Shown here piece after piece: positions 1-64,000 of a stretch of 64,000 nt of DNA. The notes under the pieces are model-generated. The model was not told where the DNA came from, did no database searches, and saw only the letters and a program-made list of their open reading frames with translations. Made by a program: the position numbers and the translations under genes. The first letter of the stretch is position 1. The number at the start of each line of letters is the position of its first letter. The stretch is taken from the NCBI RefSeq assembly GCF_000247475.1, contig NZ_AHZC01000222.1:1-64000 (forward strand). Direction: 5' to 3'. This stretch comes from Rhizobium sp. PDO1-076. Lineage in GTDB: Bacteria > Pseudomonadota > Alphaproteobacteria > Rhizobiales > Rhizobiaceae.

Positions 1-13
1 TGGAGATATTCAT
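1..13 (-). CDS. RND efflux permease, first codons only (partial at window edge)
   Basis: A minus-strand ATG at 13-11 opens a reading frame beginning M-N-I-S that runs off the window. A purine-rich GAGAGAGGG stretch lies just upstream at about 21-30 and can serve as ribosome binding site. The gene would directly follow the periplasmic adaptor on the same strand, where RND permeases normally sit, and such permeases often begin with M-N-I-S or a similar sequence. The identity rests on context and four residues, so it is an inference. Confidence 0.55.
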
Positions 14-135
14 GTCAAAACCCTCTCTCTGGGGATGAACAAGAGGCGAAAAACAGCCCGTCCTGCAGCTGGATAGCTGCAGGCGGCCATGGCGGTGGAT
101 CAGAATGGACCGGCTGCCGGGGCTGCCGGGCGAAA

Positions 136-1320
136 TCAGTTGTTGGCGACCTTGGCTTCGGCCTGCGGATCGACGACGACACCGGGGCGGATGCGCTGCA
201 GGCCGTTGACGACAATGCGGTCACCGGCGGTCAGCCCCTTTTCGACAATCCGCATGCCATCGACCGAGAGGCCAAGCACGACCTGCCGGTAGGCAACGGT
301 GTTGTTCGCATCGACGACGAAGACGAATTTCTTGTCCTGATCCGTGCCGATGGCCTTTTCGCTGATGAGAAGCTGGTTGTCGCTTTCCGGCTGACCCATG
401 CGCACACGGACAAACTGGCCAGGGATCATCCTGCCATCGGGATTGTCGAAGACGGCCCGCACGCGGATCGTGCCGCTTGCGGCATTGACCTCGTTGTCGA
501 TCAACTGCAGCTTGCCGTGGATTGGGGTGCCGTCATCGGCAAGCGTGCCGATCTCAACCGGGATCCGCTCGATGGCCGGAAGACCGTTTTCCACCGGCAA
601 GCTTGCCAGCGCCCGGCTGACGAGTTCTTCGCCCGCATCGAAGCTGGCATAGATCGGGTCGGACGACACAAGGGTCGTCAGAGGCGTGGAGGCGGAGCCT
701 TCGGCGACCAGGTTGCCGGGTGTGATTTCCAGCTTGCCGACGCGGCCGCTGATCGGCGCGCGGATGTCGGTATAGTCCAGATTGAGTTGTGCGGAGGTCA
801 GCTGTGCATTGGCCGACTGAAGGGCTGCCAGTGCCTCCTTGTGCGTGCTTTCACGCTGCGCCAGATCGCTCTGCGAAATGGTGTTGCGCGACGACAGGGT
901 CTTGCCACGCTCAAGCTCGGTCAGCGCCAGATCGACGCGTGCCTGGGCCGATGCAACCTGGCCCTCGGCCTGGGAAACCAGAGCGGCATAGGGTGCTGGA
1001 TCGATCGTGATCAGGCGGTCGCCGGCCTTGACCATGCTGCCTTCGCGAAAGTGAACGGACTGCACGGCACCGGCCACCCGCGACCGGAGTTCAACGCGGT
1101 CGACGGCTTCGAGCCGGCCGGAGAACTCCTGCCAGATGGTCACCTTGCGCGGCTCGACGGCGGTCACGGTGACCGGCACGGCAGGGGCCGCAGCAGTTGC
1201 TTCCGTGGACGCGGCATTGGCGGCGGTCGGCGGGGTGAAGTAGAACGCCGCACCTGTTACGGACGCAGCAACACTCATGCCGGCGCCCCACAGGGCCCAG
1301 CGTAGCTTCTTCGATGTCAT
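136..1320 (-). CDS. RND efflux periplasmic adaptor subunit (AcrA/MexE type)
   Basis: The 394-residue protein is a membrane fusion protein linking an inner-membrane RND pump to an outer-membrane channel. A hydrophobic N-terminal segment (about residues 8-30) anchors or exports it. No cysteine follows it, so it is not a typical lipoprotein. An alpha-helical hairpin rich in Ala, Gln and Glu covers about residues 105-180. The barrel-sandwich motif APISGRVG follows near residue 188, and the C-terminal beta domain ends in a GDRIVVNGLQRIRPG stretch typical of AcrA/MexE proteins. The start has an AAGGAG site seven bases upstream. The gene lies 53 bp after the hydrolase-like gene and just before the permease start, suggesting one operon. 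No outer-membrane factor is seen in the window. Substrates cannot be inferred. Confidence 0.93.
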   Translation of the reverse strand: MTSKKLRWALWGAGMSVAASVTGAAFYFTPPTAANAASTEATAAAPAVPVTVTAVEPRKVTIWQEFSGRLEAVDRVELRSRVAGAVQSVHFREGSMVKAGDRLITIDPAPYAALVSQAEGQVASAQARVDLALTELERGKTLSSRNTISQSDLAQRESTHKEALAALQSANAQLTSAQLNLDYTDIRAPISGRVGKLEITPGNLVAEGSASTPLTTLVSSDPIYASFDAGEELVSRALASLPVENGLPAIERIPVEIGTLADDGTPIHGKLQLIDNEVNAASGTIRVRAVFDNPDGRMIPGQFVRVRMGQPESDNQLLISEKAIGTDQDKKFVFVVDANNTVAYRQVVLGLSVDGMRIVEKGLTAGDRIVVNGLQRIRPGVVVDPQAEAKVANN

Positions 1321-1373
1321 CTTGGTCTCCTTGGCTCGAAACCGAGCCGGTGGTTCTGGTCTAAATGCTCATT

Positions 1374-2183
1374 TCAATGTTTTAAGTTTTCGACGAAACT
1401 TTTGAATTGGCTACAAAGGGGATTCAGCCAATCGCCACTTTCGTCGCTGTAGATGCCCGTCCATCCGGAGGAGGCCGGGAAACTGTGTTGTGTGACCGGC
1501 ACGCCCGCTTTTTTCAGCCGGGTCGCGTAAGCCATTGCCTCGTCACGAAGCGGATCGTTGTCGGCCGTCAGCACCAAAGCCGGCGCCAGACCGGAGAGCC
1601 GGGTGCATTGGCAAAGGGCCGCATAGGGATGGGCAAAATTGCCCACCATCGAAAGATAGCGGCCCCAGCCGTCCGACCAGCGCTGCCGCATGCCGATCCG
1701 GTCGGCCTCGCGAAACGACACCGTCGCCATCCGCGGGTCGATCATCGGCGACAACAGGATCTGCCCGCTCAATTCGCCCGGGATGAGATCGCGCGCCTTG
1801 AGCGCAACCCCCGCAGCGACATTGCCTCCTGCCTCTTCGCCCACCACCAGAAGCAGCGATTTCGCGCTTCCGTAGGTCTTGCGCCGGCTGTTGAGACAGC
1901 TCAACGCGCTGAATGCCAGTTCCAACGCCTCTGGAAAGGCATTGTGCGACGGGCTGCTGTAGTCAGCCTCGACCACCACCGCGCCGGTATCCGCCAGCGC
2001 CCGTGCCACCGGCCGCTCATCGGCCCCGGGCTCGGAGCCGAGAAACGCGCCACCGCGCAGGTAAAGCACGAGCGGCGGTGCTTTCGGCAGATCCTCACCC
2101 TGGTAAACACGCACGCTCAATGGCGATGCCGATGGCCTGTTCGAGGCGATGTTTTCCCATTGCGCTGTCATTGAAATACCCAT
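1374..2183 (-). CDS. Alpha/beta hydrolase-fold protein with degenerate catalytic residues
   Basis: The protein resembles the hormone-sensitive-lipase / acetyl-hydrolase branch of alpha/beta hydrolases, but the active site looks dead. The oxyanion motif HGGG reads RGGA (in LYLRGGAF), the nucleophile motif GDSAGGN reads GEEAGGN (Ser to Glu), and the usual YPG-x-x-H-G-F near the C-terminus reads FPASSGW, so the catalytic His position holds Gly. The acid motif is kept as TADNDPLRDE. I chose the ATG at 2183 (269 aa) because a GGAG site lies seven bases upstream; the frame stays open to a GTG at 2258 without a convincing site. It is the first gene of the minus-strand RND operon and diverges from a LysR regulator. 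A binding or scaffold role is possible; hydrolysis by the usual mechanism is unlikely. Confidence 0.8.
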   Translation of the reverse strand: MGISMTAQWENIASNRPSASPLSVRVYQGEDLPKAPPLVLYLRGGAFLGSEPGADERPVARALADTGAVVVEADYSSPSHNAFPEALELAFSALSCLNSRRKTYGSAKSLLLVVGEEAGGNVAAGVALKARDLIPGELSGQILLSPMIDPRMATVSFREADRIGMRQRWSDGWGRYLSMVGNFAHPYAALCQCTRLSGLAPALVLTADNDPLRDEAMAYATRLKKAGVPVTQHSFPASSGWTGIYSDESGDWLNPLCSQFKSFVENLKH

Positions 2184-2281
2184 GGCGGCTCTCCATAAAT
2201 GGACGACGAAGCCGACGCTTGTCTGGGAATAAATATGATTGTCCCGAATAAACTGCACAAGTCAGCGAATTGTGATTATAC

Positions 2282-2300
2282 TATTCCAAAATTAGGAATA
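2282..2300. promoter_or_regulatory. Candidate LysR-type operator between the divergent hydrolase/RND operon and lysR
   Basis: A perfect six-base inverted repeat TATTCC-N7-GGAATA lies in the divergent intergenic region. It contains the T-N11-A core typical of LysR-type operators (T at 2285, A at 2297). It ends 26 bases before the LysR start codon and about 100 bases before the hydrolase start, a position fitting autoregulation plus control of the pump operon. The role is inferred. Confidence 0.45.
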
Positions 2301-2326
2301 ATGGTGCGGCGCACAAGGAGGCTCAT

Positions 2327-3271
2327 TTGGACCAGCTATCGGCGATGCGCGTTTTCGTCAGGGTAGTCGAGACGGGCAATTTTACCCGGGCGGCAAGTAG
2401 TCTCAGCATGCCGAAGACCTCGGTGACCAATCTCATACAGAGCCTTGAGGGGCATTTGCGGACCCGCCTGCTGAACCGCACCACGAGGCGGGTGATGGTG
2501 ACGACGGAAGGTGCGCTCTACTACGAGCGCGCGACGCAGCTGCTTGGTGAACTCGAGGAGCTTGACGGCAGTTTTTCCAGCGCCCAGACCCAGCCATCCG
2601 GACGTCTTCGCGTTGAAATGGCGGGCGTTTTCGCCGATCTCGTCGTCATGCCGGCAATCTGCGATTTCTACATGCGATATCCCGATATCCGTCTGGATAT
2701 CGGCGTCGGCGACCGTCTTGTCGATTACATCGCCGAGAATGTTGACTGTGCGCTCAGGGCCGGCACGCCGACCGACCAGTCGCTGGTGGCGCGCAAGGTC
2801 GGAGAGCTGGAGACGCACACCTATGCGGCACCGTTCTACGTCGAGAAGTTCGGTATGCCGCAACATCCGAGAGAGCTTGAATCCGAGCATTTCTGCGTCG
2901 GTTACCTGAACGCCCAGTCAGGTCGCGTCATGCCGATGGACTTTGACCGGGACGGCGAGGTGCTCGAGATTTCGCCCAATTACATTGTCTCGATCAATGA
3001 CAGCCGCTCATACCTGAATGCTGCGATATCCGGTATGGGCGTGGTTCAGGTTCCGGAATTCATGGTCAAAAGCGCGGTGGAAAAGGGAGAACTTGTGCCC
3101 GTCCTGACCGAATGGCGGCGAGATCCGCTGCCGCTTTATGTCGTCTATCCGCAGACCCGGCATCTGAGCAACAAGGTGCGAGTCTTCGTCGACTGGCTCG
3201 CCAAGGAACTCCAGGCCGTCGGGCGCGAGCCGAACAGTGTCCGCGGCAAGGCGTGCTCCGTCTCTGCCTGA
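2327..3271 (+). CDS. LysR family transcriptional regulator
   Basis: The 314-residue protein has the LysR layout: an N-terminal winged helix-turn-helix (about residues 1-60, beginning DQLSAMRVFVRVVETGNF) and a C-terminal effector-binding domain (about 90-290). The start is a TTG with AAGGAG six bases upstream. It belongs to the large CrgA/DmlR-like group that begins by counting a single regulator motif, so its effector cannot be named. It diverges from the RND operon and probably controls it, binding the palindrome in the shared promoter region. Confidence 0.93.
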   Translation: MDQLSAMRVFVRVVETGNFTRAASSLSMPKTSVTNLIQSLEGHLRTRLLNRTTRRVMVTTEGALYYERATQLLGELEELDGSFSSAQTQPSGRLRVEMAGVFADLVVMPAICDFYMRYPDIRLDIGVGDRLVDYIAENVDCALRAGTPTDQSLVARKVGELETHTYAAPFYVEKFGMPQHPRELESEHFCVGYLNAQSGRVMPMDFDRDGEVLEISPNYIVSINDSRSYLNAAISGMGVVQVPEFMVKSAVEKGELVPVLTEWRRDPLPLYVVYPQTRHLSNKVRVFVDWLAKELQAVGREPNSVRGKACSVSA

Positions 3272-3307
3272 TGGCGGGCCTACCGGGCGATGCCCGTTCG
3301 CATCCGC

Positions 3308-4066
3308 TCAGGAACTGCTTTCCAGCCGGTAGCGGCTGCCGGGATAGAGAAGGCGGACGGATGTGACGATCCGATCGGCCGACCATGTGCGCCGCCGGAT
3401 CAACAGGCAGGGCTCAGAGCGCGCGATCGACAGATGTTTGCATTCCCACGGCTGCGGCAGCACCGCCTCGACGAACTGTTCGGTATGCGAGATCGGCGCG
3501 ATACGGGTGAGGTAGGCATTGGGCGTTGTCGCCCGGAAATCCTGGCCGAGATAGTCAGGCGCGACGGCCGGATTGACGAAACGATCCTCAAGCTGGATCG
3601 GCACCTCGTCCTCGTGATGCAGGATGACCGAGTGAAATGCCGATAGTCCGACCTCTATGTTCATCGCCTCGGCAAGCTCGTGGCCGCAGACTTCGGTCTG
3701 GGCAAGGATGACCTCTGCCGTATGGATCGCGCCGCGCTCGGTGATCTCGTCGGCAATGTTGCGAACACCCATGAAAGGTGCGCTGCGCTTCTTGGTGGCG
3801 ACGAAGGATCCGCGGCCTTGCACCCGTACGATTACGCCTTCGCTCGCCAGTTCCCGCAAGGCACGATTGGCCGTCATCCTGCTGACATTCAGGGTGTCGG
3901 CAATCTCGTTTTCAGACGGAACGCGATGATGGGGTGGCCATTCACCGGTTTCTATCCGCTTCTTGATATCCGCCTTCAGGCGTTCGTAGAGCGGAATGTC
4001 GCGCGCGGTCCCAGGCTGGTCGCCTGATTGGCCCGCAGCCTCGATCGTCCGGTCGCCTTCGGCCAT
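3308..4066 (-). CDS. hutC: Histidine utilization repressor HutC (GntR family)
   Basis: The 252-residue protein has a GntR winged helix (about residues 22-90, with VPSENEIADTLNVSRMTANR) followed by a UTRA effector domain in which HutC proteins bind urocanate. The ATG at 4066 is chosen because a GGGGAGAACC site precedes it; the frame remains open far upstream, but those extra residues are not GntR-like and would run into the divergent hutF. The gene sits head-to-head with hutF at the edge of a complete hut locus, which is strong context for HutC rather than another GntR/UTRA regulator. Confidence 0.93.
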   Translation of the reverse strand: MAEGDRTIEAAGQSGDQPGTARDIPLYERLKADIKKRIETGEWPPHHRVPSENEIADTLNVSRMTANRALRELASEGVIVRVQGRGSFVATKKRSAPFMGVRNIADEITERGAIHTAEVILAQTEVCGHELAEAMNIEVGLSAFHSVILHHEDEVPIQLEDRFVNPAVAPDYLGQDFRATTPNAYLTRIAPISHTEQFVEAVLPQPWECKHLSIARSEPCLLIRRRTWSADRIVTSVRLLYPGSRYRLESSS

Positions 4067-4094
4067 GCTCGGTTCTCCCCGTCGTTCCGTCATG

Positions 4095-4111
4095 TGCATA
4101 CAAAATACGCA
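4095..4111. promoter_or_regulatory. Weak candidate HutC operator in the hutC-hutF intergenic region
   Basis: An imperfect inverted repeat TGCATA-CAAAA-TACGCA (five of six positions paired) lies between the divergent hutC and hutF start codons. HutC-type repressors bind short AT-rich palindromes in such places. A second half-site-like TATACAACTTG occurs near 4177-4187. The assignment is tentative. Confidence 0.3.
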
Positions 4112-4201
4112 TCGGAAATAAAGCACAAAGTTTTTGCGGGCCACTTGCCGCATTCGAAAAACTCTGCCATCTTCCCTATACAACTTGCTAAGGGCACGCA
4201 A

Positions 4202-5572
4202 ATGACGGCGTCTCGTTCTCTCTTCTGTAAACAGATATTGCTGCCGCAGGGCTGGGTATCTGACGTCGTGTTGAGCATTGGCGACGATGGAAGCGTTGTA
4301 GCGATCGAGGCGGCTTCCGACGCTGCTTCTGATCTGGAGAGCGTCAGTGGTCCGGTTGTTCCGGCCCTGCAAAACCTGCATTCTCACGCATTTCAACGGG
4401 CTATGGCCGGTCTCGCCGAGCTGGCCGGGTCTACTGACGACAGTTTCTGGACCTGGCGCGACGCGATGTATCGGCTCGTCGGGCAAATGTCGCCGGATGA
4501 TGTCGAGATTGTTGCGACTAAGTTGTATAGTGAACTACTGAAAGGTGGTTTCGGCAGGATCGTCGAGTTCCACTATTTCCATCATGCGGCCGGGGGGCGT
4601 CGCTACGCAAACGTGGCCGAGACATCGTTGCGGATCCTGCGTGCGGCTCAAGCATCCGGCATCGGCCTGACCCATCTGCCGGTCTTCTACGCGCATGCTG
4701 GTTTCGGCGGAATGGAGCCGGGAGAGGGGCAGCGACCCTTCATTCATGATGTTGACCAGTTTCTGAGCCTGCTCGATGCGCTGAAGCCTGAATGCGATGC
4801 CGCGGGCGCCACCCTTGGCTTGGCCATTCATTCGCTGCGGGCGGCCACGCCTGATGAAATGCGCGCGGTCCTTTCGGCCGAAAAGACCGGTGGCCCGATC
4901 CATATTCATGTCGCCGAACAGGAACGGGAAGTCGAGGACTGCCTGGCCTGGAGTGGCCGTCGGCCGGTTGAGTACCTGCTGGATGAAATGCCGGTGGACG
5001 AGCGCTGGTGCGCCATTCATGCCACGCATATGACACCGGATGAAACGGCGCGGCTGGCGCGTTCCGGTGCAGTTGCTGGCCTTTGCCCGGCGACTGAGGC
5101 CAATCTCGGCGACGGAATCTTCCCGGCAACCGATTATGTCGGCCATGGCGGAGCGTTCGGTATCGGTACCGACAGCCATGTTGCAACGACGGTTGCCGAA
5201 GAACTGCGCCTGCTCGAATATGGCCAAAGGCTGCGCGACCGCCGCCGCAACCGTCTGGCCAGCGGCCCAGGTGCATCCGTCGGCCGAACCCTGTTCGATG
5301 CTGCCTTGAGCGGTGGCGCACAGGCCGCCGGAATGCGGACCAGCGGCATCCGCGTCGGTGCCCGCGCCGATCTTGTGGTTCTCAACGGCGACAATCCGTT
5401 CATCGGCACGGCATCTGGCGATCAGGCTCTGGATCGCTGGCTGTTTGCCACCGGCAATGACGCCGTGCGCGATGTGATGGTGGGCGGCCGGTGGGTGGTT
5501 CGCGACGGTCGACATCACAACGAGGAAACGATTGATCGCGATTTCCGCGAGGTGCTTCTGCGGCTCGCTTAG
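4202..5572 (+). CDS. hutF: Formimidoylglutamate deiminase HutF
   Basis: This 456-residue amidohydrolase converts N-formimino-L-glutamate to N-formyl-L-glutamate plus ammonia. The metal site is visible: NLHSHAFQ near residue 60, HVAEQ near 236, IHATHMT near 271 and GTDSHVAT near 322. The ATG at 4202 lies just after an AAGGGCACG stretch; upstream in-frame codons fall inside the divergent regulator's promoter and lack family sequence. Its presence with hutG shows that the organism uses the five-step route rather than direct formiminoglutamase. It is the first plus-strand gene of the hut cluster, with hutX 47 bases downstream. Confidence 0.95.
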   Translation: MTASRSLFCKQILLPQGWVSDVVLSIGDDGSVVAIEAASDAASDLESVSGPVVPALQNLHSHAFQRAMAGLAELAGSTDDSFWTWRDAMYRLVGQMSPDDVEIVATKLYSELLKGGFGRIVEFHYFHHAAGGRRYANVAETSLRILRAAQASGIGLTHLPVFYAHAGFGGMEPGEGQRPFIHDVDQFLSLLDALKPECDAAGATLGLAIHSLRAATPDEMRAVLSAEKTGGPIHIHVAEQEREVEDCLAWSGRRPVEYLLDEMPVDERWCAIHATHMTPDETARLARSGAVAGLCPATEANLGDGIFPATDYVGHGGAFGIGTDSHVATTVAEELRLLEYGQRLRDRRRNRLASGPGASVGRTLFDAALSGGAQAAGMRTSGIRVGARADLVVLNGDNPFIGTASGDQALDRWLFATGNDAVRDVMVGGRWVVRDGRHHNEETIDRDFREVLLRLA

Positions 5573-5619
5573 TCTTGGAGCCGAATTTCATTCGTCAGCA
5601 AATTAAAAAGGGGAATTCC

Positions 5620-6657
5620 ATGCTGAAGACCAAACTGAAATATACACTGCTTGCCACCGCCTTGATGCTTGGCGGTTCCGCCATGAGCGCCAATGCGGCA
5701 TCCTATTGCGCCGACGGCAAGACCGTCACCTTTGCCGGCATCGACTGGGAAAGCGGCGCCCTGATCACGGAAGTGATGAAGACGATCCTGTCGAAAGGTT
5801 ATGATTGCAAGGTGGATTCGATCCCCGGCAATTCGGTGACCCTGGAGCAGGCAACCGCCAACAATGACGTGCAGATCTTTGCCGAGGAATGGATCGGCCG
5901 TTCCGACGTCTGGAACAATGCCGCAGCCGCCGGTCAGGTGACGTCGGTCGGCAAGACCTTCGTCGGCGCAGCCGAAGGCTGGTTCGTGCCCGAATATCTC
6001 GTCAAGGGCGACGAAGCCCGCGGCATCAAGGCCGCAGCTCCGGACCTGAAGAGCGTTTCGCAGCTTTCCGATCCCAAGTTCGTCGAACTGTTCAAGGATC
6101 CGGAAGAGCCGTCCAAGGGCCGCTTCCTCAATTGCCCGTCCGGCTGGACCTGCGAAGGCGTCAACACTGCCAAGCTCGAGGCCTACAAGCTGACGGACAC
6201 CTATGTGAATTTCCGTCCCGGCACAGGCACGGCGTTGGATGCGGCGATCAGCTCGGCCTATCTGCAGGGCGAGCCGGTGCTCTTCTACTACTGGAGCCCG
6301 ACGGCCGTGATGGGCAAGTTTAAGCTGGTCCAGCTCGAAGAGCCGGCCTACGATGAGGCTTGCTGGAAGGAACTCACAAGCGCCACCGGCAAGCGTGAAG
6401 CCGGCTGCGCCTTCCCGGCGGTCGAGGTCGCCTATGGGGTCAACAGCACGTTTGCCAAGGAAGCGCCGGAGATCATCGAAATTCTCGGCAAGGCAACCTT
6501 CCCGCTGGACGATGTCAATGCCAGCCTCGCCTACATGGTCGACCAGAAGGCTGATGCTGTGGCTGCCGCAAACGAGTTCCTGAAGACCAAGGGCGACGTC
6601 TGGGGCGCATGGGTGTCCGCCGATGCCAAGGCCAAGATCGAGGCCTCGCTGAAATAA
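5620..6657 (+). CDS. hutX: Histidine ABC transporter substrate-binding protein HutX
   Basis: The 345-residue periplasmic protein belongs to the OpuAC / glycine-betaine-type binding proteins. A signal peptide spans about residues 1-26, ending SANAA. The mature domain starts with the conserved VTFAGIDWESGALITEV stretch of this family. An AAAAAGGGG site precedes the ATG at 5620. With the downstream permease and ATPase it forms the HutXWV histidine importer described in Sinorhizobium. Histidine as substrate is inferred from its place between hutF and the other hut enzymes. Confidence 0.92.
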   Translation: MLKTKLKYTLLATALMLGGSAMSANAASYCADGKTVTFAGIDWESGALITEVMKTILSKGYDCKVDSIPGNSVTLEQATANNDVQIFAEEWIGRSDVWNNAAAAGQVTSVGKTFVGAAEGWFVPEYLVKGDEARGIKAAAPDLKSVSQLSDPKFVELFKDPEEPSKGRFLNCPSGWTCEGVNTAKLEAYKLTDTYVNFRPGTGTALDAAISSAYLQGEPVLFYYWSPTAVMGKFKLVQLEEPAYDEACWKELTSATGKREAGCAFPAVEVAYGVNSTFAKEAPEIIEILGKATFPLDDVNASLAYMVDQKADAVAAANEFLKTKGDVWGAWVSADAKAKIEASLK

Positions 6658-6761
6658 GCCGCATCAGGCCGCGCGTTCAGGCGCGCGGCCACATTCATGC
6701 GTGTCAGTGCCGAGAGTTTCGGCGCGGCGAGGGCGGGTTTGCCACTTCAAGGACTTGAGCC

Positions 6762-7619
6762 ATGTTTCCCGAAAGCTTGCATATCTCCATCCGCGGACCG
6801 ATCAACGACGCGGTTCAGGCGCTGGTGGTCAATTACGGCTTTGTCTTCAAGGCCATTTCGCAGACCATTCTGCAGGCCATTCTGTTCATCGAATGGATCG
6901 TGCGCGGCCTACCATGGTGGCTGATGATTATCGCCTTCATGGCACTGACATGGCAGGCGACGCGCAAGCCCCTGCTGGTCGCTACCGTCGCGGTCCTGCT
7001 CTTTGCCATTGGTGCGCTCGGCCTCTGGGACCTCGCCATGCAGACGCTGGCGCTGATGCTGATGGCGACGCTGATTTCGGTTGCGATCGGTGTGCCGGTC
7101 GGCATCTGGCTGGCCAAGAGCCGCCTGATGCGCAGCATCACGCTGCCAGTTCTCGATGTCATGCAGACAATGCCAAGCTTCGTCTATCTTATTCCCGCGA
7201 TCATGCTGTTCGGCCTCGGCAAGGTGCCGGCGGTTCTGGCCACGATCGTCTATGCCGTCCCGCCGCTGATCCGCCTGACCGATCTCGGCATTCGCCAGGT
7301 CGACAGCGAGGTTGTCGAGGCGGCAACCGCTTTTGGCGGCAGCCCGCGTCAGATCCTGTTCGGGGTCGAGCTTCCACTGGCCACGCCAACGATCATGGCC
7401 GGCCTCAACCAGACGATCATGATGGCGCTTTCCATGGTCGTGGTCGCCTCGATGATCGGCGCCCGTGGTCTCGGCGAGCAGGTCTTGAACGGCATCCAGA
7501 CGCTCGACGTCGGCAAGGGGCTTGAGGCCGGTCTCGGCATCGTCATCCTTGCCATCGTGCTCGATCGTATCACCCAGGGCTTCGGCCGCTCGAGCCAGGA
7601 GGATGGCCAGAATGGCTGA
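6762..7619 (+). CDS. hutW: Histidine ABC transporter permease HutW
   Basis: The 285-residue integral membrane protein is related to the ProW/OpuAB permeases, with about six hydrophobic segments. The binding-protein-dependent transport EAA loop is recognisable as VVEAATAFGGSPRQILFGVE near residues 185-204. An AAGGA site lies upstream of the ATG. Its last codons overlap the start of hutV by eight bases (ATGGCTGA), implying translational coupling of permease and ATPase. Confidence 0.93.
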   Translation: MFPESLHISIRGPINDAVQALVVNYGFVFKAISQTILQAILFIEWIVRGLPWWLMIIAFMALTWQATRKPLLVATVAVLLFAIGALGLWDLAMQTLALMLMATLISVAIGVPVGIWLAKSRLMRSITLPVLDVMQTMPSFVYLIPAIMLFGLGKVPAVLATIVYAVPPLIRLTDLGIRQVDSEVVEAATAFGGSPRQILFGVELPLATPTIMAGLNQTIMMALSMVVVASMIGARGLGEQVLNGIQTLDVGKGLEAGLGIVILAIVLDRITQGFGRSSQEDGQNG

Positions 7620-8442
7620 GATTGAAATCCGCAACGTCTTCAAGATCTTCGGCCGCAATTCGCAGGAAGCGTTGGTCATGGCGCGCGGCGGAGCCGAGAA
7701 GGGTGAAATTCTCGAGCGCACCGGGTGCAGCGTCGGTCTGAACGACATCAGCCTGAAGATCGGCGCATCGCGGATCTTCGTCATCATGGGCCTGTCCGGA
7801 TCGGGCAAATCCACGCTGGTCCGCCATATCAACCGACTGATAGAGCCGACCAGTGGCCAGATCCTGGTCGATGGCGGGAACGTGCTGGACCTCAATGCAA
7901 AGGACCTGCGCGAATTCCGCACCCGCCGGGTCAGCATGGTATTCCAGAGCTTTGGCCTGATGCCGCATCGGACCGTGATGCAGAACGTTGTCTATGGCCA
8001 GCGGGTGCGCGGGCTGAGCAAGGCCGAGGCCTATCCGATCGGGATGAAATGGATCGAGACGGTCGGACTGCTCGGCTACGAGAACAAGTATCCGCATCAG
8101 CTCTCCGGCGGCATGAAGCAGCGTGTCGGTCTGGCACGTGCGCTGGCGGCCGACACTGATGTGATCCTGATGGACGAGGCCTTTTCGGCGCTCGATCCGC
8201 TGATCCGCAGCGACATGCAGGACCAGTTGCTGCAGCTGGAAAAGAACCTGTCGAAGACGATCGTCTTCATCACCCACGATCTCGATGAGGCGCTGCGTAT
8301 CGGGGCCGAGATCGCAATCCTCAAGGACGGCCGCCTGGTCCAGGTCGGCACGCCGAGCCAGATCCTCAACACGCCGGCGGACGACTATGTCGCCCGCTTT
8401 GTCCAGCGCCGTGCCGGCGCGGAGGCGGCGCATCATGGCTGA
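7612..8442 (+). CDS. hutV: Histidine ABC transporter ATP-binding protein HutV
   Basis: This 276-residue ABC ATPase has Walker A GLSGSGKS near residue 60, signature LSGGMKQR near 163 and Walker B VILMDEAF near 183. It lacks the C-terminal CBS domains found in some ProV relatives, fitting the short HutV form. The ATG at 7612 is inside the end of hutW (eight-base overlap), and its own stop overlaps the next gene by the same eight bases, ATGGCTGA. Confidence 0.93.
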   Translation: MAEIEIRNVFKIFGRNSQEALVMARGGAEKGEILERTGCSVGLNDISLKIGASRIFVIMGLSGSGKSTLVRHINRLIEPTSGQILVDGGNVLDLNAKDLREFRTRRVSMVFQSFGLMPHRTVMQNVVYGQRVRGLSKAEAYPIGMKWIETVGLLGYENKYPHQLSGGMKQRVGLARALAADTDVILMDEAFSALDPLIRSDMQDQLLQLEKNLSKTIVFITHDLDEALRIGAEIAILKDGRLVQVGTPSQILNTPADDYVARFVQRRAGAEAAHHG

Positions 8443-9943
8443 ACGGATCGTTCTTGATGCACCGCTGAGCTGGAAAGAGATTGCGGTGGTTGCTAAAGGC
8501 GCGGAGCTTGCGCTTTCCGAAGCCGCATGGACGCGGATCGCAAAGGCGCGGGCCATCGTCGATGCGCTGGTCGAGCGTGAGATCCGCGGCTATGGCATCA
8601 ATACCGGCGTCGGCGCACTCTGTGACGTGATCATCAGCCGCGCGGATCAGCAGACCCTGTCGCGCAACATCATTCTCAGCCATGCCTGCGGCGTCGGTGA
8701 GCCGCTTGGCAAGGTGGAGACGCGCGCCGTGATGGCAGCGCAGATCGCCAATTTCGCCCACGGCTATTCCGGCGTCAGCAGGCCTGTGGTCGAGACGCTT
8801 CTGGCGCTCCTCAACGGCGATATGCTACCGGTGATCCCATCCAAGGGCTCGGTTGGCTATCTGACGCATGCCGCCGCCATTGGCCTGGTGCTGATCGGTG
8901 AAGGCGAATGCCGCCATGCCGGCGAAACGATTGCCGGGAGCATCGCGCTCAACCGTCTCGGACTTGCGCCCCTGGTCTTGCAGGCCAAGGAGGGCTTGAG
9001 CCTCGTCAATGGCACGCCCTGCGCCACCGGTCTCGGTGCCCTTGCTGTCGCGCGCCTGTCGCATCTCGCAGACTGGGCCGATGCCGCAGCGGCGATGACC
9101 TATGAAAACCTAGGCGCCCAGTCCGATCCTTTTGCCGAAATGCCGCTTGCCCTTCGCCAGTCGCCCGGCCTGCAGCAGGTCGGCCGCAATCTGCGCCACT
9201 GGCTTGCGGGTAGCGCGCTTCTGGCGCAATCGGCCGGTAGCCGCACGCAGGATCCCTTGAGCCTGCGCGCCGTACCGCAGATCCATGGTGCCGTACGCGA
9301 TGCCCTCGTGCATGTCGCAGAGGTCGTCGATCGCGAACTTGCCAGCGTCACCGACAATCCGGTCGTTGCCGGTTCGCCGGAGGCACCGGAAGTGCATTCG
9401 CAGGCCCATGCCGTGGGGGCTGCACTTGGCCTCGCGCTGGACAGCCTCGCCACGGCCGCAGCAGAGCTCGCAGCGATTTCTGAGCGCCGGATCGACCGGC
9501 TGGTCAATCCGTTGGTCAGCGGCCTGCCGGCATTTCTGGCAGCCGGGAGCGGCGTCGCCTCCGGTTTCATGATCATCCAGTATACCGCTGCCGCGCTGGT
9601 TGCGGAGAACCGGCGTCTTGCCGCTCCTGCCAGCCTCGATGGCGGCATTACCTCGGCACTGCAGGAGGATATCCTGACCCATGCGACGCCGGCGGCCGAC
9701 AAGGCGCAGGCGATCCTCGAAAACCTGCAGACGGTCCTTGCCATCGAAGTCATGGCAGCGGGCCAGGCCTACGACCTGCAGTCGGGTTCGGCGGGCAAGG
9801 CGTCTCGGACTGCAGCGCTTTATCAGCGGGTCCGCCAGAACGTGCCCTTCTACCGCGACGACCGGCCGCTCAACGCCGAAGTCGCCAAGGTTCGCACGAT
9901 GATCGGTATCCAGTCGGCACCGATGGACGGAGAAGCACGATGA
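8435..9943 (+). CDS. hutH2: Histidine ammonia-lyase-like protein lacking the MIO tripeptide (HutH2)
   Basis: The 502-residue protein belongs to the HAL/PAL aromatic ammonia-lyase superfamily. It keeps YGINTG near the N-terminus, [12 protein letters not shown] and a QED motif near the C-terminus. The segment that in HutH reads [14 protein letters not shown] reads [10 protein letters not shown] here (near residue 138). The Ala-Ser-Gly that cyclises into the MIO electrophile is therefore missing, along with about seven residues. In the QDP-x-x-x-R motif the usual Tyr is Leu (QDPLSLR). It overlaps hutV by eight bases and hutI by four, so it is translated with the pathway genes. Classical MIO-dependent deamination should not occur; binding, regulatory or alternative lyase roles are open. 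Confidence 0.85.
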
Positions 9944-11160
9944 AAACGCTGCTGCGCAATGCAAGACTGGCAACACTGGCGCCCGACCTGCCGGGCCTCG
10001 GCACCATCGAGGACGGTGCCATCCTGATCGAAGACGGGCGTATTGCCTATGTCGGTCGTGAGGCCGACGCACCGGCAGGCGTCATTATCTCTGAAGTGGA
10101 TTGCGAGGGGCGTTGGATCACGCCTGGCCTGATCGACTGCCACACGCATCTTGTCCATGCCGGCAATCGGGCCCGCGAGTTCGAGATGCGGCTTGCCGGC
10201 GCTTCCTACGAGGAAATCGCCCGCGCCGGTGGCGGCATCGTCTCATCGGTACGACAAGTGCGGGATGCCAGCGAGGCCGATCTGGTTGCCGAGACGCTGC
10301 CGCGCCTCGATGCGCTGATCGCCGAAGGGGTGACAACCGTCGAGGTAAAGTCCGGCTATGGCCTGACGGTCGAGGATGAATTGAAGATGCTGCGGGCGGC
10401 GCGGTCTGTGGGCAACCAACGTCCGGTGAACCTGACGACCACCTATCTCGGCGCCCATGCGACGCCGGTGGACTACAAGGGCCGCAACGGCGACTTCATT
10501 CGTGATGTCGTGCTGCCGGGACTTGCCGCTGCCCATGCCGAAGGACTTGTGGATGCCGTCGACGGCTTTTGCGAGGGGATTGCCTTCTCGCCGGATGAAA
10601 TGCGCGTGGTCTTCGATGCGGCCAAGGCGCTGGGCCTGCCGGTCAAGCTGCATGCCGACCAGTTGTCCAATCTGCATGGGGCAGCGCTTGCCGCAGGTTA
10701 TGGCGCGCTGTCGGCCGACCATCTCGAGTATACCGATGACGAGGGGGCCGCGGCCATGACGGAGGCCGGTACTGTCGCCGTTCTCCTGCCGGGCGCCTAT
10801 TACTTCATTCGCGAAACGAAGAAGCCGCCGGTCGATCTTTTCCGCAAGCATGCGACGAAGATGGCGCTCGCCACCGATTGCAATCCCGGTACCTCGCCGC
10901 TCACTTCGCTGCTTTTGACGATGAACATGGGCGCGACGCTGTTTCACCTGACGGTGGAGGAATGCCTGGCGGGCGTGACACGCGAGGCCGCCCGTGCGCT
11001 CGGACGGCTGGATACGATCGGCACGATCGAGACCGGCAAGCAGGCCGATCTCGCCATCTGGAACATCGAGAGCCCGGCCGAGCTGGTCTATCGCATCGGT
11101 TTCAATCCGCTGCATCGGCGGATCTGGAACGGGGACATTACGGGAGGAAACCACCCATGA
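9940..11160 (+). CDS. hutI: Imidazolonepropionase HutI
   Basis: This 406-residue metal-dependent amidohydrolase opens 4-imidazolone-5-propionate to N-formimino-L-glutamate. Visible motifs are [12 protein letters not shown] near residue 66 (metal ligands), KSGYGLT near 140, KLHADQLS near 240 and ATDCNPGT near 310. Start and stop both overlap neighbours through ATGA (9940-9943 with hutH2; 11157-11160 with hutH), which places it firmly in the hut operon. Confidence 0.97.
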
Positions 11161-12692
11161 CCATTACACTGCATCCCGGCCGCGTTTCGCTCGCAGAACT
11201 TGCAGAGATCTATTGGAACGGCGAGACCGTCGTGCTCGACCGCAGCTTCGACGCGGGCATCGAGCACGCAGCCGCGCGCATCGCCGCCATCGCTGCTGGC
11301 AACGAGGCGGTCTATGGCATCAATACCGGTTTCGGCAAACTCGCCTCGATCCGGATCGATGCGGCCGACACCGCGACACTGCAGCGCAATCTGATCCTGT
11401 CGCATTGCTGCGGCGTCGGCCAGCCGATGCCTGACAACATTGTCCGCCTGATCATGGCGCTCAAGCTCGTATCGCTCGGCCGTGGCGCCTCCGGTGTCCG
11501 GCTCGACCTGGTGCGCCTGATCGAGGGCATGCTGGACAAGGGCGTCACGCCGCTGATCCCGGAAAAGGGCTCAGTCGGGGCGTCGGGCGATCTGGCACCG
11601 CTGGCGCATATGGCCGCCGTGATGATGGGCGAGGCGGAAGCCTTTTATCAGGGTGAACGCCTGCCGGGTGGCGTGGCACTGGAGCGTGCGGGCCTGGAGC
11701 CGGTCGTGCTGGCCGCCAAGGAAGGACTGGCGCTGATCAACGGCACGCAGGCCTCGACGGCGCTGGCTCTGGCCGGCCTGTTCCGCGCCCATCGTGCGGC
11801 CCAGGCGGCCCTGATCACCGGTGCGCTCTCCACCGACGCGGCCATGGGCTCATCCGCGCCGTTCACCGCCGACATCCACACGCTGCGTGGACATAAGGGC
11901 CAGATCGACACGGCAGCCTCGCTGCGCGGCCTGCTGGCCGGGTCTGTCATCCGCGAAAGCCATTTGCAGGGCGACGAGCGTGTGCAGGATCCCTATTGCA
12001 TTCGCTGCCAGCCGCAGGTCGACGGCGCATGCCTCGACTTGCTGCGCATGGCCGGCCGCACGCTTGAGATCGAAGCCAATGCCGTCACCGACAATCCGCT
12101 TGTACTCTCCGACGACAGCGTCGTGTCCGGCGGTAATTTCCACGCCGAACCTGTGGCCTTTGCTGCTGACCAGATCGCCATTGCCGTCTGCGAGATTGGC
12201 GCCATTGCCCAGCGCCGCATCGCGCTTCTGGTTGATCCGGCGCTTTCCTATGGCCTGCCGGCGTTTCTTGCCCGCAAGCCGGGGCTGAATTCCGGCCTGA
12301 TGATCGCGGAAGTCACGTCTGCGGCTCTCATGAGCGAAAACAAACAGATGTCGCATCCGGCCTCGGTGGATTCCACCCCGACATCGGCCAATCAGGAAGA
12401 TCATGTCTCGATGGCCTGCCATGGCGCTCGCCGCCTGTTGCAGATGACGGAAAACCTGTTTTCGATCATCGGCATCGAGGCGCTGACGGCGGCACAGGGT
12501 GTGGATTTCCGCGCACCCTTGACCACCAGCCCCGAGTTGCAGAAGGCAATTTCCACCTTGCGCACCGTTGTCGCTACGCTGGATGAGGATCGCTTCATGG
12601 CGCCGGATCTGGCCGCAGCCAGCGCCCTGGTGGCGAATGGCTCGCTGGTTGCCAGCGTTTCGGATGGCTTGTTGCCGGGATTGGAGGGGTGA
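11157..12692 (+). CDS. hutH: Histidine ammonia-lyase HutH
   Basis: The 511-residue enzyme removes ammonia from L-histidine to give urocanate, the first step of the pathway. The MIO-forming Ala-Ser-Gly lies at residues 142-144 within [47 protein letters not shown] and ANQEDH are all intact. A GGGAGGAA site precedes the ATG, which overlaps the hutI stop by four bases. It is the active counterpart of the MIO-less paralogue upstream in the same operon. Confidence 0.97.
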
Positions 12693-12711
12693 GCATGGGT
12701 GTGTTTGGTTT

Positions 12712-12910
12712 ACCCCCCTCTGTCCTGCCGGACATCTCCCCCACACGGGGGGAGATCGACTCGCTGTACATCCCGCTGCTTTCCATAAATCTGGACGCTT
12801 GCGGCAACGATCTTCTCCCTCTCTCAGCTAATTTCAGCGATAGAACTGAGCTGGCGCCCCATCCGATCTCCCTCCTTGTGGGGGAGATGTCCGGCAGGAC
12901 AGAGGGGGGT
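12712..12910. repeat. Long imperfect inverted repeat between hutH and hutG (rhizobial intergenic element type)
   Basis: Two arms of about 47 bases, 12712-12758 and 12864-12910, are inverted copies differing at about three positions. Each contains TCCTGCCGGACATCTCCCCC. Translation across the left arm gives the PPSVLPDISPTRGEI string that recurs in spurious proteins from rhizobial genomes, so this is probably a dispersed palindromic element. It would form a very strong hairpin in the hut transcript. No protein is encoded. Confidence 0.8.
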
Positions 12911-12939
12911 GTTGTCGGACGCATCGGAGGTTGGGTCCA

Positions 12940-13746
12940 ATGACGTTCGAAACCACTCAGGGCACCTCGCCCATCATTCTCGCATTCCCACATACCGGCA
13001 CCGAAGTCCCGTCCGAAATCTGGGCGCGCCTCAACGACAACGGCCGGTTGCTCGCCGATACCGACTGGCATATCCACCAGCTTTATGCAGGCCTCCTGCC
13101 CAATGTGACGACGGTGCGCGCCACCTTCCATCGTTATGTCATCGACGCCAATCGTGACCCGGCAGGAACGAGCCTGTATCCGGGCCAGAACACAACCGGC
13201 TTGGTGCCGGAGACGGATTTCGATGGGGCGCCGATCTGGGCCGAAGGCGAAGAGCCGTCGGAATCCGATATCGCCGATCGGTTGAAGACCTTTCATGCGC
13301 CTTATCACGCAGCCATTCTGGCCGAGATCGAACGGGTGAAGGCGATCCATGGCGTGGCTGTTCTCTACGACTGCCACTCGATCCGCTCGCTGATCCCCTT
13401 CCTGTTTGAAGGCCGCCTGCCGGATTTCAACATCGGCACCGATATGGGCCGCACCTGCGATCCGCGCATCGAGGCCGCCGCAGCCGATGTGGCGCGCGCC
13501 GCCGAAGGTTATACGGCGATCGTCAATGGCCGTTTCAAGGGCGGCTGGACCACCCGTCACTACGGACAGCCACAGAATGGCGTTCACGCCATCCAGATGG
13601 AACTGTCGCAGATTTCGCATCTGACCACCGAAGAGCCGCCCTTTGCCTATGACGACGAGAAGGCCGGGCAGCTGCGCATTCACCTGAACCAGATCCTGGC
13701 ACGCATCGAAGCCGTTGCGGATCAACTGAAGACCAAGGGGAACTGA
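12940..13746 (+). CDS. hutG: N-formylglutamate deformylase HutG
   Basis: The 268-residue protein hydrolyses N-formyl-L-glutamate to glutamate and formate, the last step of the HutF-dependent route. FPHTGTEVP near residue 13, a central YDCHSIRS near 142 and TTRHYGQP near 200 hold the probable metal and substrate residues of this family. The ATG at 12940 lies nine bases after a GGAGG site; the TTG at 12931 is too close to that site. The gene follows the inverted-repeat element and ends one base before hutU begins. Confidence 0.94.
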
Positions 13747-13747
13747 G

Positions 13748-15433
13748 ATGACCAACCCACGCCACAACATCCGCGACGTGCGCTCGCCGCGCGGAACCGA
13801 GCTCAACGCCAAGAGCTGGATGACCGAAGCGCCGCTGCGCATGCTGATGAACAACCTCGATCCTGACGTTGCGGAAAATCCGCATGAACTGGTGGTCTAT
13901 GGCGGCATCGGCCGTGCCGCCCGCACCTGGGAGGATTTCGACCGCATCGTCGCGACGCTGAAGACACTGACCGAGGAGGAAACGTTGATCGTGCAGTCCG
14001 GCAAGCCGGTCGGCGTGTTCCGCACCCACAAGGATGCACCCCGCGTTCTGATCGCCAATTCCAACCTCGTGCCGCATTGGGCGACCTGGGACCATTTCAA
14101 CGAACTGGATAAGAAGGGTCTCGCCATGTACGGCCAGATGACCGCCGGTTCGTGGATCTATATCGGCACCCAGGGCATCGTTCAGGGCACCTACGAAACC
14201 TTCGTCGAGGCCGGTCGCCAGCACTATGGCGGCAACCTCAAGGGCAAATGGATCCTGACCGGTGGCCTCGGAGGCATGGGCGGCGCCCAGCCGCTCGCCG
14301 CCGTCATGGCCGGCGCCTGCTGCCTCGCCGTCGAAAGCGACGAGACCCGCATCGATTTCCGCCTGCGCACCCGTTACGTCGATGAAAAGGCAAAGACGCT
14401 CGACGAAGCGCTGGCGATGATCGACCGGTGGACCAAGGCCGGTGAAGCCAAGTCCGTTGGCCTGCTCGGCAATGCCGCAGAGATCTTCCCGGAACTGGTC
14501 AAGCGCATGCAGGCCGGCGGCCCGCGCCCCGACATCGTGACCGACCAGACCTCTGCCCATGATCCGCTCAACGGCTACCTGCCGATCGGCTGGACGGTTG
14601 CCGAACACAAGGCCAAGCGCGAGAGCGATCCGAAGGCCGTCGAAGTTGCCGCCCGCGCCTCGATGAAGCTGCATGTCGAAGCCATGGTCGCCTTCTGGGA
14701 CGCTGGCGTGCCGACGCTCGACTATGGCAACAATATCCGCCAGGTCGCCAAGGAAGAGGGCCTCGAAAACGCCTTTGCTTTCCCGGGCTTCGTGCCGGCC
14801 TATATCCGCCCGCTGTTTTGCCGTGGCATCGGCCCGTTCCGCTGGGCGGCACTGTCCGGCGATCCGGAGGATATCTACAAGACCGATGCCAAGGTGAAGG
14901 AACTGACACCCGGCAACACGCATCTGCACAACTGGCTGGACATGGCGCGTGAGCGCATTGCCTTCCAGGGACTGCCGGCGCGCATCTGCTGGGTTGGTCT
15001 CGGCGATCGCCATCGCCTGGCGCTGGCCTTCAACGAGATGGTCAAGAATGGTGAGCTGAGCGCACCTGTTGTCATCGGCCGCGACCATCTGGACAGTGGC
15101 TCCGTTGCCTCGCCCAACCGCGAGACCGAAGCGATGAAGGACGGCTCGGACGCCGTCTCCGACTGGCCGCTGTTGAACGCGCTGCTCAATACCGCCTCGG
15201 GCGCCACCTGGGTGTCGCTGCATCACGGCGGCGGTGTCGGCATGGGCTTTTCCCAGCATTCAGGCGTGGTGATCTGCGCTGACGGCTCCGACGATGCCGC
15301 CAAGCGGCTAGAGCGCGTTCTGTGGAACGACCCGGCGACCGGCGTCATGCGCCATGCCGACGCGGGCTACGAGATCGCCCTTGATTGTGCCAAGGAAAAG
15401 GGCCTGCGCCTGCCGGGCATTCTCGGCAACTGA
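13748..15433 (+). CDS. hutU: Urocanate hydratase HutU
   Basis: The 561-residue enzyme converts urocanate to imidazolonepropionate using tightly bound NAD+. The glycine-rich nucleotide site [12 protein letters not shown] lies near residue 175. The urocanase motif around [11 protein letters not shown] and the C-terminal [15 protein letters not shown] are intact. Length matches the family (about 555-560 aa). The start follows the hutG stop after one base, so the two are very likely coupled. Confidence 0.98.
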
Positions 15434-15441
15434 ACATATTG

Positions 15442-15463
15442 TGGCGCCGCGACTGCGGCGCCA
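15442..15463 (+). terminator. Hairpin between hutU and hutD (attenuator or mRNA-stabilising stem)
   Basis: A perfect nine-base stem TGGCGCCGC / GCGGCGCCA with a GACT loop follows the hutU stop by eight bases. The downstream sequence GTTCCGTTT has only a short T run, so it may be a leaky terminator or a stabilising stem that lowers expression of hutD relative to hutU. Confidence 0.55.
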
Positions 15464-15485
15464 GTTCCGTTTAAGAGGGATCGCA

Positions 15486-16079
15486 ATGCCGTCGTCACCT
15501 GTCCTGCTGAAACCGTCCGACTATCGCCGCATGCCATGGAAAAACGGCCTGGGTGAAACGATCGAGATCGCCGTTTTTCCGCCGGATGCCGGCATCGGCG
15601 ATTTCGACTGGCGGATCAGCATGGCGACCGTTGCAAGCGATGGTCCGTTCTCACTGTTTCCGGGCATCGAGCGCACGCTGTCGGTTCTGTCGGGCGACGG
15701 GCTCACACTGCACCGTGCGGATGGCACCAAGCAGGACTTGACGGTCGACAGCACGCCCTACGCTTTTCCGGCAGACGAACAGGTCAGCGCGACATTGCTC
15801 GATGGCGCGATCACCGATCTCAATGTCATGACCCGGCGCGGCCGGTTCGATCACGGCGTCGAAAGGCTTCTGCTCGACGGCAGCGTGGCGATGCCCGCCA
15901 GAGAAAATACCGTCATTGTTTTCTGTCTGAGGGGGCAGGTCAGACTCGGCGAGGGCGCCGGATCGGCGACGCTTGGCACCGGCGAGAGCCTGCTGTTCGG
16001 CGATGCCATGCCGTCCACCGTTCTCGTCGGGCATGGTGTCTTCTTCATCATCGACCTGATCGCCAGCCGCAGCGCCTGA
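15486..16079 (+). CDS. hutD: HutD family protein
   Basis: The 197-residue protein begins with the family signature PSDYRRMPWKNGLGETIEIA and contains FDWRISMATVASDGPFS, both diagnostic of the cupin-like HutD family. No enzymatic activity is established; in Pseudomonas HutD limits over-induction of hut genes. The ATG at 15486 has an AGAGGGA site upstream. It is the last gene of the hut cluster, after a hairpin. Confidence 0.9.
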   Translation: MPSSPVLLKPSDYRRMPWKNGLGETIEIAVFPPDAGIGDFDWRISMATVASDGPFSLFPGIERTLSVLSGDGLTLHRADGTKQDLTVDSTPYAFPADEQVSATLLDGAITDLNVMTRRGRFDHGVERLLLDGSVAMPARENTVIVFCLRGQVRLGEGAGSATLGTGESLLFGDAMPSTVLVGHGVFFIIDLIASRSA

Positions 16080-16105
16080 TCCGTGGCGCGGCGCACAGCC
16101 GCTTG

Positions 16106-16699
16106 CTAGTTCGAGGAGGCGTTGGCGCCAGCAAAGGCTGCAAATGCCGCGACAAAATCCGACAGCCGCTTGGCGATCGCCGCGTCGATCAGCTGGCTGT
16201 CTCCATCAAACACACTGCCCGCCTTGGGCACCATCAGGCGTTTATCGGAAAAGGTCCGCGCGCCGAGCGTGTGCAGCACGGTGAGCCAGGCATTCTGGCT
16301 GAGCTGGGTGCCGAAATTGCCGGGTGAGGCGCCGGCAATGGCGAAGGGCCTGCCGCCGAACACTTTGGCGATGTCTGTCGAGGGGCGCGACAGCCAGTCG
16401 ATCGCATTCTTGAACACGCCGGGGATCGAGTTGTTGTATTCCGGGGTAAACAGAATGACACCGTCGGCCGCTGCGATCAGGGTCTTCAAGTCTTCGACCG
16501 CTGCGGGAATACCGTCCGAGGCTTCCAGATCGCCGTCATAGAGCGGAATGCCGCGAATGCTGCCCGCAACCAGGCTGTAGCCGTCGCCCTGATTGGCAAT
16601 CGCCGCATTCAGGAGCGCAGTGTTGAACGAACCTCGACGAAGGCTGCCGGATATTCCAACCAGTTTCACCACGGGTGTCTCCCTGTCTGTTTCGGTCAT
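16106..16699 (-). CDS. NAD(P)H-dependent FMN reductase family protein
   Basis: This flavodoxin-fold protein (197 aa from the ATG at 16699) has the FMN-phosphate loop GISGSLRRGSFN and the family motif TPEYNNSIPGVFKNAIDW. It probably reduces FMN, quinones or azo substrates with NAD(P)H; the substrate cannot be told. The start is uncertain: an AGGGAG site sits six to nine bases before GTG codons at 16672 and 16669, giving about ten residues fewer and placing the fold at the very N-terminus. The gene is convergent with hutD. Confidence 0.88.
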   Translation of the reverse strand: MTETDRETPVVKLVGISGSLRRGSFNTALLNAAIANQGDGYSLVAGSIRGIPLYDGDLEASDGIPAAVEDLKTLIAAADGVILFTPEYNNSIPGVFKNAIDWLSRPSTDIAKVFGGRPFAIAGASPGNFGTQLSQNAWLTVLHTLGARTFSDKRLMVPKAGSVFDGDSQLIDAAIAKRLSDFVAAFAAFAGANASSN

Positions 16700-17019
16700 T
16701 TGCGACGAAGCTAGAAGAAGTGAGCGCCCCCGGCAAGGCGCGCGACCCAAGGAGCATGACCATGGTTGGTGAGATCCGCGCTCGCGCGTTGATCATGCCA
16801 TGTGGACCACAGAGCGGTCCGCATTACTCGTTCAGGACTGGTTCAGGGAGAAAAGGCTTGTGCGCGCGGAAATAGACCCGCAGCACCGGATGCGATCCGG
16901 ACAATCGGCCATTGAGGCCTTTGGCGTCAGGCGGCGTCCGCCGCCCGCCCAGATGCCAAACGATTTTTTGGCATCTCTGTTTTCATCATTTGAAAGCCTG
17001 CGATCAGGCGCAGTCGGTC
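16700..17019. other. Intergenic region between FMN reductase and small minus-strand gene
   Basis: No convincing gene is seen in this 320-base stretch. It contains a perfect nine-base inverted repeat GATGCCAAA-CGATTT-TTTGGCATC at 16952-16975, followed on the plus strand by a TCTGTTTTC stretch. That could be a terminator-like or regulatory hairpin. It also has a short CCGGAT-GCG-ATCCGG palindrome near 16887. Confidence 0.5.
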
Positions 17020-17190
17020 TTAGAGCTTCGAGGTGCCGGGAAAATTGCCGGGCTCAATGCCGAGCGTGCGCAGATCGCGGTCATGCGGGCGACGGTGGCC
17101 TTCAACGGCAGCGGCAGCGGCAGAAGCAGCGCCGAGGATGGCAAAAGCGCGACCGAAGAAATTCGAATGCTTGCTATTGCGGATAGACAT
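17020..17190 (-). CDS. Small hypothetical protein, 56 aa
   Basis: A minus-strand frame beginning M-S-I-R-N-S and ending T-S-K-L encodes 56 residues. It has a small hydrophobic alanine-rich centre (AFAILGAASAAAAAVEG, about residues 15-31) followed by a charged tail with RDLRTLGIEPGNF. It looks like a short rhizobial protein of unknown function in which an aromatic/Ala segment precedes a D-L-x-x-L-G-I motif. The ribosome binding site is weak (GAAAG). It stands alone, with a strong terminator of the tct operon upstream of it. The call depends on coding-like composition and a recalled family pattern. Confidence 0.5.
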   Translation of the reverse strand: MSIRNSKHSNFFGRAFAILGAASAAAAAVEGHRRPHDRDLRTLGIEPGNFPGTSKL

Positions 17191-17281
17191 GGGAGTAACT
17201 TTCTTTCTGGTTCATTAGACAGGCATAAAGTGGTCCTCCGCCCTCTGTTTTGCAATGCACAATAGATCAGGACAGCTATGC

Positions 17282-17316
17282 AAAAGAAGAAGGCCGAACT
17301 TGCGTCCGGCCTTCTC
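17282..17316 (-). terminator. Rho-independent terminator of the tctCBA operon
   Basis: Read on the minus strand, AGAAGGCCG and CGGCCTTCT form a nine-base stem, followed by a T-rich tail (TCTTTTG). It lies about 30 bases after the tctA stop codon, at the end of the three-gene transporter operon. Confidence 0.8.
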
Positions 17317-17344
17317 GTCGTCAATATTTTGCATGGGTTTCAGC

Positions 17345-18862
17345 TTAGTCTTCGTTCGCTGCCAGCTGTGCCAGAACCTGGCCGCGTCCGCGTGCGCGCA
17401 GCACAAGCGGTACGATCAGGGCCGCGGCGGCAATCGCAAGCAGGACGGCGGCAATCGGCGAGGTGAGCAACACGGTCCAGTCTCCCTGGCTGATCGCGAG
17501 AGCCCGGCGCAATTGCTGCTCGGCCAACGGACCGAGGATAAGGCCGACCACGACGGGCGCGATCGGATAGCCGAATACACGCATCACATATCCCATGACG
17601 CCGAAGGCCAGCAGCATGCCAAGTTCGAACACCGAAGGGTTGGCGCCGATCGTGCCGAGCGTGGCAAACAGCAGGATGCCGGCATAGAGCCAGGGCTTGG
17701 GGATCGTCAGCAGGCGAACCCAGAGGCCGATCAGCGGCAGGTTGAGCACCAGCAGCATGAAGTTGGCGATCAGTAGGCTGGCGATCAGACCCCAGACCAG
17801 CTGAGGGTTGGTAACGAAGAGCAGAGGGCCGGGCTGCAGGCCATACTGCTGGAAGCCGGCGAGCATGATCGCGGCCGTGGCCGTGGTCGGCAGGCCAAGC
17901 GTCAGCAGCGGAACCAGCGTGCCGGCAGCCGATGCGTTGTTGGCGGCCTCGGGACCGGCCACACCTTCAATGGCGCCGTTGCCGAACTCTTCCGGATGCT
18001 TGGTCAGGCGCTTTTCGGCCGCATAGGACAGGAACGTCCCGATCTCGGCGCCGCCGGCCGGCATCGCGCCGATCGGGAAGCCGATAAAGGTGCCACGAAG
18101 CCACGGCTTCCACGAGCGCGCCCAGTCTTTCTTGGTCATCCAGAGCGAGCCCTTGACGGCCTCGATCGTTTCCGGCCCGCGGTTGCCCTGGGCTGCGATG
18201 AACAGCGTCTCGCCGATGGCAAACATCGCCACGGCCAGTGTCGTCACCTCGATGCCGTCGAGAAGGTCGGGAACGCCGAAGCTGAGGCGCGTTTGGCCGG
18301 TCAACTGGTCGATGCCGATCATCGCCAGCGCAAAGCCGATGAACAGCGAGGTGAGACCGCGCAAGGTGCTGTCGCCGAAGGCTGACGAGACGGTGATGAA
18401 GGCGAGTACCATCAGCGCGAAATATTCGCGCGGTCCGAAGACAAGTGCCAGCTTGACGATATAGGGGGCGATGAAGGCGAGGCCGATGGTGGCGATCAGG
18501 CCGGCGACGAAAGAGCCTATGGCCGCTGTCGCCAGCGCGGGTCCCCCGCGCCCCGCGCGCGCCATCTTGTTGCCCTCGAGTGCCGTCACGATCGAGGCGC
18601 TTTCGCCGGGCGTGTTGAGGAGGATCGAGGTTGTCGAACCGCCATACATGCCGCCGTAATAGATGCCGGCGAACATGATCAGCGAGCCGGCCGGATCGAG
18701 CTTGTAGGTTACCGGCAGCAGCAGCGCGACGGTCAGGGCAGGGCCGATGCCCGGAAGCACGCCGACCGCGGTGCCGAGCGTCACGCCGATCAGGGCATAG
18801 AACAGGTTGATCGGCTGAAACGCGATCACCAGTCCCTGCAGGAGGAATTCAAAGGTGCTCAT
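17345..18862 (-). CDS. tctA: Tripartite tricarboxylate transporter large permease TctA
   Basis: The 505-residue membrane protein has about twelve hydrophobic segments and the TctA signatures [19 protein letters not shown] near residue 35 and [19 protein letters not shown] near 255. It is the large permease of a secondary tricarboxylate-type transporter that works with TctB and the periplasmic TctC. It ends the operon and is followed by a terminator. The substrate could be citrate or another carboxylate; no TctDE two-component genes lie beside it. Confidence 0.94.
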
Positions 18863-18874
18863 GGCAGTCGACCC

Positions 18875-19366
18875 TCAGATAAACAGGCGTTCGATCGGTC
18901 CAGCCGGCAGCGAGAGCTGCAGCAGCCGGGCGAAAATCAGCCAGACAACAAAGGACAGTACGATGCCGACGGGTATGGAAATCCACAGCTTGCGCCGCCC
19001 GAAAGCATAGGCGGTGGCGGCAAACAGCAGTCCCGTGGCGATCGAGAAACCAGCGGTCTTGAGCAGCAGCATCTGCGCAGCCAACCCGCCGATGATCCAG
19101 ATGACCGGACCAATTTCCTGGTGCTCCCGTTCGGGAAAGTCCCGACGCATTGCGGCAAAGACGGTCCAGACGGCAAGCCCGAGCAAGCCGAAGGCGACGA
19201 CATAGGGAACGGTCGCCGGTCCGACCGGCGAATAGGCGGTCAGCTCAGCCAGATGGGCTGCATCCCAAAGGATGACGCCGGCGATCACGGCGAGAACGAC
19301 CGCCACGCCAAGCGCCGCCCCATCGGGGCGGCGCGGCGAGGTTTCGGGATGGTTGTTCCCGCTCAT
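18875..19366 (-). CDS. tctB: Tripartite tricarboxylate transporter small permease TctB
   Basis: The 163-residue protein has four hydrophobic segments (about residues 18-35, 47-67, 87-110 and 125-155), matching TctB. It overlaps the tctC stop through ATGA at 19363-19366 and precedes tctA by 12 bases, giving the usual C-B-A order on the minus strand. Confidence 0.9.
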   Translation of the reverse strand: MSGNNHPETSPRRPDGAALGVAVVLAVIAGVILWDAAHLAELTAYSPVGPATVPYVVAFGLLGLAVWTVFAAMRRDFPEREHQEIGPVIWIIGGLAAQMLLLKTAGFSIATGLLFAATAYAFGRRKLWISIPVGIVLSFVVWLIFARLLQLSLPAGPIERLFI

Positions 19367-20307
19367 TTCACCAATCCGATGTCTTTCAGGACGGCTTCCG
19401 TCGCTGCAACATCCTTGGCCAGCTGTTCATCGAAGGCAGCGCCGGCCAGATAAGTGTCCTGCCAGCCCTTGGTCTTCAGCGTTTCCTGCCAGCCGGCCGA
19501 CTTGGCCAGCTTTTCGATGTCGGCCGAGACAGCTGCCTTCTGTTCTTCCGTCAGGCCTGGAGCTGCGGCAATCATGCGCCAGTTTTCGACCACGACGTCG
19601 AGGCCGGATTCCTTCAGGGTCGGACCGTCGACATTCGCCAAGCGCTCGGCGCTGGAGATGGCGAGCAGGCGCAGGGTGCCGGACTTCACCTGGGATTCGA
19701 ATTCGCCGTAACCGGAAATGCCGGCCGAAACCTGGCTGCCGAGAATGGCCGCAAGCGCTTCGCCGCCGCCGGAAAATGCGATGTAGTTGATCTTGGTCGG
19801 ATCAACGCCGGCTGCTTTCGCAATCAGGCCGACTGCGATGTGGTCCGTGCCTCCGGCAGAACCGCCGCCCCAGGAAACCGAACCCGGATCCTTCTTCAGT
19901 GCTTCGACCAGGTCGCCCATGGTCTGGAAGGGCGAAGAGGCCGGAACGACGATGGCTTCGTATTCGCCGGTCAGGCGTGCGATCGGCGTGACGTCCTTCA
20001 GGGTGACGGGCGACTTGTTGGTCAGGATGGCGCCGACCATGACATAGCCGCCGACGATCAGCGAATTCGGATTGCCGGCTGCCTGGCTGGCAAACTGGGC
20101 AAGACCGATCGTGCCGCCGGCGCCAGGAACGTTCTGGACCTGGACGTTGCCGGAAATGCCTTCCTGCTGCATGACGGTCTGGATGGAGCGGGCCGTCTGG
20201 TCCCAGCCGCCGCCCGGGTTGGCCGGTGCAATGATGGTGTAGTCGGCAGCGAACGCCGGCAGCGACATGGCGCCGGCGATCAGCGATGCGAGAAACAGTT
20301 TCTTCAA
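19363..20307 (-). CDS. tctC: Tripartite tricarboxylate transporter substrate-binding protein TctC
   Basis: The periplasmic binding protein (314 aa) has a signal peptide of about 20 residues, [19 protein letters not shown], then the mature start [20 protein letters not shown] typical of TctC. I chose the TTG at 20307 because GGAGG lies eight bases upstream and the signal peptide starts there; a longer frame to 20352 adds a charged stretch that would spoil it. TctC delivers the carboxylate to the TctAB permease. Confidence 0.93.
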
Positions 20308-20601
20308 GGTGGTGTCCTCCGTTGTCGCGTCTTTGACGCGTTTAAAACTCATCGGGAGAGACTGGGGCTACACGCAGCAATCGCTGTCAAAGGCTGTGCG
20401 TGTGTAAAGGGGTTCCTCCCGAACCGTTCCACTCATCCGCCTCCACGGATGATGGTGAACACTATGCACCACATGAAGCTGTCAGCAACCTGTCATGGCC
20501 GCGGAAGGATGGAAATCGTCACACGGAGGACATCCGCCTTCAAATTGGAAAGGACGCGCCTGGGCGCGTCCCTCCGTCACTATTTCGCCGGGATGCTAGA
20601 G
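20308..20601. other. Intergenic region upstream of tctC
   Basis: This stretch should hold the tctCBA promoter on the minus strand. I see no supported gene; short frames here have no recognisable sequence. It ends at the long hairpin that overlaps the end of the MFS gene. Confidence 0.5.
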
Positions 20602-20651
20602 CCGCGGCTGCCTGGCCAGCGTGACCATCAGCGGTGGCCAGGCAGCCGCGG
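20602..20651. terminator. 17-bp perfect inverted repeat spanning the end of the MFS gene
   Basis: CCGCGGCTGCCTGGCCA at 20602-20618 is exactly repeated in inverted form at 20635-20651, with a 16-base loop. The loop contains the minus-strand stop codon of the MFS transporter (20628-20630), so one arm encodes its last residues. No T run follows on either strand. It may act as a terminator or 3'-end stabilising stem. Confidence 0.6.
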
Positions 20652-21827
20652 CAGCAGGATGGTCAGCAGCCCCAGAAGCGGCAGGTAGGAGCAGATCCGG
20701 TAGACGAATTCGATGCCCTCGCGATCGGCAAAGACGCCGAGCACGGCAGCCCCGATGCCGCCGAAACCAAAGGCGAAACCGAAGAACATCCCGGCAATCA
20801 GGCCGACACGGCCGGGGACCAGTTCCTGGGCAAAGACCACGATGGCCGAGAAGGCGGACGAGAAGATGAAGCCGATCAGCACAACCAGCACCGAGGTCCA
20901 GAACAGGTTGGCATAGGGCAGCAGCAAGGCGAAGGGGATGACGCCGAGGATCGAGAACCAGATCACGATACGCGCGCCGAACCGGTCGCCGATCGGACCA
21001 CCGAGAAAGACACCGGCCGCCGACGCGCCGAGGAACAGGAACAGCAGCAACTGGGCATCCTGAACGGAGACGCCGAACTTCTCGATGGTGAAGAAGGTGA
21101 AGTAGCTCGACAGGCTGGCCAGATAGGCGTTTTTCGTGGCCGTCAGCACGACAAGGACGACAAGCGTCATCAAGACCTTGTTGCGTGGCAATGGCAGGGC
21201 GCGGCTGGCAGGCGCGCGGCCGGCCGTGCTGCGGCGATGACGCGTATACCAGACGCTGACCCAGGACAGCACCGCAAAGCCGACGAGTGCGATCACGGTA
21301 AAGGCGCTGAGGCTGGTCTGTCCGCGCGGGATGACGATGAAGGCCGCCAAGAGAGGTCCGATTGCCGTGCCCGTATTGCCGCCAACCTGAAACAGCGACT
21401 GGGCAAAGCCATGCCGACCGCCGGATGCGAGACGCGCAACGCGCGAGGCTTCGGGATGGAAGATCGCCGAGCCGATGCCGATCAGGCACGCACCGATGAT
21501 CAGCACGTAGAACTCATGCGCATAGGCGAGGGTTAACAGGCCGGCACAGGTCGACAACATGGCGGCAGGAAGCGAAAACGGCATGGGCCAGCGATCGGTG
21601 ACGACGCCGACGGCCGGCTGCAGCAGCGATGCCGTCACCTGGAAGGCGAAGGTCAGCAAGCCGATTTGCACGAAGTCCAGCGCATAATTGGCCTTGAGAA
21701 GGGGGTAGAGCGATGTCAGCAGCGACTGCATGATGTCGTTCAGCATGTGGCAGAAACTGGCAGCGACAATGATGGAGTAGGCGGTTCGTTGCACGTCATG
21801 CCCGCCGGTTGCTGCTACGCTTGCCAT
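20628..21827 (-). CDS. MFS transporter, fosmidomycin-resistance (Fsr) type
   Basis: The 399-residue protein has about twelve membrane segments and the Fsr-branch sequence HMLNDIMQSLLTSLYPLLK near residue 27, followed by the loop 2-3 motif GVVTDRWP. An ATG at 21827 with GGAG seven bases upstream is the likely start; the frame extends much further but without family sequence. It is a proton-driven exporter of unknown substrate. The divergent AraC-type gene probably controls it. Its last codons lie in the arm of a 17-bp inverted repeat. Confidence 0.9.
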   Translation of the reverse strand: MASVAATGGHDVQRTAYSIIVAASFCHMLNDIMQSLLTSLYPLLKANYALDFVQIGLLTFAFQVTASLLQPAVGVVTDRWPMPFSLPAAMLSTCAGLLTLAYAHEFYVLIIGACLIGIGSAIFHPEASRVARLASGGRHGFAQSLFQVGGNTGTAIGPLLAAFIVIPRGQTSLSAFTVIALVGFAVLSWVSVWYTRHRRSTAGRAPASRALPLPRNKVLMTLVVLVVLTATKNAYLASLSSYFTFFTIEKFGVSVQDAQLLLFLFLGASAAGVFLGGPIGDRFGARIVIWFSILGVIPFALLLPYANLFWTSVLVVLIGFIFSSAFSAIVVFAQELVPGRVGLIAGMFFGFAFGFGGIGAAVLGVFADREGIEFVYRICSYLPLLGLLTILLPRLPGHR

Positions 21828-21948
21828 TTCCGAGTTCTCCAGGTCGCCAGGTCCGCCCCACGCAGTCTGCGCGGCAGGCTCGTGTGTTACAGAGATTGCG
21901 GCTGGCCTGCTTTTGTGCTCTGGTCGTGTTCTTGCGAGAGTGGGCCAA

Positions 21949-22764
21949 ATGCGTATTGTCGATCTTACCGGTGTCAAAAATCTGTTGGACAGCGAACATG
22001 CGCAGAGCCTGAGCTGGATCAATGATGCCGCGGAACCTGTTGTTGCGCTCGGCAGGCTCTATCCTTCCGGCTTCCGTGTTCCGTTGCATTCGCACAACAA
22101 GACCCAGCTCTGGTGCGCGCGCCGTGGCGTGGTGCTGGTCAGCACCACCGATGGGCGGTGGATGATCCCGCCGGGGCATGGCCTGATCATCCCTGCGGGA
22201 CTTGAGCATTCCACCGAGATGATCAGCGAAGTCGAAATGCATTCGATCTATGTCGATCCGTCCGTTGCCGGCGCGAGCGGGCCGAAGGTGGTCGAGATCA
22301 CCGGTCTCGGCAAAAGCCTGATGGAGGAACTGGTGCTGGTCGATGTAAGGCCTTTGTCGGTTCGCCGGCAGCGCCTGATCATGGAACTGCTTCTGGATGA
22401 AATCAGCCTGCTGCCGGAGAGGCCGTTGGGTCTGCCATTTCCGGAGGACGAGCGGCTGGCAAGCCTCTGCCGCCGTTTTCTCAAGACACCCGCCGCCAAT
22501 GCCGGCATCGATGACTGGGCGCGCGACCTGGGCATGAGCCGGCGCTCCTTCACCCGCCTGTTCAGATCCGAAACGGGCGTCAGCTTCGTTACGTGGCGAC
22601 AGCAGGCCTGCCTGTTCGCTTCCCTGCCGAAACTGGCGGCAGGAGAACCGGTAACGAATGTGGCGCTTGATGCCGGATATGAGAATATCGCAGCGTTTAC
22701 CACCATGTTTCGGCGCATGCTGGGCAGTTCGCCCAGCACCTATCTCAAAGCGCGCTCAGCATGA
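21949..22764 (+). CDS. AraC family transcriptional regulator with cupin sensor domain
   Basis: The 271-residue protein has an N-terminal cupin-like domain (PLHSHNKTQLWCARRGV near residue 45; WMIPPGHGLIIPAGLEHS near 72) and a C-terminal double helix-turn-helix (about residues 170-265, with WARDLGMSRRSFTRLFRSET). A GCGAGAG site lies before the ATG. It diverges from the Fsr-type exporter across about 120 bases, the common layout for a regulator and its target pump. Confidence 0.9.
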   Translation: MRIVDLTGVKNLLDSEHAQSLSWINDAAEPVVALGRLYPSGFRVPLHSHNKTQLWCARRGVVLVSTTDGRWMIPPGHGLIIPAGLEHSTEMISEVEMHSIYVDPSVAGASGPKVVEITGLGKSLMEELVLVDVRPLSVRRQRLIMELLLDEISLLPERPLGLPFPEDERLASLCRRFLKTPAANAGIDDWARDLGMSRRSFTRLFRSETGVSFVTWRQQACLFASLPKLAAGEPVTNVALDAGYENIAAFTTMFRRMLGSSPSTYLKARSA

Positions 22765-22946
22765 CATCCCCTTTCCGAGCTTTGTGCGGGAGAGGTGGCA
22801 CAGGTGTATGATTTCTACTTCAGGTTTGGAAATCGGTCGTCACCTGCTAGAGTGAATTGACAATCCACAAGAGCAAAGCGCCGTGGGCTCGCGATGCCAT
22901 CGACGTGCATGTCCGCTGTGCTAGAGATGTCGAACAATTTCCATAG

Positions 22947-24467
22947 TTGGATATGCAGTTCATGTTTGCAGATATGGTTTCGATGCGGACCGTCAATGCC
23001 CTGGTCAAGCGCCGACTGCCGACGGCCTATCCTTATATCCTGGCTGTACTGTCGGTCGCCTTGGCCTTTGCCATAAGGTTGGCGCTGGAGGGGCTGCTTT
23101 CCGACAATGCGCCGTTCATAATCTTCATTCCGCCGATCCTGCTGGTCGCCGCCGTGGGTGGGCTCAAGCCGACCCTGCTTGCCTTGGTGCTGTCTTCCCT
23201 GGCGGCGGCCTCGATCATCGGCCATGCGGGCATGTCCGCCCTCGTGCCGCTGTCGATCTTCGCCTTTGTCGGCATCGCCATCGGCGTCGTTGGCGAAATG
23301 CTGCAATCCGTGCGCCGGGTGATCCGTACGGCCGAAGCGACGCTTGCCTCGCGCGAGGCGCATCTTCGTTCGATCCTCGATACGGTCCTCGATGCGACGG
23401 TCGTCAGCACGCGCGATGGCACGATCGTCTCATTCAATGCCGCCGCCGTCCGGCAATTTGGCTATTCGGAAGACGAGGTTGTCGGTCAGAACCTGAGGAT
23501 CCTGATGCCCGAGCCCTATCGGCGGGAACATGACGGCTATATCGAACGCTATCTTCATACCGGCGAAAAGCGGATCATCGGCGTCGACCGTGTGGTTGTC
23601 GGGCGGCGCAAGGACGGTTCGACCTTCCCGATGAAGCTGGCCGTCGGCGAAATGCATTCCGGCGGACAGACCTTTTTCACCGGCTTCATCCGCGACCTGA
23701 CGGAACGTGAAGAAACGGCCGCGCGGTTGCATGAAACGCAGGGTGAACTGGCGCGCCTTGCCCGCATGAACGAGATGGGCGAAATGGCATCGACCCTCGC
23801 GCACGAACTCAACCAGCCGCTGTCGGCAATAGCCAACTATGTTCACGGCTGTGTCCGACTGCTGCAGGATGCCGACGATCCGAAAACGGTGATGGTCCGG
23901 GATGCTCTTGAGGTGGCGGCCGAGCAGTCGCTTCGGGCAGGACAGATCATCAAGCACCTGCGTGAATTCGTCACCAAGGGCGAAACGGACAAGACGCCGG
24001 AGAACATCCGCCAGGTCATCGAGGAATCCGGTGCGCTGGCGCTGGCCGGTTCGAAGGAGAAGGGTGTCCGAACCGTCTTCGACTTTGCTCCCGGCGCCGA
24101 AATGGCGATGATCGACCGCATCCAGATCCAGCAGATCCTGATCAACCTGATGCGCAATGCGATCGAGGCGATGAAGGATTCCCCCTACCGCGAATTGACC
24201 GTTCGAACCCGCCTGGAAGGCGAAGGGGAAATCGCCGTGGAAGTACAGGACACTGGGCCTGGAATTTCCGATGAGATCGCCCAGGACCTGTTCAAGCCCT
24301 TCGTCACCACCAAGTCCGGCGGTATGGGCATTGGCCTGTCGATTTCGAAACGTATCGTCGAAGCGCACGGGGGGGAGATGACCGTGTCGAAAAACGCTTC
24401 GGGGGGCGCAAGCTTCCGCTTCACGCTCCCGTCGTTCAATGAGGGCATTGCCAATGCAGATCGCTGA
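22947..24467 (+). CDS. fixL: Oxygen sensor histidine kinase FixL
   Basis: The 506-residue kinase has four N-terminal membrane segments (about residues 26-120), a heme PAS domain (about 135-255) and a HisKA/HATPase core (about 270-500). In the PAS domain, [19 protein letters not shown] carries the His (near 195) that matches the proximal heme ligand of FixL, and [10 protein letters not shown] follows. The H-box is [17 protein letters not shown] near 287. It should autophosphorylate when oxygen is low and pass phosphate to FixJ, which overlaps its 3' end. The start is uncertain: TTG 22947, ATG 22953 and ATG 22977 are all possible, with no clear ribosome site. Confidence 0.92.
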
Positions 24468-25074
24468 TTTCACCGTTCATATCGTCGACGACGAAGAACC
24501 TGTGCGCAAGTCGCTGGCTTTCCTGCTGACCATGAACGGTTTCGCTGTCCGCATTCATGAGACGGCGGCAGCCTTTGCGGAGTTTGCACCTAATGCCCGC
24601 AACGCGGTTCTGATCACCGATCTCAGAATGCCGGAAATGAGCGGCATCGATCTCGTGCGCCGGCTTGCAGCGATGAAACTGAAGGTCCCCTCCATCGTTA
24701 TCACAGGCCATGGTGACATCCCCATGGCCGTCGAGGCGATGAAAGCCGGTGCCTCGGATTTTATCGAAAAGCCGTTCGAGGATACCGTCATCATCGACGC
24801 GATCAGGCGTGCGGCGATCCAGCTTGCCGGCAGTGCGGAAGATGGCGAGACGATCGACGAGATCCGCGACCGGGTCGCCACCCTGAGCGAGCGCGAAAGG
24901 CAGGTGCTGTCGGCCGTGGTCGCGGGCCTGCCCAACAAGAGCATTGCCTATGATCTCGATATCAGTCCGCGCACGGTGGAGGTGCATCGGGCGAATGTCA
25001 TGACCAAGATGAAGGCAAAAAGTCTGCCGCAACTGGTGCGAATGGCGATGTCTGCAGGTTTCGGCCCGCAGTGA
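24454..25074 (+). CDS. fixJ: Response regulator FixJ
   Basis: The 206-residue protein has a receiver domain (acidic pair in HIVDDEE, phospho-acceptor Asp near 56 in [10 protein letters not shown], Lys in FIEKPFED) and a LuxR-type helix-turn-helix ([22 protein letters not shown] ... [14 protein letters not shown]). Its ATG overlaps the fixL stop by 14 bases. Phospho-FixJ normally activates fixK transcription, and fixK lies about 530 bases downstream. Confidence 0.94.
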
Positions 25075-25180
25075 TCGGGAAGGTGATTGCGAAACCTTTG
25101 ATCTGGCGCAAGGCACAATGGCGGCAAGTGGTCTAGCCATGCAGTATGGCGGATTGACCGTCGAGACGTGAGAGACGACC

Positions 25181-25525
25181 GTGCCTGCCGCCAAACCCAT
25201 TGCCATCCTGGCTGCCGACCATGCCCTGAGGCAATCGCTGGCTTTTGCCTTGGCCGCGGAAGGTTTTGCGTCGGAGACATTTTCTGCCGAGGATTGGCAC
25301 CGCGCGGCGCAGGACAATCAACGCTTTCTCTGCTTCATCATCGATGAGCAGGCGCTGCCGGTAACCTCGATCGAGATGATCGGACTTGCCGCGCCGATCA
25401 TTCTGCTGGCGGATGGGCTTGGCTCCCACGTCGACGTTGCTGGCGCCCGGGTGATCTACAAGCCATCGCAGGGGTCGGATATCCTCGCTGTGGTGCGCAC
25501 GCTGTCGATCCCCGCTCATGCCTAG
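25181..25525 (+). CDS. Degenerate receiver-like small protein between fixJ and fixK
   Basis: A GTG start opens a 114-residue frame that resembles a shortened response-regulator receiver. IAILAADHALRQSLAFALAAEGF parallels the first strand and helix of FixJ but has AD for the acidic DD pair. IIDEQALP can align with the phospho-acceptor strand, the switch Thr position reads Leu, and YKPSQG matches the conserved Lys-Pro. No output domain follows. It lies between fixJ and fixK on the same strand. It may be a pseudo-receiver interfering with FixL-FixJ transfer or a decaying duplicate of the FixJ receiver. I do not recognise a named family. Confidence 0.7.
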   Translation: MPAAKPIAILAADHALRQSLAFALAAEGFASETFSAEDWHRAAQDNQRFLCFIIDEQALPVTSIEMIGLAAPIILLADGLGSHVDVAGARVIYKPSQGSDILAVVRTLSIPAHA

Positions 25526-25608
25526 GTACAAACCCGTAGTGTCATAACCGAATTTCCCGGCTGTCGCCGCTGTTGCATTGTCCGTTCACCGAACCGAGGA
25601 GAACGGAC

Positions 25609-26262
25609 ATGCACGCCAGTTTCAACGCCGCACCCCATGCTGCTTCGACACCGAAATTCGGTTCCCGGTTCCCCGCTGCCGTGACCGGTTTTGCCAAGCC
25701 GCAACTGGTCATCAACTTTACCGCCGACGAAGAGATCTATGGCCCGGGAGACAAGGCCGGCACCTTCTACAAGGTCGCTTACGGCGCTGTGCGCATCTAC
25801 CGCCTGCTGACCGACGGCCGGCGCCAGATCATCGCATTTCATCTCGCCGGCGAGACCTTCGGTTTCGAGCCAGGCCTGACCCACGGTTTCTTCGCGGAAT
25901 CGATTACCGAGAGCGGACTTCGCGCCTACAGTCAGCATGACAGCGCAGAAACCTCGCACGAATTGCTTTCGCTGGCGCTCAATGAAATGGTTCGCGCTCA
26001 GGAACATCTCCTCGTCGTCGGCCGCCAGACGGCGCTTGAGCGCATCATCAGCTTCCTTCTCGACATCTCCAGCCGTCAGGGCGATCTGGAACATACGGAG
26101 CTTCCAATGTCGCGCATCGACATCGCCGACTACCTGGGAATGACGATCGAGACCGTTTCGAGAGCCTTCGCCAAGCTGCGCCAGGAAGGCTACATCAATC
26201 TCCCCAATGCCCGCACCGTCGAGATCCGGCGCGGACATGCACTCCGCGATCTCTGCGAATAA
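25609..26262 (+). CDS. fixK: Crp/Fnr family regulator FixK
   Basis: The 217-residue protein has a cyclic-nucleotide-type beta barrel (about residues 35-140) and a C-terminal Crp helix-turn-helix with SRIDIADYLGMTIETVSRAFAKL. It lacks the N-terminal cysteine cluster of Fnr, as expected for FixK, whose level rather than an iron-sulfur cluster is controlled by FixLJ. A GAGGAG site precedes the ATG at 25609. It should activate microaerobic genes with TTGAT-N4-ATCAA boxes, none of which I saw in this window. Confidence 0.9.
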   Translation: MHASFNAAPHAASTPKFGSRFPAAVTGFAKPQLVINFTADEEIYGPGDKAGTFYKVAYGAVRIYRLLTDGRRQIIAFHLAGETFGFEPGLTHGFFAESITESGLRAYSQHDSAETSHELLSLALNEMVRAQEHLLVVGRQTALERIISFLLDISSRQGDLEHTELPMSRIDIADYLGMTIETVSRAFAKLRQEGYINLPNARTVEIRRGHALRDLCE

Positions 26263-26287
26263 GTTGCAGTGAGCGATCACCAGCAGA

Positions 26288-26869
26288 CTACGGCTGCCAG
26301 TGTTCCATGGTGGTCCAGTTGCTGGTGAGGCGTCGATCATCAAGCGTGAAGGCAAAGAGATTGCCGCCGCCGCCCGGTTGGTCGAAGGTTCGGGCAATCG
26401 GCACGCCTGACAGATGACATTTCAGCAGAGTTCCGACGCCGCCATGGCCGACAAATGCAATTGGCAGGCGCGGGTCGTGATTGGAAAGGATCACGGAGAC
26501 CGCGTCGACGATCCGCCGCTGTGCAGCGATCGCACGCTCCCAGCCGCGAAAGCTCTCCTCGGGATGGGCAAAGAACCAGTCGGCCGCCGCTTCAAACGCG
26601 GTCGGTTCCAGAAAGCCCGTCGCCGATCGGTCGTTTTCGTGCATGGCCTCGACGCGTTCGACGCTGATGCCCGCCGCGGCGGCCAGAATCTCGGCCGTCT
26701 CGACCGCCTTCAATTCATTGCTGGAAACGATGCGCTTCAATGCGCGAACCCAAGGGCGTTGCGCTGTTTGCTCGGCTCTCTGGCGACCGAGATCCTCTAG
26801 TCCCCATTGTGGAACGGGGACTAGAGGATCGATCTTCACCTGCGGATGGGTGATGTAAAGGCCGAACAT
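26288..26869 (-). CDS. Histidine phosphatase family protein
   Basis: The 193-residue protein belongs to the phosphoglycerate-mutase-like histidine phosphatases. The usual N-terminal RHG motif is changed: the start reads YITHPQV, keeping the catalytic His (residue 8) but not the Arg before it. SSNELKAVETAE replaces the typical S-x-x-x-R-A-x-x-T-A-E, and the second catalytic His is in VGHGGVG near residue 142. Reaction and substrate are unknown. A perfect 15-bp inverted repeat lies inside codons 14-27. It ends five bases after pmtA on the same strand. Confidence 0.85.
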   Translation of the reverse strand: MFGLYITHPQVKIDPLVPVPQWGLEDLGRQRAEQTAQRPWVRALKRIVSSNELKAVETAEILAAAAGISVERVEAMHENDRSATGFLEPTAFEAAADWFFAHPEESFRGWERAIAAQRRIVDAVSVILSNHDPRLPIAFVGHGGVGTLLKCHLSGVPIARTFDQPGGGGNLFAFTLDDRRLTSNWTTMEHWQP

Positions 26870-26874
26870 GGGGC

Positions 26875-27468
26875 TCAGCCCCGGCGGTAGATCCAGAGCT
26901 GTGCGGGCGGGATATTGCGCACGATGAAATCGAAATGCTGGATGTGATAGCTGTGCGGCTTGGCAACGATGGGAGACATCGGGCCGTAGGAGATCTGCAC
27001 GACCGGCCGCCCCGCCGGGACACGATCGAGCAGGTCTTCCAGCAGACGAATGCGTGTTTCCATCGGGAAATTCAACAGCGGCACGGCAGAAACGACGCTG
27101 TCGAATGTCTGGTCGGCGAGTTCGCCGAGCGTTGTTTTCAGGTCAAAGGCGTCGCCCTGGACGAAATGCACCCCCGGATAGCCCTGAACCAGATGATGGA
27201 AGAAATCTTCGGAATATTCGACGGAAACAAGTTTTTCTGGCGGGACACCGCGTGCAAGGATCGCTTTGGTGATTACTCCGGTCCCGGGGCCAAGCTCCAG
27301 AACTGGCAGGCCGGAATGCGGATTGACGACGCTGGCCATCTTCCGGGCGGTGATGGATGAGGTTGGCACGATGGCGCCAACCTGCTTTGGACCCTGCATC
27401 ATGCCTTTGAAGAAACGAATCTCTTCGTTGAATTTCTTCTCGAACCGCTGCTTCAAACGCAAAGCCAT
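26875..27468 (-). CDS. pmtA: Phospholipid N-methyltransferase PmtA
   Basis: The 197-residue SAM-dependent enzyme methylates phosphatidylethanolamine toward phosphatidylcholine at the inner membrane. FNEEIRFFKGMMQGPKQVGA at the N-terminus is an amphipathic membrane-binding segment typical of the Sinorhizobium/Agrobacterium PmtA type. The SAM loop is VLELGPGTGVITKAIL near residue 56, and SAVPLLNFP near 127 is the motif IV region. The ribosome site is not strong. dnaN lies upstream on the same strand. Confidence 0.93.
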   Translation of the reverse strand: MALRLKQRFEKKFNEEIRFFKGMMQGPKQVGAIVPTSSITARKMASVVNPHSGLPVLELGPGTGVITKAILARGVPPEKLVSVEYSEDFFHHLVQGYPGVHFVQGDAFDLKTTLGELADQTFDSVVSAVPLLNFPMETRIRLLEDLLDRVPAGRPVVQISYGPMSPIVAKPHSYHIQHFDFIVRNIPPAQLWIYRRG

Positions 27469-27557
27469 CGCCGTATCCCTGTTTTCAATTTACGTCATGC
27501 AAATCGCTGAGAAGCAATTTCGGAGCAAACTGTCGCAAATACAAGGCCAGATGCCGC

Positions 27558-27578
27558 CCTCGGGCAATTTTCCCGAGG
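27558..27578 (-). terminator. Candidate stem after dnaN
   Basis: CCTCGGG and CCCGAGG form a seven-base stem with a seven-base loop just after the dnaN stop codon. There is no long T tail, so this is at best a weak terminator between dnaN and pmtA. Confidence 0.45.
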
Positions 27579-27583
27579 TTAGG

Positions 27584-28702
27584 CTAAACGCGCATCGGCA
27601 TGAGCACATACAGCGCATCGACGCCGGCCGTGTCGCGGATCAGCGTCGGAGAGCCGGCATCCGCCAGCAGGAAGATGGCGTCATCGCCCGACAATTGCGC
27701 AGTGATATCGAGAAGATACTTGGCATTGAAGCCGATCTCCATCGCATCATTGTCATAGCCGACGGCCACTTCTTCGGTCGCGCTGCCGGAATCCGGGTTG
27801 TTGACGGTCAACAGAAGCTGGCCATCCGACAATGCAAGCTTCACGGCACGGCCGCGCTCCGACGAAATCGTCGAGACACGGTCGACGGCCTGGGCAAAGC
27901 TCTGGCAATCGATGCGCATTTCCTTGTCGTTTGCCGTCGGGATGACGCGCTGGTAGTCGGGGAAGGTGCCATCGATCAGCTTGGAGGTCAGAACGATGGA
28001 GCCGATCGTCAGGCGAATTTTCGAATCCGAAATCTCGATCGCGATGATCAGGTCGGGATTGTCCATCAGCTTCTGCAGTTCGCCGACAGTCTTGCGCGGA
28101 ATGATGATGCCGGGCATGCCTTCGGAACCGGATGGCGCATCGACATCGGCACGCGCCAGGCGGTGGCCGTCGGTCGCAACCGCGCGCAGCTTCAAGGCAC
28201 CGCCCGCTTCGATCGTGTGCAGGAATATGCCGTTCAGGTAATAGCGCGTCTCTTCGGTCGAGATCGCAAACTGGGTCCGGTCGATCAGCATCTTGAAGTC
28301 CGATGCCTTGATCTTGAAGGAATGGCTGAAGCTGCCGGCGGTCAGATCCGGGAAATCCGATTGCGGCAGGCACTGCAGCGAGAATTTCGAGCGACCGGAG
28401 GCAACCGTCATGGTCGAGCCATCCGGATTGGTCGCCAAAAGGACCTCGGAACCATCCGGCAGCTTGCGGACGATGTCGTAGAGCAGGTGGGCCGGCACCG
28501 TGGTCGCTCCAGCCTGCTCGACCATCGCCGGTGTGCCTTCGGTGATCTCCAGATCAAGGTCGGTCGCTTTCATGTCGAGGGCAGCACCCTCGGCCTTCAA
28601 GAGCACGTTCGACAGGATCGGGATCGTATTGCGACGCTCGACCACGCGATGCACATGGTTCAGCGATTTCAGGAGATTGGACCGTTCAAGTGTAATACGC
28701 AT
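27584..28702 (-). CDS. dnaN: DNA polymerase III beta subunit (sliding clamp) DnaN
   Basis: The 372-residue clamp tethers polymerase III to DNA. It starts MRITLERSNLLKSLNHVHRV, contains the three repeated clamp domains with TEETRYYLNGIF near 147 and TDGHRLARAD near 172, and ends LYVLMPMRV, the usual M-P-M-R C-terminus. The ATG at 28702 matches the family start; the open frame upstream has no clamp sequence. It is not next to dnaA here (about 30 kb apart in the window), as is common in alphaproteobacteria. Confidence 0.97.
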   Translation of the reverse strand: MRITLERSNLLKSLNHVHRVVERRNTIPILSNVLLKAEGAALDMKATDLDLEITEGTPAMVEQAGATTVPAHLLYDIVRKLPDGSEVLLATNPDGSTMTVASGRSKFSLQCLPQSDFPDLTAGSFSHSFKIKASDFKMLIDRTQFAISTEETRYYLNGIFLHTIEAGGALKLRAVATDGHRLARADVDAPSGSEGMPGIIIPRKTVGELQKLMDNPDLIIAIEISDSKIRLTIGSIVLTSKLIDGTFPDYQRVIPTANDKEMRIDCQSFAQAVDRVSTISSERGRAVKLALSDGQLLLTVNNPDSGSATEEVAVGYDNDAMEIGFNAKYLLDITAQLSGDDAIFLLADAGSPTLIRDTAGVDALYVLMPMRV

Positions 28703-28934
28703 GGACGCTACCGCTTTCGACATGTCGTCATCCGGTTGCCCGGATCGAATTGAGGCCGGCCTGACCCCGGGCCGGGCGATGTGGACGGGCAAAATGGCAG
28801 GAAAAGAACCACAAAAGCAAGAGGCTTGGCAGTTTTCCACTTGGGCAAGGGCAAACGAAATGCTGGAATGGTTTATTGCCGCCGCGCCCGCCACCGCCCT
28901 TGCTCGCAAAGCGTGGCTGGAGGATAAAGGCGCA

Positions 28935-29852
28935 ATGACAAGCCATGACAATTCCACCGCCCCGATTGCAGCCGCAAAGCGTTACCGCGTCAATGATACG
29001 CTGGTGAATGCGCGGCCGCTTGAGCCCGCACTTTACCTAGTCGCAACGCCGATCGGAAACCTGAGTGACATTACCCTGAGGGCACTGGAAACGCTCGCCG
29101 GTGCAGATGTGCTCGCCTGCGAGGATACGCGGGTCACACGTGTTCTGCTTGATCGCTACGGCATCGAAAATCGGCCCTATGCCTATCATGAGTATAATGC
29201 CGACGAGGCAGGGGCGCGTCTTCTGGCGGCACTTGAAGCCGGAAAATCCGTGGCGCTGGTTTCAGATGCCGGCACGCCGCTGGTCTCCGATCCCGGTTAT
29301 CGCCTAGGTCAGTTGGCCATTGAGGCCGGTCACCGGGTCGTGCCGATCCCCGGCGCATCCGCACCGCTGGCTGCATTGGTCGGATCTGGTCTTCCCAATG
29401 ATGCCTTCCTTTTTGCCGGTTTCCTGCCGACCAAGGACAAGGCACGTCGCGACCGGCTGAACGCGCTGGCCAAGATCCCGGCAACGCTGATCTTCTTCGA
29501 ATCTCCCCATCGCATCGCAGACACCCTGGTGGCGGCAGCTGAAGAACTGGGTGAGGCGCGACCGGCCTCCGTCTGCCGCGAGCTGACCAAGACTTTCGAG
29601 GAATTCCGCCGCGCCCCGCTTGGTGAACTTGCAAAGCAATTTGCCGACCGTACGGTCAAGGGCGAGATCGTTCTGGTGATTGGTCCGCCGGCACCCGATG
29701 CGGCGCCCGATGCCGCCGACGTGGACAGCCTGCTGGCGGAGCTTTCGAGCACCATGCCGACCGCCAAGGCAGCAACCGAGGCCGCAAAGCTGACCGGCCT
29801 GCCACGCAAGGAACTGTACCAGCGCCTGCTCGAGCTTCGGGGAGCTGCGTGA
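28935..29852 (+). CDS. rsmI: 16S rRNA (cytidine(1402)-2'-O)-methyltransferase RsmI
   Basis: The 305-residue SAM methyltransferase modifies C1402 of 16S rRNA. LYLVATPIGNLSDITLRAL near residue 33, EDTRVTRVLLDRYGI near 60, SDAGTPLVSDPG near 100 and FFESPHRI near 188 are family signatures. An AGGATAAAGG site precedes the ATG at 28935. It diverges from dnaN and overlaps the YraN-type gene by four bases, the usual rsmI-yraN pairing. Confidence 0.96.
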   Translation: MTSHDNSTAPIAAAKRYRVNDTLVNARPLEPALYLVATPIGNLSDITLRALETLAGADVLACEDTRVTRVLLDRYGIENRPYAYHEYNADEAGARLLAALEAGKSVALVSDAGTPLVSDPGYRLGQLAIEAGHRVVPIPGASAPLAALVGSGLPNDAFLFAGFLPTKDKARRDRLNALAKIPATLIFFESPHRIADTLVAAAEELGEARPASVCRELTKTFEEFRRAPLGELAKQFADRTVKGEIVLVIGPPAPDAAPDAADVDSLLAELSSTMPTAKAATEAAKLTGLPRKELYQRLLELRGAA

Positions 29853-30217
29853 AATCCGGTCGCGGAGACGCCAGCCGGATCCGCGCCGAACGGCATGGCC
29901 GTTTCTCCGAATATCTCGCCGCCCTTTTTCTGCTGACCCGCGGCTACCGGCTGATGGCGTTCCGTTACCGCACCAAGGTCGGTGAAATCGATATCGTCGC
30001 AAGGCGGGGCGACCTCGTCGCCTTTGTCGAAGTGAAGGCACGCCGCGACCTGATGGCCGGTGTCGATGCGGTCGGATTTGCCAGCCAGAAGCGCATTCGC
30101 GCTGCCGGTGATCAATGGCTGCGGCGCCAGCCCGACGCGGCACGCCTGTCATATCGATATGATATCGTCGTGGTTCGGCCATGGCACTGGCCGCGCCATT
30201 TCCCGGATTCGTTTTAG
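29849..30217 (+). CDS. UPF0102 (YraN) family endonuclease-fold protein
   Basis: The 122-residue protein has the YraN signature GEIDIVARRGDLVAFVEVKAR (written here in part as GEIDIVA and FVEVKAR), an E-x-D ... E-x-K arrangement of the PD-(D/E)XK nuclease fold. It starts with GTG overlapping the rsmI stop (GTGA). Biochemical role is unproven; the family is commonly next to rsmI. Confidence 0.92.
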   Translation: MKSGRGDASRIRAERHGRFSEYLAALFLLTRGYRLMAFRYRTKVGEIDIVARRGDLVAFVEVKARRDLMAGVDAVGFASQKRIRAAGDQWLRRQPDAARLSYRYDIVVVRPWHWPRHFPDSF

Positions 30218-30269
30218 CTTCGTTTTGCTTTCGACATGAGAAGAGCGAAACCCGTCGATTGTGACAGCT

Positions 30270-30287
30270 CTGTCACGAAAGCTTCAA
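30270..30287 (+). promoter_or_regulatory. Candidate PHO box upstream of ugpB
   Basis: CTGTCACGAAAGCTTCAA has a full first repeat (CTGTCA-C) and a weak second repeat at the 11-base period of PhoB sites. An inverted GTGACAG copy at 30261-30267 makes the site palindromic with a two-base spacer. It lies 67 bases before the ugpB start. ugp genes in rhizobia are phosphate-starvation induced; the site itself is an inference. Confidence 0.45.
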
Positions 30288-30353
30288 GGGCGTGTCACGG
30301 AGCGCGCCTAATGCAGGCCTCACCCCAATCAACCGGTGGAGAGGATCTGACCC

Positions 30354-31652
30354 ATGATCAAGAAGATTTGCCTGGCCGCACTGGCCGTATCCATGTCCGC
30401 GTCGACGACGCTTGCCGCAACCGACATCACCTGGTGGCACGGTATGGGTGGCCGCAACGGCGAAGTCATCAACGAACTCGCCCAGAAATTCAACGCGGCC
30501 CAGGCCGAATGCGCCATCACTCCGGTTTCGAAGGGTAGCTACGAAGAAGCCCTGGCATCCGGCATCGCCGCTTTCCGTTCGGGCGAACAGCCGAACATCC
30601 TGCAGGTCTTTGATGCCGGTGCTGCGACCATCATCAACGCCAAGGGTGCGACCATTCCGGCTGAAGACCTCCTGAAGGATAACGGCTTTGCCTTCGACCG
30701 CGAAGCCTTTATCGAGGGCGTCCGCTACTTCTACGCCGACTCGGACGGCAAGTTCGTCGGCATGCCGTTCAACTCCTCGGCGCCGATCATGTATATCAAT
30801 GACGAAGCCCTGAAGAAGGCCGGTGTCGAAGCCCCGAAGACCTGGGAAGAATTCGAAGCCATCGCGCCGAAGCTGAAGGAAGCCGGCTACCTGCCGCTCG
30901 TTCAGTCGCAGCTGACCTGGCAGTTCACCGAGAACTTCTTCTCGCGCAACAACATTCAGTTCGCCTCGAACAACAACGGTTATGACAGCGTCGTCGACAC
31001 GACGATCAACGTCACCGATGAAAACCACGTCATGATGTATGAGAAGCTGAAGGCCTGGTACGATCAGGGCCTGTTCGGCTATTACGGTGCTGCCTGGAAC
31101 GACAACCAGAAGGTCTTTGAAGAAGGCAAGGCCGCTCTCTGGATCGGTTCGTCCGGCTCCTTCGGCGGCCTCCAGAAGACCGCAACCATGCCGTTCTCGG
31201 CAACTTTCCTGCCATACTGGGGTTCGATCAAGGGTGCCGGCGTTCACTCCTTCATCGGTGGTGCTGCCCTGTTCGCAATGGCCGGCAAGTCCGATGCCGA
31301 GAACAAGTGCACGGCTTCGTTCTTCAACTTCCTGACGTCGACCGATGTCCAGAAGTTCTATCACCAGGCGACCGGCTACGTTGCCATCACCAAGGCAGCC
31401 TACGAGCTGGCCAAGTCTGAAGGTTACTACAAGGAAAAGCCGGCTGCCGAAGTTGGTATCCAGCAGCTGTCGCTGCCGGGCGCCGAGTGGGACAAGGGCT
31501 ACCGCCTCGGCTTCTACCCGCAGATCCGCTCGGTGATGGAGCGCGAATACAACCGCATCTTCGCTGGCGAAACCACGCCGAAGGACGCGATGGAGACCAT
31601 CAAGAAGGAAGCCGACGAATTGCTCGCCCGCTTCGCCAAGACCGCCGGCTGA
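30354..31652 (+). CDS. ugpB: sn-Glycerol-3-phosphate ABC transporter substrate-binding protein UgpB
   Basis: The 432-residue periplasmic protein has a signal peptide (residues 1-22, ending TTLAA), then TDITWWHGMGGRNGEVINEL, the UgpB signature. FNSSAPIMYIN near 140 and WIGSSGSFGG near 260 also match. It captures glycerol-3-phosphate or glycerophosphodiesters for the UgpAEC importer. A GGAGAGG site precedes the ATG. A strong hairpin separates it from ugpA, which could keep binding-protein mRNA more abundant. Confidence 0.95.
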   Translation: MIKKICLAALAVSMSASTTLAATDITWWHGMGGRNGEVINELAQKFNAAQAECAITPVSKGSYEEALASGIAAFRSGEQPNILQVFDAGAATIINAKGATIPAEDLLKDNGFAFDREAFIEGVRYFYADSDGKFVGMPFNSSAPIMYINDEALKKAGVEAPKTWEEFEAIAPKLKEAGYLPLVQSQLTWQFTENFFSRNNIQFASNNNGYDSVVDTTINVTDENHVMMYEKLKAWYDQGLFGYYGAAWNDNQKVFEEGKAALWIGSSGSFGGLQKTATMPFSATFLPYWGSIKGAGVHSFIGGAALFAMAGKSDAENKCTASFFNFLTSTDVQKFYHQATGYVAITKAAYELAKSEGYYKEKPAAEVGIQQLSLPGAEWDKGYRLGFYPQIRSVMEREYNRIFAGETTPKDAMETIKKEADELLARFAKTAG

Positions 31653-31674
31653 TCATCACTGTCGCATGAATGAG

Positions 31675-31697
31675 CCCGGGGGTGATGAGCCCCCGGG
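31675..31697 (+). terminator. Stem-loop between ugpB and ugpA
   Basis: CCCGGGGG-TGATGAG-CCCCCGGG forms a perfect eight-base GC stem 22 bases after the ugpB stop. No T run follows, and ugpA begins 21 bases on. It fits an mRNA-processing or stabilising stem that raises ugpB over permease levels. Confidence 0.6.
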
Positions 31698-31718
31698 ACT
31701 TGCGTTGAAAGGGCTCCG

Positions 31719-32600
31719 ATGAAGCGCGTCCAGTTTAACTCCCGCTATCTTCCGTATCTGCTGCTGCTGCCGCAGTTCGTGATCATTACCATCTTCTTCT
31801 ACTGGCCGTCCGCCCAGGCAATCACCTCGTCCTTTTATATCGAGGATCCCTTCGGCTTCGGATCGAGCTTTGTCGGCCTGTCGAACTATACCGATGCGCT
31901 GGGCTCGCCCGAGTACCAGAAGATCGCCCGCTTTACTGTTGCCTACAGCCTGATCGTCACGTTTCTCGCCCTGTCCTTCGGCATGCTTCTGGCGCTGAAG
32001 GCCGATGCCGTCATCCGCGGCCAGTCGTCCTACAAGACGCTTCTGATTGCAGTCTATGCGATCGCCCCGCCGGTTGCCGGCCTGATCGGCATGATGATGT
32101 TCGACCAGCACATTGGCCCGTTCGTGCATTTGGTTGCCTTATTCGGCTGGGACATGAAGGTCGGCATCAATTATTACGACACCGCGTTTGCCATGATCAT
32201 GGTCGCCGTCTGGAACCAGATCCCCTACAATTTCATCTTTTTCCTCTCCGGCCTGCAGGGCATCCCGGCCTCGATCCGCGAGGCGGCTGCCATCGACTGC
32301 AAGTCGGGCACGCGCCGCTTCTGGACGGTCATCCTGCCGCTGCTGACGCCGACGGCCTTCTTCCTGCTGGTCATCAACATGACCTATTCGCTGTTCGACA
32401 CCTTCGGTATCATCGATGTCATCGTGAAGGACAAGCCGGCCAACAATCCGATCACCCTGGTCTACAAGGTCTATCTCGATGGCTTCCGCGGCAACGACCT
32501 CGGCTCTTCCTCGGCCCAGTCGGTCATCCTGATGGTCATAGTCCTTGTGCTGACGCTGATCCAGTTCCGCTTCATCGAACGTCGCGTTCACTACGGTTGA
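31719..32600 (+). CDS. ugpA: sn-Glycerol-3-phosphate ABC transporter permease UgpA
   Basis: The 293-residue inner-membrane protein has six hydrophobic segments, first at about residues 10-30, and the EAA loop SIREAAAIDCKSGTRRFWTV near residues 187-206. It is the first permease of the importer, in the operon order ugpB-A-E-C. ugpE begins ten bases after its stop. Confidence 0.95.
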   Translation: MKRVQFNSRYLPYLLLLPQFVIITIFFYWPSAQAITSSFYIEDPFGFGSSFVGLSNYTDALGSPEYQKIARFTVAYSLIVTFLALSFGMLLALKADAVIRGQSSYKTLLIAVYAIAPPVAGLIGMMMFDQHIGPFVHLVALFGWDMKVGINYYDTAFAMIMVAVWNQIPYNFIFFLSGLQGIPASIREAAAIDCKSGTRRFWTVILPLLTPTAFFLLVINMTYSLFDTFGIIDVIVKDKPANNPITLVYKVYLDGFRGNDLGSSSAQSVILMVIVLVLTLIQFRFIERRVHYG

Positions 32601-32610
32601 GGATCACATC

Positions 32611-33453
32611 ATGTATCGCACTAGGTTCTTCGATCATCTCATTCTTATCTGCGGCGTGATCTTCATGCTCGGGCCGCTGGTCGTTGCCTTCACCACCTCG
32701 ACCCATTCGGCCGCCGAGATCCATACCAACGGCCTGATGCTGAACATCGGCGATGATTTCACCACGACCTATGACAAGGTGCTCTTCAAGAGCGGCGGTT
32801 TCACCGGCCAGGTGACGGGCCTGACCATGGCGATGAACTCGCTGATCCTCGGTCTCGGCTTTGCCATCGGCAAGATCGTGCTGTCGATGCTGGCAGCCTA
32901 TGCCATCGTCTATTTCCGCTTCCGGTTTGCGACCATTGCCTTCTGGCTGATTTTCACCACGCTGCTTCTGCCGCTCGAAGTGCGCATCATGCCGTCCTAC
33001 AAGGTGATGAGCGATCTTGGCCTGCTCAACAGCTATCAGGGCCTGATCCTGCCGCTTCTGGCGTCGGCCACCGGCACGTTCTTCTTCCGCCAGTTCTTCA
33101 AGTCTGTGCCCGATGAACTGCTGGAGGCCGCCCGCATCGACGGCGCCGGACCGGTGAAATTCTTCATCGACGTTCTGGTGCCGCTGTCGCGCACCATGAT
33201 CGCCGCCGTCTTCATCATCATGTTCGTCTATGGCTGGAACCAATATCTCTGGCCGATGCTGATGACCACCGACGAGGGCTTCTACACCCTGATGCGCGGC
33301 ATCAAGCAGATCCTGCAGGTCTGGGTCGGCTCGCAGATCCCCGATTACAACGAAGCCTTTGCCATGGCCGTGCTCGCCATGCTGCCGCCTGTGTTCGTGG
33401 TGGTGGTGTTCCAGAGCTGGTTCATCAAGGGTCTCACCGAAACAGACAAGTAA
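32611..33453 (+). CDS. ugpE: sn-Glycerol-3-phosphate ABC transporter permease UgpE
   Basis: The 280-residue permease has six membrane segments and the EAA loop ELLEAARIDGAGPVKFFIDV near residues 170-189. FTTSTHSAAEIHTNGLM near the N-terminus is typical of UgpE. A GAGGATCA site lies before the ATG. It pairs with UgpA to form the translocation channel. Confidence 0.95.
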   Translation: MYRTRFFDHLILICGVIFMLGPLVVAFTTSTHSAAEIHTNGLMLNIGDDFTTTYDKVLFKSGGFTGQVTGLTMAMNSLILGLGFAIGKIVLSMLAAYAIVYFRFRFATIAFWLIFTTLLLPLEVRIMPSYKVMSDLGLLNSYQGLILPLLASATGTFFFRQFFKSVPDELLEAARIDGAGPVKFFIDVLVPLSRTMIAAVFIIMFVYGWNQYLWPMLMTTDEGFYTLMRGIKQILQVWVGSQIPDYNEAFAMAVLAMLPPVFVVVVFQSWFIKGLTETDK

Positions 33454-33468
33454 GAGAGGATTGCCCCA

Positions 33469-34581
33469 ATGGCTTCCATCGATATCAACCAGGTCTCGAA
33501 AATCTACGACGGCGGCGCCAAGGCCGTGAACGGCGTCGACATCCAGATCGAGGACGGTGAATTCATCGTGCTCGTCGGACCGTCTGGCTGCGGCAAGTCC
33601 ACGCTTTTGCGCATGGTCGCCGGCCTCGAGGAGATCTCGGAAGGAACGGTCTCGATCGGTGACCGCGTCGTCAACCAGATCGAGCCGGCTGACCGCGACA
33701 TCGCCATGGTCTTCCAGAACTATGCGCTTTATCCGCATATGACCGTCTACGACAATCTCGCCTATGGCCTGAAGAACCGCGGCACGCCGAAGACGGAGAT
33801 CGCCGACCGTGTGGCGGAAGCCGCCCGCATGCTGGAGATCGAACCCTATCTGACCCGCAAGCCGCGTGCACTGTCCGGTGGCCAGCGCCAGCGTGTGGCC
33901 ATGGGCCGGGCCATTGTCCGCAAGCCGGCGGTCTTCCTCTTCGACGAGCCGCTTTCCAATCTTGACGCCAAGCTGCGCGTCTCGATGCGCGGCGAAATCC
34001 GCAAGCTGCAGCGCCGGCTGAAGACCACGGCGATCTACGTCACGCATGACCAGCTCGAAGCGATGACCCTGGCCGACCGTCTCGTCGTGCTGAATGGCGG
34101 TATGATCGAGCAGATCGGCACGCCGCTGGAGGTCTACAATCGCCCGGCTTCGACCTTTGTCGCCAGCTTCATCGGCTCCCCCGCGATGAACCTCGTCGAC
34201 GGCGTGATCGAAGGCGGACGTTTGCGCATCGGTGACGTGGAGTTGCCGACCGAGCCACAAGGGATCGCCGATGGGCCGGTCCGGATCGGCATGCGCGCGG
34301 AAGATCTGACCGAAGCAGGCGACGGCGACGCCACGCTGACGCTCGTCGTCGACTATGTGGAGGAACTGGGCGCGCAAAGGCTTGTGCATGGCCTGGTGGG
34401 TGGGCAGCCGCTGACCGCAGTCGTCGCCTCGCATGCGCTGATGACCGACCGCCTGCCATTGAAGATAGCGCCGTCCAAGCTGCATTTCTTCTCAGCTGAA
34501 AACGGCAAGCGCCTGGCTGCTGGTACCGGTGTTACCGAACAGCATGCCGATCGTTCTGTCGCAGAACCGGCCCTGGCCTGA
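33469..34581 (+). CDS. ugpC: sn-Glycerol-3-phosphate ABC transporter ATP-binding protein UgpC
   Basis: The 370-residue ATPase has Walker A GPSGCGKS near residue 37, signature [16 protein letters not shown] near 134, Walker [13 protein letters not shown] near 154 and a C-terminal TOBE/MOBP domain (about 240-350) as in MalK-type proteins. An AGAGGA site precedes the ATG. It closes the ugpBAEC operon and is followed by a very strong terminator. Confidence 0.95.
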
Positions 34582-34588
34582 CCTGAAA

Positions 34589-34624
34589 TTCGCCGGATCG
34601 CTAAAAGTTTAGCGATCCGGCGAA
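34589..34624 (+). terminator. Terminator of the ugpBAEC operon
   Basis: TTCGCCGGATCGCTAAA at 34589-34605 is perfectly inverted at 34608-34624 (17 pairs on paper, about 15 with a realistic loop). It follows the ugpC stop by eight bases; CCCAATCTTT follows the stem. Confidence 0.8.
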
Positions 34625-34679
34625 CCCAATCTTTGAGACGCCTGCACTAAGGTCCCCTCGAATTTGTTGGGGGATTACA

Positions 34680-35171
34680 ATGCCTTTAAAGCTCATGGTC
34701 GCCGGAATGGCCGCCGTCATGCTCGCCGCACCGCGCCGTCAGTCGGACGAGGCGCCGCCGGTCGTGGCCGCAAGTGGCGACCAGGTCGAGCTGAACCTGT
34801 CGCCAATCAATCCGGACTGGATTATCGATGGGGCTCCGGTAGCGCGTGTCGGCCAGCATTCGACCAGCGCCGACGAGGCAAGCTCGACCGCTGTCTGGGA
34901 CTGCACCGCCGGCGCATTTCGCTGGTTTTTCAGCTGGGACGAGACGGTGGTGATCCAGGAAGGCGAGGTGCATGTCACCGGCGCAGACGGATCGACCCGC
35001 ATCCTGAAGGCCGGCGACATCGCTTATTTCCGCGGTGGCACCTGGGCGACCTGGCGCGTCGACAGCTATGTGCGCAAGATCGCCTTCCTACGCAAGCCTT
35101 TCCCCGAGCCGCTGGCAATCCTGTACCGGATGCGCAATGCGCTGCGTTCCGGCAAATACTGGGCTCTGTGA
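34680..35171 (+). CDS. Cupin domain-containing protein (COG3450 type)
   Basis: The 163-residue protein carries a small cupin core: STAVWDCTAGAFRWFFSWDE near residues 66-85, VIQEGEVHVTG near 88-98 and GDIAYFRGGTWATWRV near 108-123. These match the (S)-ureidoglycine-aminohydrolase-like COG3450 cupins of unknown function. The N-terminus is hydrophobic (residues 4-17) but has no clear signal cleavage. A GGGGGAT site precedes the ATG. It stands alone between the ugp terminator and gshB. Confidence 0.85.
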   Translation: MPLKLMVAGMAAVMLAAPRRQSDEAPPVVAASGDQVELNLSPINPDWIIDGAPVARVGQHSTSADEASSTAVWDCTAGAFRWFFSWDETVVIQEGEVHVTGADGSTRILKAGDIAYFRGGTWATWRVDSYVRKIAFLRKPFPEPLAILYRMRNALRSGKYWAL

Positions 35172-35266
35172 GCTGATCCGACGTTGAGCAGAATTCAAGC
35201 GTTGCGCCGTTGCCATCGTGCCCGGCGCAGCCTAAATCTGCCATGCTTTTCAACGGGGATGCAGTC

Positions 35267-36214
35267 ATGGCAAAAATCACCAATGTCGCGGTCCAGATGG
35301 ACCATGTTTCCGGGATCGGGATCGCGGGCGACTCGACCTTTGCCATGAGCCTCGAGGCGCAGGCCCGCGGCTACAAGCTCTTTCACTACACGCCAGATCG
35401 CCTCAGCATGCGCGACGGCAAGATCTTCGCCACCGTCGAGCCGATGGAACTGCGCGACGTGAAGGGCGATCACTACACCCTCGGCGCACCCGAGCGCGTC
35501 GATCTGTCGAGCATGGACGTGGTGCTGCTGCGCCAGGATCCGCCCTTCGACATGGCCTATATCACCGCGACACACCTGCTCGAGCGCATCCATCCGAAGA
35601 CGCTGGTCGTCAACGACCCGGCCTGGGTGCGCAATTCGCCGGAAAAGATCTTCGTCACCGAATTCGCCGACCTGATGCCGCCAACCCTGATCACCCGCGA
35701 CCCGGAAGAGATTGCCCGCTTCCGTGCCGAGATGGGCGATATCATCCTGAAGCCGCTCTATGGCAATGGCGGCGCCGGCGTTTTCCACTCGACCCGCGAC
35801 GACCGCAATTTCTCCTCGCTGATGGAAATGTTCGGCCAGATGTTCCGCGAGCCCTTCATCGCCCAGGGCTACCTGCCGGCGGTGCGCAAGGGCGACAAGC
35901 GCATTATCCTCGTCGATGGGGAACCCGTCGGCGCGATCAATCGTGTTCCGGCCGAACACGATGCCCGTTCCAACATGCATGCCGGCGGCAAGCCCGAGCC
36001 GACGGAGCTGACGGCCCGCGAACGGGAAATCTGCGCACGCATCGGTCCAGCCCTGCGCGAACGCGGCTTCCTTCTGGTCGGCATCGATGTGATCGGTGAC
36101 TATATGACCGAAATCAACGTCACGTCGCCGACCGGCATTCGCGAGGTCAAGCGTTTCGGCGGTGCCGATATCGCAGCGTTGCTATGGGATGCGATCGAGA
36201 AGAAGCGCACCTAA
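35267..36214 (+). CDS. gshB: Glutathione synthetase GshB
   Basis: The 315-residue ATP-grasp enzyme joins gamma-glutamylcysteine and glycine. [20 protein letters not shown] at the N-terminus, [13 protein letters not shown] near 88, [14 protein letters not shown] near 160 and [16 protein letters not shown] near 275 are the family motifs. The ATG at 35267 has GGGGAT upstream and matches the usual M-A-x-I start; the frame upstream is not conserved-looking. Confidence 0.96.
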
Positions 36215-36297
36215 GCCTCTGGAATCGCGCCAGTAGTTCACAATTCGTTCTCGTCACTCAACCGGCTGCAACCGGGCGCCTACCTATGCGCGCCAAT

Positions 36298-36312
36298 GTT
36301 CTGCAAATGTTC
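36298..36312 (+). promoter_or_regulatory. Alphaproteobacterial LexA (SOS) box upstream of comM
   Basis: GTTC-TGCAAAT-GTTC matches exactly the direct repeat GTTC-N7-GTTC bound by alphaproteobacterial LexA. It lies 103 bases before the comM start codon. comM has been reported as a LexA target in this class, which makes the match more than chance. Confidence 0.65.
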
Positions 36313-36414
36313 TTGTGTTTTGCTACCCCTTATGCGAGATTGTTCCCGTCGGTACACGCAATATGAAGTTGTGGTTGTGCGGGCCGGGATAAATCGGAAC
36401 GGCGAGGGCGGGCA

Positions 36415-37950
36415 ATGGTGGCGCGTGTCAGTACGGTTGCATTTCATGGCATAGAAGGTGTGCCCGTCGATGTTCAGGTGATGGTGGCGCCTGGAAAGAT
36501 GGGCATGCAGATTGTCGGCCTGCCAGACAAGGCTGTTGCCGAAAGCCGCGAGCGGGTTCAGGCGGCACTGCATGCCTCCGGCCTCGCGCTGCCGCCGAAG
36601 AAGGTGACGGTCAATCTGGCGCCCGCCGATCTGCCCAAGGAGGGCTCGCATTTCGACCTGCCCATTGCGCTCGGCCTGATGGCGGCGCTGGGGGCGATCC
36701 CGGGCGATGCTCTTTCGGGTTATCTCGTCATCGGTGAACTCAACCTCGACGGCACGATTGCCCCGATTGCCGGCGCCTTGCCGGCGGCGATCAGCGCCAA
36801 TGCACTTGGAAAGGGATTGATCTGCCCGTCCGAAAGCGGCGGAGAGGCCGCCTGGGCCGGCAGCGAAATCGATATCCTGGCGCCGCGCAGCTTGATCGCG
36901 CTTGCCAATCATTTTCGCGGCAACCAGATCCTGACCCGGCCGGAACCTGCGATCCGCAGCCTGCCCGCCAATCTGCCGGACCTCGCCGATATCAAGGGCC
37001 AGGAAAGCGCCAAGCGAGCGCTGGAAGTGGCAGCTGCCGGAGGCCACAACCTTCTGATGGTTGGTCCGCCAGGGTCGGGAAAGTCGATGCTGGCGGCGCG
37101 TCTTCCCTCAATCCTACCACCGCTGTCGGCTGCAGAACTGCTTGAGGTCTCGATGATCCATTCGATTGCCGGCCAGCTTTCGGGTGGCAAGCTGTCGGAT
37201 CGCCGTCCGTTCCGCACACCGCATCATTCCGCCACCATGGCGGCACTGGTCGGCGGCGGGATGCGTGCCCGTCCGGGCGAAGCCTCGCTTGCCCATCATG
37301 GCGTGCTCTTTCTGGACGAGTTGCCGGAGTTTACCCCGCCGGTCCTCGATGCCCTGCGCCAGCCGCTTGAAACCGGCGAATGCATCATCGCGCGCGCCAA
37401 TCACCGGGTGACCTACCCGTCGGATTTCCAGCTGGTTGCGGCGATGAACCCATGCCGCTGTGGCATGGCGGGCGAACCCGGACACAGTTGCGCCCGAGGT
37501 CCTCGCTGCCAGAGTGATTATCAGGGGCGGATCTCCGGTCCGCTGATGGATCGCATCGATATCCGCATCGATGTGCCGGCCGTGGTTGCCGCCGATCTCA
37601 TCCGCCCGCGTCCGGCCGAAAACAGCGCCGATGTCGCAAAACGCGTGGCCGCGGCAAGGGATCGCCAGCGGCAGCGCTTCGGTGATCTCGGCCTGCCGAC
37701 CTGCACCAATGCCCGTTGCTCGACAGCCCTGATCGAAATGCTGGCCGAACCGGATGCGGCTGGCCTGCAATTGCTGCGGGATGCCGCCGACAAGTTTCGC
37801 TTTTCGGCCCGCGGCTATCACCGGGTTTTGAAAGTGGCGCGCACACTGGCCGACCTCGATGGCGCAACGATGCTCGGCCGCATTCATCTCGCCGAGGCGA
37901 TTTCCTATCGCATCGCGTCTGAGAGACTGGCGTCGTCGGCGGCGGCGTAG
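36415..37950 (+). CDS. comM: ComM / YifB family Mg chelatase-like AAA+ ATPase
   Basis: The 511-residue AAA+ helicase-like protein has an N-terminal Lon-protease-like fold (about residues 1-170, starting MVARVSTVAFHGIEGVPVDV), Walker A GPPGSGKSMLAARL near 222, Walker B VLFLDELPEF near 300, and the C-terminal Mg-chelatase domain with a cysteine cluster (PCRCGMAGEPGHSCARGPRC near 345). ComM promotes branch migration during integration of transforming DNA. A LexA box lies upstream, suggesting SOS induction. Confidence 0.95.
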   Translation: MVARVSTVAFHGIEGVPVDVQVMVAPGKMGMQIVGLPDKAVAESRERVQAALHASGLALPPKKVTVNLAPADLPKEGSHFDLPIALGLMAALGAIPGDALSGYLVIGELNLDGTIAPIAGALPAAISANALGKGLICPSESGGEAAWAGSEIDILAPRSLIALANHFRGNQILTRPEPAIRSLPANLPDLADIKGQESAKRALEVAAAGGHNLLMVGPPGSGKSMLAARLPSILPPLSAAELLEVSMIHSIAGQLSGGKLSDRRPFRTPHHSATMAALVGGGMRARPGEASLAHHGVLFLDELPEFTPPVLDALRQPLETGECIIARANHRVTYPSDFQLVAAMNPCRCGMAGEPGHSCARGPRCQSDYQGRISGPLMDRIDIRIDVPAVVAADLIRPRPAENSADVAKRVAAARDRQRQRFGDLGLPTCTNARCSTALIEMLAEPDAAGLQLLRDAADKFRFSARGYHRVLKVARTLADLDGATMLGRIHLAEAISYRIASERLASSAAA

Positions 37951-37977
37951 ACGGGCGGCTGCGGTCCGCGGGGGTTC

Positions 37978-38006
37978 GTCCCGGCGCCTGCCGGAGGCGC
38001 CGGGAC
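37978..38006. terminator. Bidirectional hairpin between convergent comM and cysK
   Basis: GTCCCGGCGCCT and AGGCGCCGGGAC form a perfect 12-base stem with a GCCGG loop, between the stop codons of the convergent genes comM and cysK. The GC-rich stem without a T run could stop transcription from both sides with Rho or by itself. Confidence 0.65.
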
Positions 38007-38018
38007 ATCAGATCGCCA

Positions 38019-38987
38019 TCACTCGCCGAGGCCGGCAAATAGCGCGGTGGAGAGATAACGTTCGGCAAAGGAGGGAATGATCACCACGATCGTCTTGCCG
38101 GCATTTTCATCGCGGCTGCCGACCTTGATCGCAGCGGCCAATGCGGCGCCTGACGAGATGCCGACCGGTACGCCTTCCAGGCGGGCGACAAGACGGGCAG
38201 TTTCGAAGGCTTCTTCATTGCTGACGGTGATGATTTCATCATAGATCGTGGTATCGAGGATGGCGGGTGCAAAACCGGCCCCGATGCCCTGGATCTTGTG
38301 CGGGCCGGGCGCGCCGCCGGACAGCACCGGGCTGTCGGCCGGTTCGACCGCGACGACCTTCACGCCGGGCTTCTTTGCCTTCAGCACTTGGCCGGCGCCG
38401 GTAATCGTGCCGCCGGTACCGATGCCGGACACGAGGATGTCGACGGCGCCATCGGTGTCGTTCCAGATCTCCTCGGCTGTGGTCTTGCGGTGGATCTCCG
38501 GATTGGCCGGATTTTCAAACTGCTGCGGAATGACCGAATCGGGTGTGGCTTCCGCCAGTTCCTGCGCCTTGGCGATGGCGCCCTTCATGCCCTTCGGGCC
38601 TTCGGTCAGTACGAGTTCGGCGCCGAGCAGCGCCAGCATCTTGCGGCGTTCGATCGACATGGTCTCGGGCATGGTCAGGATCAGCCGGTAGCCCTTGGCA
38701 GCGGCGGCAAAGGCCAGCGCAATGCCGGTATTGCCGGAGGTCGGTTCGATCAGGGTTGTCTTGCCGGGGACAATCTTGCCCTGCGCTTCCAGGCTTTCGA
38801 TCATCGCGACGCCGATGCGGTCCTTGACCGAGGCGATCGGGTTGAAGAATTCGAGCTTGGCCAGAAGATTGGCCTTCACGCCCTTTTCCCGGGCCAGCTT
38901 GTCGAGGCGAACGATCGGTGTGTCGCCGATCGTGTCGGTAATCGAGTTGTAGACGCGGCCGCGGCCCGGTTTCCTGTCATTCGTCAT
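38019..38987 (-). CDS. cysK: Cysteine synthase CysK (O-acetylserine sulfhydrylase)
   Basis: The 322-residue PLP enzyme makes L-cysteine from O-acetylserine and sulfide. [12 protein letters not shown] near residue 20, the Schiff-base Lys in [11 protein letters not shown] near 55, [13 protein letters not shown] near 82 and [16 protein letters not shown] near 193 are intact. A GGGAGAGATAG site precedes the ATG. Confidence 0.96.
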
Positions 38988-39125
38988 CTATCTCTCCCTG
39001 CGGTAGGTTTTTGTTGACAGGAAGGATAGGCCCAAACGTTGCGCACCGCCAGAACCTCCAGTCTAAGTCACGGTCCGTCCAGAGCAAAAAGCATGCGCAT
39101 TCGCGGTCTTCGCGACATCTCTGTG

Positions 39126-39743
39126 TCAGGCGCTGCGTGTGGCGATATAGGCCGCCGTCCCGGCAAGGATGCCTGCCGCCGAGCGATTGAGCGCTTTCAG
39201 CGCCGATGGTCGCTTCAGCAGCGTGCGGGCCTGTGACGCCAGAAGGATGTACGGAATGAGAACTGCCATCAGAACGATGAACGTCAGCCCGACCAGCAGC
39301 GCATAGTCCGCCATGTCGATTGCTTCGAGCGGCAGCAGCGTCGGCACAAGAGCAATGTAGAACAGCATGGTTTTTGGGTTGCCGAGCGTCACCAGAAGCC
39401 CGGAGAGGAAGGAAAGACCGGCATGTGTCGAGCGTTGCGCCTCGATCGACTGTGGCAAGAGCCCGGCAGTCCAGAGCTTCCACGCGATATAGATCAGATA
39501 CATTGCGCCGACGAATTTGATCACCAGAAACGCCGTGGCAAAGGTCTTAGCGACCAAGGCGAGGCCGAGGATCACGGCGGTCAGATAGACGAGATCGCCG
39601 AGGATCAGGCCAAGTCCCATGAAAAATGTCGGGCGGAAGCCCGAGCCGAGCGCACGTGCGACAATCGCCGTCATGCCGGGCCCCGGAATGGCCGCAGCAA
39701 TGAAAAGTGCGCCGCAATAGGCAAGCACTGTCGTCAGAGTCAT
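39126..39743 (-). CDS. LysE family amino-acid exporter
   Basis: The 205-residue protein has six hydrophobic segments and the LysE signature AAAIPGPGMTAIVARALGSG near residues 16-35, with LGNPKTMLFYIA near 122. The ATG at 39743 has CGGAGGA eight bases upstream. It likely exports an amino acid or homoserine-type compound. It is divergent from a second LysE-family gene, so the pair may share a promoter region. Confidence 0.92.
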   Translation of the reverse strand: MTLTTVLAYCGALFIAAAIPGPGMTAIVARALGSGFRPTFFMGLGLILGDLVYLTAVILGLALVAKTFATAFLVIKFVGAMYLIYIAWKLWTAGLLPQSIEAQRSTHAGLSFLSGLLVTLGNPKTMLFYIALVPTLLPLEAIDMADYALLVGLTFIVLMAVLIPYILLASQARTLLKRPSALKALNRSAAGILAGTAAYIATRSA

Positions 39744-39920
39744 TGGCAGTCCTCCGGATTTCGGTGCGTCCCATGCGAACGCATTCGATATTTGAACGCA
39801 AGGATGAGCAGGCAATGCTGTAGACCCGCAATGCCGGACTTGCAACGGTGACACGATGCGCCGTTGCCGTCAGTCGGCGACTGAGCCTATGGCAATGAGA
39901 GACCATTTCGGAGCCGCTTG

Positions 39921-40553
39921 ATGCCTACATTTCCGACACTTCTTGCCTTCGCACTGATTTGCCTCGGCATGGTGCTGACCCCAGGCCCGAACATGATCTA
40001 TCTGGTCTCGCGCTCGATCTGCCAGGGGCCGGCAGCCGGCCTTGTCTCCCTCGGCGGCGTGGCCCTCGGCTTCCTGTTCTACATGCTGATGTCGGCGCTC
40101 GGTATCACCGTCCTGCTGATGGCCATTCCCTTTGCCTATGACGCGCTGAAACTCGCAGGCGCCGCCTATCTGGTCTGGATGGCCTGGCAGGCCGTGCGTC
40201 CAGGTGGCCGCTCGCCCTTCCAGGTGCGCGACCTGCCGAAGGATGGACCACGCAAACTGTTTGCCATGGGTCTCGTCACCAGCCTGCTCAATCCGAAGGT
40301 CGCGGTGCTGTATTTGTCCCTGCTGCCGCAATTTCTCGATCCGGCTCGTGGCAGCGTCTTTTTCCAGTCGGTCGCCTTGGGCGCGACCCAGATCGTCATC
40401 AGCGTTTCGGTCAATGCGATGATCGCGTTGATGGCCGGCTCTATTGCGCTTTTCCTCGCTGGCCGGCCGTTCTGGATGGTCGTCCAGCGCTGGCTGATGG
40501 GCACGGTGCTGGCCGGACTTGCGATCAGGATGGCGACTGAAGCGCAGCGTTGA
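39921..40553 (+). CDS. LysE family amino-acid exporter (second copy)
   Basis: The 210-residue protein has the RhtB/LysE start LICLGMVLTPGPNMIYLVSR near residues 13-32 and SLLNPKVAVLYLSLLPQF near 120. A CGGAG site precedes the ATG; an in-frame TTG lies directly before it. It is only distantly similar to its divergent neighbour, so the two are related but not a recent duplication. Substrate is unknown. Confidence 0.92.
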   Translation: MPTFPTLLAFALICLGMVLTPGPNMIYLVSRSICQGPAAGLVSLGGVALGFLFYMLMSALGITVLLMAIPFAYDALKLAGAAYLVWMAWQAVRPGGRSPFQVRDLPKDGPRKLFAMGLVTSLLNPKVAVLYLSLLPQFLDPARGSVFFQSVALGATQIVISVSVNAMIALMAGSIALFLAGRPFWMVVQRWLMGTVLAGLAIRMATEAQR

Positions 40554-40556
40554 CGC

Positions 40557-40859
40557 TCAGAACATCGGCCGCATGAAGCTGCGTTCATAGCTTATGATGC
40601 AGCGCGCGTCCTCCGCATAGGCAAATGCCGTCTGGCACTCGGCATCTGCCGCCATCTGCTGGCGGTATACCTCGTAGTCGGCGAGCGACGGGAAGCTGAA
40701 CAGCGCGAGCGCGATGTTGTTCGCCCCTTCATGCGGCAGGAAATAGCCGTGATGGGTGCCTCCCAGCCGGTTAACCAGCGGGATCCAGAGCGCGGCATAG
40801 TGTTCGAACTCGGCCAGCTTGTAGGGATCGATCACGTAGCGCAGCGTGCAGGTTATCAT
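40557..40859 (-). CDS. NIPSNAP family protein
   Basis: The 100-residue protein matches the NIPSNAP fold of dimeric alpha-beta barrels: MITCTLRYVIDPYKLAEFEHY at the N-terminus, GGTHHGYFLPHEGANN in the centre and SYERSFMRPMF at the end. Function is unknown; some relatives stabilise small metabolites. A GAAAGG site precedes the ATG. It begins five bases after the EamA permease gene on the same strand, so they are probably co-transcribed. Confidence 0.9.
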   Translation of the reverse strand: MITCTLRYVIDPYKLAEFEHYAALWIPLVNRLGGTHHGYFLPHEGANNIALALFSFPSLADYEVYRQQMAADAECQTAFAYAEDARCIISYERSFMRPMF

Positions 40860-40864
40860 GGAGT

Positions 40865-41767
40865 TCAGGCCTTTCTTTTGAACGGGACGAATGTCGTGGG
40901 TGACAGGTTCAGCGTCGTTGCGACGGCGGCAAGCAGGATTGCCGCACCACCTGCGGCCTGTCCGGGCGTCAGCACGTGGCCATAGGCCAGCATGTCCACT
41001 GCGATCGCGACGACGGGATAGAGAAAGGACAGGGTCCCCGTCAGGACCACCGGCAGCTTCTGGATCGCGGAGTAGAGAAAGGCATACATGGCGCCCGTAT
41101 GCACGACACCGATGATCGCGACCATGGCAAGGCTCTGCGGTGAGGCCGGTAGCCGGTCGAAATCGGCGAGCGGCAACAGCATGACGATACCCGTGACGAC
41201 CTGGACAAGGGCGATCAGATAAGGCGACGTCCCCTTCAGGTGTTTGGTGACGAAGGCCGCGATTGCATAGCAGAACGCGGCAAGAAGCGAGAGCAGGATG
41301 CCGGCCAGATAGCCATCCGGCGTGCTGCCGCCGACGGGCTCTCCTGCCAGCGTCATGGCCAGCATGCCGGCAAACGCCAGTCCCATCCAGCCGAGTTTGG
41401 CGCCGCTGACGCGCTCTCCGAGGAAAATCATGCCAAGGCCAACCAGCATGAAAGGCTGGACATTGTAGACAATGGTCGTGACCGAGATCGAAGCGAGCGG
41501 ATAGGCAGAAAACAAGGCGAGCCAGTTCAGGACCAGCGCAATGCCGCCCGCGACCGCCATGGCAAACCGCTTCAGATTGAAGGCGGGATCCGAAAAGGTG
41601 CCGAACCGGAGGCAGAGAAGGGCCAGCACGGGAGCGCCGATCAGGCAGCGGAAGAACACGACGTTATAGGGTGTCTGGCCTGATTGCATGACGAACCAGC
41701 CGATTGTGCCGGATGTGACCATGGCAATGGTCATGTCGATGATGCCGCGCTTGATGGTGGGGTTCAT
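40865..41767 (-). CDS. EamA/DMT family permease
   Basis: The 300-residue protein has ten hydrophobic segments in two EamA repeats (about residues 8-140 and 150-290). NWLALFSAYPLASISVTTIVYN near residue 81 is typical of the first repeat end. A CCGGAGG site precedes the ATG. It heads a two-gene unit with the NIPSNAP gene and diverges from an Lrp/AsnC regulator, suggesting amino-acid-type export under that regulator. Confidence 0.92.
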   Translation of the reverse strand: MNPTIKRGIIDMTIAMVTSGTIGWFVMQSGQTPYNVVFFRCLIGAPVLALLCLRFGTFSDPAFNLKRFAMAVAGGIALVLNWLALFSAYPLASISVTTIVYNVQPFMLVGLGMIFLGERVSGAKLGWMGLAFAGMLAMTLAGEPVGGSTPDGYLAGILLSLLAAFCYAIAAFVTKHLKGTSPYLIALVQVVTGIVMLLPLADFDRLPASPQSLAMVAIIGVVHTGAMYAFLYSAIQKLPVVLTGTLSFLYPVVAIAVDMLAYGHVLTPGQAAGGAAILLAAVATTLNLSPTTFVPFKRKA

Positions 41768-41867
41768 GGTCGCCTCCGGTGATGCGCGGATTCTATCCGT
41801 CTTGTTTGGCGATTTGCTTTCTGGAAATTAGGCGTATGATCGGATGGTCAAAATAATATGAGGAAAA

Positions 41868-42335
41868 ATGGCGATGAACATGCATCTTGTTCAGGTGCTC
41901 GATAACGTCGACCGCAGCATTGTCGAGGCTTTGGCCGCCGATGCGCGCCTGTCGTTGAAGGAACTTGCCGCCAGGGCCGGCCTTTCATCGCCGGCATGTT
42001 CGGAGCGGTTGCGCCGTCTCGAGGATCGTGGGGTTCTACAGGGCTATGCGGCCGAGGTTGCGCTGGAGGCGCTGGGCTATCCGTTGCAGGCGATCGTGCG
42101 CGTCCGTCCGCTGCCGGGTATGCTGCATATCGTCGAGAAGATCATTCTGGAGACGCCGGAAATCATCGAATGTGACAAGGTCACGGGCGACGACTGCTTC
42201 ATCTGTCGGGTCGCGGTGCGCAGCATGGCCGATCTCGACCGCGTTCATGACCGCATCATCGAAAAGGCCCAGACCAATACGTCCATGGTCAAGTCGACAC
42301 CGCTGAAGCGCCGTCTGCCGCCGATCGTCGGATAA
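41868..42335 (+). CDS. Lrp/AsnC family transcriptional regulator
   Basis: The 155-residue protein has the AsnC helix-turn-helix (LDNVDRSIVEALAADARLSL and ELAARAGLSSPACSERLRRL, about residues 10-55) and a C-terminal RAM effector domain. ATG 41868 and ATG 41874 are both possible; GAGG lies four and ten bases before them respectively. It faces the EamA permease across 100 bases and is its likely regulator. Confidence 0.93.
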   Translation: MAMNMHLVQVLDNVDRSIVEALAADARLSLKELAARAGLSSPACSERLRRLEDRGVLQGYAAEVALEALGYPLQAIVRVRPLPGMLHIVEKIILETPEIIECDKVTGDDCFICRVAVRSMADLDRVHDRIIEKAQTNTSMVKSTPLKRRLPPIVG

Positions 42336-42363
42336 GCGTCAGGCCACCCGATTCGGGCAGTCT

Positions 42364-42834
42364 TCAGACGCCCGTCGAACCGAAGCCGCCGGAACCGCGC
42401 GCTGTTTGGGATGTCTCGGTGACTTCGGCAACCCGCGCCTGCGTGACCGGAGCAATCACCATCTGGGCAATGCGCATGTCACGGGTGATGACAAAGTCTT
42501 CGTCGCCAAGATTGACCAGCAGGACCTTCACCTCGCCGCGATAGTCGCTGTCGATCGTGCCTGGTGTGTTGAGGCAGGTGATGCCGTTCTTGAATGCGAG
42601 CCCGGAACGCGGACGAATCTGTGCTTCGAACCCTTGCGGGATCTCGAAGATGAAGCCTGTCGGCACGAGAGCCCGTTTGCCGGGGGCAAGCACCAGCGGC
42701 TGCCCGGCATCGACGGCGGCGCGCAGATCCATGCCGGCCGCACCGGATGTCTCGTACGCGGGCAGATCAAGGCCGCGCCCATGCGGCAGCCGGACCAGGT
42801 TCAGGGTCGGTGTGATGTCTGTGTGGATGGTCAT
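42364..42834 (-). CDS. dut: dUTP diphosphatase Dut
   Basis: The 156-residue enzyme hydrolyses dUTP to dUMP and pyrophosphate, keeping uracil out of DNA. All five trimeric dUTPase motifs are present: [39 protein letters not shown] and the flexible C-terminal [10 protein letters not shown]. Confidence 0.97.
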
Positions 42835-42924
42835 CAGCCATTACTTTGCCCTCACTTGGCCAAGGTCAATTGCAATGCCGGCCTTTAATCGCTAGATAGC
42901 CCGCAATTCCACAGGATTCACGAC

Positions 42925-44508
42925 ATGGCCGAAACGCTCGCAGAGGCAGTCTCCCGCCGCCGCACCTTCGCTATTATCGCTCACCCGGACGCCGGCAAGA
43001 CGACGCTCACCGAAAAGCTGCTGCTGTTCGGCGGCGCGATCCAGCTCGCCGGCGAGGTCAAGGCGAAGAAGGATCGTATCCAGACCCGTTCGGACTGGAT
43101 GAAGATCGAGCGCGAGCGCGGCATTTCGGTCGTGACCTCGGTGATGACCTTCGAATACAATGACAAGGTTTTCAACATCCTCGACACGCCGGGTCACGAA
43201 GACTTTGCCGACGATACCTACCGCACGCTGACGGCCGTCGACGCCGCGGTCATGGTCATCGATGCAGCAAAGGGCATCGAGCCGCGAACGCTGAAGCTGT
43301 TCGAAGTCTGCCGCATGCGCGACATTCCGATCATCACATTCATCAACAAGATGGACCGCGAAAGCCGCGATCCCTTCGAAATCCTCGATGAAGTCGAGGA
43401 AAAGCTGGCGCTCGACACCGCGCCGATCACCTGGCCGGTCGGCCGCTCGAAGACATTCAGCGGATCCTACAATCTCGCGGAAAACACATTTCGTGGATCC
43501 GACAAGCAGGTTGACGGCCTGCCGGTCAACAGCCCGGCAAATGTTGCAGAGCAGCTTCCGGAAAACGAGCGCGCGGCCTTCATCGAAGAGCTGGAACTGG
43601 CGCGCGAAGCGTGCCGCCCGTTCGACAAGCAGGCTTTCCTCGAGGGCCACATGACACCGGTTTTCTTCGGCTCGGCGCTGAAGAACTTCGGCGTGCGCGA
43701 CCTGATCAATGCTCTGGGAGATTTTGCCCCTCCGCCGCGCGACCAGGTGGCCGATATCCGCAAGGTCCACGCCGCGGAAGACAAGATGACGGCCTTCGTC
43801 TTCAAGATCCAGGCCAACATGGACCCCAACCACCGCGACCGCATCGCTTTTGCCCGCATCTGCTCCGGCAAGCTCGAGCGTGGCATGAAGGCGCGTCTGG
43901 CCCGCACCGGCAAGCAGATGGGCCTGACGGCACCGCAGTTCTTCTTCGCCTCGCAGCGCCAGCTCGCCGATACCGCTTATGCCGGTGACGTGGTTGGCAT
44001 CCCGAACCATGGGACCTTGCGCATCGGCGACACGCTGACCGAGGGTGAAAACCTTGTCTTCCAGGGCGTGCCGAACTTCTCGCCGGAAATCCTGCGTCGC
44101 GTGCGTCTTGAAGATGCGATGAAGGCGAAGAAGCTCAAGGAAGCCCTGCAGCAGATGGCTGAAGAAGGCGTCGTGCAGCTATTTTCTCCGGAAGACGGAT
44201 CTCCGGCGATCGTCGGCGTGGTTGGCGCTCTGCAGCTCGACGTTCTGAAGGAGCGTTTGGCGGGCGAATATACACTGCCGGTCTCGTTCGAAATGTCGCG
44301 TTTTTCGGTCTGCCGCTGGATTTCCTCCGATCAGCCCGCCGAACTCGACAAGTTCATGACCCAGCGCCGTGGCGATATCTGCCGGGATCTGGACGGAGAT
44401 CCGGTGTTCATGGCGCAGGACGCGTTTTCGCTGCGCTACGAGTCGGAGCGTTTTCCCGCGATCAAGATGGTGGCGATCAAGGAATATCACGTCGCCAAGG
44501 CGGCGTGA
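42925..44508 (+). CDS. prfC: Peptide chain release factor 3 PrfC
   Basis: The 527-residue GTPase recycles RF1/RF2 from the ribosome. G1 AHPDAGKTTLTEKL near residue 19, switch I around RGISVVTSVMTF, G3 DTPGHEDFADDTYRT near 88 and G4 NKMDRESRDPFEI near 142 match RF3. Length equals the family. It diverges from dut. Confidence 0.97.
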   Translation: MAETLAEAVSRRRTFAIIAHPDAGKTTLTEKLLLFGGAIQLAGEVKAKKDRIQTRSDWMKIERERGISVVTSVMTFEYNDKVFNILDTPGHEDFADDTYRTLTAVDAAVMVIDAAKGIEPRTLKLFEVCRMRDIPIITFINKMDRESRDPFEILDEVEEKLALDTAPITWPVGRSKTFSGSYNLAENTFRGSDKQVDGLPVNSPANVAEQLPENERAAFIEELELAREACRPFDKQAFLEGHMTPVFFGSALKNFGVRDLINALGDFAPPPRDQVADIRKVHAAEDKMTAFVFKIQANMDPNHRDRIAFARICSGKLERGMKARLARTGKQMGLTAPQFFFASQRQLADTAYAGDVVGIPNHGTLRIGDTLTEGENLVFQGVPNFSPEILRRVRLEDAMKAKKLKEALQQMAEEGVVQLFSPEDGSPAIVGVVGALQLDVLKERLAGEYTLPVSFEMSRFSVCRWISSDQPAELDKFMTQRRGDICRDLDGDPVFMAQDAFSLRYESERFPAIKMVAIKEYHVAKAA

Positions 44509-44587
44509 TCGTTCTCTGCGAGGCATCGGCAAGTCCGCGCACCTGAGGCACGGGCTGCCATATCCGTATCCGTGACCTCGGAAAAGA

Positions 44588-45262
44588 TCAGCCCGTCCGG
44601 ACGATCTGCATGCCGCCGTCACCATCGACATGCACCTGCAGCCCCTCGTAGCTTGCAATCTTCGGATGCCGCGTGTCCAGCGCATGGCTGTGGGTGGCCG
44701 TGACCACCATGACATCCGATCCCGCAGCTTCGCCGGCCAAGACGCCGGCCATGACGTCTTCGAACACCAGGCAGCGGGCCGGATCGGCACCGAGATGGCG
44801 TGCGCCGAGCAGATAGCCTGCCGGGTTGGGCTTTCCGATCTTTACATCCTCGGCCGTGATGATCTTCGGCGGCTGCGGCAGGCCGGCGGCCTCGATGCGT
44901 GCCCTTGCCAGGAGTGCGGGGGCCGATGTGACGATGGCCCAACGCGCCGACGGCAGACCGTTGAGAAAGTCAATCGCACCGGGAATGGCGACGACACCGT
45001 CTACGTCTTCGATTTCACCGCGCTCGATTTCCAGGGCTTCCGCTTGCACGTCCACACCCGGTAGCCCGAGCCCGCTGATCGTGTCGATGCCACGCTTGCC
45101 ATGCATTGTCGGCAGGAAGGCCGCGACATCGAGCCCGTGGCGCGCGGCCCATTTCCCCCAGACCCGTTCGGCGGCGGCGATGGAGTTGAGAAGTGTGCCG
45201 TCCATGTCGAACAGAAAGCCATTGTAACGCTTGTCGAAGACGGGGTTCGGGGCAAAGGGCAA
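44588..45262 (-). CDS. HAD-IA family sugar-phosphatase-like hydrolase
   Basis: The 224-residue HAD phosphatase has motif I FLFDMDGTLLNSI near residue 16, motif II VTSAPALLARAR near 110, motif III GKPNPAGYLLGA near 142 and motif IV CLVFEDVMAGVLAG near 165. It resembles glycerol-3-phosphatase / sugar phosphatases; the substrate is unclear. The likely start is a TTG at 45262 preceded by AAGGAT. It diverges from the thiD riboswitch. Confidence 0.9.
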   Translation of the reverse strand: MPFAPNPVFDKRYNGFLFDMDGTLLNSIAAAERVWGKWAARHGLDVAAFLPTMHGKRGIDTISGLGLPGVDVQAEALEIERGEIEDVDGVVAIPGAIDFLNGLPSARWAIVTSAPALLARARIEAAGLPQPPKIITAEDVKIGKPNPAGYLLGARHLGADPARCLVFEDVMAGVLAGEAAGSDVMVVTATHSHALDTRHPKIASYEGLQVHVDGDGGMQIVRTG

Positions 45263-45402
45263 TCGCTAAATCCTTGAGCTACGAAAACAGGGTGACTACG
45301 GACCTAGCCATTTTTGACTTTTGTCGCAAATGCTTCGGTGCGGGACCTACGGCATTTTGCATGACAGTCGCGCTACTCTGGTCTAAAACAGTTCCATTGA
45401 GA

Positions 45403-45480
45403 GACAGGGGCGTTCATCGGAAGATGGACTGAGAAGCACCCTTCGAACCTGAACCAGATAATGCTGGCGGAGGGAGTCGC
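45403..45480 (+). promoter_or_regulatory. TPP riboswitch (THI element) upstream of thiD
   Basis: The sequence has the THI-box landmarks in order: GGGGCG at 45407, CTGAGA at 45429-45434, ACCCTTCGAACCTGAACC at about 45438-45455, the AGATAATGCTGG turn and the closing GGAGGGA. Thiamine pyrophosphate binding would repress the downstream thiD. It begins about 140 bases before the thiD start codon. Confidence 0.9.
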
Positions 45481-45522
45481 TCGGGAAGCTTCCGCACACG
45501 TCTCGTGGGTCTTCCCGTTGAC

Positions 45523-45541
45523 TGCCCCGCCCGAAAAGGGG
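45523..45541 (+). promoter_or_regulatory. Possible Shine-Dalgarno-sequestering hairpin before thiD
   Basis: GCCCC and GGGGC can pair around GCCCGAAAA, burying the AAAGGGG ribosome binding site five bases before the thiD GTG. Upstream CGGGAAG / CTTCCCG at about 45482-45517 can form a second stem. These fit an expression platform that blocks translation when the TPP aptamer is bound. Inferred by inspection. Confidence 0.5.
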
Positions 45542-45546
45542 CGCCC

Positions 45547-46365
45547 GTGAAATCCACCTCCACTATCGTTGCCAATGTCCTGTCGATCGCCGGATCCGAT
45601 CCGTCCGGCGGTGCCGGTATCCAGGCCGATCTGAAGACGTTCTCCGCGCGCGGCTGCTACGGCATGGCGGCAATCACTGCGCTGACGGCACAGAATACCC
45701 AAGGGGTCTCCGCCGTGCAGGCCGTCGACCCTGAATTCGTCGCAGAGCAGATCCGGATGATTTTTGCCGATGTGCGCGTCGATGCCGTGAAGATCGGGAT
45801 GATTGCCAATGCCGGCATTGCCCGCGCAGTCGCCGGCGCGCTCAGGCCGCATTCCACCATCCCGATCGTGCTCGATCCGGTGATGATCGCCAAGGGCGGC
45901 GCGGCACTGCTGGAGCCTGAAGCGGTTGCCGTGCTCCGCGATCAACTCCTGCCTCTGGCAACCGTTCTCACCCCCAATCTGCCCGAGGCCGCCGCCTTGC
46001 TCGACGAGCCCGAGGCGCTCAGCCGCGAAATTATGGAATCACAGGCCGCCCGTCTGATAATGCAAGGCCCAGGGGCTGTGTTGTTGAAGGGCGGGCATCT
46101 GACCGCCACCGAGAGCCCGGACATACTGGTGTCTGGCGAGCGCTTTCACTGGTTCGAGGCGCCGCGGATCGTCACGAAAAATACGCACGGTACGGGTTGC
46201 GCGCTGTCGAGCGCGATTGCCGCCGAACTTGCAAAGGGGCTGGCTATCGTTGACGCCGTTGCGACCGCCAAGGACTGGCTGGCCGGTGCAGTCGCGACGT
46301 CTGGGACGTTGACGGTGGGCTCGGGACATGGGCCCGTGCATCATTTCCACGGCCTTTGGAAATAA
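45547..46365 (+). CDS. thiD: Bifunctional hydroxymethylpyrimidine kinase / phosphomethylpyrimidine kinase ThiD
   Basis: The 272-residue ribokinase-fold enzyme phosphorylates HMP and HMP-P for thiamine synthesis. VLSIAGSDPSGGAGIQADLK at residue 9, DPVMIAKGGAALL near 118, LLKGGHL near 180 and NTHGTGCALSSAIA near 215 are intact. The GTG at 45547 follows GGGGCGCCC. It lies under a TPP riboswitch, in line with feedback control by thiamine pyrophosphate. Confidence 0.97.
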   Translation: MKSTSTIVANVLSIAGSDPSGGAGIQADLKTFSARGCYGMAAITALTAQNTQGVSAVQAVDPEFVAEQIRMIFADVRVDAVKIGMIANAGIARAVAGALRPHSTIPIVLDPVMIAKGGAALLEPEAVAVLRDQLLPLATVLTPNLPEAAALLDEPEALSREIMESQAARLIMQGPGAVLLKGGHLTATESPDILVSGERFHWFEAPRIVTKNTHGTGCALSSAIAAELAKGLAIVDAVATAKDWLAGAVATSGTLTVGSGHGPVHHFHGLWK

Positions 46366-46375
46366 AGCCCCTGGT

Positions 46376-46774
46376 CTATTCGCCGACCGATGCGGGAATG
46401 TCCCGGATGTCGTTCACCCATCTGAGCGCCGAACCGGTCCAGCTCTGATGACGTGGCACGAATGCCTGTCGCTGATCGATCGTTCCAAGGCGGATGGCGA
46501 TGCTGGCGCCGGTGGCATCGACCCGCCAGAGAGGGGAGCCGCAGGTGTCGCAGAAGAACTGGTCGCTTGGCCTGCCGCTGTTGCCGATCTTGCGGTATCG
46601 ACGCGCCGTGCCGGCCAGGATGCGGAAATCGCCTGGTTCCACACCGACGCTGACCCGGTACGCACAACCGGTCAGCCGCTGGCAATCGGTGCAATGGCAA
46701 ATGCCGACCTCCTGCGGGTCGACCTCGGCTTCGAAGCGGATAGCGCCGCAATGGCAGCTGCCGGAGATATGCAT
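46376..46774 (-). CDS. GFA family protein (glutathione-dependent formaldehyde-activating fold)
   Basis: The 132-residue protein has the zinc-binding GFA pattern: SCHCGAIRFEAE near residue 6, ICHCTDCQRLTG near 25 and FFCDTCGSPLW near 73. GFA enzymes of other bacteria act on S-hydroxymethylglutathione; most paralogues have no known substrate, so no activity is claimed. It is convergent with thiD with ten bases between stops. Confidence 0.92.
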   Translation of the reverse strand: MHISGSCHCGAIRFEAEVDPQEVGICHCTDCQRLTGCAYRVSVGVEPGDFRILAGTARRYRKIGNSGRPSDQFFCDTCGSPLWRVDATGASIAIRLGTIDQRQAFVPRHQSWTGSALRWVNDIRDIPASVGE

Positions 46775-46783
46775 GCTCAGTCT

Positions 46784-46820
46784 CCCAAGAAAAGAAAACC
46801 CGGCGGAGGGGGCCGCCGGG
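46784..46820 (-). terminator. Rho-independent terminator of the pirin gene
   Basis: On the minus strand, CCCGGCGG and CCGCCGGG form an eight-base stem with a six-base loop, followed by TTTTCTTTTCTT. It lies about 40 bases after the pirin stop and just before the GFA start codon. Confidence 0.8.
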
Positions 46821-46860
46821 CAAGAGGGAACTTGACTGTCAAAGCCTTGCGGCTGTGGGA

Positions 46861-47772
46861 TTAATGATCGACCTTGATAAAAGTTCCATTCTGCAATTCA
46901 TTCATCGCCTGCATCAGTTCCTCGCGTGTGTTCATCACGATCGGGCCGTGCCAGGCGACTGGTTCCTTGATCGGCTTGCCGGTGACCAGCAGGAAACGGA
47001 TACCCTGCTCGCCGGCCTGTACGGTGATCTCGTCGCCGGTATCGAAGACGACCAGTGTCCTGTTGCCGGAGAGGTCGCGGATATTCAGCTCCTCGCCCCT
47101 GTATTCCTTCTCGACCTTTACGCCGAACGGAGTGGATGCGTCGCGGAAGCTGCCGGAGCCTGCAAAAATATAGGCAAAAGCGGAGCGATAGGTATCGACC
47201 GGAATGGTCTTGCGTTTGCCGGGCGGCACGGAAATGTCGAGATAGACCGGCTCGGCTGCAATCCCGTCGACGGGGCCGGCTTTCCCCCAGAATTCGCCGG
47301 AAATCACCCTAACCGCTGTGCCGTCATCATCGACCACGACGGGAATGTCGCCGGACTTGATGTCCTGATAGCGTGGCGCGGTCATCTTCAGCGACGAGGG
47401 CAGGTTGGCCCAGAGCTGGAAGCCGTGCATGCGGCCGGCGAAATCGCCCTTGGGCATTTCCTGGTGCATGATGCCGCTACCGGCGGTCATCCACTGCAGA
47501 TCGCCCGCACCGAGCAGGCCGCGATTGCCGAGGCTATCACCATGTTCGACCGTGCCGGCCAGCACATAGGTAATGGTCTCGATGCCGCGATGCGGGTGCC
47601 AGGGGAAGCCGCGAATGTAGTCGGACGGGCTATCGTTGCGGAAATCGTCCATCATCAAAAAGGGATCGGTCATCGACGGATCGCCAAAGCCGAAGACACG
47701 GTGCAATTTCACGCCGGCACCTTCCATGGTGGGCGTGGCGCGGCTTTCATGCTTGACGGGTCGGATCGACAT
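46861..47772 (-). CDS. Pirin family protein
   Basis: The 303-residue double cupin contains the pirin metal site FPWHPHRGIETITYVLAG near residue 55 and MTAGSGIMHQEMP near 92. Some pirins are quercetin dioxygenases or regulators; which applies is unknown. The ATG at 47772 has AAAGGAG upstream and gives the usual S-I-R-P-V start; the longer frame lacks family sequence. Confidence 0.93.
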   Translation of the reverse strand: MSIRPVKHESRATPTMEGAGVKLHRVFGFGDPSMTDPFLMMDDFRNDSPSDYIRGFPWHPHRGIETITYVLAGTVEHGDSLGNRGLLGAGDLQWMTAGSGIMHQEMPKGDFAGRMHGFQLWANLPSSLKMTAPRYQDIKSGDIPVVVDDDGTAVRVISGEFWGKAGPVDGIAAEPVYLDISVPPGKRKTIPVDTYRSAFAYIFAGSGSFRDASTPFGVKVEKEYRGEELNIRDLSGNRTLVVFDTGDEITVQAGEQGIRFLLVTGKPIKEPVAWHGPIVMNTREELMQAMNELQNGTFIKVDH

Positions 47773-48056
47773 CGGTTGCTCCTTTGAGCGCGTACGCGGT
47801 TGGCGCCAATATAGCCGAACTTCGCCAAAGCCGAAGGCGGGCACCGGGAACGCAGTGTTCACAAAATTCGCCGAGGTTCGAAAAGAACAGGCTGCCAGTC
47901 ACAAAACTCGATTGTGCAGTGCAGAAAGTGATTGCGACAATCGTCAAAATTCTGTCATCAATGACGTGACGTTTACAAATCATTAGCCAATCGGTTGAAC
48001 ACTGACGGAAAGCGCGCCGACACCGGATCGGCAGCTTGCAGGAGTTGTGAAAACGC

Positions 48057-48884
48057 ATGTGTCGTTGGGCAGCCTATCGCGGCGAAGCGATCTATCTTGA
48101 AGAACTGGTCACCTCGCCGGCGCATTCGCTGATAGAGCAATCCCACTGCGCCACCCGTGCAAAGACAGCCACCAATGCGGATGGCTTCGGCATCGCCTGG
48201 TACGGCGACCGCCCGGAACCTGGCCGTTTCCGCGATGTGCTTCCCGCCTGGTCCGATTGCAATCTGAAAAGTCTTGCCAGTCAGATCCGCTCGCCGCTGT
48301 TTCTTGCGCATGTGCGCGCAGCTACCCACGGCACGACCCGCCGCGACAACTGTCATCCTTTCGTCAACGGCAACTGGTCCTTCATGCATAACGGCCAGAT
48401 CGATCATTTCGACCGCATCCGTCGGCCGATGGAGACGATGCTCGACGACGATCATTTTCATGCGCGCGTCGGCACCACCGATTCCGAACTGCTTTTTCTG
48501 CTTGCCCTGCAGTTCGGCCTGAAAGAAAGGCCCATTGCCGCGATGAGCGAGGCCGTGGGCTTTGTCGAGCGCATGAGCATGCACATGACCGGCGAAGCGC
48601 GCGTACGCTTTACGGCGGCCTTCTCCGACGGTCGCACGCTCTATGCCGTGCGCTATTCGACCGATGCTTTCGCGCCGACGCTCTACGCGGCCCCGATGGG
48701 CGACAAGGGCGGTTACTGTCTGGTCTCCGAGCCGCTCACTGATGAGACCGACAAATGGGTCGAGATCCCCGCCAGCAGCGCGGTGATCCTCAGCGAGAAA
48801 GGTCTCGATGCGGTCGAGTTCCGCCCGTCCGCCGACGACGCGCGTTTGCCTGAACCGGCACGGGTGCCGGCAATGGCGCTCTGA
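48057..48884 (+). CDS. Class II glutamine amidotransferase (YafJ type)
   Basis: The 275-residue protein starts MCRWAAYRGEA, so Cys2 is the exposed N-terminal nucleophile of Ntn glutamine amidotransferases. ADGFGIAWYGD near 41, HVRAATHG near 84 and FMHNGQI near 110 complete the amidase site. No synthetase domain is attached, as in YafJ and the EgtC-like group. An AGGAG site precedes the ATG. The acceptor substrate is unknown. Confidence 0.92.
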   Translation: MCRWAAYRGEAIYLEELVTSPAHSLIEQSHCATRAKTATNADGFGIAWYGDRPEPGRFRDVLPAWSDCNLKSLASQIRSPLFLAHVRAATHGTTRRDNCHPFVNGNWSFMHNGQIDHFDRIRRPMETMLDDDHFHARVGTTDSELLFLLALQFGLKERPIAAMSEAVGFVERMSMHMTGEARVRFTAAFSDGRTLYAVRYSTDAFAPTLYAAPMGDKGGYCLVSEPLTDETDKWVEIPASSAVILSEKGLDAVEFRPSADDARLPEPARVPAMAL

Positions 48885-48921
48885 TCGCGCCTCGGCAACC
48901 AGATCGCCAGTTGATCGCCGT

Positions 48922-49275
48922 TTAAAGGGGAATACCCAGCTCGATGCGCAGCTTGCGTGTCAGGCCCGCACTGACCAGACCATAGGACCGACGCAGATAT
49001 TCTGCGGCCTCCTCTGCGGTCAAAGCTGATACGGGTGAAACAGAGACCCATTTGCGCTTGGCGAAGTAGGGGGCCTGCTCGATTCCTTCCAGCGCGGTCA
49101 GGATCTCGAAGCTCTCCTCGCTCACCTTGAACGTCAGCCGGTTTTCCGCATCGGTGATCAGGCCGAACACCTTGTCTCCAACCTTGGCGACCGATGATTC
49201 CCATTGATCAGCCATGGAGGTGCCAGGCAGCGCCTCGACAAATTGTTGGAACCCTGTGCGGCTGAAAAGGCTCAT
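48922..49275 (-). CDS. MmcQ/YjbR family DNA-binding-fold protein
   Basis: The 117-residue protein has the YjbR-like order: SMADQWESSVAKVGDKVFGLI near residue 20, then FKVSEESFEIL near 49 and KWVSVSP near 74. The fold is double-wing and often called DNA-binding, but function is unproven. A GGAGGAG site precedes the ATG, which overlaps the coaBC stop by four bases (ATGA). Confidence 0.9.
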   Translation of the reverse strand: MSLFSRTGFQQFVEALPGTSMADQWESSVAKVGDKVFGLITDAENRLTFKVSEESFEILTALEGIEQAPYFAKRKWVSVSPVSALTAEEAAEYLRRSYGLVSAGLTRKLRIELGIPL

Positions 49276-50486
49276 GGCTTTGCTCCTCCGACCTGCGTCG
49301 CGATCCACAGTGCAAGCCGCTCCGCGACCTCGTCCTTCGACAGGTCCGGCCAGGCCTCGACGCCGGTCTTCGAGATCATCCGCACGCGGTTACGATCTCC
49401 ACCCATGATACCGGTTTCCGGCGAGACATCGTTGGCGACAATCAGATCGGCACCCTTGCGCTCCAGCTTGGCGCGACCGTTTTCCTCTATGTTCTGGGTC
49501 TCGGCGGCAAAGCCGACCACCAGTTGCGGTCTTTGCGAATGATGGCCGATCGTCTTTAGGATATCCGGGTTTTCGGCAAGCTGCAGGGGAGGGGGCGCCT
49601 CTCCCGGCTGTTTCTTGATTTTCTGGCCCGAGGAACTCGCAACACGCCAGTCGGCGACGGCGGCGACCATGACGGCGATATCGGCAGGCAGTGCTGCAAG
49701 CACCGCGTCGCGCATCTCTTCCGCCCGCTCGACATGCTGTGTGTTGACGCCGGCGGGATCGGCGATCGTCACAGGCCCGGAGACCAGCGTCACTTGCGCA
49801 CCGAGCCGCGCAAGGGCGGCCGCGATCGCGTGCCCCTGTTTTCCGGAAGAGCGGTTGGCAATGTAGCGCACCGGGTCGATCGGCTCATGAGTCGGACCGG
49901 ATGTCACAATGGCTTTCAGGCCCGCCAGCGGCTTTGGTCCCGACAGAAGGTTTTCGACGGCGGCGACGATATCGAGCGGTTCGACCATGCGGCCAAGGCC
50001 TCGCTCGCCGCTTTCCGCCATCTCGCCCTCCAACGGCCCAACGACATGCACGCCGTCCTTTTTGAGGGTCGCCAGATTGCGCTGTGTCGCTGATGCAGCC
50101 CACATTTTCGGGTTCATCGCCGGCGCAACCATTATCGGGCGATCGCTGGCAAGCAGCACGGCGGACGCAAGATCATCGGCCAGGCCATGCGCCATCTTGG
50201 CCATCAGGTCTGCGGTGGCCGGAGCAACGACAACAAGATCGCATTCCCGCGCCAGCCGGATATGGCCGACATCCTGCTCGTCCTCGCGGGAAAACAGGTC
50301 GGTATAGACATGGCCGGCAGAAAGCGCACCGACAGCCAGCGGTGTGATGAATTCCTGTGCCGCCCTCGTCATGATCGGCCGCACCACTGCGCCGCGTTCG
50401 CGCAGCCGACGGATCAGGTCGAGGCTCTTGTAGGCGGCAATGCCGCCTGCAACGATCAGGAGAATGCGCTTGCCGCCCAAGGTCAT
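49272..50486 (-). CDS. coaBC: Bifunctional phosphopantothenoylcysteine decarboxylase / phosphopantothenate-cysteine ligase CoaBC
   Basis: The 404-residue fusion makes 4'-phosphopantetheine for coenzyme A. The CoaC half (about 1-185) binds FMN and shows MVAPAMNPKMW near 116; the CoaB half shows TSGPTHEPIDPVRYIANRSS near 195 and the KIKKQPGE motif near 288. It sits upstream of the YjbR gene on the same strand and is convergent with the amidotransferase region. Confidence 0.97.
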   Translation of the reverse strand: MTLGGKRILLIVAGGIAAYKSLDLIRRLRERGAVVRPIMTRAAQEFITPLAVGALSAGHVYTDLFSREDEQDVGHIRLARECDLVVVAPATADLMAKMAHGLADDLASAVLLASDRPIMVAPAMNPKMWAASATQRNLATLKKDGVHVVGPLEGEMAESGERGLGRMVEPLDIVAAVENLLSGPKPLAGLKAIVTSGPTHEPIDPVRYIANRSSGKQGHAIAAALARLGAQVTLVSGPVTIADPAGVNTQHVERAEEMRDAVLAALPADIAVMVAAVADWRVASSSGQKIKKQPGEAPPPLQLAENPDILKTIGHHSQRPQLVVGFAAETQNIEENGRAKLERKGADLIVANDVSPETGIMGGDRNRVRMISKTGVEAWPDLSKDEVAERLALWIATQVGGAKP

Positions 50487-50576
50487 GGATAAGGCCCTTT
50501 CTGTCAGCGCGACCCTATCGCAATTCGGGCAAGAGGCAATGTCGGGAGGTTGTTGTGGTAAACGTGCGGAAAGGGC

Positions 50577-51620
50577 TCAGTTTGCTGGGGTCAGTTGAAG
50601 CGGAACCTCGGCAACGGTACCGCTGACATCTTCCAGATAGTGCAGCCCGGCTCCAAGCGTCGATGCCATGGATTTGACGATCCGGCTGCCGAGGCCCGTG
50701 CCCGTCGGAGCCTTGCCGGTGTCAATGCCGATGCCGTCATCCTCGACCCGCAGCAGAGCCTCTGTATCGGACAGTCGTTTCAGCTTCACCCGAATATCAC
50801 CGCCGCCGCCGAGATTGGGATAGGCGTATTTGAAGGCATTGGTCACGAGTTCCGTGACGATCATCCCGACCGAAACGGCCTTGTCGGCCGTCAGCGAGAT
50901 GGGGTCGGCATCAAGCAGAAGCCGAACCGGTCTTTCGGCGCTGTGCAACGAATTGAACAGTTCGGCCGTTAGGCGGCCGAGATACCGGTCCAGTTCCACC
51001 CGGCTGACATCCTCGGATGTGTAGAGACTGCGGTGCATGCCGGCGATCGCCGAGATGCGCGCCTGGGTCTCGGCCAGTTCCGCCTTGACCTCGTCGCTCT
51101 TTGCGCTGGAGATCTGCAGCCTGAGCAGGCTCGCGACAAGGGCCAGGGAGTTTGCTACCCGATGGTTGACTTCGGCAAGCAGCGCTTCCGCGCGCTCCTT
51201 GCCCAGACGGATTTCCTCGTCCGCCCGCTCCTTGGCGGCACGTAACTGGGCATTCGACACTGACTGCTCGATGGCGCTGGCAAGAAGCGGAAGAAAATCG
51301 TCGCTGACCGATTTGATCACATAGTCGGCGGCGCCTGCCTTGATGGCCTCGATGGCGATCTGGGCCTCGTTGGAGCCGGTGACATAGACGACCGGCATAT
51401 GGAAACCCTGCTCGCGCAGGTTCGCCATCACTTCGTGACCGGTGGTTTGGCGCAGGTAGTGATCGAGGACGACGACGTCGAAATTGCCGCCCTGCAGTAA
51501 TGACAAGGCGTCATGCGTGGTTTCCGCATGCGCGACCTCGTGTCCCATGCGGCCAAGCGATTTCTGCACCAGCCGGACGATGGCGGCGTCGTCGTCGATA
51601 TAGAGGACGCGGAAGCTCAT
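50577..51620 (-). CDS. Receiver-HisKA_2 hybrid histidine kinase
   Basis: The 347-residue protein has an N-terminal receiver (acidic pair in YIDDDAA, phospho-acceptor in VVLDHYLRQTTG, Lys in YVIKSVSD, about residues 1-125) followed by a HisKA_2-type phospho-acceptor helix (EVNHRVANSLALVASLLR near 153) and an HATPase domain with GIGIDTGKAP and GTGLGSRIV near the end. The H-R-V-A-N motif places it among HWE/HisKA_2 kinases. It ends a three-gene minus-strand cluster that starts with a CHASE3 kinase. The ATG at 51620 gives the normal receiver start; the longer open frame does not. Confidence 0.88.
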   Translation of the reverse strand: MSFRVLYIDDDAAIVRLVQKSLGRMGHEVAHAETTHDALSLLQGGNFDVVVLDHYLRQTTGHEVMANLREQGFHMPVVYVTGSNEAQIAIEAIKAGAADYVIKSVSDDFLPLLASAIEQSVSNAQLRAAKERADEEIRLGKERAEALLAEVNHRVANSLALVASLLRLQISSAKSDEVKAELAETQARISAIAGMHRSLYTSEDVSRVELDRYLGRLTAELFNSLHSAERPVRLLLDADPISLTADKAVSVGMIVTELVTNAFKYAYPNLGGGGDIRVKLKRLSDTEALLRVEDDGIGIDTGKAPTGTGLGSRIVKSMASTLGAGLHYLEDVSGTVAEVPLQLTPAN

Positions 51621-51636
51621 CGTCACCAATCCGCTT

Positions 51637-52077
51637 TCAGGGGATCTGCATGACGGAGAAGAACAGTCCGAGTTGGCGGATAGCGTTGGCGAAGTTGTCG
51701 TAGTCGACAGGTTTGGTGATATAGACATTGGCCCCAAGGTCGTAGCACCGCTGTATTTCGCGTTCGTCATCCGTCGTGGTCAGGATGACGACCGGCAACC
51801 GTCGCGTATGCGGGTTGGATTTCACTTTTTCCAAGATGTCGGTGCCCGACATGTCAGGCAGGTTCAGATCGAGCAGGATCAGCAGGTAGCGGTCTTGCGA
51901 AACTTGGCCGCTGCGGTCCTTTCCGAGAATGAAGTCGAGCGCATCCGTGCCGTTCGTAAATGGCACGATTTCGTTGTTGACGCCGGCACGGCGCACATTC
52001 TTTTCGATCAGACGGGCGTGCCCCTCATCGTCTTCAACCATCACAATGGTGACTTCTTTGCCGACAGCTTTCATCAT
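51637..52077 (-). CDS. Single-domain response regulator (Rcp1 type)
   Basis: The 146-residue protein is one receiver of the phytochrome-partner Rcp1 branch: MVEDDEGHARLIEKNVRRAG near residue 13, LLDLNLPDMSGTDILEKVK near 67, VVILTTTDDEREIQRCYDLGAN and YITKPVDY near 118. There is no output domain. Its ATG overlaps the upstream kinase stop by one base (TAATG). It probably takes phosphate from the CHASE3 kinase and may pass it on to the next gene's product. Confidence 0.92.
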   Translation of the reverse strand: MMKAVGKEVTIVMVEDDEGHARLIEKNVRRAGVNNEIVPFTNGTDALDFILGKDRSGQVSQDRYLLILLDLNLPDMSGTDILEKVKSNPHTRRLPVVILTTTDDEREIQRCYDLGANVYITKPVDYDNFANAIRQLGLFFSVMQIP

Positions 52078-53564
52078 TAACTCCGTACTAAGCGTGACAG
52101 ATCGGATGGCAGCCGCAGAACAAATGTCGAGCCTTCACCCAAACGGGAGGAAACACTGATTTCCCCGCCAAGGTTCCGTGCCAGAGATCGCACATGCGCA
52201 AGACCGATGCCTTCGCCGGTCTTGTCTTGCTGGCCCGCGCGACGAAAAAGTTCGAAAACGCGTTCCTGATCCTGCTCCGCGATACCACGGCCGTTGTCCT
52301 GAACTTCGATCCGCACCATGTGCCGGCCTTCCGGCGCGGTGCGGACCGCCAGTTCAAGCGGCCTATCCGGATGCTTATACTTGATGGCGTTGTCGAAAAG
52401 GTTACCGAGAATCTGTTCGAGCGAAAGCCGGTCGGTGACCAGCCTGGTCGCTTTGGTGTCGAGCGACGTCTGCCCGTCGCTCTCGCTGATCTGATGGTGA
52501 AGGCTGGCCGCGATGTTTTCCAGCAGGGGTGTGAGCTCGACCGGTTCCGGCTTCAGCTGCCTCCGGCCATCGCGCGAGATCTTCAGGATCGCGTTGATCA
52601 AACCGTCCATTTTCTTCGTCGATGAGCGAATGAAGCCGATGGCTTCCGGCAGGTCCTCCGATGCCGCAAGCCGCGCCTCCCGGATCATCTCTTCCGACAC
52701 CGACGTGCCATCGGCAAGCACATAGGCCTGCAGCGATTTAAGCGATGTATCGAGTTCGGCCGTAAAACCCATGATGTTGACCAGCGGCGCCCTGAGATCA
52801 TGCGTGACGATATAGGCAAAACGCTGGATTTCCTGGTTTGCCTGCATCAGATCTTCGGTGCGTTCGGCAACCCGAGCCTCCAGCCCGGCATTCAGATGCT
52901 CCACTTCCGTGCGGGCTTTCAGGAGTTCGCGCACATGCTGGTAGACGATCAGCATCGCGCCACTCATGACCACCAGGATGGCGATGCCACTACCCACGGT
53001 AATCCACTGCAGATGTTGTGTCGCCTCGACCTGTTCGCTCACGCCTCGGTCGACATTGCTGTCGGACCTCTGCTTGAAGTCGTCCATGACCGCCCGGATC
53101 TGGTCCATCACCTCGCGTCCGACTTCGGTCTGCACCAGCCTGACGGCTTCATCGCGCTGGCCCGACTTGACGAGGTCGATAGTCCGAGCCATTTCGCTGA
53201 GCTTGCTCTGGACCAGACTTTGCAGTTCCGGCATTCGCTCTTGTTTGATTGGGCGCCCGCGAACCCGTTGCGACAACAATTCGAGATTGCTGTTCATCGA
53301 GCTTAAGGCTTTGTCGTAGGGCGCGAGAAAACTCTCGTCTTGCGTCAGGATATAGCCGCGCTGACCGGTTTCCGCATCGGTCAGGTTCTGAATCAGATCC
53401 GCTGCAGTTCGACGGATGTCCCGCTCCACGATAATGTAGTCGAAAGTCGCACTGGTTTTCTCAACCAGTCCAAACGTTGCAACGACGATGCCAAGCAGGA
53501 TACCGGTTCCGATCAACATGAAGAGAATGGTTGACCGGACGAAGCTGGATTGGGTGGCGGACAT
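52077..53564 (-). CDS. CHASE3-domain sensor histidine kinase
   Basis: The 495-residue kinase has a first membrane segment (about residues 10-32), a periplasmic CHASE3 domain (about 38-175, with TDAETGQRGYILTQDESFL), a second membrane segment (about 188-208), a short coiled linker and a HisKA/HATPase core. The H-box is YIVTHDLRAPLVNI near 257; the N and G boxes are GNLFDNAIKYKHP and GEGIGLAHV. An AGGAG site precedes the ATG at 53564. It heads the cluster with the Rcp1-type receiver and the receiver-HisKA_2 kinase. Confidence 0.92.
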   Translation of the reverse strand: MSATQSSFVRSTILFMLIGTGILLGIVVATFGLVEKTSATFDYIIVERDIRRTAADLIQNLTDAETGQRGYILTQDESFLAPYDKALSSMNSNLELLSQRVRGRPIKQERMPELQSLVQSKLSEMARTIDLVKSGQRDEAVRLVQTEVGREVMDQIRAVMDDFKQRSDSNVDRGVSEQVEATQHLQWITVGSGIAILVVMSGAMLIVYQHVRELLKARTEVEHLNAGLEARVAERTEDLMQANQEIQRFAYIVTHDLRAPLVNIMGFTAELDTSLKSLQAYVLADGTSVSEEMIREARLAASEDLPEAIGFIRSSTKKMDGLINAILKISRDGRRQLKPEPVELTPLLENIAASLHHQISESDGQTSLDTKATRLVTDRLSLEQILGNLFDNAIKYKHPDRPLELAVRTAPEGRHMVRIEVQDNGRGIAEQDQERVFELFRRAGQQDKTGEGIGLAHVRSLARNLGGEISVSSRLGEGSTFVLRLPSDLSRLVRS

Positions 53565-53666
53565 GAAACTCCTGAGGGAACAACTATGCTTAAGTATGGT
53601 TGTAACGCGCCGGCACGCCGCTTGTTCCATCGACTAAACGAAAAACCGTGATGGATTTATAAATGT

Positions 53667-55241
53667 TCAGGCAAGCTGCACTGCAATCGCAACGAGCGAC
53701 ACAGCAATCACCCACAAGGCCAGGCGTCCATGGCGCGTATGCCTTGCCTCCGATTTGCCGATTGCCTCGGCAGTCTCGGGATCAAAGCGCAGGCCCTGCT
53801 CGCTCATGCGCATGATGTCGGTATGGAATTTTTCGGTCTTCGCGGCAATCTCCGGCAATGCCTCGGCAAGCCGCATGGCAGCCTTGGCGCCGTCCTTGAG
53901 ATCGGTGGCAATGCGCTTGGGGCCGAGATTGTCGCGGATCCATTGCGAGACGACCGGGTCGGCCGCCTTCCACATGTTGAACTGCGGGTTGAGGATGCGC
54001 GCCACGCCTTCGACCACCACCATGGTCTTCTGCAGCATCACCAGTTCCGGGCGGGTTTCCATGTCGAAGATCTCGGTGATCTCGAACAGCAGGGTCAATA
54101 GCTTGCCCATCGAAATGGTTTCGGCCGGCTGCCCGTGGATCGGCTCGCCGATCGCTCGGATCGCCTGAGCGAAGCTTGCGACATTGTGATGGGAGGGCAC
54201 GTAGCCCGCCTCGAAATGGACTTCTGCAACGCGCAGATAGTCGCGGGTGATGAAGCCGTAGAGGATCTCGGCAAGGAACCGACGTTCCTTCTTGCCGAGG
54301 CGTCCGGCGATGCCCATGTCGACGGCGACGATCATGCCGCTTTCATCGATGAACAAATTGCCGGGATGCATGTCGGCGTGGAAGAAACCGTCGCGCAGCG
54401 TATGGCGCAGGAAGGACTGGATCAGCGTATCGGCCAGCAGGTTGAGATCGAGCCCCGACGCCTGCAATGCCGCCACGTCCGACATCTTGATGCCGTCGAT
54501 CCACTCCATGGTGACCACGTCGCGGCCGGTGCGCTCCCAGTCGACCTTGGGCACCCGGAAGCCGGGGTCTTTTTTAGTATTGTCGGCAATCTCCGACAGT
54601 GCTGCCGCTTCAAGCCTAAGGTCCATTTCCACCTTGGTGGTCTGCTCGAGCGTGCGGGTGACTTCGACGGGGCGCAGGCGCCGCGTATGCGGCAGGAACC
54701 GTTCCTGCAGGTGCGACACGAGATACATCGCCTCGAGATCGGCGGCGAACCGCTTGCGCACGCCAGGCCGTATGACCTTGACGGCGACCTTGCGCGGACC
54801 ATCCGAGGTCATGACCTCAGCCGGATGCACCTGTGCGATCGAGGCGGCCGCGATCGGCGCGTCGAAGCTTAGGTAGAGGTCTTCGATCGTGCGGCCGAGC
54901 GAATCCCGGATGGTTGATTTTGCGTCCTCGGTCGGGAAGAAATCCATCCTGTCCTGAAGACCGGCAAGATCGTCTGCGAAGTCGGCGCCCACCACGTCCG
55001 GTCGGGTCGCCAGGAACTGTCCGATCTTCACATAGGATGGGCCGAGCCGTGCGACGGCCTGGGCGAGCCGGTCGGAGCGTTCCGCCTGCTTTGCGCGACG
55101 CCGTGCTAGCGGCCCGACGACCGCCTTGCCGAAACCAACGAGGGGCGGGAGGCCATCAGACGGAAGGGCAGCAACGACGCCCTCTCGCACAAGCACCCAG
55201 CCAACCCGCGCAAGGCGGAAATATGCGCCGATCGTGCTCAT
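53667..55241 (-). CDS. ubiB: Ubiquinone biosynthesis accessory kinase-like protein UbiB
   Basis: The 524-residue ABC1/ADCK-type protein is needed for ubiquinone synthesis. The K-x-G-Q motif is in LGPSYVKIGQFLATRPDV near residue 68, AVKVIRPGVRKRF near 153 holds the ATP-site Lys, and FFHADMHPGNLFIDESG near 287 the catalytic Asp region. A C-terminal membrane segment (LWVIAVSLVAIAVQLA) anchors it. It is directly after ubiE on the same strand. Confidence 0.95.
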   Translation of the reverse strand: MSTIGAYFRLARVGWVLVREGVVAALPSDGLPPLVGFGKAVVGPLARRRAKQAERSDRLAQAVARLGPSYVKIGQFLATRPDVVGADFADDLAGLQDRMDFFPTEDAKSTIRDSLGRTIEDLYLSFDAPIAAASIAQVHPAEVMTSDGPRKVAVKVIRPGVRKRFAADLEAMYLVSHLQERFLPHTRRLRPVEVTRTLEQTTKVEMDLRLEAAALSEIADNTKKDPGFRVPKVDWERTGRDVVTMEWIDGIKMSDVAALQASGLDLNLLADTLIQSFLRHTLRDGFFHADMHPGNLFIDESGMIVAVDMGIAGRLGKKERRFLAEILYGFITRDYLRVAEVHFEAGYVPSHHNVASFAQAIRAIGEPIHGQPAETISMGKLLTLLFEITEIFDMETRPELVMLQKTMVVVEGVARILNPQFNMWKAADPVVSQWIRDNLGPKRIATDLKDGAKAAMRLAEALPEIAAKTEKFHTDIMRMSEQGLRFDPETAEAIGKSEARHTRHGRLALWVIAVSLVAIAVQLA

Positions 55242-55246
55242 GAATG

Positions 55247-56023
55247 TCAGATTTTCCAGCCGGAATGCAGAGCGGCGATACCGCCGGTATAGTTGGTGAA
55301 CTTGACGTTCGAGAAGCCGGCGGTGCTGACCATCCGGGCGAAATCGGCCTGGTTCGGGAACTTGCGGATGGATTCGACGAGATATTGATAGGGTTCCGCG
55401 TCGCCGGTGATCATCTTGCCGAATTTTGGAATGGCGTTGAACGACCAGGCATCATAGACGCGGTCGAGCAGCGGCAGATCGACCTCGGAAAACTCCAAAA
55501 CCAGCAACCGTCCGCCGCGTTTCAGCACGCGAAACGCTTCCGACAGCGCCACATCGATGCGCGGCACGTTGCGAATGCCGAAGGCGATCGTATAGGCGTC
55601 GAATGTGTTGTCCTCGAAAGGCAGGCTTTCGGCATTGGCCTCGACAAAGGTGAGATTGTCGGTCAATCCCTTTTTCTGCGCCCGTTCCGCGCCGACGCCG
55701 AGCATCGAGCCATTGATGTCGAGCACGGTGGCCTGTGCCAGTCGCTTGGACGCTTCGACGATGCGAAATGCGATATCGCCCGTGCCGCCTGCAACATCGA
55801 GTACCTTGTAGTCGGGGTTCTTGCGTGGATTGAGTGCTGCGATCATCGCGTCTTTCCACACCCGGTGCAGCCCGGCTGACATCACGTCGTTCATGATGTC
55901 GTAGCGCTTGGCAACCTTGTGGAAGACATCGTTGACGAGGCCCTGCTTTTCCTGCTCGTCGACCTGGCGGAAACCATAGGAGGTTTCCATGCCGCCATCG
56001 GCGGAAATGCGGCTTGCAGTCAT
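55247..56023 (-). CDS. ubiE: Ubiquinone C-methyltransferase UbiE
   Basis: The 258-residue SAM enzyme methylates the demethoxy ring in ubiquinone synthesis. [18 protein letters not shown] near residue 42, the SAM loop [15 protein letters not shown] near 75 and [17 protein letters not shown] near 145 are UbiE signatures. The ATG at 56023 has GGAG upstream. ubiB starts five bases after its stop. It diverges from mutM. Confidence 0.96.
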
Positions 56024-56157
56024 CGGTTCACTCCACTTGGCGACAGGTCGCTGGACCATAGCGAAAACGGCTGGCGAGCGCTATCTGCGCTATGTCAGCC
56101 CCATAGGCTGGTCTATAGACCTTAAAGAATGCGGTTCAAACAGAAAGATGGGCGCTA

Positions 56158-57048
56158 ATGCCGGAATTGCCAGAGGTAGAGACCGTCAGGCGTGGGCTGA
56201 GCCCCACCATGGAAGGCGCGCTTTTGCAGCGTCTGGAGCTGAGAAGGCCCGATCTGCGTTTTCCCTTGCCGCGTGATTTCGCCGCAAGGGTCGAAGGCCG
56301 TCGTATTGCCGCCTTGTCGCGACGGGCGAAATATCTGCTGATCGACCTGGACGACGGCGCAACCGTGATCGCCCATCTCGGCATGTCCGGCTCGTTCCGC
56401 ATCGAGGCGGATGCAGTCGAAGGCACGCCGGGCGCCTTTCATCATGAGAGAAGCAAGGATGAGAAGCACGATCATGTCATCTTTCATCTGCAACGGCCGG
56501 AAGGCTCGGCGCGCGTCATCTATAATGATCCGCGTCGTTTCGGTTTCATGGATCTGGCAACACGTGCGCAACTCGATATCTATCCGGCCTTTCGCGACCT
56601 CGGCCCCGAGCCGGTCGGCAATCTCCTGTCGGCCGACTATCTGGCCGGCCGCTTCAACGGCCGCAGCCAGCCGCTGAAGAGTGCGCTGCTCGATCAGAAG
56701 GTGATTGCCGGCCTCGGCAATATCTATGTCTGCGAGGCCCTGTGGCGGTCGCATCTTTCGCCCACGCGAAAGGTGTCAACGCTGGTCACCAAGACAGGAA
56801 GGCCGAAACCCGAATTGTACCTGCTCGCCGACAGCATTCGCGACGTGATCGCCGATGCCATCCTGGCCGGCGGGTCGTCATTGCGCGATCATATCCAGAC
56901 GGATGGCACGCTGGGCTATTTCCAGCACAGCTTCCGTGCCTATGATCGCGAAGGCCATGCCTGCCTGACGAACGGCTGCGGCGGTACCGTCGAAAGGATA
57001 GTACAATCCGGCCGCTCGACATTCTATTGTCAGCGCTGCCAGAAGTAA
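56158..57048 (+). CDS. mutM: Formamidopyrimidine-DNA glycosylase MutM (Fpg)
   Basis: The 296-residue repair enzyme removes 8-oxoguanine. The N-terminus [14 protein letters not shown] supplies the catalytic Pro2 and Glu3. [10 protein letters not shown] near 60 holds the conserved Lys, and the C-terminal zinc finger is [12 protein letters not shown] ... FYCQRCQK. Length is slightly above the family mean, in line with rhizobial MutM. Confidence 0.97.
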
Positions 57049-57078
57049 CACCACGGAACATCATCAAGGGAGTGAGCG

Positions 57079-57852
57079 ATGTCATTCGAGACCATATTGA
57101 TCGAGCGCCGCGATTGCGTGGCGATCATCACATTGAACCGGCCGCAGGCCCTGAATGCGCTCAATTCCACCGTCGCGCGCGAGTTGCGCCAGGTTTTTGA
57201 GCAATTGCAGGCCGATGCGACGATCGGCGCCGTTGTCCTGACCGGCTCGGAAAAAGCCTTTGCCGCCGGTGCCGATATCAAGGAAATGCAGTCTCTCTCT
57301 TTTGTCGATGCCTATACGGGTGATTTCATCGGCACTTGGGACGACATTGCCGGCTTCCGCAAGCCACTGATCGCAGCCGTCTCCGGCTTTGCCTTGGGTG
57401 GTGGTTGCGAACTCGCCATGATGTGCGATTTCATCATTGCCTCGAAGACGGCGAAGTTTGGCCAGCCCGAGATCACGCTCGGCATCATCCCGGGCATGGG
57501 CGGATCCCAGCGCCTAACCCGCGCCGTCGGCAAGGCCAAGGCTATGGACCTTTGCCTGACGGGTCGCATGATGGATGCGACCGAGGCGGAGAGTGCCGGA
57601 CTGGTTGCCCGTGTTGTTGAGCCTGAGCGGCTCCTGGACGAGGCGGTCGAGGCTGCGGCCAGGATCGCCTCCTTCTCGTTGCCGGCGGTCATGATGGCCA
57701 AGGAGGCGGTTAACCGGGCTTTCGAACAGACCCTTGGCGAGGGGTTGCGCTTTGAGCGACGCCTGTTTCATTCGCTGTTTGCCACCGAAGACCAGAAGGA
57801 AGGCATGGCTGCATTCGTCGAGAAGCGCAAACCGGACTTCCGGAATCGCTGA
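57079..57852 (+). CDS. Enoyl-CoA hydratase
   Basis: The 257-residue crotonase hydrates trans-2-enoyl-CoA in fatty-acid oxidation. [16 protein letters not shown] near residue 56, [17 protein letters not shown] near 101 and [18 protein letters not shown] near 131 are the oxyanion and catalytic Glu regions. A GGGAGTGAG site precedes the ATG. It lies in the conserved mutM - enoyl-CoA hydratase - rpsT order. Confidence 0.94.
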
Positions 57853-58042
57853 CAAGATGAAGGGCGGGCGCGATTCATTCAGAATCCGCGTTGACGCAAT
57901 CGCGCTTTCCCGCTATATGCCCGCCCACGGTTGGGAAAGTCGCTGGGCTTTTCCGAGATAGCTCCCCATTTGCTGAATTGGCAGGTCGCAATGACCCGAC
58001 GCGGCGAGGGTGGGGTTTGGTTTGAATTCGAAGAGAGGCATC

Positions 58043-58309
58043 ATGGCCAATACAACTTCGGCGAAGAAGGCGACCCGCAAGATCGCTCGCCAAACTGCAG
58101 TTAACAAGGCTCGCCGTTCGCGGGTCCGTGGTTTCATCCGCAAGGTCGAAGAAGCGATCGCATCGGGCGACGCCACTCTGGCAAAGGATGCTCTGCAGGC
58201 GGCTCAGCCGGAACTGCAGCGCGCAGCCACAAAGGGCGTTGTTCACGCCAACACCGCATCGCGCAAGATCTCGCGTCTTGCCTCGCGTGTTAAGGCCCTG
58301 TCCGCCTAA
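58043..58309 (+). CDS. rpsT: 30S ribosomal protein S20 RpsT
   Basis: The 88-residue basic protein binds 16S rRNA. It starts [20 protein letters not shown], and [19 protein letters not shown] and a C-terminal [12 protein letters not shown] are typical of S20. A GAAGAGAGG site precedes the ATG. A terminator follows 30 bases after the stop. Confidence 0.97.
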
Positions 58310-58339
58310 TATCAGACATAGTTTCGACGAAATTCGAAG

Positions 58340-58366
58340 AGCCTGGCATTGCGCCGGGCTTTTTGT
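58340..58366 (+). terminator. Rho-independent terminator of rpsT
   Basis: AGCCTGGC and GCCGGGCT form an eight-pair stem (one G-T pair) with a five-base loop, followed directly by TTTTT. It lies 30 bases after the rpsT stop. Confidence 0.85.
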
Positions 58367-59119
58367 GTTTGCACTTTTTCAAGATGACGCTTATTGATTT
58401 AGATATTGCTACTTGACGGAAGTGTATCAGTCGAGTGACAGAAATAGACTAGTAATTTCAGCTACTTGTGGGAGGTCCCCGGCCAGGCTGCCACTTTACC
58501 CAGGGGTAGGTTAGGCCCAATCTGAGTCAAGCGAATTTTTATTTTCCGGCACATCAAACGCCCAAACACAGAGCCGTTTTCGAATCCCCTTGATTCAAAA
58601 GCGATTCTTTTGCGGATGAATGTGACGCAAAAACGATGCACGCAGAGTCAATGGCCAGCGTTCATTTTTGCGGAAAATTCACGGTTGATATTGCCATTTG
58701 ATCCTGCCTTAATGAGGTCAAGCAAGGGGCTTGGGACGAGCCCGTAAGGGCGATCAGAACAGCAAAAGCTGCGATGATTTGCCAGCCCTTGCTGGAGCGG
58801 GATGGAAGTATTCCGTTATCCCATAAACTGATCGGTATTGTATCGGAAACGGCATCGTTTCCGCGCCCTACCGTTTTGCGTCTTGAGTGGCTTCAGGACG
58901 GGCGAATGCTGGTTGGCTTTTCATGTCGAGGATGAAAGGCACGCCGGAAAACTGGGAACGCTGTTTGAGGGGGCGGCGTTTTGTCGGAGCACGGCTTCTG
59001 GCCTGGGTTTCGGCTCTAAACGGGGATTGTCGGGACGGTTGCGTCTCGGCGCGAGATAAAGCGGCTGCCGGACGAAGATAAGTCGCCCGGTACCTGAAAT
59101 GATTTTGGAAGGCGGCAAA
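58367..59119. other. Long rpsT-dnaA intergenic region with clustered GANTC sites
   Basis: This stretch of about 750 bases has no convincing gene. It should hold the dnaA promoter and leader. Five GANTC sites (58524, 58582, 58592, 58603, 58645) fall within 126 bases, and none follow up to the dnaA start. A CAAAAG-CGATT-CTTTTG stem covers one of them. I saw no strong DnaA box; the closest, TTATCCCAT near 58816, matches the consensus poorly. A small plus-strand frame at 58838-59059 has no recognisable sequence. Confidence 0.6.
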
Positions 59120-60679
59120 ATGCATATTAATTCAATGACGGCCGGTGCGTTGGTAAATGGGGACCATGCACATTCGGCACTCAGCGCCGCGTGCTCCGAT
59201 GGTGCGGGAGACAATGCCGAGATGAAGCATAATGCTCTTTTCGAGCGTTTCAGCATCCGTCTCAAGGCTCAGGTTGGACCTGATGTCTATGCGAGCTGGT
59301 TTGGGCGCCTTAAGCTCCATTCGGCATCGAAAAGCGTCGTGCGGTTGACCGTTCCGACGACTTTCCTCAAGTCTTGGATCAACAACCGTTATCTCGATCT
59401 GATCAGCTCGATCTTCCAGGCTGAGGATCCGAACATTCTCAAGGTGGAAATCATGGTGCGCAGCGCAAGCCGCGCCACCCGTGGGCCTGTCGTCGACGAG
59501 CGCCAGGTCCCCGCCGATACCGCCCATCCGGCCACCGGCCGCAAGTCCGGCCCGCAGTCGGTCGGACAGATCGCCGCCTCCCAGGCCCCGGCTTCCAATT
59601 CCGCGCGCTCCAGCACGGCAACGCCGCTGTTCGGCTCGCCGCTCGACTCGCGCTATACCTTTGACGGCTTTGTCGAAGGTGCATCGAACCGTGTGGCGCT
59701 GGCCGCTGCCAAGACGATTGCCGAAGCCGGTGCTGGCGCCGTGCGCTTCAATCCGCTTTTCATCCATTCCTCCGTCGGTCTCGGCAAGACGCATCTGCTG
59801 CAGGCAATTGCCAATGCCGCCGTGCACAGCCCGCGCGCCCCGCGCGTCGTCTATCTGACCGCCGAATACTTCATGTGGCGTTTCGCAACCGCCATCCGCG
59901 ACAACGATGCCCTGACGCTGAAGGACTCGCTGCGCAACATCGATCTTCTGATCATCGACGACATGCAGTTCCTGCAGGGCAAGATGATCCAGCACGAATT
60001 CTGCCATCTGCTCAATATGCTGCTCGACAGCGCCAAGCAGGTCGTCGTGGCGGCAGACCGTGCACCGTGGGAACTGGAATCGCTCGATCCGCGCGTGCGT
60101 TCGCGCCTTCAGGGTGGCGTCGCCATCGAGATGGAGGCCCCCGACTATGACATGCGCCTGGACATGCTGAAGAGCCGTCTGGACGCCGCCCGCAAGGATG
60201 ATGGCTCACTTGAAATTCCCGCAGACTTCCTGGAGCATGTTGCCCGCAACATCACCAGCAGTGGCCGCGATCTGGAAGGCGCTTTCAACCAGCTGGTTTT
60301 CCGCCGTTCCTTCGAGCCGAACCTGTCGATCGAGCGTGTCGATGAACTGCTGGCCCATCTCGTTGGTGCAGGCGAGCAGAAACGCGTTCGCATCGAAGAC
60401 ATCCAGCGTATCGTCGCACGCCACTACAATGTCTCGCGCCAGGAACTGGTGTCGAACCGTCGGACCCGCGTCATCGTCAAGCCGCGCCAGATCGCCATGT
60501 ATCTGTCCAAGACCCTGACCCCGCGGTCCTTCCCGGAAATCGGCCGCCGCTTCGGTGGTCGCGATCATACAACGGTGTTGCATGCCGTGCGCAAGATCGA
60601 GGATCTGGTCAGCGAGGATACCAAGCTGAGCCACGAGATCGAGCTTTTGAAGCGGCTCATCAATGAGAATAATGCATGA
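59120..60679 (+). CDS. dnaA: Chromosomal replication initiator DnaA
   Basis: The 519-residue initiator binds DnaA boxes and loads helicase at oriC. Domain I contains [20 protein letters not shown] near residue 43, a long linker covers about 115-180, Walker A is GLGKTHLLQ near 220, Walker [13 protein letters not shown] near 276 and the C-terminal helix-turn-helix includes [17 protein letters not shown] chose ATG 59120 because GGAAGG lies eight bases upstream; the ATG at 59099 has no site. A terminator follows. Confidence 0.97.
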
Positions 60680-60686
60680 GGAACCA

Positions 60687-60717
60687 AGGCCGGCGCAAAT
60701 GCCGGCCTCTTTTTTTG
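60687..60717 (+). terminator. Rho-independent terminator of dnaA
   Basis: AGGCCGGC-GCAAAT-GCCGGCCT is a perfect eight-base stem followed by CTTTTTTT, eight bases after the dnaA stop. Confidence 0.92.
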
Positions 60718-60803
60718 GCTAAGATTAAGCCGAGCTGATCACACCGGCAGTATAAGGCGTGGACGGCGGCGGCTGCGGAATGCCGTTCGCCGTGTCTCGG
60801 CAA

Positions 60804-61982
60804 TCAACAGGCGAGATCAGCCACCACGGCATCGAGGATCAGCATGCCCGGCGGCGTGCAGCGCAGTCGCGAATTGCCAAGCCGCTCGATGAACCCTTGT
60901 TCCAATAAAAACTGCTCGCGTGCGGGATCGGGATCGCGGCCGGAGAGCTGCTGCCAGCGGGCGAGATCCACCCCTTCGCGCAGCCGCAAGCCCATCAGCA
61001 GCAATTCGTCGGCCTGGGCCTCGTTGTCGAGCAGTTCCTGGTCGATCATGCCATGGCCTTGGCGCTCGACGGCCGTGAGCCAGGTTTCTGGGTGTTTTTC
61101 GGTCGCCGTCGCGATCTTCGAGCGCCCACGGGTCAAGCGGCCATGCGCGCCGGGGCCGATGCCGGCATAATCGCCATAACGCCAATAGGTCAGGTTGTGG
61201 CGGCTTTCGGCGCCCGGACGGGCATGGTTCGACACTTCATAGGCGGGCATGCCTTCGCGTTCAGTGATCTCTTGCGTCGCCTCATAGAGCACAGCCGCAT
61301 GTTCTTCGTCCGGCACGATCAGCTTGCCGGCCTTGTGCAGGCCGAAAAAGGCGGTGCCTTCCTCGATGGTCAGCTGGTAGAGCGACAGATGATCGACGGC
61401 ATAGGACATGGCTTCCTTCAGCTCACGCTCCCAGGCCTCGACCGTCTGCTTCGGACGGGCATAGATCAGGTCGAACGACATGCGTGGGAAGATCTCGCGG
61501 GCCAGACGGATGGCGCGCAGTGCGTCTTCGACGTCATGCAGGCGGCCGAGGAATTTCAGGTCTGCGTCATTGAGCGCCTGGACGCCGAGCGACACGCGAT
61601 TGACGCCGGCTGCGCGGTAGCCGCGGAAACGTGTGGCCTCGACGCTGGACGGATTGGCCTCCATCGTCACTTCGATGCCGTTAGGCACATGCCAGGCGCC
61701 GGCAATGCCGTCCAGGATCGCTGCAACCGTCGATGGTTCCATCAGCGACGGCGTGCCGCCACCCATGAAGATGCTGGTCACGGTCTTTGGGCCTGAAAGC
61801 TCGCGCATCGCCTTCATCTCCTGCAGGAATGCAGAAACAAAGCGGGCCTGATCCACCGGCTGATGCCGGACATGGCTGTTGAAGTCGCAATAGGGGCATT
61901 TGGCCGCGCAGAACGGCCAATGCACATAGATGCCGAAGCCCGGTTCGCCGGTGTCGGGCAGAAGCGTGAAGGCTTCGGTCAT
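60804..61982 (-). CDS. hemW: Radical SAM heme chaperone HemW
   Basis: The 392-residue protein has the radical-SAM cluster C-x3-C-x2-C in YVHWPFCAAKCPYCDF near residue 20, GGGTPSLM near 75 and the HemW-type C-terminal domain. HemW inserts heme into respiratory proteins and is often misnamed coproporphyrinogen oxidase. The ATG at 61982 lies eight bases after the rdgB stop; the much longer open frame overlaps rdgB. Convergent with dnaA. Confidence 0.95.
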   Translation of the reverse strand: MTEAFTLLPDTGEPGFGIYVHWPFCAAKCPYCDFNSHVRHQPVDQARFVSAFLQEMKAMRELSGPKTVTSIFMGGGTPSLMEPSTVAAILDGIAGAWHVPNGIEVTMEANPSSVEATRFRGYRAAGVNRVSLGVQALNDADLKFLGRLHDVEDALRAIRLAREIFPRMSFDLIYARPKQTVEAWERELKEAMSYAVDHLSLYQLTIEEGTAFFGLHKAGKLIVPDEEHAAVLYEATQEITEREGMPAYEVSNHARPGAESRHNLTYWRYGDYAGIGPGAHGRLTRGRSKIATATEKHPETWLTAVERQGHGMIDQELLDNEAQADELLLMGLRLREGVDLARWQQLSGRDPDPAREQFLLEQGFIERLGNSRLRCTPPGMLILDAVVADLAC

Positions 61983-61989
61983 GAGCAGG

Positions 61990-62634
61990 TCAGGCCTCCA
62001 GGCAGGTTTCAACGAAAAGCTTGAAGGCGCGCGCACGATGCGATAGCGCCTGCGGATCGCCGGGCTTCCATCCGTGTTTTTCATCAGCCGACATTTCGCC
62101 GAAGGTGCGCGTGTGACCTTCCGGCTGGAAGATCGGATCATAGCCGAAACCGGCGCTGCCGCGCGGTGGCCAAGCAACGACGCCCTCGATCTCGCCGCGG
62201 AAGAATTCGCTATGACCGTCCGGCCAGGCCAGGCACAGAACACTGACAAAGCGGGCGCTGCGCTGCGACGGATCAGCCGCGCCACGTTCCGCAAGCGCTG
62301 TCTCCACCTTTTGCATGGCCATGGCAAAATCGCGGCTGCCATCTTCGCGTTCGGCCCAGTTGGCGGTGTAGACGCCAGGCGCACCATCGAGCGCGTCGAT
62401 GACAAGGCCGCTGTCATCCGACAGCGACGGCAGGCCGGAAGCCTTGGCAGACGCCAGCGCCTTGATTGCGGCATTTTCCTCGAATGTCGTGCCCGTTTCG
62501 TCGGGTTCTGCAAATTTCAGTTCGGCCGCAGACTGGGCGGAAAAGCCGAAAGGGCCGATCAGATCGGCGATTTCCGCGATCTTGCCGGCATTGTGGCTGG
62601 CCACGACGATGGTGCGGGTGTCGAGCTTGCGCAT
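61990..62634 (-). CDS. rdgB: RdgB/HAM1 family non-canonical purine NTP pyrophosphatase
   Basis: The 214-residue enzyme clears ITP, dITP and [16 protein letters not shown] near residue 10, the [21 protein letters not shown] segment near 71 and GFGYDPIF near 163 are the family motifs. It lies between the VOC gene and hemW on the same strand, in the rph-rdgB-hemW order usual in rhizobia. Confidence 0.96.
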
Positions 62635-62640
62635 AAGTGA

Positions 62641-63057
62641 TCAGTCCAGATTCCAGAGTTTCGGTTCGGCGCATTCCAGGCTATTGCCCGCAGGATCGCG
62701 GAAATAGATCGAACGGGCGCCACTTGGCCAGCGAAAATCGGATTCGATCTTAACGCCGGCCTGCTGCAATCGCGCCAAAACGCCTGCAATCTCTTCCCCG
62801 GGCACTTTGAAGCACAGGTGACCTGCTCCTGTTGCGCCATGACTTGGCACAGGCAAGGCGCCAGCGGGCGGTGGTTGCAGCGTTTCCGTCGGGTTGAAGA
62901 TCAAGAGGATCGTCTGGCCACAGCGGAAGAAGATATGGCGATTGCCCTGGCGCGCGATTTTTTCGAGCCCCAGGACGGTTTCGTAAAATTGCTCGGCCGC
63001 GTCGAGGTCGCTGGCATAGAGCGCCGCCTCCAGCACGCCTTGCAAGGATTGAGACAC
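62641..63057 (-). CDS. VOC family (glyoxalase-like) protein
   Basis: The 138-residue protein has the two beta-alpha-beta modules of the vicinal-oxygen-chelate fold: LEAALYASDLDAAEQFYETVL near residue 9 and GHLCFKVPGEEIAGVL near 79, ending in FRDPAGNSLECAE. The His in GHLCF and the Glu in NSLE fit two metal ligands, while the first-module His is absent. Function is unknown. It sits inside the rph-rdgB-hemW set, six bases before rdgB. Confidence 0.9.
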   Translation of the reverse strand: MSQSLQGVLEAALYASDLDAAEQFYETVLGLEKIARQGNRHIFFRCGQTILLIFNPTETLQPPPAGALPVPSHGATGAGHLCFKVPGEEIAGVLARLQQAGVKIESDFRWPSGARSIYFRDPAGNSLECAEPKLWNLD

Positions 63058-63084
63058 CTGCCGAACCTTTCCTGTCTTGCGGTT

Positions 63085-63801
63085 TTAAGCGAGCGCCTGC
63101 TTCTGCAGCGCGACCAATTCGTCGATACCATTGCGGGCAAGGCCGAGCAGGGTGAGGAACTCGTCCTGGCTGAACGGCTTGCCTTCGGCCGTGCCCTGGA
63201 TTTCGACGATCCCGCCGGAACCGGTCATGACGAAGTTTGCATCCGTTTCCGCAGCCGAATCTTCCAGATAATCGAGATCGATCACCGGCTGGCTGGCAAA
63301 GATCCCGCATGAAATCGCCGCGATATGGTCCTTCAGCACCTTCTCGACCTTGATCATGTTGCGGGTTTCCATCCACTTCAGGCAGTCGTGGAGCGCGATG
63401 AAGGCACCGGTGATCGATGCGGTACGTGTGCCGCCGTCAGCCTGGATGACATCGCAGTCGATCGAAATCTGGCGTTCGCCCAGCGCTTCGAGATCGACGA
63501 TGGCGCGCAGCGAGCGACCGATCAGGCGCTGGATTTCCTGCGTGCGGCCACTTTGCTTGCCAGAGGCGGCTTCACGCTTCATCCGGTCACCGGTCGCGCG
63601 CGGCAGCATGCCGTATTCCGCAGTCACCCAGCCCTTGCCGGAATTGCGCAGCCATGGCGGCGTCTTTTCTTCAAGGCTTGCCGTGCACAGAACATGGGTG
63701 TCGCCGAACTTGACGAGGCAGGAGCCTTCCGCATGCTTGGAAAAATTGCGCTCGAACGAAACCTTGCGCATTTGGTCGGTTTTTCTGCCTGATGGCCGCA
63801 T
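63085..63801 (-). CDS. rph: Ribonuclease PH
   Basis: The 238-residue phosphorolytic exonuclease trims tRNA 3' ends. [20 protein letters not shown] at the start, the phosphate-binding region [20 protein letters not shown] near 80, and [19 protein letters not shown] near 115 are typical. It has the full family length (about 238 aa). It faces an about 200-base region at the window end in which no further gene could be confirmed. Confidence 0.97.
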
Positions 63802-64000
63802 TGCGATCTCCTAGATTGTCTGACGCCTTCTAGAGCCTTTCCCGGCCAAATGGAAACAGTTCTGTCGACTGGTGCCGGGTGGATCTGGTTTTGCCCCGGG
63901 CTTTTGCAATGAAAAACCGGGATCCTGCGCAATAGCCATGTCGCCTTGCGGAATTTGGCCTTTGTGATCGAGGGCAGAGTGACTATATTTCCTTTCATGA

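What the first reader, a model, noticed from the sequence alone, without database searches (positions are those of the whole stretch)
8435..9943. HutH paralogue without the MIO Ala-Ser-Gly, translated within the hut operon
At the place where HutH has [14 protein letters not shown] this protein reads [10 protein letters not shown], so the electrophilic MIO cofactor cannot form; the active-site Tyr of QDPY is Leu too. The rest of the fold, including NGT, TDNP and QED, is kept, and the gene is coupled by overlaps on both sides to hutV and hutI. A conserved lyase-fold protein without its cofactor could be an allosteric partner of HutH (mixed tetramers), a histidine/urocanate sensor coupled to the importer, or a new enzyme acting on a different imidazole compound.
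Basis: partly seen in the sequence, partly recalled or inferred. Interest (0 to 1): 0.65.

Follow-up and report, generated by a model that had tools for sequence, protein, structure and literature searches.

The report
Cofactor-free HutH relative beside betaine importer
A second, cofactor-less relative of the histidine-degrading enzyme sits in this histidine operon next to a betaine-type importer; it is probably not a dead copy but an enzyme that strips trimethylamine from histidine betaine (hercynine), which would be a new way into a classic degradation pathway.

Summary
The ORF at 8435-9943 (502 aa) reads [10 protein letters not shown] where HutH has [14 protein letters not shown], has Leu for Tyr280, and overlaps hutV and hutI. 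It is no local deletion: 113 distinct orthologues (own included) all lack Ala-Ser-Gly yet keep HutH's Tyr53, His83, Asn195, Gln277, Arg283 and Glu414; dN/dS is about 0.1. That fits a working enzyme. Ergothionase, a MIO-free relative releasing trimethylamine from ergothioneine, shares the Tyr-to-Leu change but lies elsewhere in the tree, so MIO was probably lost twice. The gene keeps company with betaine importers, ProU-type HutXWV or, in two genomes, a BCCT carrier (51 of 80 and 12 of 19 loci; 0 of 20 control hut loci). All 23 sampled genomes with it have urocanase; Tistrella has an XWV-HutH2-HutU operon. Best reading: a MIO-free lyase turning histidine betaine (hercynine) into urocanate plus trimethylamine. 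The substrate is inferred, not measured, and over a third of the loci lack such importers. It could explain why Pseudomonas fluorescens hutH1, in the same operon position, is dispensable on histidine.

The parts
8435..9943 (+). MIO-less HutH paralogue (called HutH2 here; proposed hercynine trimethylamine-lyase), 502 aa
8846..8872 (+). codons 138-146 GSVGYLTHA: site where HutH has GSVGASGDL; Tyr142 replaces Ala-Ser-Gly
9257..9259 (+). Leu275 codon (Tyr280 of P. putida HAL)
9581..9583 (+). Tyr383 codon, invariant in this group, Val in HutH, aligned with a Lys of T. denticola ergothionase
5620..6657 (+). HutX, ProX-type (glycine betaine/proline) substrate-binding protein
6762..7619 (+). HutW, ProW-type ABC permease
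7612..8442 (+). HutV, ProV-type ABC ATPase
4202..5572 (+). HutF formimidoylglutamate deiminase
3308..4066 (-). HutC-type GntR repressor, divergent (name recalled from the sequence, no family search)
9940..11160 (+). HutI imidazolonepropionase
11157..12692 (+). HutH canonical histidine ammonia-lyase, with [14 protein letters not shown]
12940..13746 (+). HutG-type N-formylglutamate deformylase (name recalled from the sequence, no family search)
13748..15433 (+). HutU urocanase
15486..16079 (+). HutD-like protein (name recalled, no family search)

Best explanation
HutH2 is an active lyase that works without MIO. HutXWV (a ProU-type importer) brings in histidine betaine (hercynine, N,N,N-trimethylhistidine). 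HutH2 holds its carboxylate with Arg278 (HAL Arg283) and its imidazole with His83/Glu411 (HAL Glu414); Tyr53 takes the beta-proton and trimethylamine leaves as a neutral tertiary amine, so no electrophilic cofactor is needed. Loss of MIO and of the Tyr280 and Phe329 side chains makes room for three methyl groups; the group-specific Tyr142 and Tyr383 may form an aromatic cage. The product, urocanate, enters HutU-HutI-HutF-HutG like urocanate from histidine. Shown here: sequence, conservation, predicted fold, gene neighbourhood, separate place from ergothionase in one tree. Inferred: substrate, leaving group, residue roles, import of hercynine.
For: Conservation: in 114 aligned rows (113 distinct sequences plus the window protein again as reference) the equivalents of Tyr53, His83, Asn195, Gln277, Arg283 and Glu414 are 114/114, as in 83/83 HutH rows, while ASG->Tyr, Tyr280->Leu, Val386->Tyr and Phe329->Ala or Pro are each 114/114. 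dN/dS 0.09-0.12 against three orthologues. Precedent: T. denticola ergothionase (6s7j) has the same fold (TM 0.89), no ASG and the same Tyr280->Leu; PMC13405746 states that ergothionase lacks MIO (passages). The window's genome has an ergothioneine cluster on contig C59 with its own MIO-less HutH-like gene and a thiourocanate hydratase (NF058530, 1042 bits, cut-off 930): the same two-step logic with a sulphur substrate. Transport: a betaine-type importer (ProX-type, OpuAC or BCCT) within 6 kb at 51 of 80 genome-contig loci and 12 of 19 phylum-sample loci, 0 of 20 control HutH loci; two unrelated families, since G137 and G393 have HutU-BCCT-HutH2-HutI-HutG. Module: in three same-genus relatives the same operon lacks just XWV-HutH2, the matches to HutF and HutI lying 64-83 bases apart. 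Product: HutXWV-HutH2-HutU-HutD in Tistrella with that genome's only HutU; 23 of 23 HutH2 genomes have urocanase against 152 of 396 sampled. Published: P. fluorescens hutXWV-hutH1, hutH1 not needed on histidine (PMC8871633, passages), and five Pseudomonas-like genomes show that layout with a MIO-less gene.
Against: No substrate was measured and no ligand modelled. 14 of the 99 loci have a polar-amino-acid (SBP_bac_3) ABC importer instead and 22 have none of the types searched; only 2 of 17 same-genus HutH2 genomes, own included, have a HutX orthologue, and four genomes without HutH2 have HutX-like proteins at 40-48%. L034, a close relative, has HutH2 without XWV. G063 and G393 have a hut cluster but no canonical HutH, which could mean the protein handles histidine there. 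S. meliloti hutH2 mutants are recalled to grow about 30% less on histidine as nitrogen source (Boncompagni 2000, recalled, not held). The fate of trimethylamine in this genome was not examined.
Confidence: 0.6

Rival explanations
1. A MIO-free lyase with another imidazole or betaine substrate (for example ergothioneine or an S-substituted form, a partly methylated histidine, imidazole lactate), whose product may or may not be urocanate.
For: The substrate is inferred from neighbours only. Other MIO-less HutH-like groups exist, two of the genes lying next to OpuAC betaine transporters.
Against: The window genome has a separate ergothioneine cluster with its own MIO-less lyase and a dedicated thiourocanate hydratase, whereas HutH2 is paired with ordinary HutU.
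Confidence: 0.2
2. A slow, MIO-independent histidine ammonia-lyase: a back-up or replacement for HutH.
For: Two genomes have it in a hut cluster without a canonical HutH found (G063; G393). Reduced growth of an S. meliloti hutH2 mutant on histidine (recalled).
Against: A full-length canonical HutH was seen in 41 of 45 genomes with the gene (25 of 28, two more showing fragments only; 16 of 17), so it is not usually a replacement. Removing MIO by mutation practically abolished activity in Rubrobacter PAL (PMC3903478, passages). P. [quoted passage not shown]
Confidence: 0.08
3. A catalytically dead regulatory subunit or sensor: mixed tetramers with HutH, or a histidine/urocanate sensor coupled to the importer.
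For: No cofactor; HutH fold predicted; gene overlaps the importer ATPase gene.
Against: All six HutH active-site residues examined are invariant, which a dead subunit would not need; present without canonical HutH in G063 and G393; canonical HutH within 6 kb at only 22 of 80 loci. The changes among the HAL site residues compared (ASG, Tyr280, Phe329) are those taken to lie by the substrate amine (recalled).
Confidence: 0.1

Closest known systems
Ergothionase (ergothioneine trimethylamine-lyase; T. denticola 6s7j, Burkholderia HME13)
   Same: HAL fold, no ASG/MIO, Tyr280->Leu, Tyr53/His83/Arg283/Glu414 kept; in the window genome's C59 cluster the ergothionase-like gene sits with a urocanase homologue.
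   Different: 27% identity in the Foldseek alignment; separate part of the tree; shorter deletion (GEGD for GASGD, against Y for ASGD); Asn195 kept in HutH2 but aligned with Ser in ergothionase; a Lys of ergothionase aligns with Tyr383; HutH2 is paired with ordinary HutU.
Histidine ammonia-lyase HutH (P. putida HAL, 1b8f/1gkj)
   Same: Nearest fold (TM 0.91) and nearest curated models; the six residues compared are identical.
   Different: No ASG so no MIO; Tyr280, Phe329 and Val386 replaced; below the curated cut-off of TIGR01225 (464.5 against 539.15 bits) and NF006871 (477.1 against 524).
hutXWV-hutH2 of S. meliloti (recalled) and hutXWV-hutH1 of P. fluorescens, published as histidases
   Same: Same operon layout; S. 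meliloti 4H41 orthologue 73-74% identical (L080); five Pseudomonas-like genomes with the published layout carry a MIO-less gene, 48-51% identical.
   Different: No alternative reaction for them was found in the searches made here.

Membership tests
Histidine ammonia-lyase (HutH) | Ala-Ser-Gly tripeptide that cyclises to MIO | tested here: not met
   0 of 113 distinct orthologues
Histidine ammonia-lyase (HutH) | score above the curated cut-off of TIGR01225/NF006871 | tested here: not met
   464.5 < 539.15 and 477.1 < 524
Histidine ammonia-lyase (HutH) | ammonia release from histidine | not testable with these tools
   needs assay
Aromatic amino acid lyase fold (PF00221) | Pfam match over cut-off and fold | tested here: met
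   499.6 bits against 27.3; AF2 pLDDT 87, TM 0.91 to HAL
Ergothionase | HAL fold without MIO | tested here: met
Ergothionase | common descent with characterised ergothionase | tested here: not met
   HutH2 groups with MIO lyases (100/99), not with 6s7j or the C59 clade. Single tree, long branches flagged
Ergothionase | active-site Lys (about residue 384, role recalled from Maurer 2019) | tested here: not met
   Tyr383 at the aligned position in 114 of 114 rows
Ergothionase | trimethylamine release from ergothioneine | not testable with these tools
   needs assay
S. meliloti HutH2 / P. fluorescens HutH1 group | gene directly after hutXWV and close sequence relationship | tested here: met
   S. 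meliloti strain 4H41 seen, P. fluorescens SBW25 itself not seen

The most novel reading that the evidence does not exclude
The HAL fold discarded MIO a second time, independently of ergothionase, to become a hercynine (histidine betaine) trimethylamine-lyase. With HutXWV or a BCCT carrier it forms a catabolic module that lets soil, plant-associated and marine Pseudomonadota feed histidine betaine into the hut pathway, and genes long annotated as spare histidases (S. meliloti hutH2, Pseudomonas hutH1) belong to it.
Probability: 0.5. Interest if true: 0.75.

Novelty: new variant of a known kind. Interest (0 to 1): 0.62.

Why it matters
If true it adds a new entry reaction to a textbook catabolic pathway, explains 'redundant histidase' genes in model bacteria, shows repeated loss of a protein-derived cofactor when the leaving group improves, and adds a trimethylamine source in soil and rhizosphere. 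It also means that annotation as histidine ammonia-lyase is wrong for a broad group: 23 of 398 sampled Pseudomonadota genomes, own included, carry the gene.

Tried and rejected
Sequencing error or recent local deletion: rejected, all 113 orthologue sequences share the loop. Pseudogene: rejected, intact frame and dN/dS 0.09-0.12. Membership in ergothionase by descent: not supported. Plain duplicate of HutH: rejected, 38% identity to the operon's canonical HutH and fixed active-site differences.

HutX co-occurrence in the genus gave a mixed result: orthologue (97-100%) in 2 of 17 HutH2 genomes and 0 of the 43 others; weaker HutX-like proteins (40-48%) occur in four genomes without HutH2 (G037, G050, G052, G056). 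Hercynine biosynthesis in the own genome: no EgtD match, but that model reached its cut-off in none of the 14 control genomes, so the result says little. The papers by Maurer 2019 and Boncompagni 2000 are not held, nor is PMC9691600; what I say of the first two is recalled, or for Maurer also from passages of PMC13405746. Passages of PMC7653990, PMC9002059 and PMC12977541 added nothing on a MIO-less hut lyase. Longest-ORF gene calling was unreliable in GC-rich DNA and was replaced by codon-usage calling, itself a simple method. No coordinates of the model were available, so distances in the site were not measured.

Context was taken for 19 of the 22 non-own phylum-sample genomes (G130, G338, G359 not fetched). 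The 20 control loci were taken from the HutH genes listed in genomes without HutH2; not all such genes were used. At L101 the HutX gene lies beyond the 6 kb limit and the locus is counted as having none.

Full report
What is there. The ORF 8435-9943 encodes 502 residues without interruption. It starts inside the end of hutV (8 nt overlap) and its stop overlaps the start of hutI. The operon reads hutC(-), hutF, hutX, hutW, hutV, this gene, hutI, hutH, hutG, hutU, hutD (names of hutC, hutG and hutD recalled from their sequences). The own genome holds three PF00221 genes: this one, the canonical HutH at 11157-12692, and one on contig C59. NCBIfam scores the protein below the cut-offs for histidine ammonia-lyase, while the neighbouring HutH passes.

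The missing cofactor is a fixed property of a family. Seventeen of 60 related genomes, own included, have an orthologue at 56-100% identity. A genome scan matched 575 stretches, 521 of them encoding a relative, and kept the best 80, at 61-88% identity, from Rhizobiaceae (including S. meliloti and Agrobacterium), Tistrella, Thalassospira, Labrys, Kaistia, Acidisoma, Pseudogemmobacter and Burkholderiaceae. In a sample of 398 Pseudomonadota genomes 23 (own included) carry it, down to 48% identity, and the 22 others all have a GS[VA]GY loop. I aligned 113 distinct orthologues and the window protein as reference with 82 canonical HutH proteins plus P. putida HAL: the tripeptide is replaced by a single Tyr in every HutH2 row, Tyr280 is Leu in every row, Phe329 is Ala or Pro in every row, and Val386 is Tyr in every row; Tyr53, His83, Asn195, Gln277, Arg283 and Glu414 are unchanged in every row of both families. 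(HAL numbering is that of the 1gkj chain; the roles of these residues in HAL are recalled.) dN/dS against three orthologues is 0.09-0.12. This is the pattern of an enzyme whose substrate grip is kept and whose electrophile pocket has been rebuilt.

Relation to ergothionase. A MIO-free HAL-fold lyase is already known: ergothionase, which eliminates trimethylamine from ergothioneine and lacks MIO (PMC13405746, passages read). The T. denticola enzyme (6s7j) reads SSIGEGDITTLSH and QDPLSFR at the two sites, so it shares the Tyr-to-Leu change. The predicted structure of HutH2 (mean pLDDT 87.3, pTM 0.89) matches HAL at TM 0.91 and ergothionase at TM 0.89. In a 52-row maximum-likelihood tree HutH2 (21 rows, 100/100), with one Acidisoma relative (97/93), falls in a 40-row group with the MIO lyases (100/99), apart from 6s7j, the C59 clade and other MIO-less groups. 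Strict nesting inside the MIO lyases rests on a fork of 86/84; the root is a drawing convention and several long branches are flagged. The deletion also differs in length. I read this as a second, independent loss of MIO.

A parallel in the same genome. On contig C59 the third PF00221 gene (GSIGCADIG, QDPLSLR; nearest PDB entry ergothionase) lies with a thiourocanate hydratase (NF058530, 1042 against 930 bits), a hydantoin-5-propionate amidohydrolase ErtD (767 against 600), an N-carbamyl-glutamate amidohydrolase ErtE (594 against 520) and an S-Me-THD protein: an ergothioneine-utilisation cluster. So this genome already has one MIO-free lyase gene beside a urocanase homologue; HutH2 beside ordinary HutU looks like the sulphur-free counterpart, that is histidine betaine to urocanate.

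Gene neighbourhood. HutX resembles betaine-binding ProX (closest solved structures by sequence 7yle and 1r9l) and HutW/HutV are ProW/ProV-type. Within 6 kb of HutH2 a betaine-type importer was found at 51 of 80 genome-contig loci and 12 of 19 phylum-sample loci; a polar amino-acid type (SBP_bac_3) at 8 and 6; none of the searched types at 21 and 1; around canonical HutH in genomes without HutH2, 0 of 20. More telling is convergence: in G137 and G393 a BCCT carrier (PF02028, E below 1e-115), a family recalled to carry quaternary ammonium compounds, sits between HutU and HutH2. In three same-genus relatives the operon is collinear but lacks just hutXWV-hutH2, the matches to HutF and HutI being 64-83 bases apart (L251, L252, L255), so importer and lyase can come and go as one module, although L034 keeps HutH2 without XWV. 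Against a simple picture, only 2 of 17 same-genus HutH2 genomes have a HutX orthologue.

Link to urocanase. In Tistrella the operon is hutXWV-hutH2-hutU-hutD and holds that genome's only HutU, while its HutH is elsewhere. Rhizobium sp. NFR07 has a HutU directly after HutH2 and another with its HutH. In 28 of 28 genomes tested by handle there is a urocanase over the cut-off, and all 23 HutH2 genomes of the phylum sample have one against 152 of 396 in the sample as drawn for that search (Fisher p 9e-11 with the other 373 as comparison group, ignoring relatedness). Pseudogemmobacter (G063) has HutH2 with HutF, I, G, U and no canonical HutH in the held assembly. G393 has none either: its other two PF00221 genes are a GDLTPLSY-type protein 35% identical to HAL and a second MIO-less protein with loop GSLGAADL. 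A full-length canonical HutH was seen in 25 of 28 (G080 and G082 show only fragments besides other types) and 16 of 17 genomes with HutH2, so the two proteins are normally not interchangeable.

Published genetics. PMC8871633 (passages read) reports that in P. [quoted passage not shown] Five sampled genomes (G216, G323, G371, G395, G429), whose HutH is 83-88% identical to P. putida HAL and which I therefore take as Pseudomonas, have HutU, a cytosine-permease-like gene, HutXWV, a MIO-less gene, HutH, HutI, HutG in that order. SBW25 itself was not available, so its identity with this group is inferred from the layout. From recall, the S. meliloti hutXWV-hutH2 operon imports histidine, proline and betaines and a hutH2 mutant grew about 30% less on histidine; that paper is not held. 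The S. meliloti 4H41 orthologue is in the family (L080).

Mechanism proposed. Trimethylamine is a far better leaving group than ammonia, so MIO, which activates histidine for ammonia loss, is dispensable. Loss of MIO bulk, of the Tyr280 hydroxyphenyl and of the Phe329 ring makes room where the amino group lies; Tyr142 and Tyr383, invariant and group-specific, are candidates for a cation-pi cage. All of this paragraph is inference from sequence and general chemistry.

Novelty. Searches of the open library for hercynine with urocanate and lyase (none), hercynine lyase, hercynase, hercynine degradation, utilization or catabolism (none of these phrases; only 'hercynine as a' matched), histidine betaine with hercynine, bacteria and degradation (10 of 68 papers listed), hercynine with catabolism or trimethylamine lyase (15 of 74 listed) and MIO-free terms (12 of 33 listed) showed no report of such an enzyme in what was listed; only titles and abstract starts were seen. 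Subscription papers on ergothioneine catabolism were not readable. I therefore call it a new variant of a known kind: a MIO-free HAL homologue predicted to be a trimethylamine-lyase, with independent origin and a predicted new substrate.

Noticed in passing
own genome contig C59 (L160:5617-14043): Ergothioneine-utilisation cluster with thiourocanate hydratase, ErtD, ErtE, an S-Me-THD protein and a MIO-less HutH-like gene (presumptive ergothionase) that passes no NCBIfam cut-off.
   Followed up: partly
L146:7425-16255 (Rhizobium sp. NFR07) and L226:1405-8051 (G393): A second MIO-less HutH-like gene (loops GSIGAGDL and GSLGAADL) beside an OpuAC-type betaine ABC importer and an ornithine-cyclodeaminase-like protein, with luciferase-like monooxygenases in L146: perhaps a lyase for yet another betaine.
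   Followed up: partly
L147, L148, L151, L152, L157: Further MIO-less HutH-like genes with loops GSIGAADL, GSIGAGDL, GSVGEADI and GTLGEGDL; Tyr280 is Leu in 4 of these 5. L147 is in one cluster with a divergent urocanase.
   Followed up: partly
L149:1212-10113 (Acidisoma): A sister of HutH2 with loop GSVGYLIATAH, near a divergent urocanase, CoA-transferase, MmgE/PrpD and acyl-CoA dehydrogenase genes.
   Followed up: no
window 12712-12910: Inverted repeat with 47-nt arms, 96% complementary, 105 nt apart, in the hutH-hutG gap; similar pieces lie near the same gap of some relatives. Possibly a rhizobial intergenic mosaic element (recalled).
   Followed up: no
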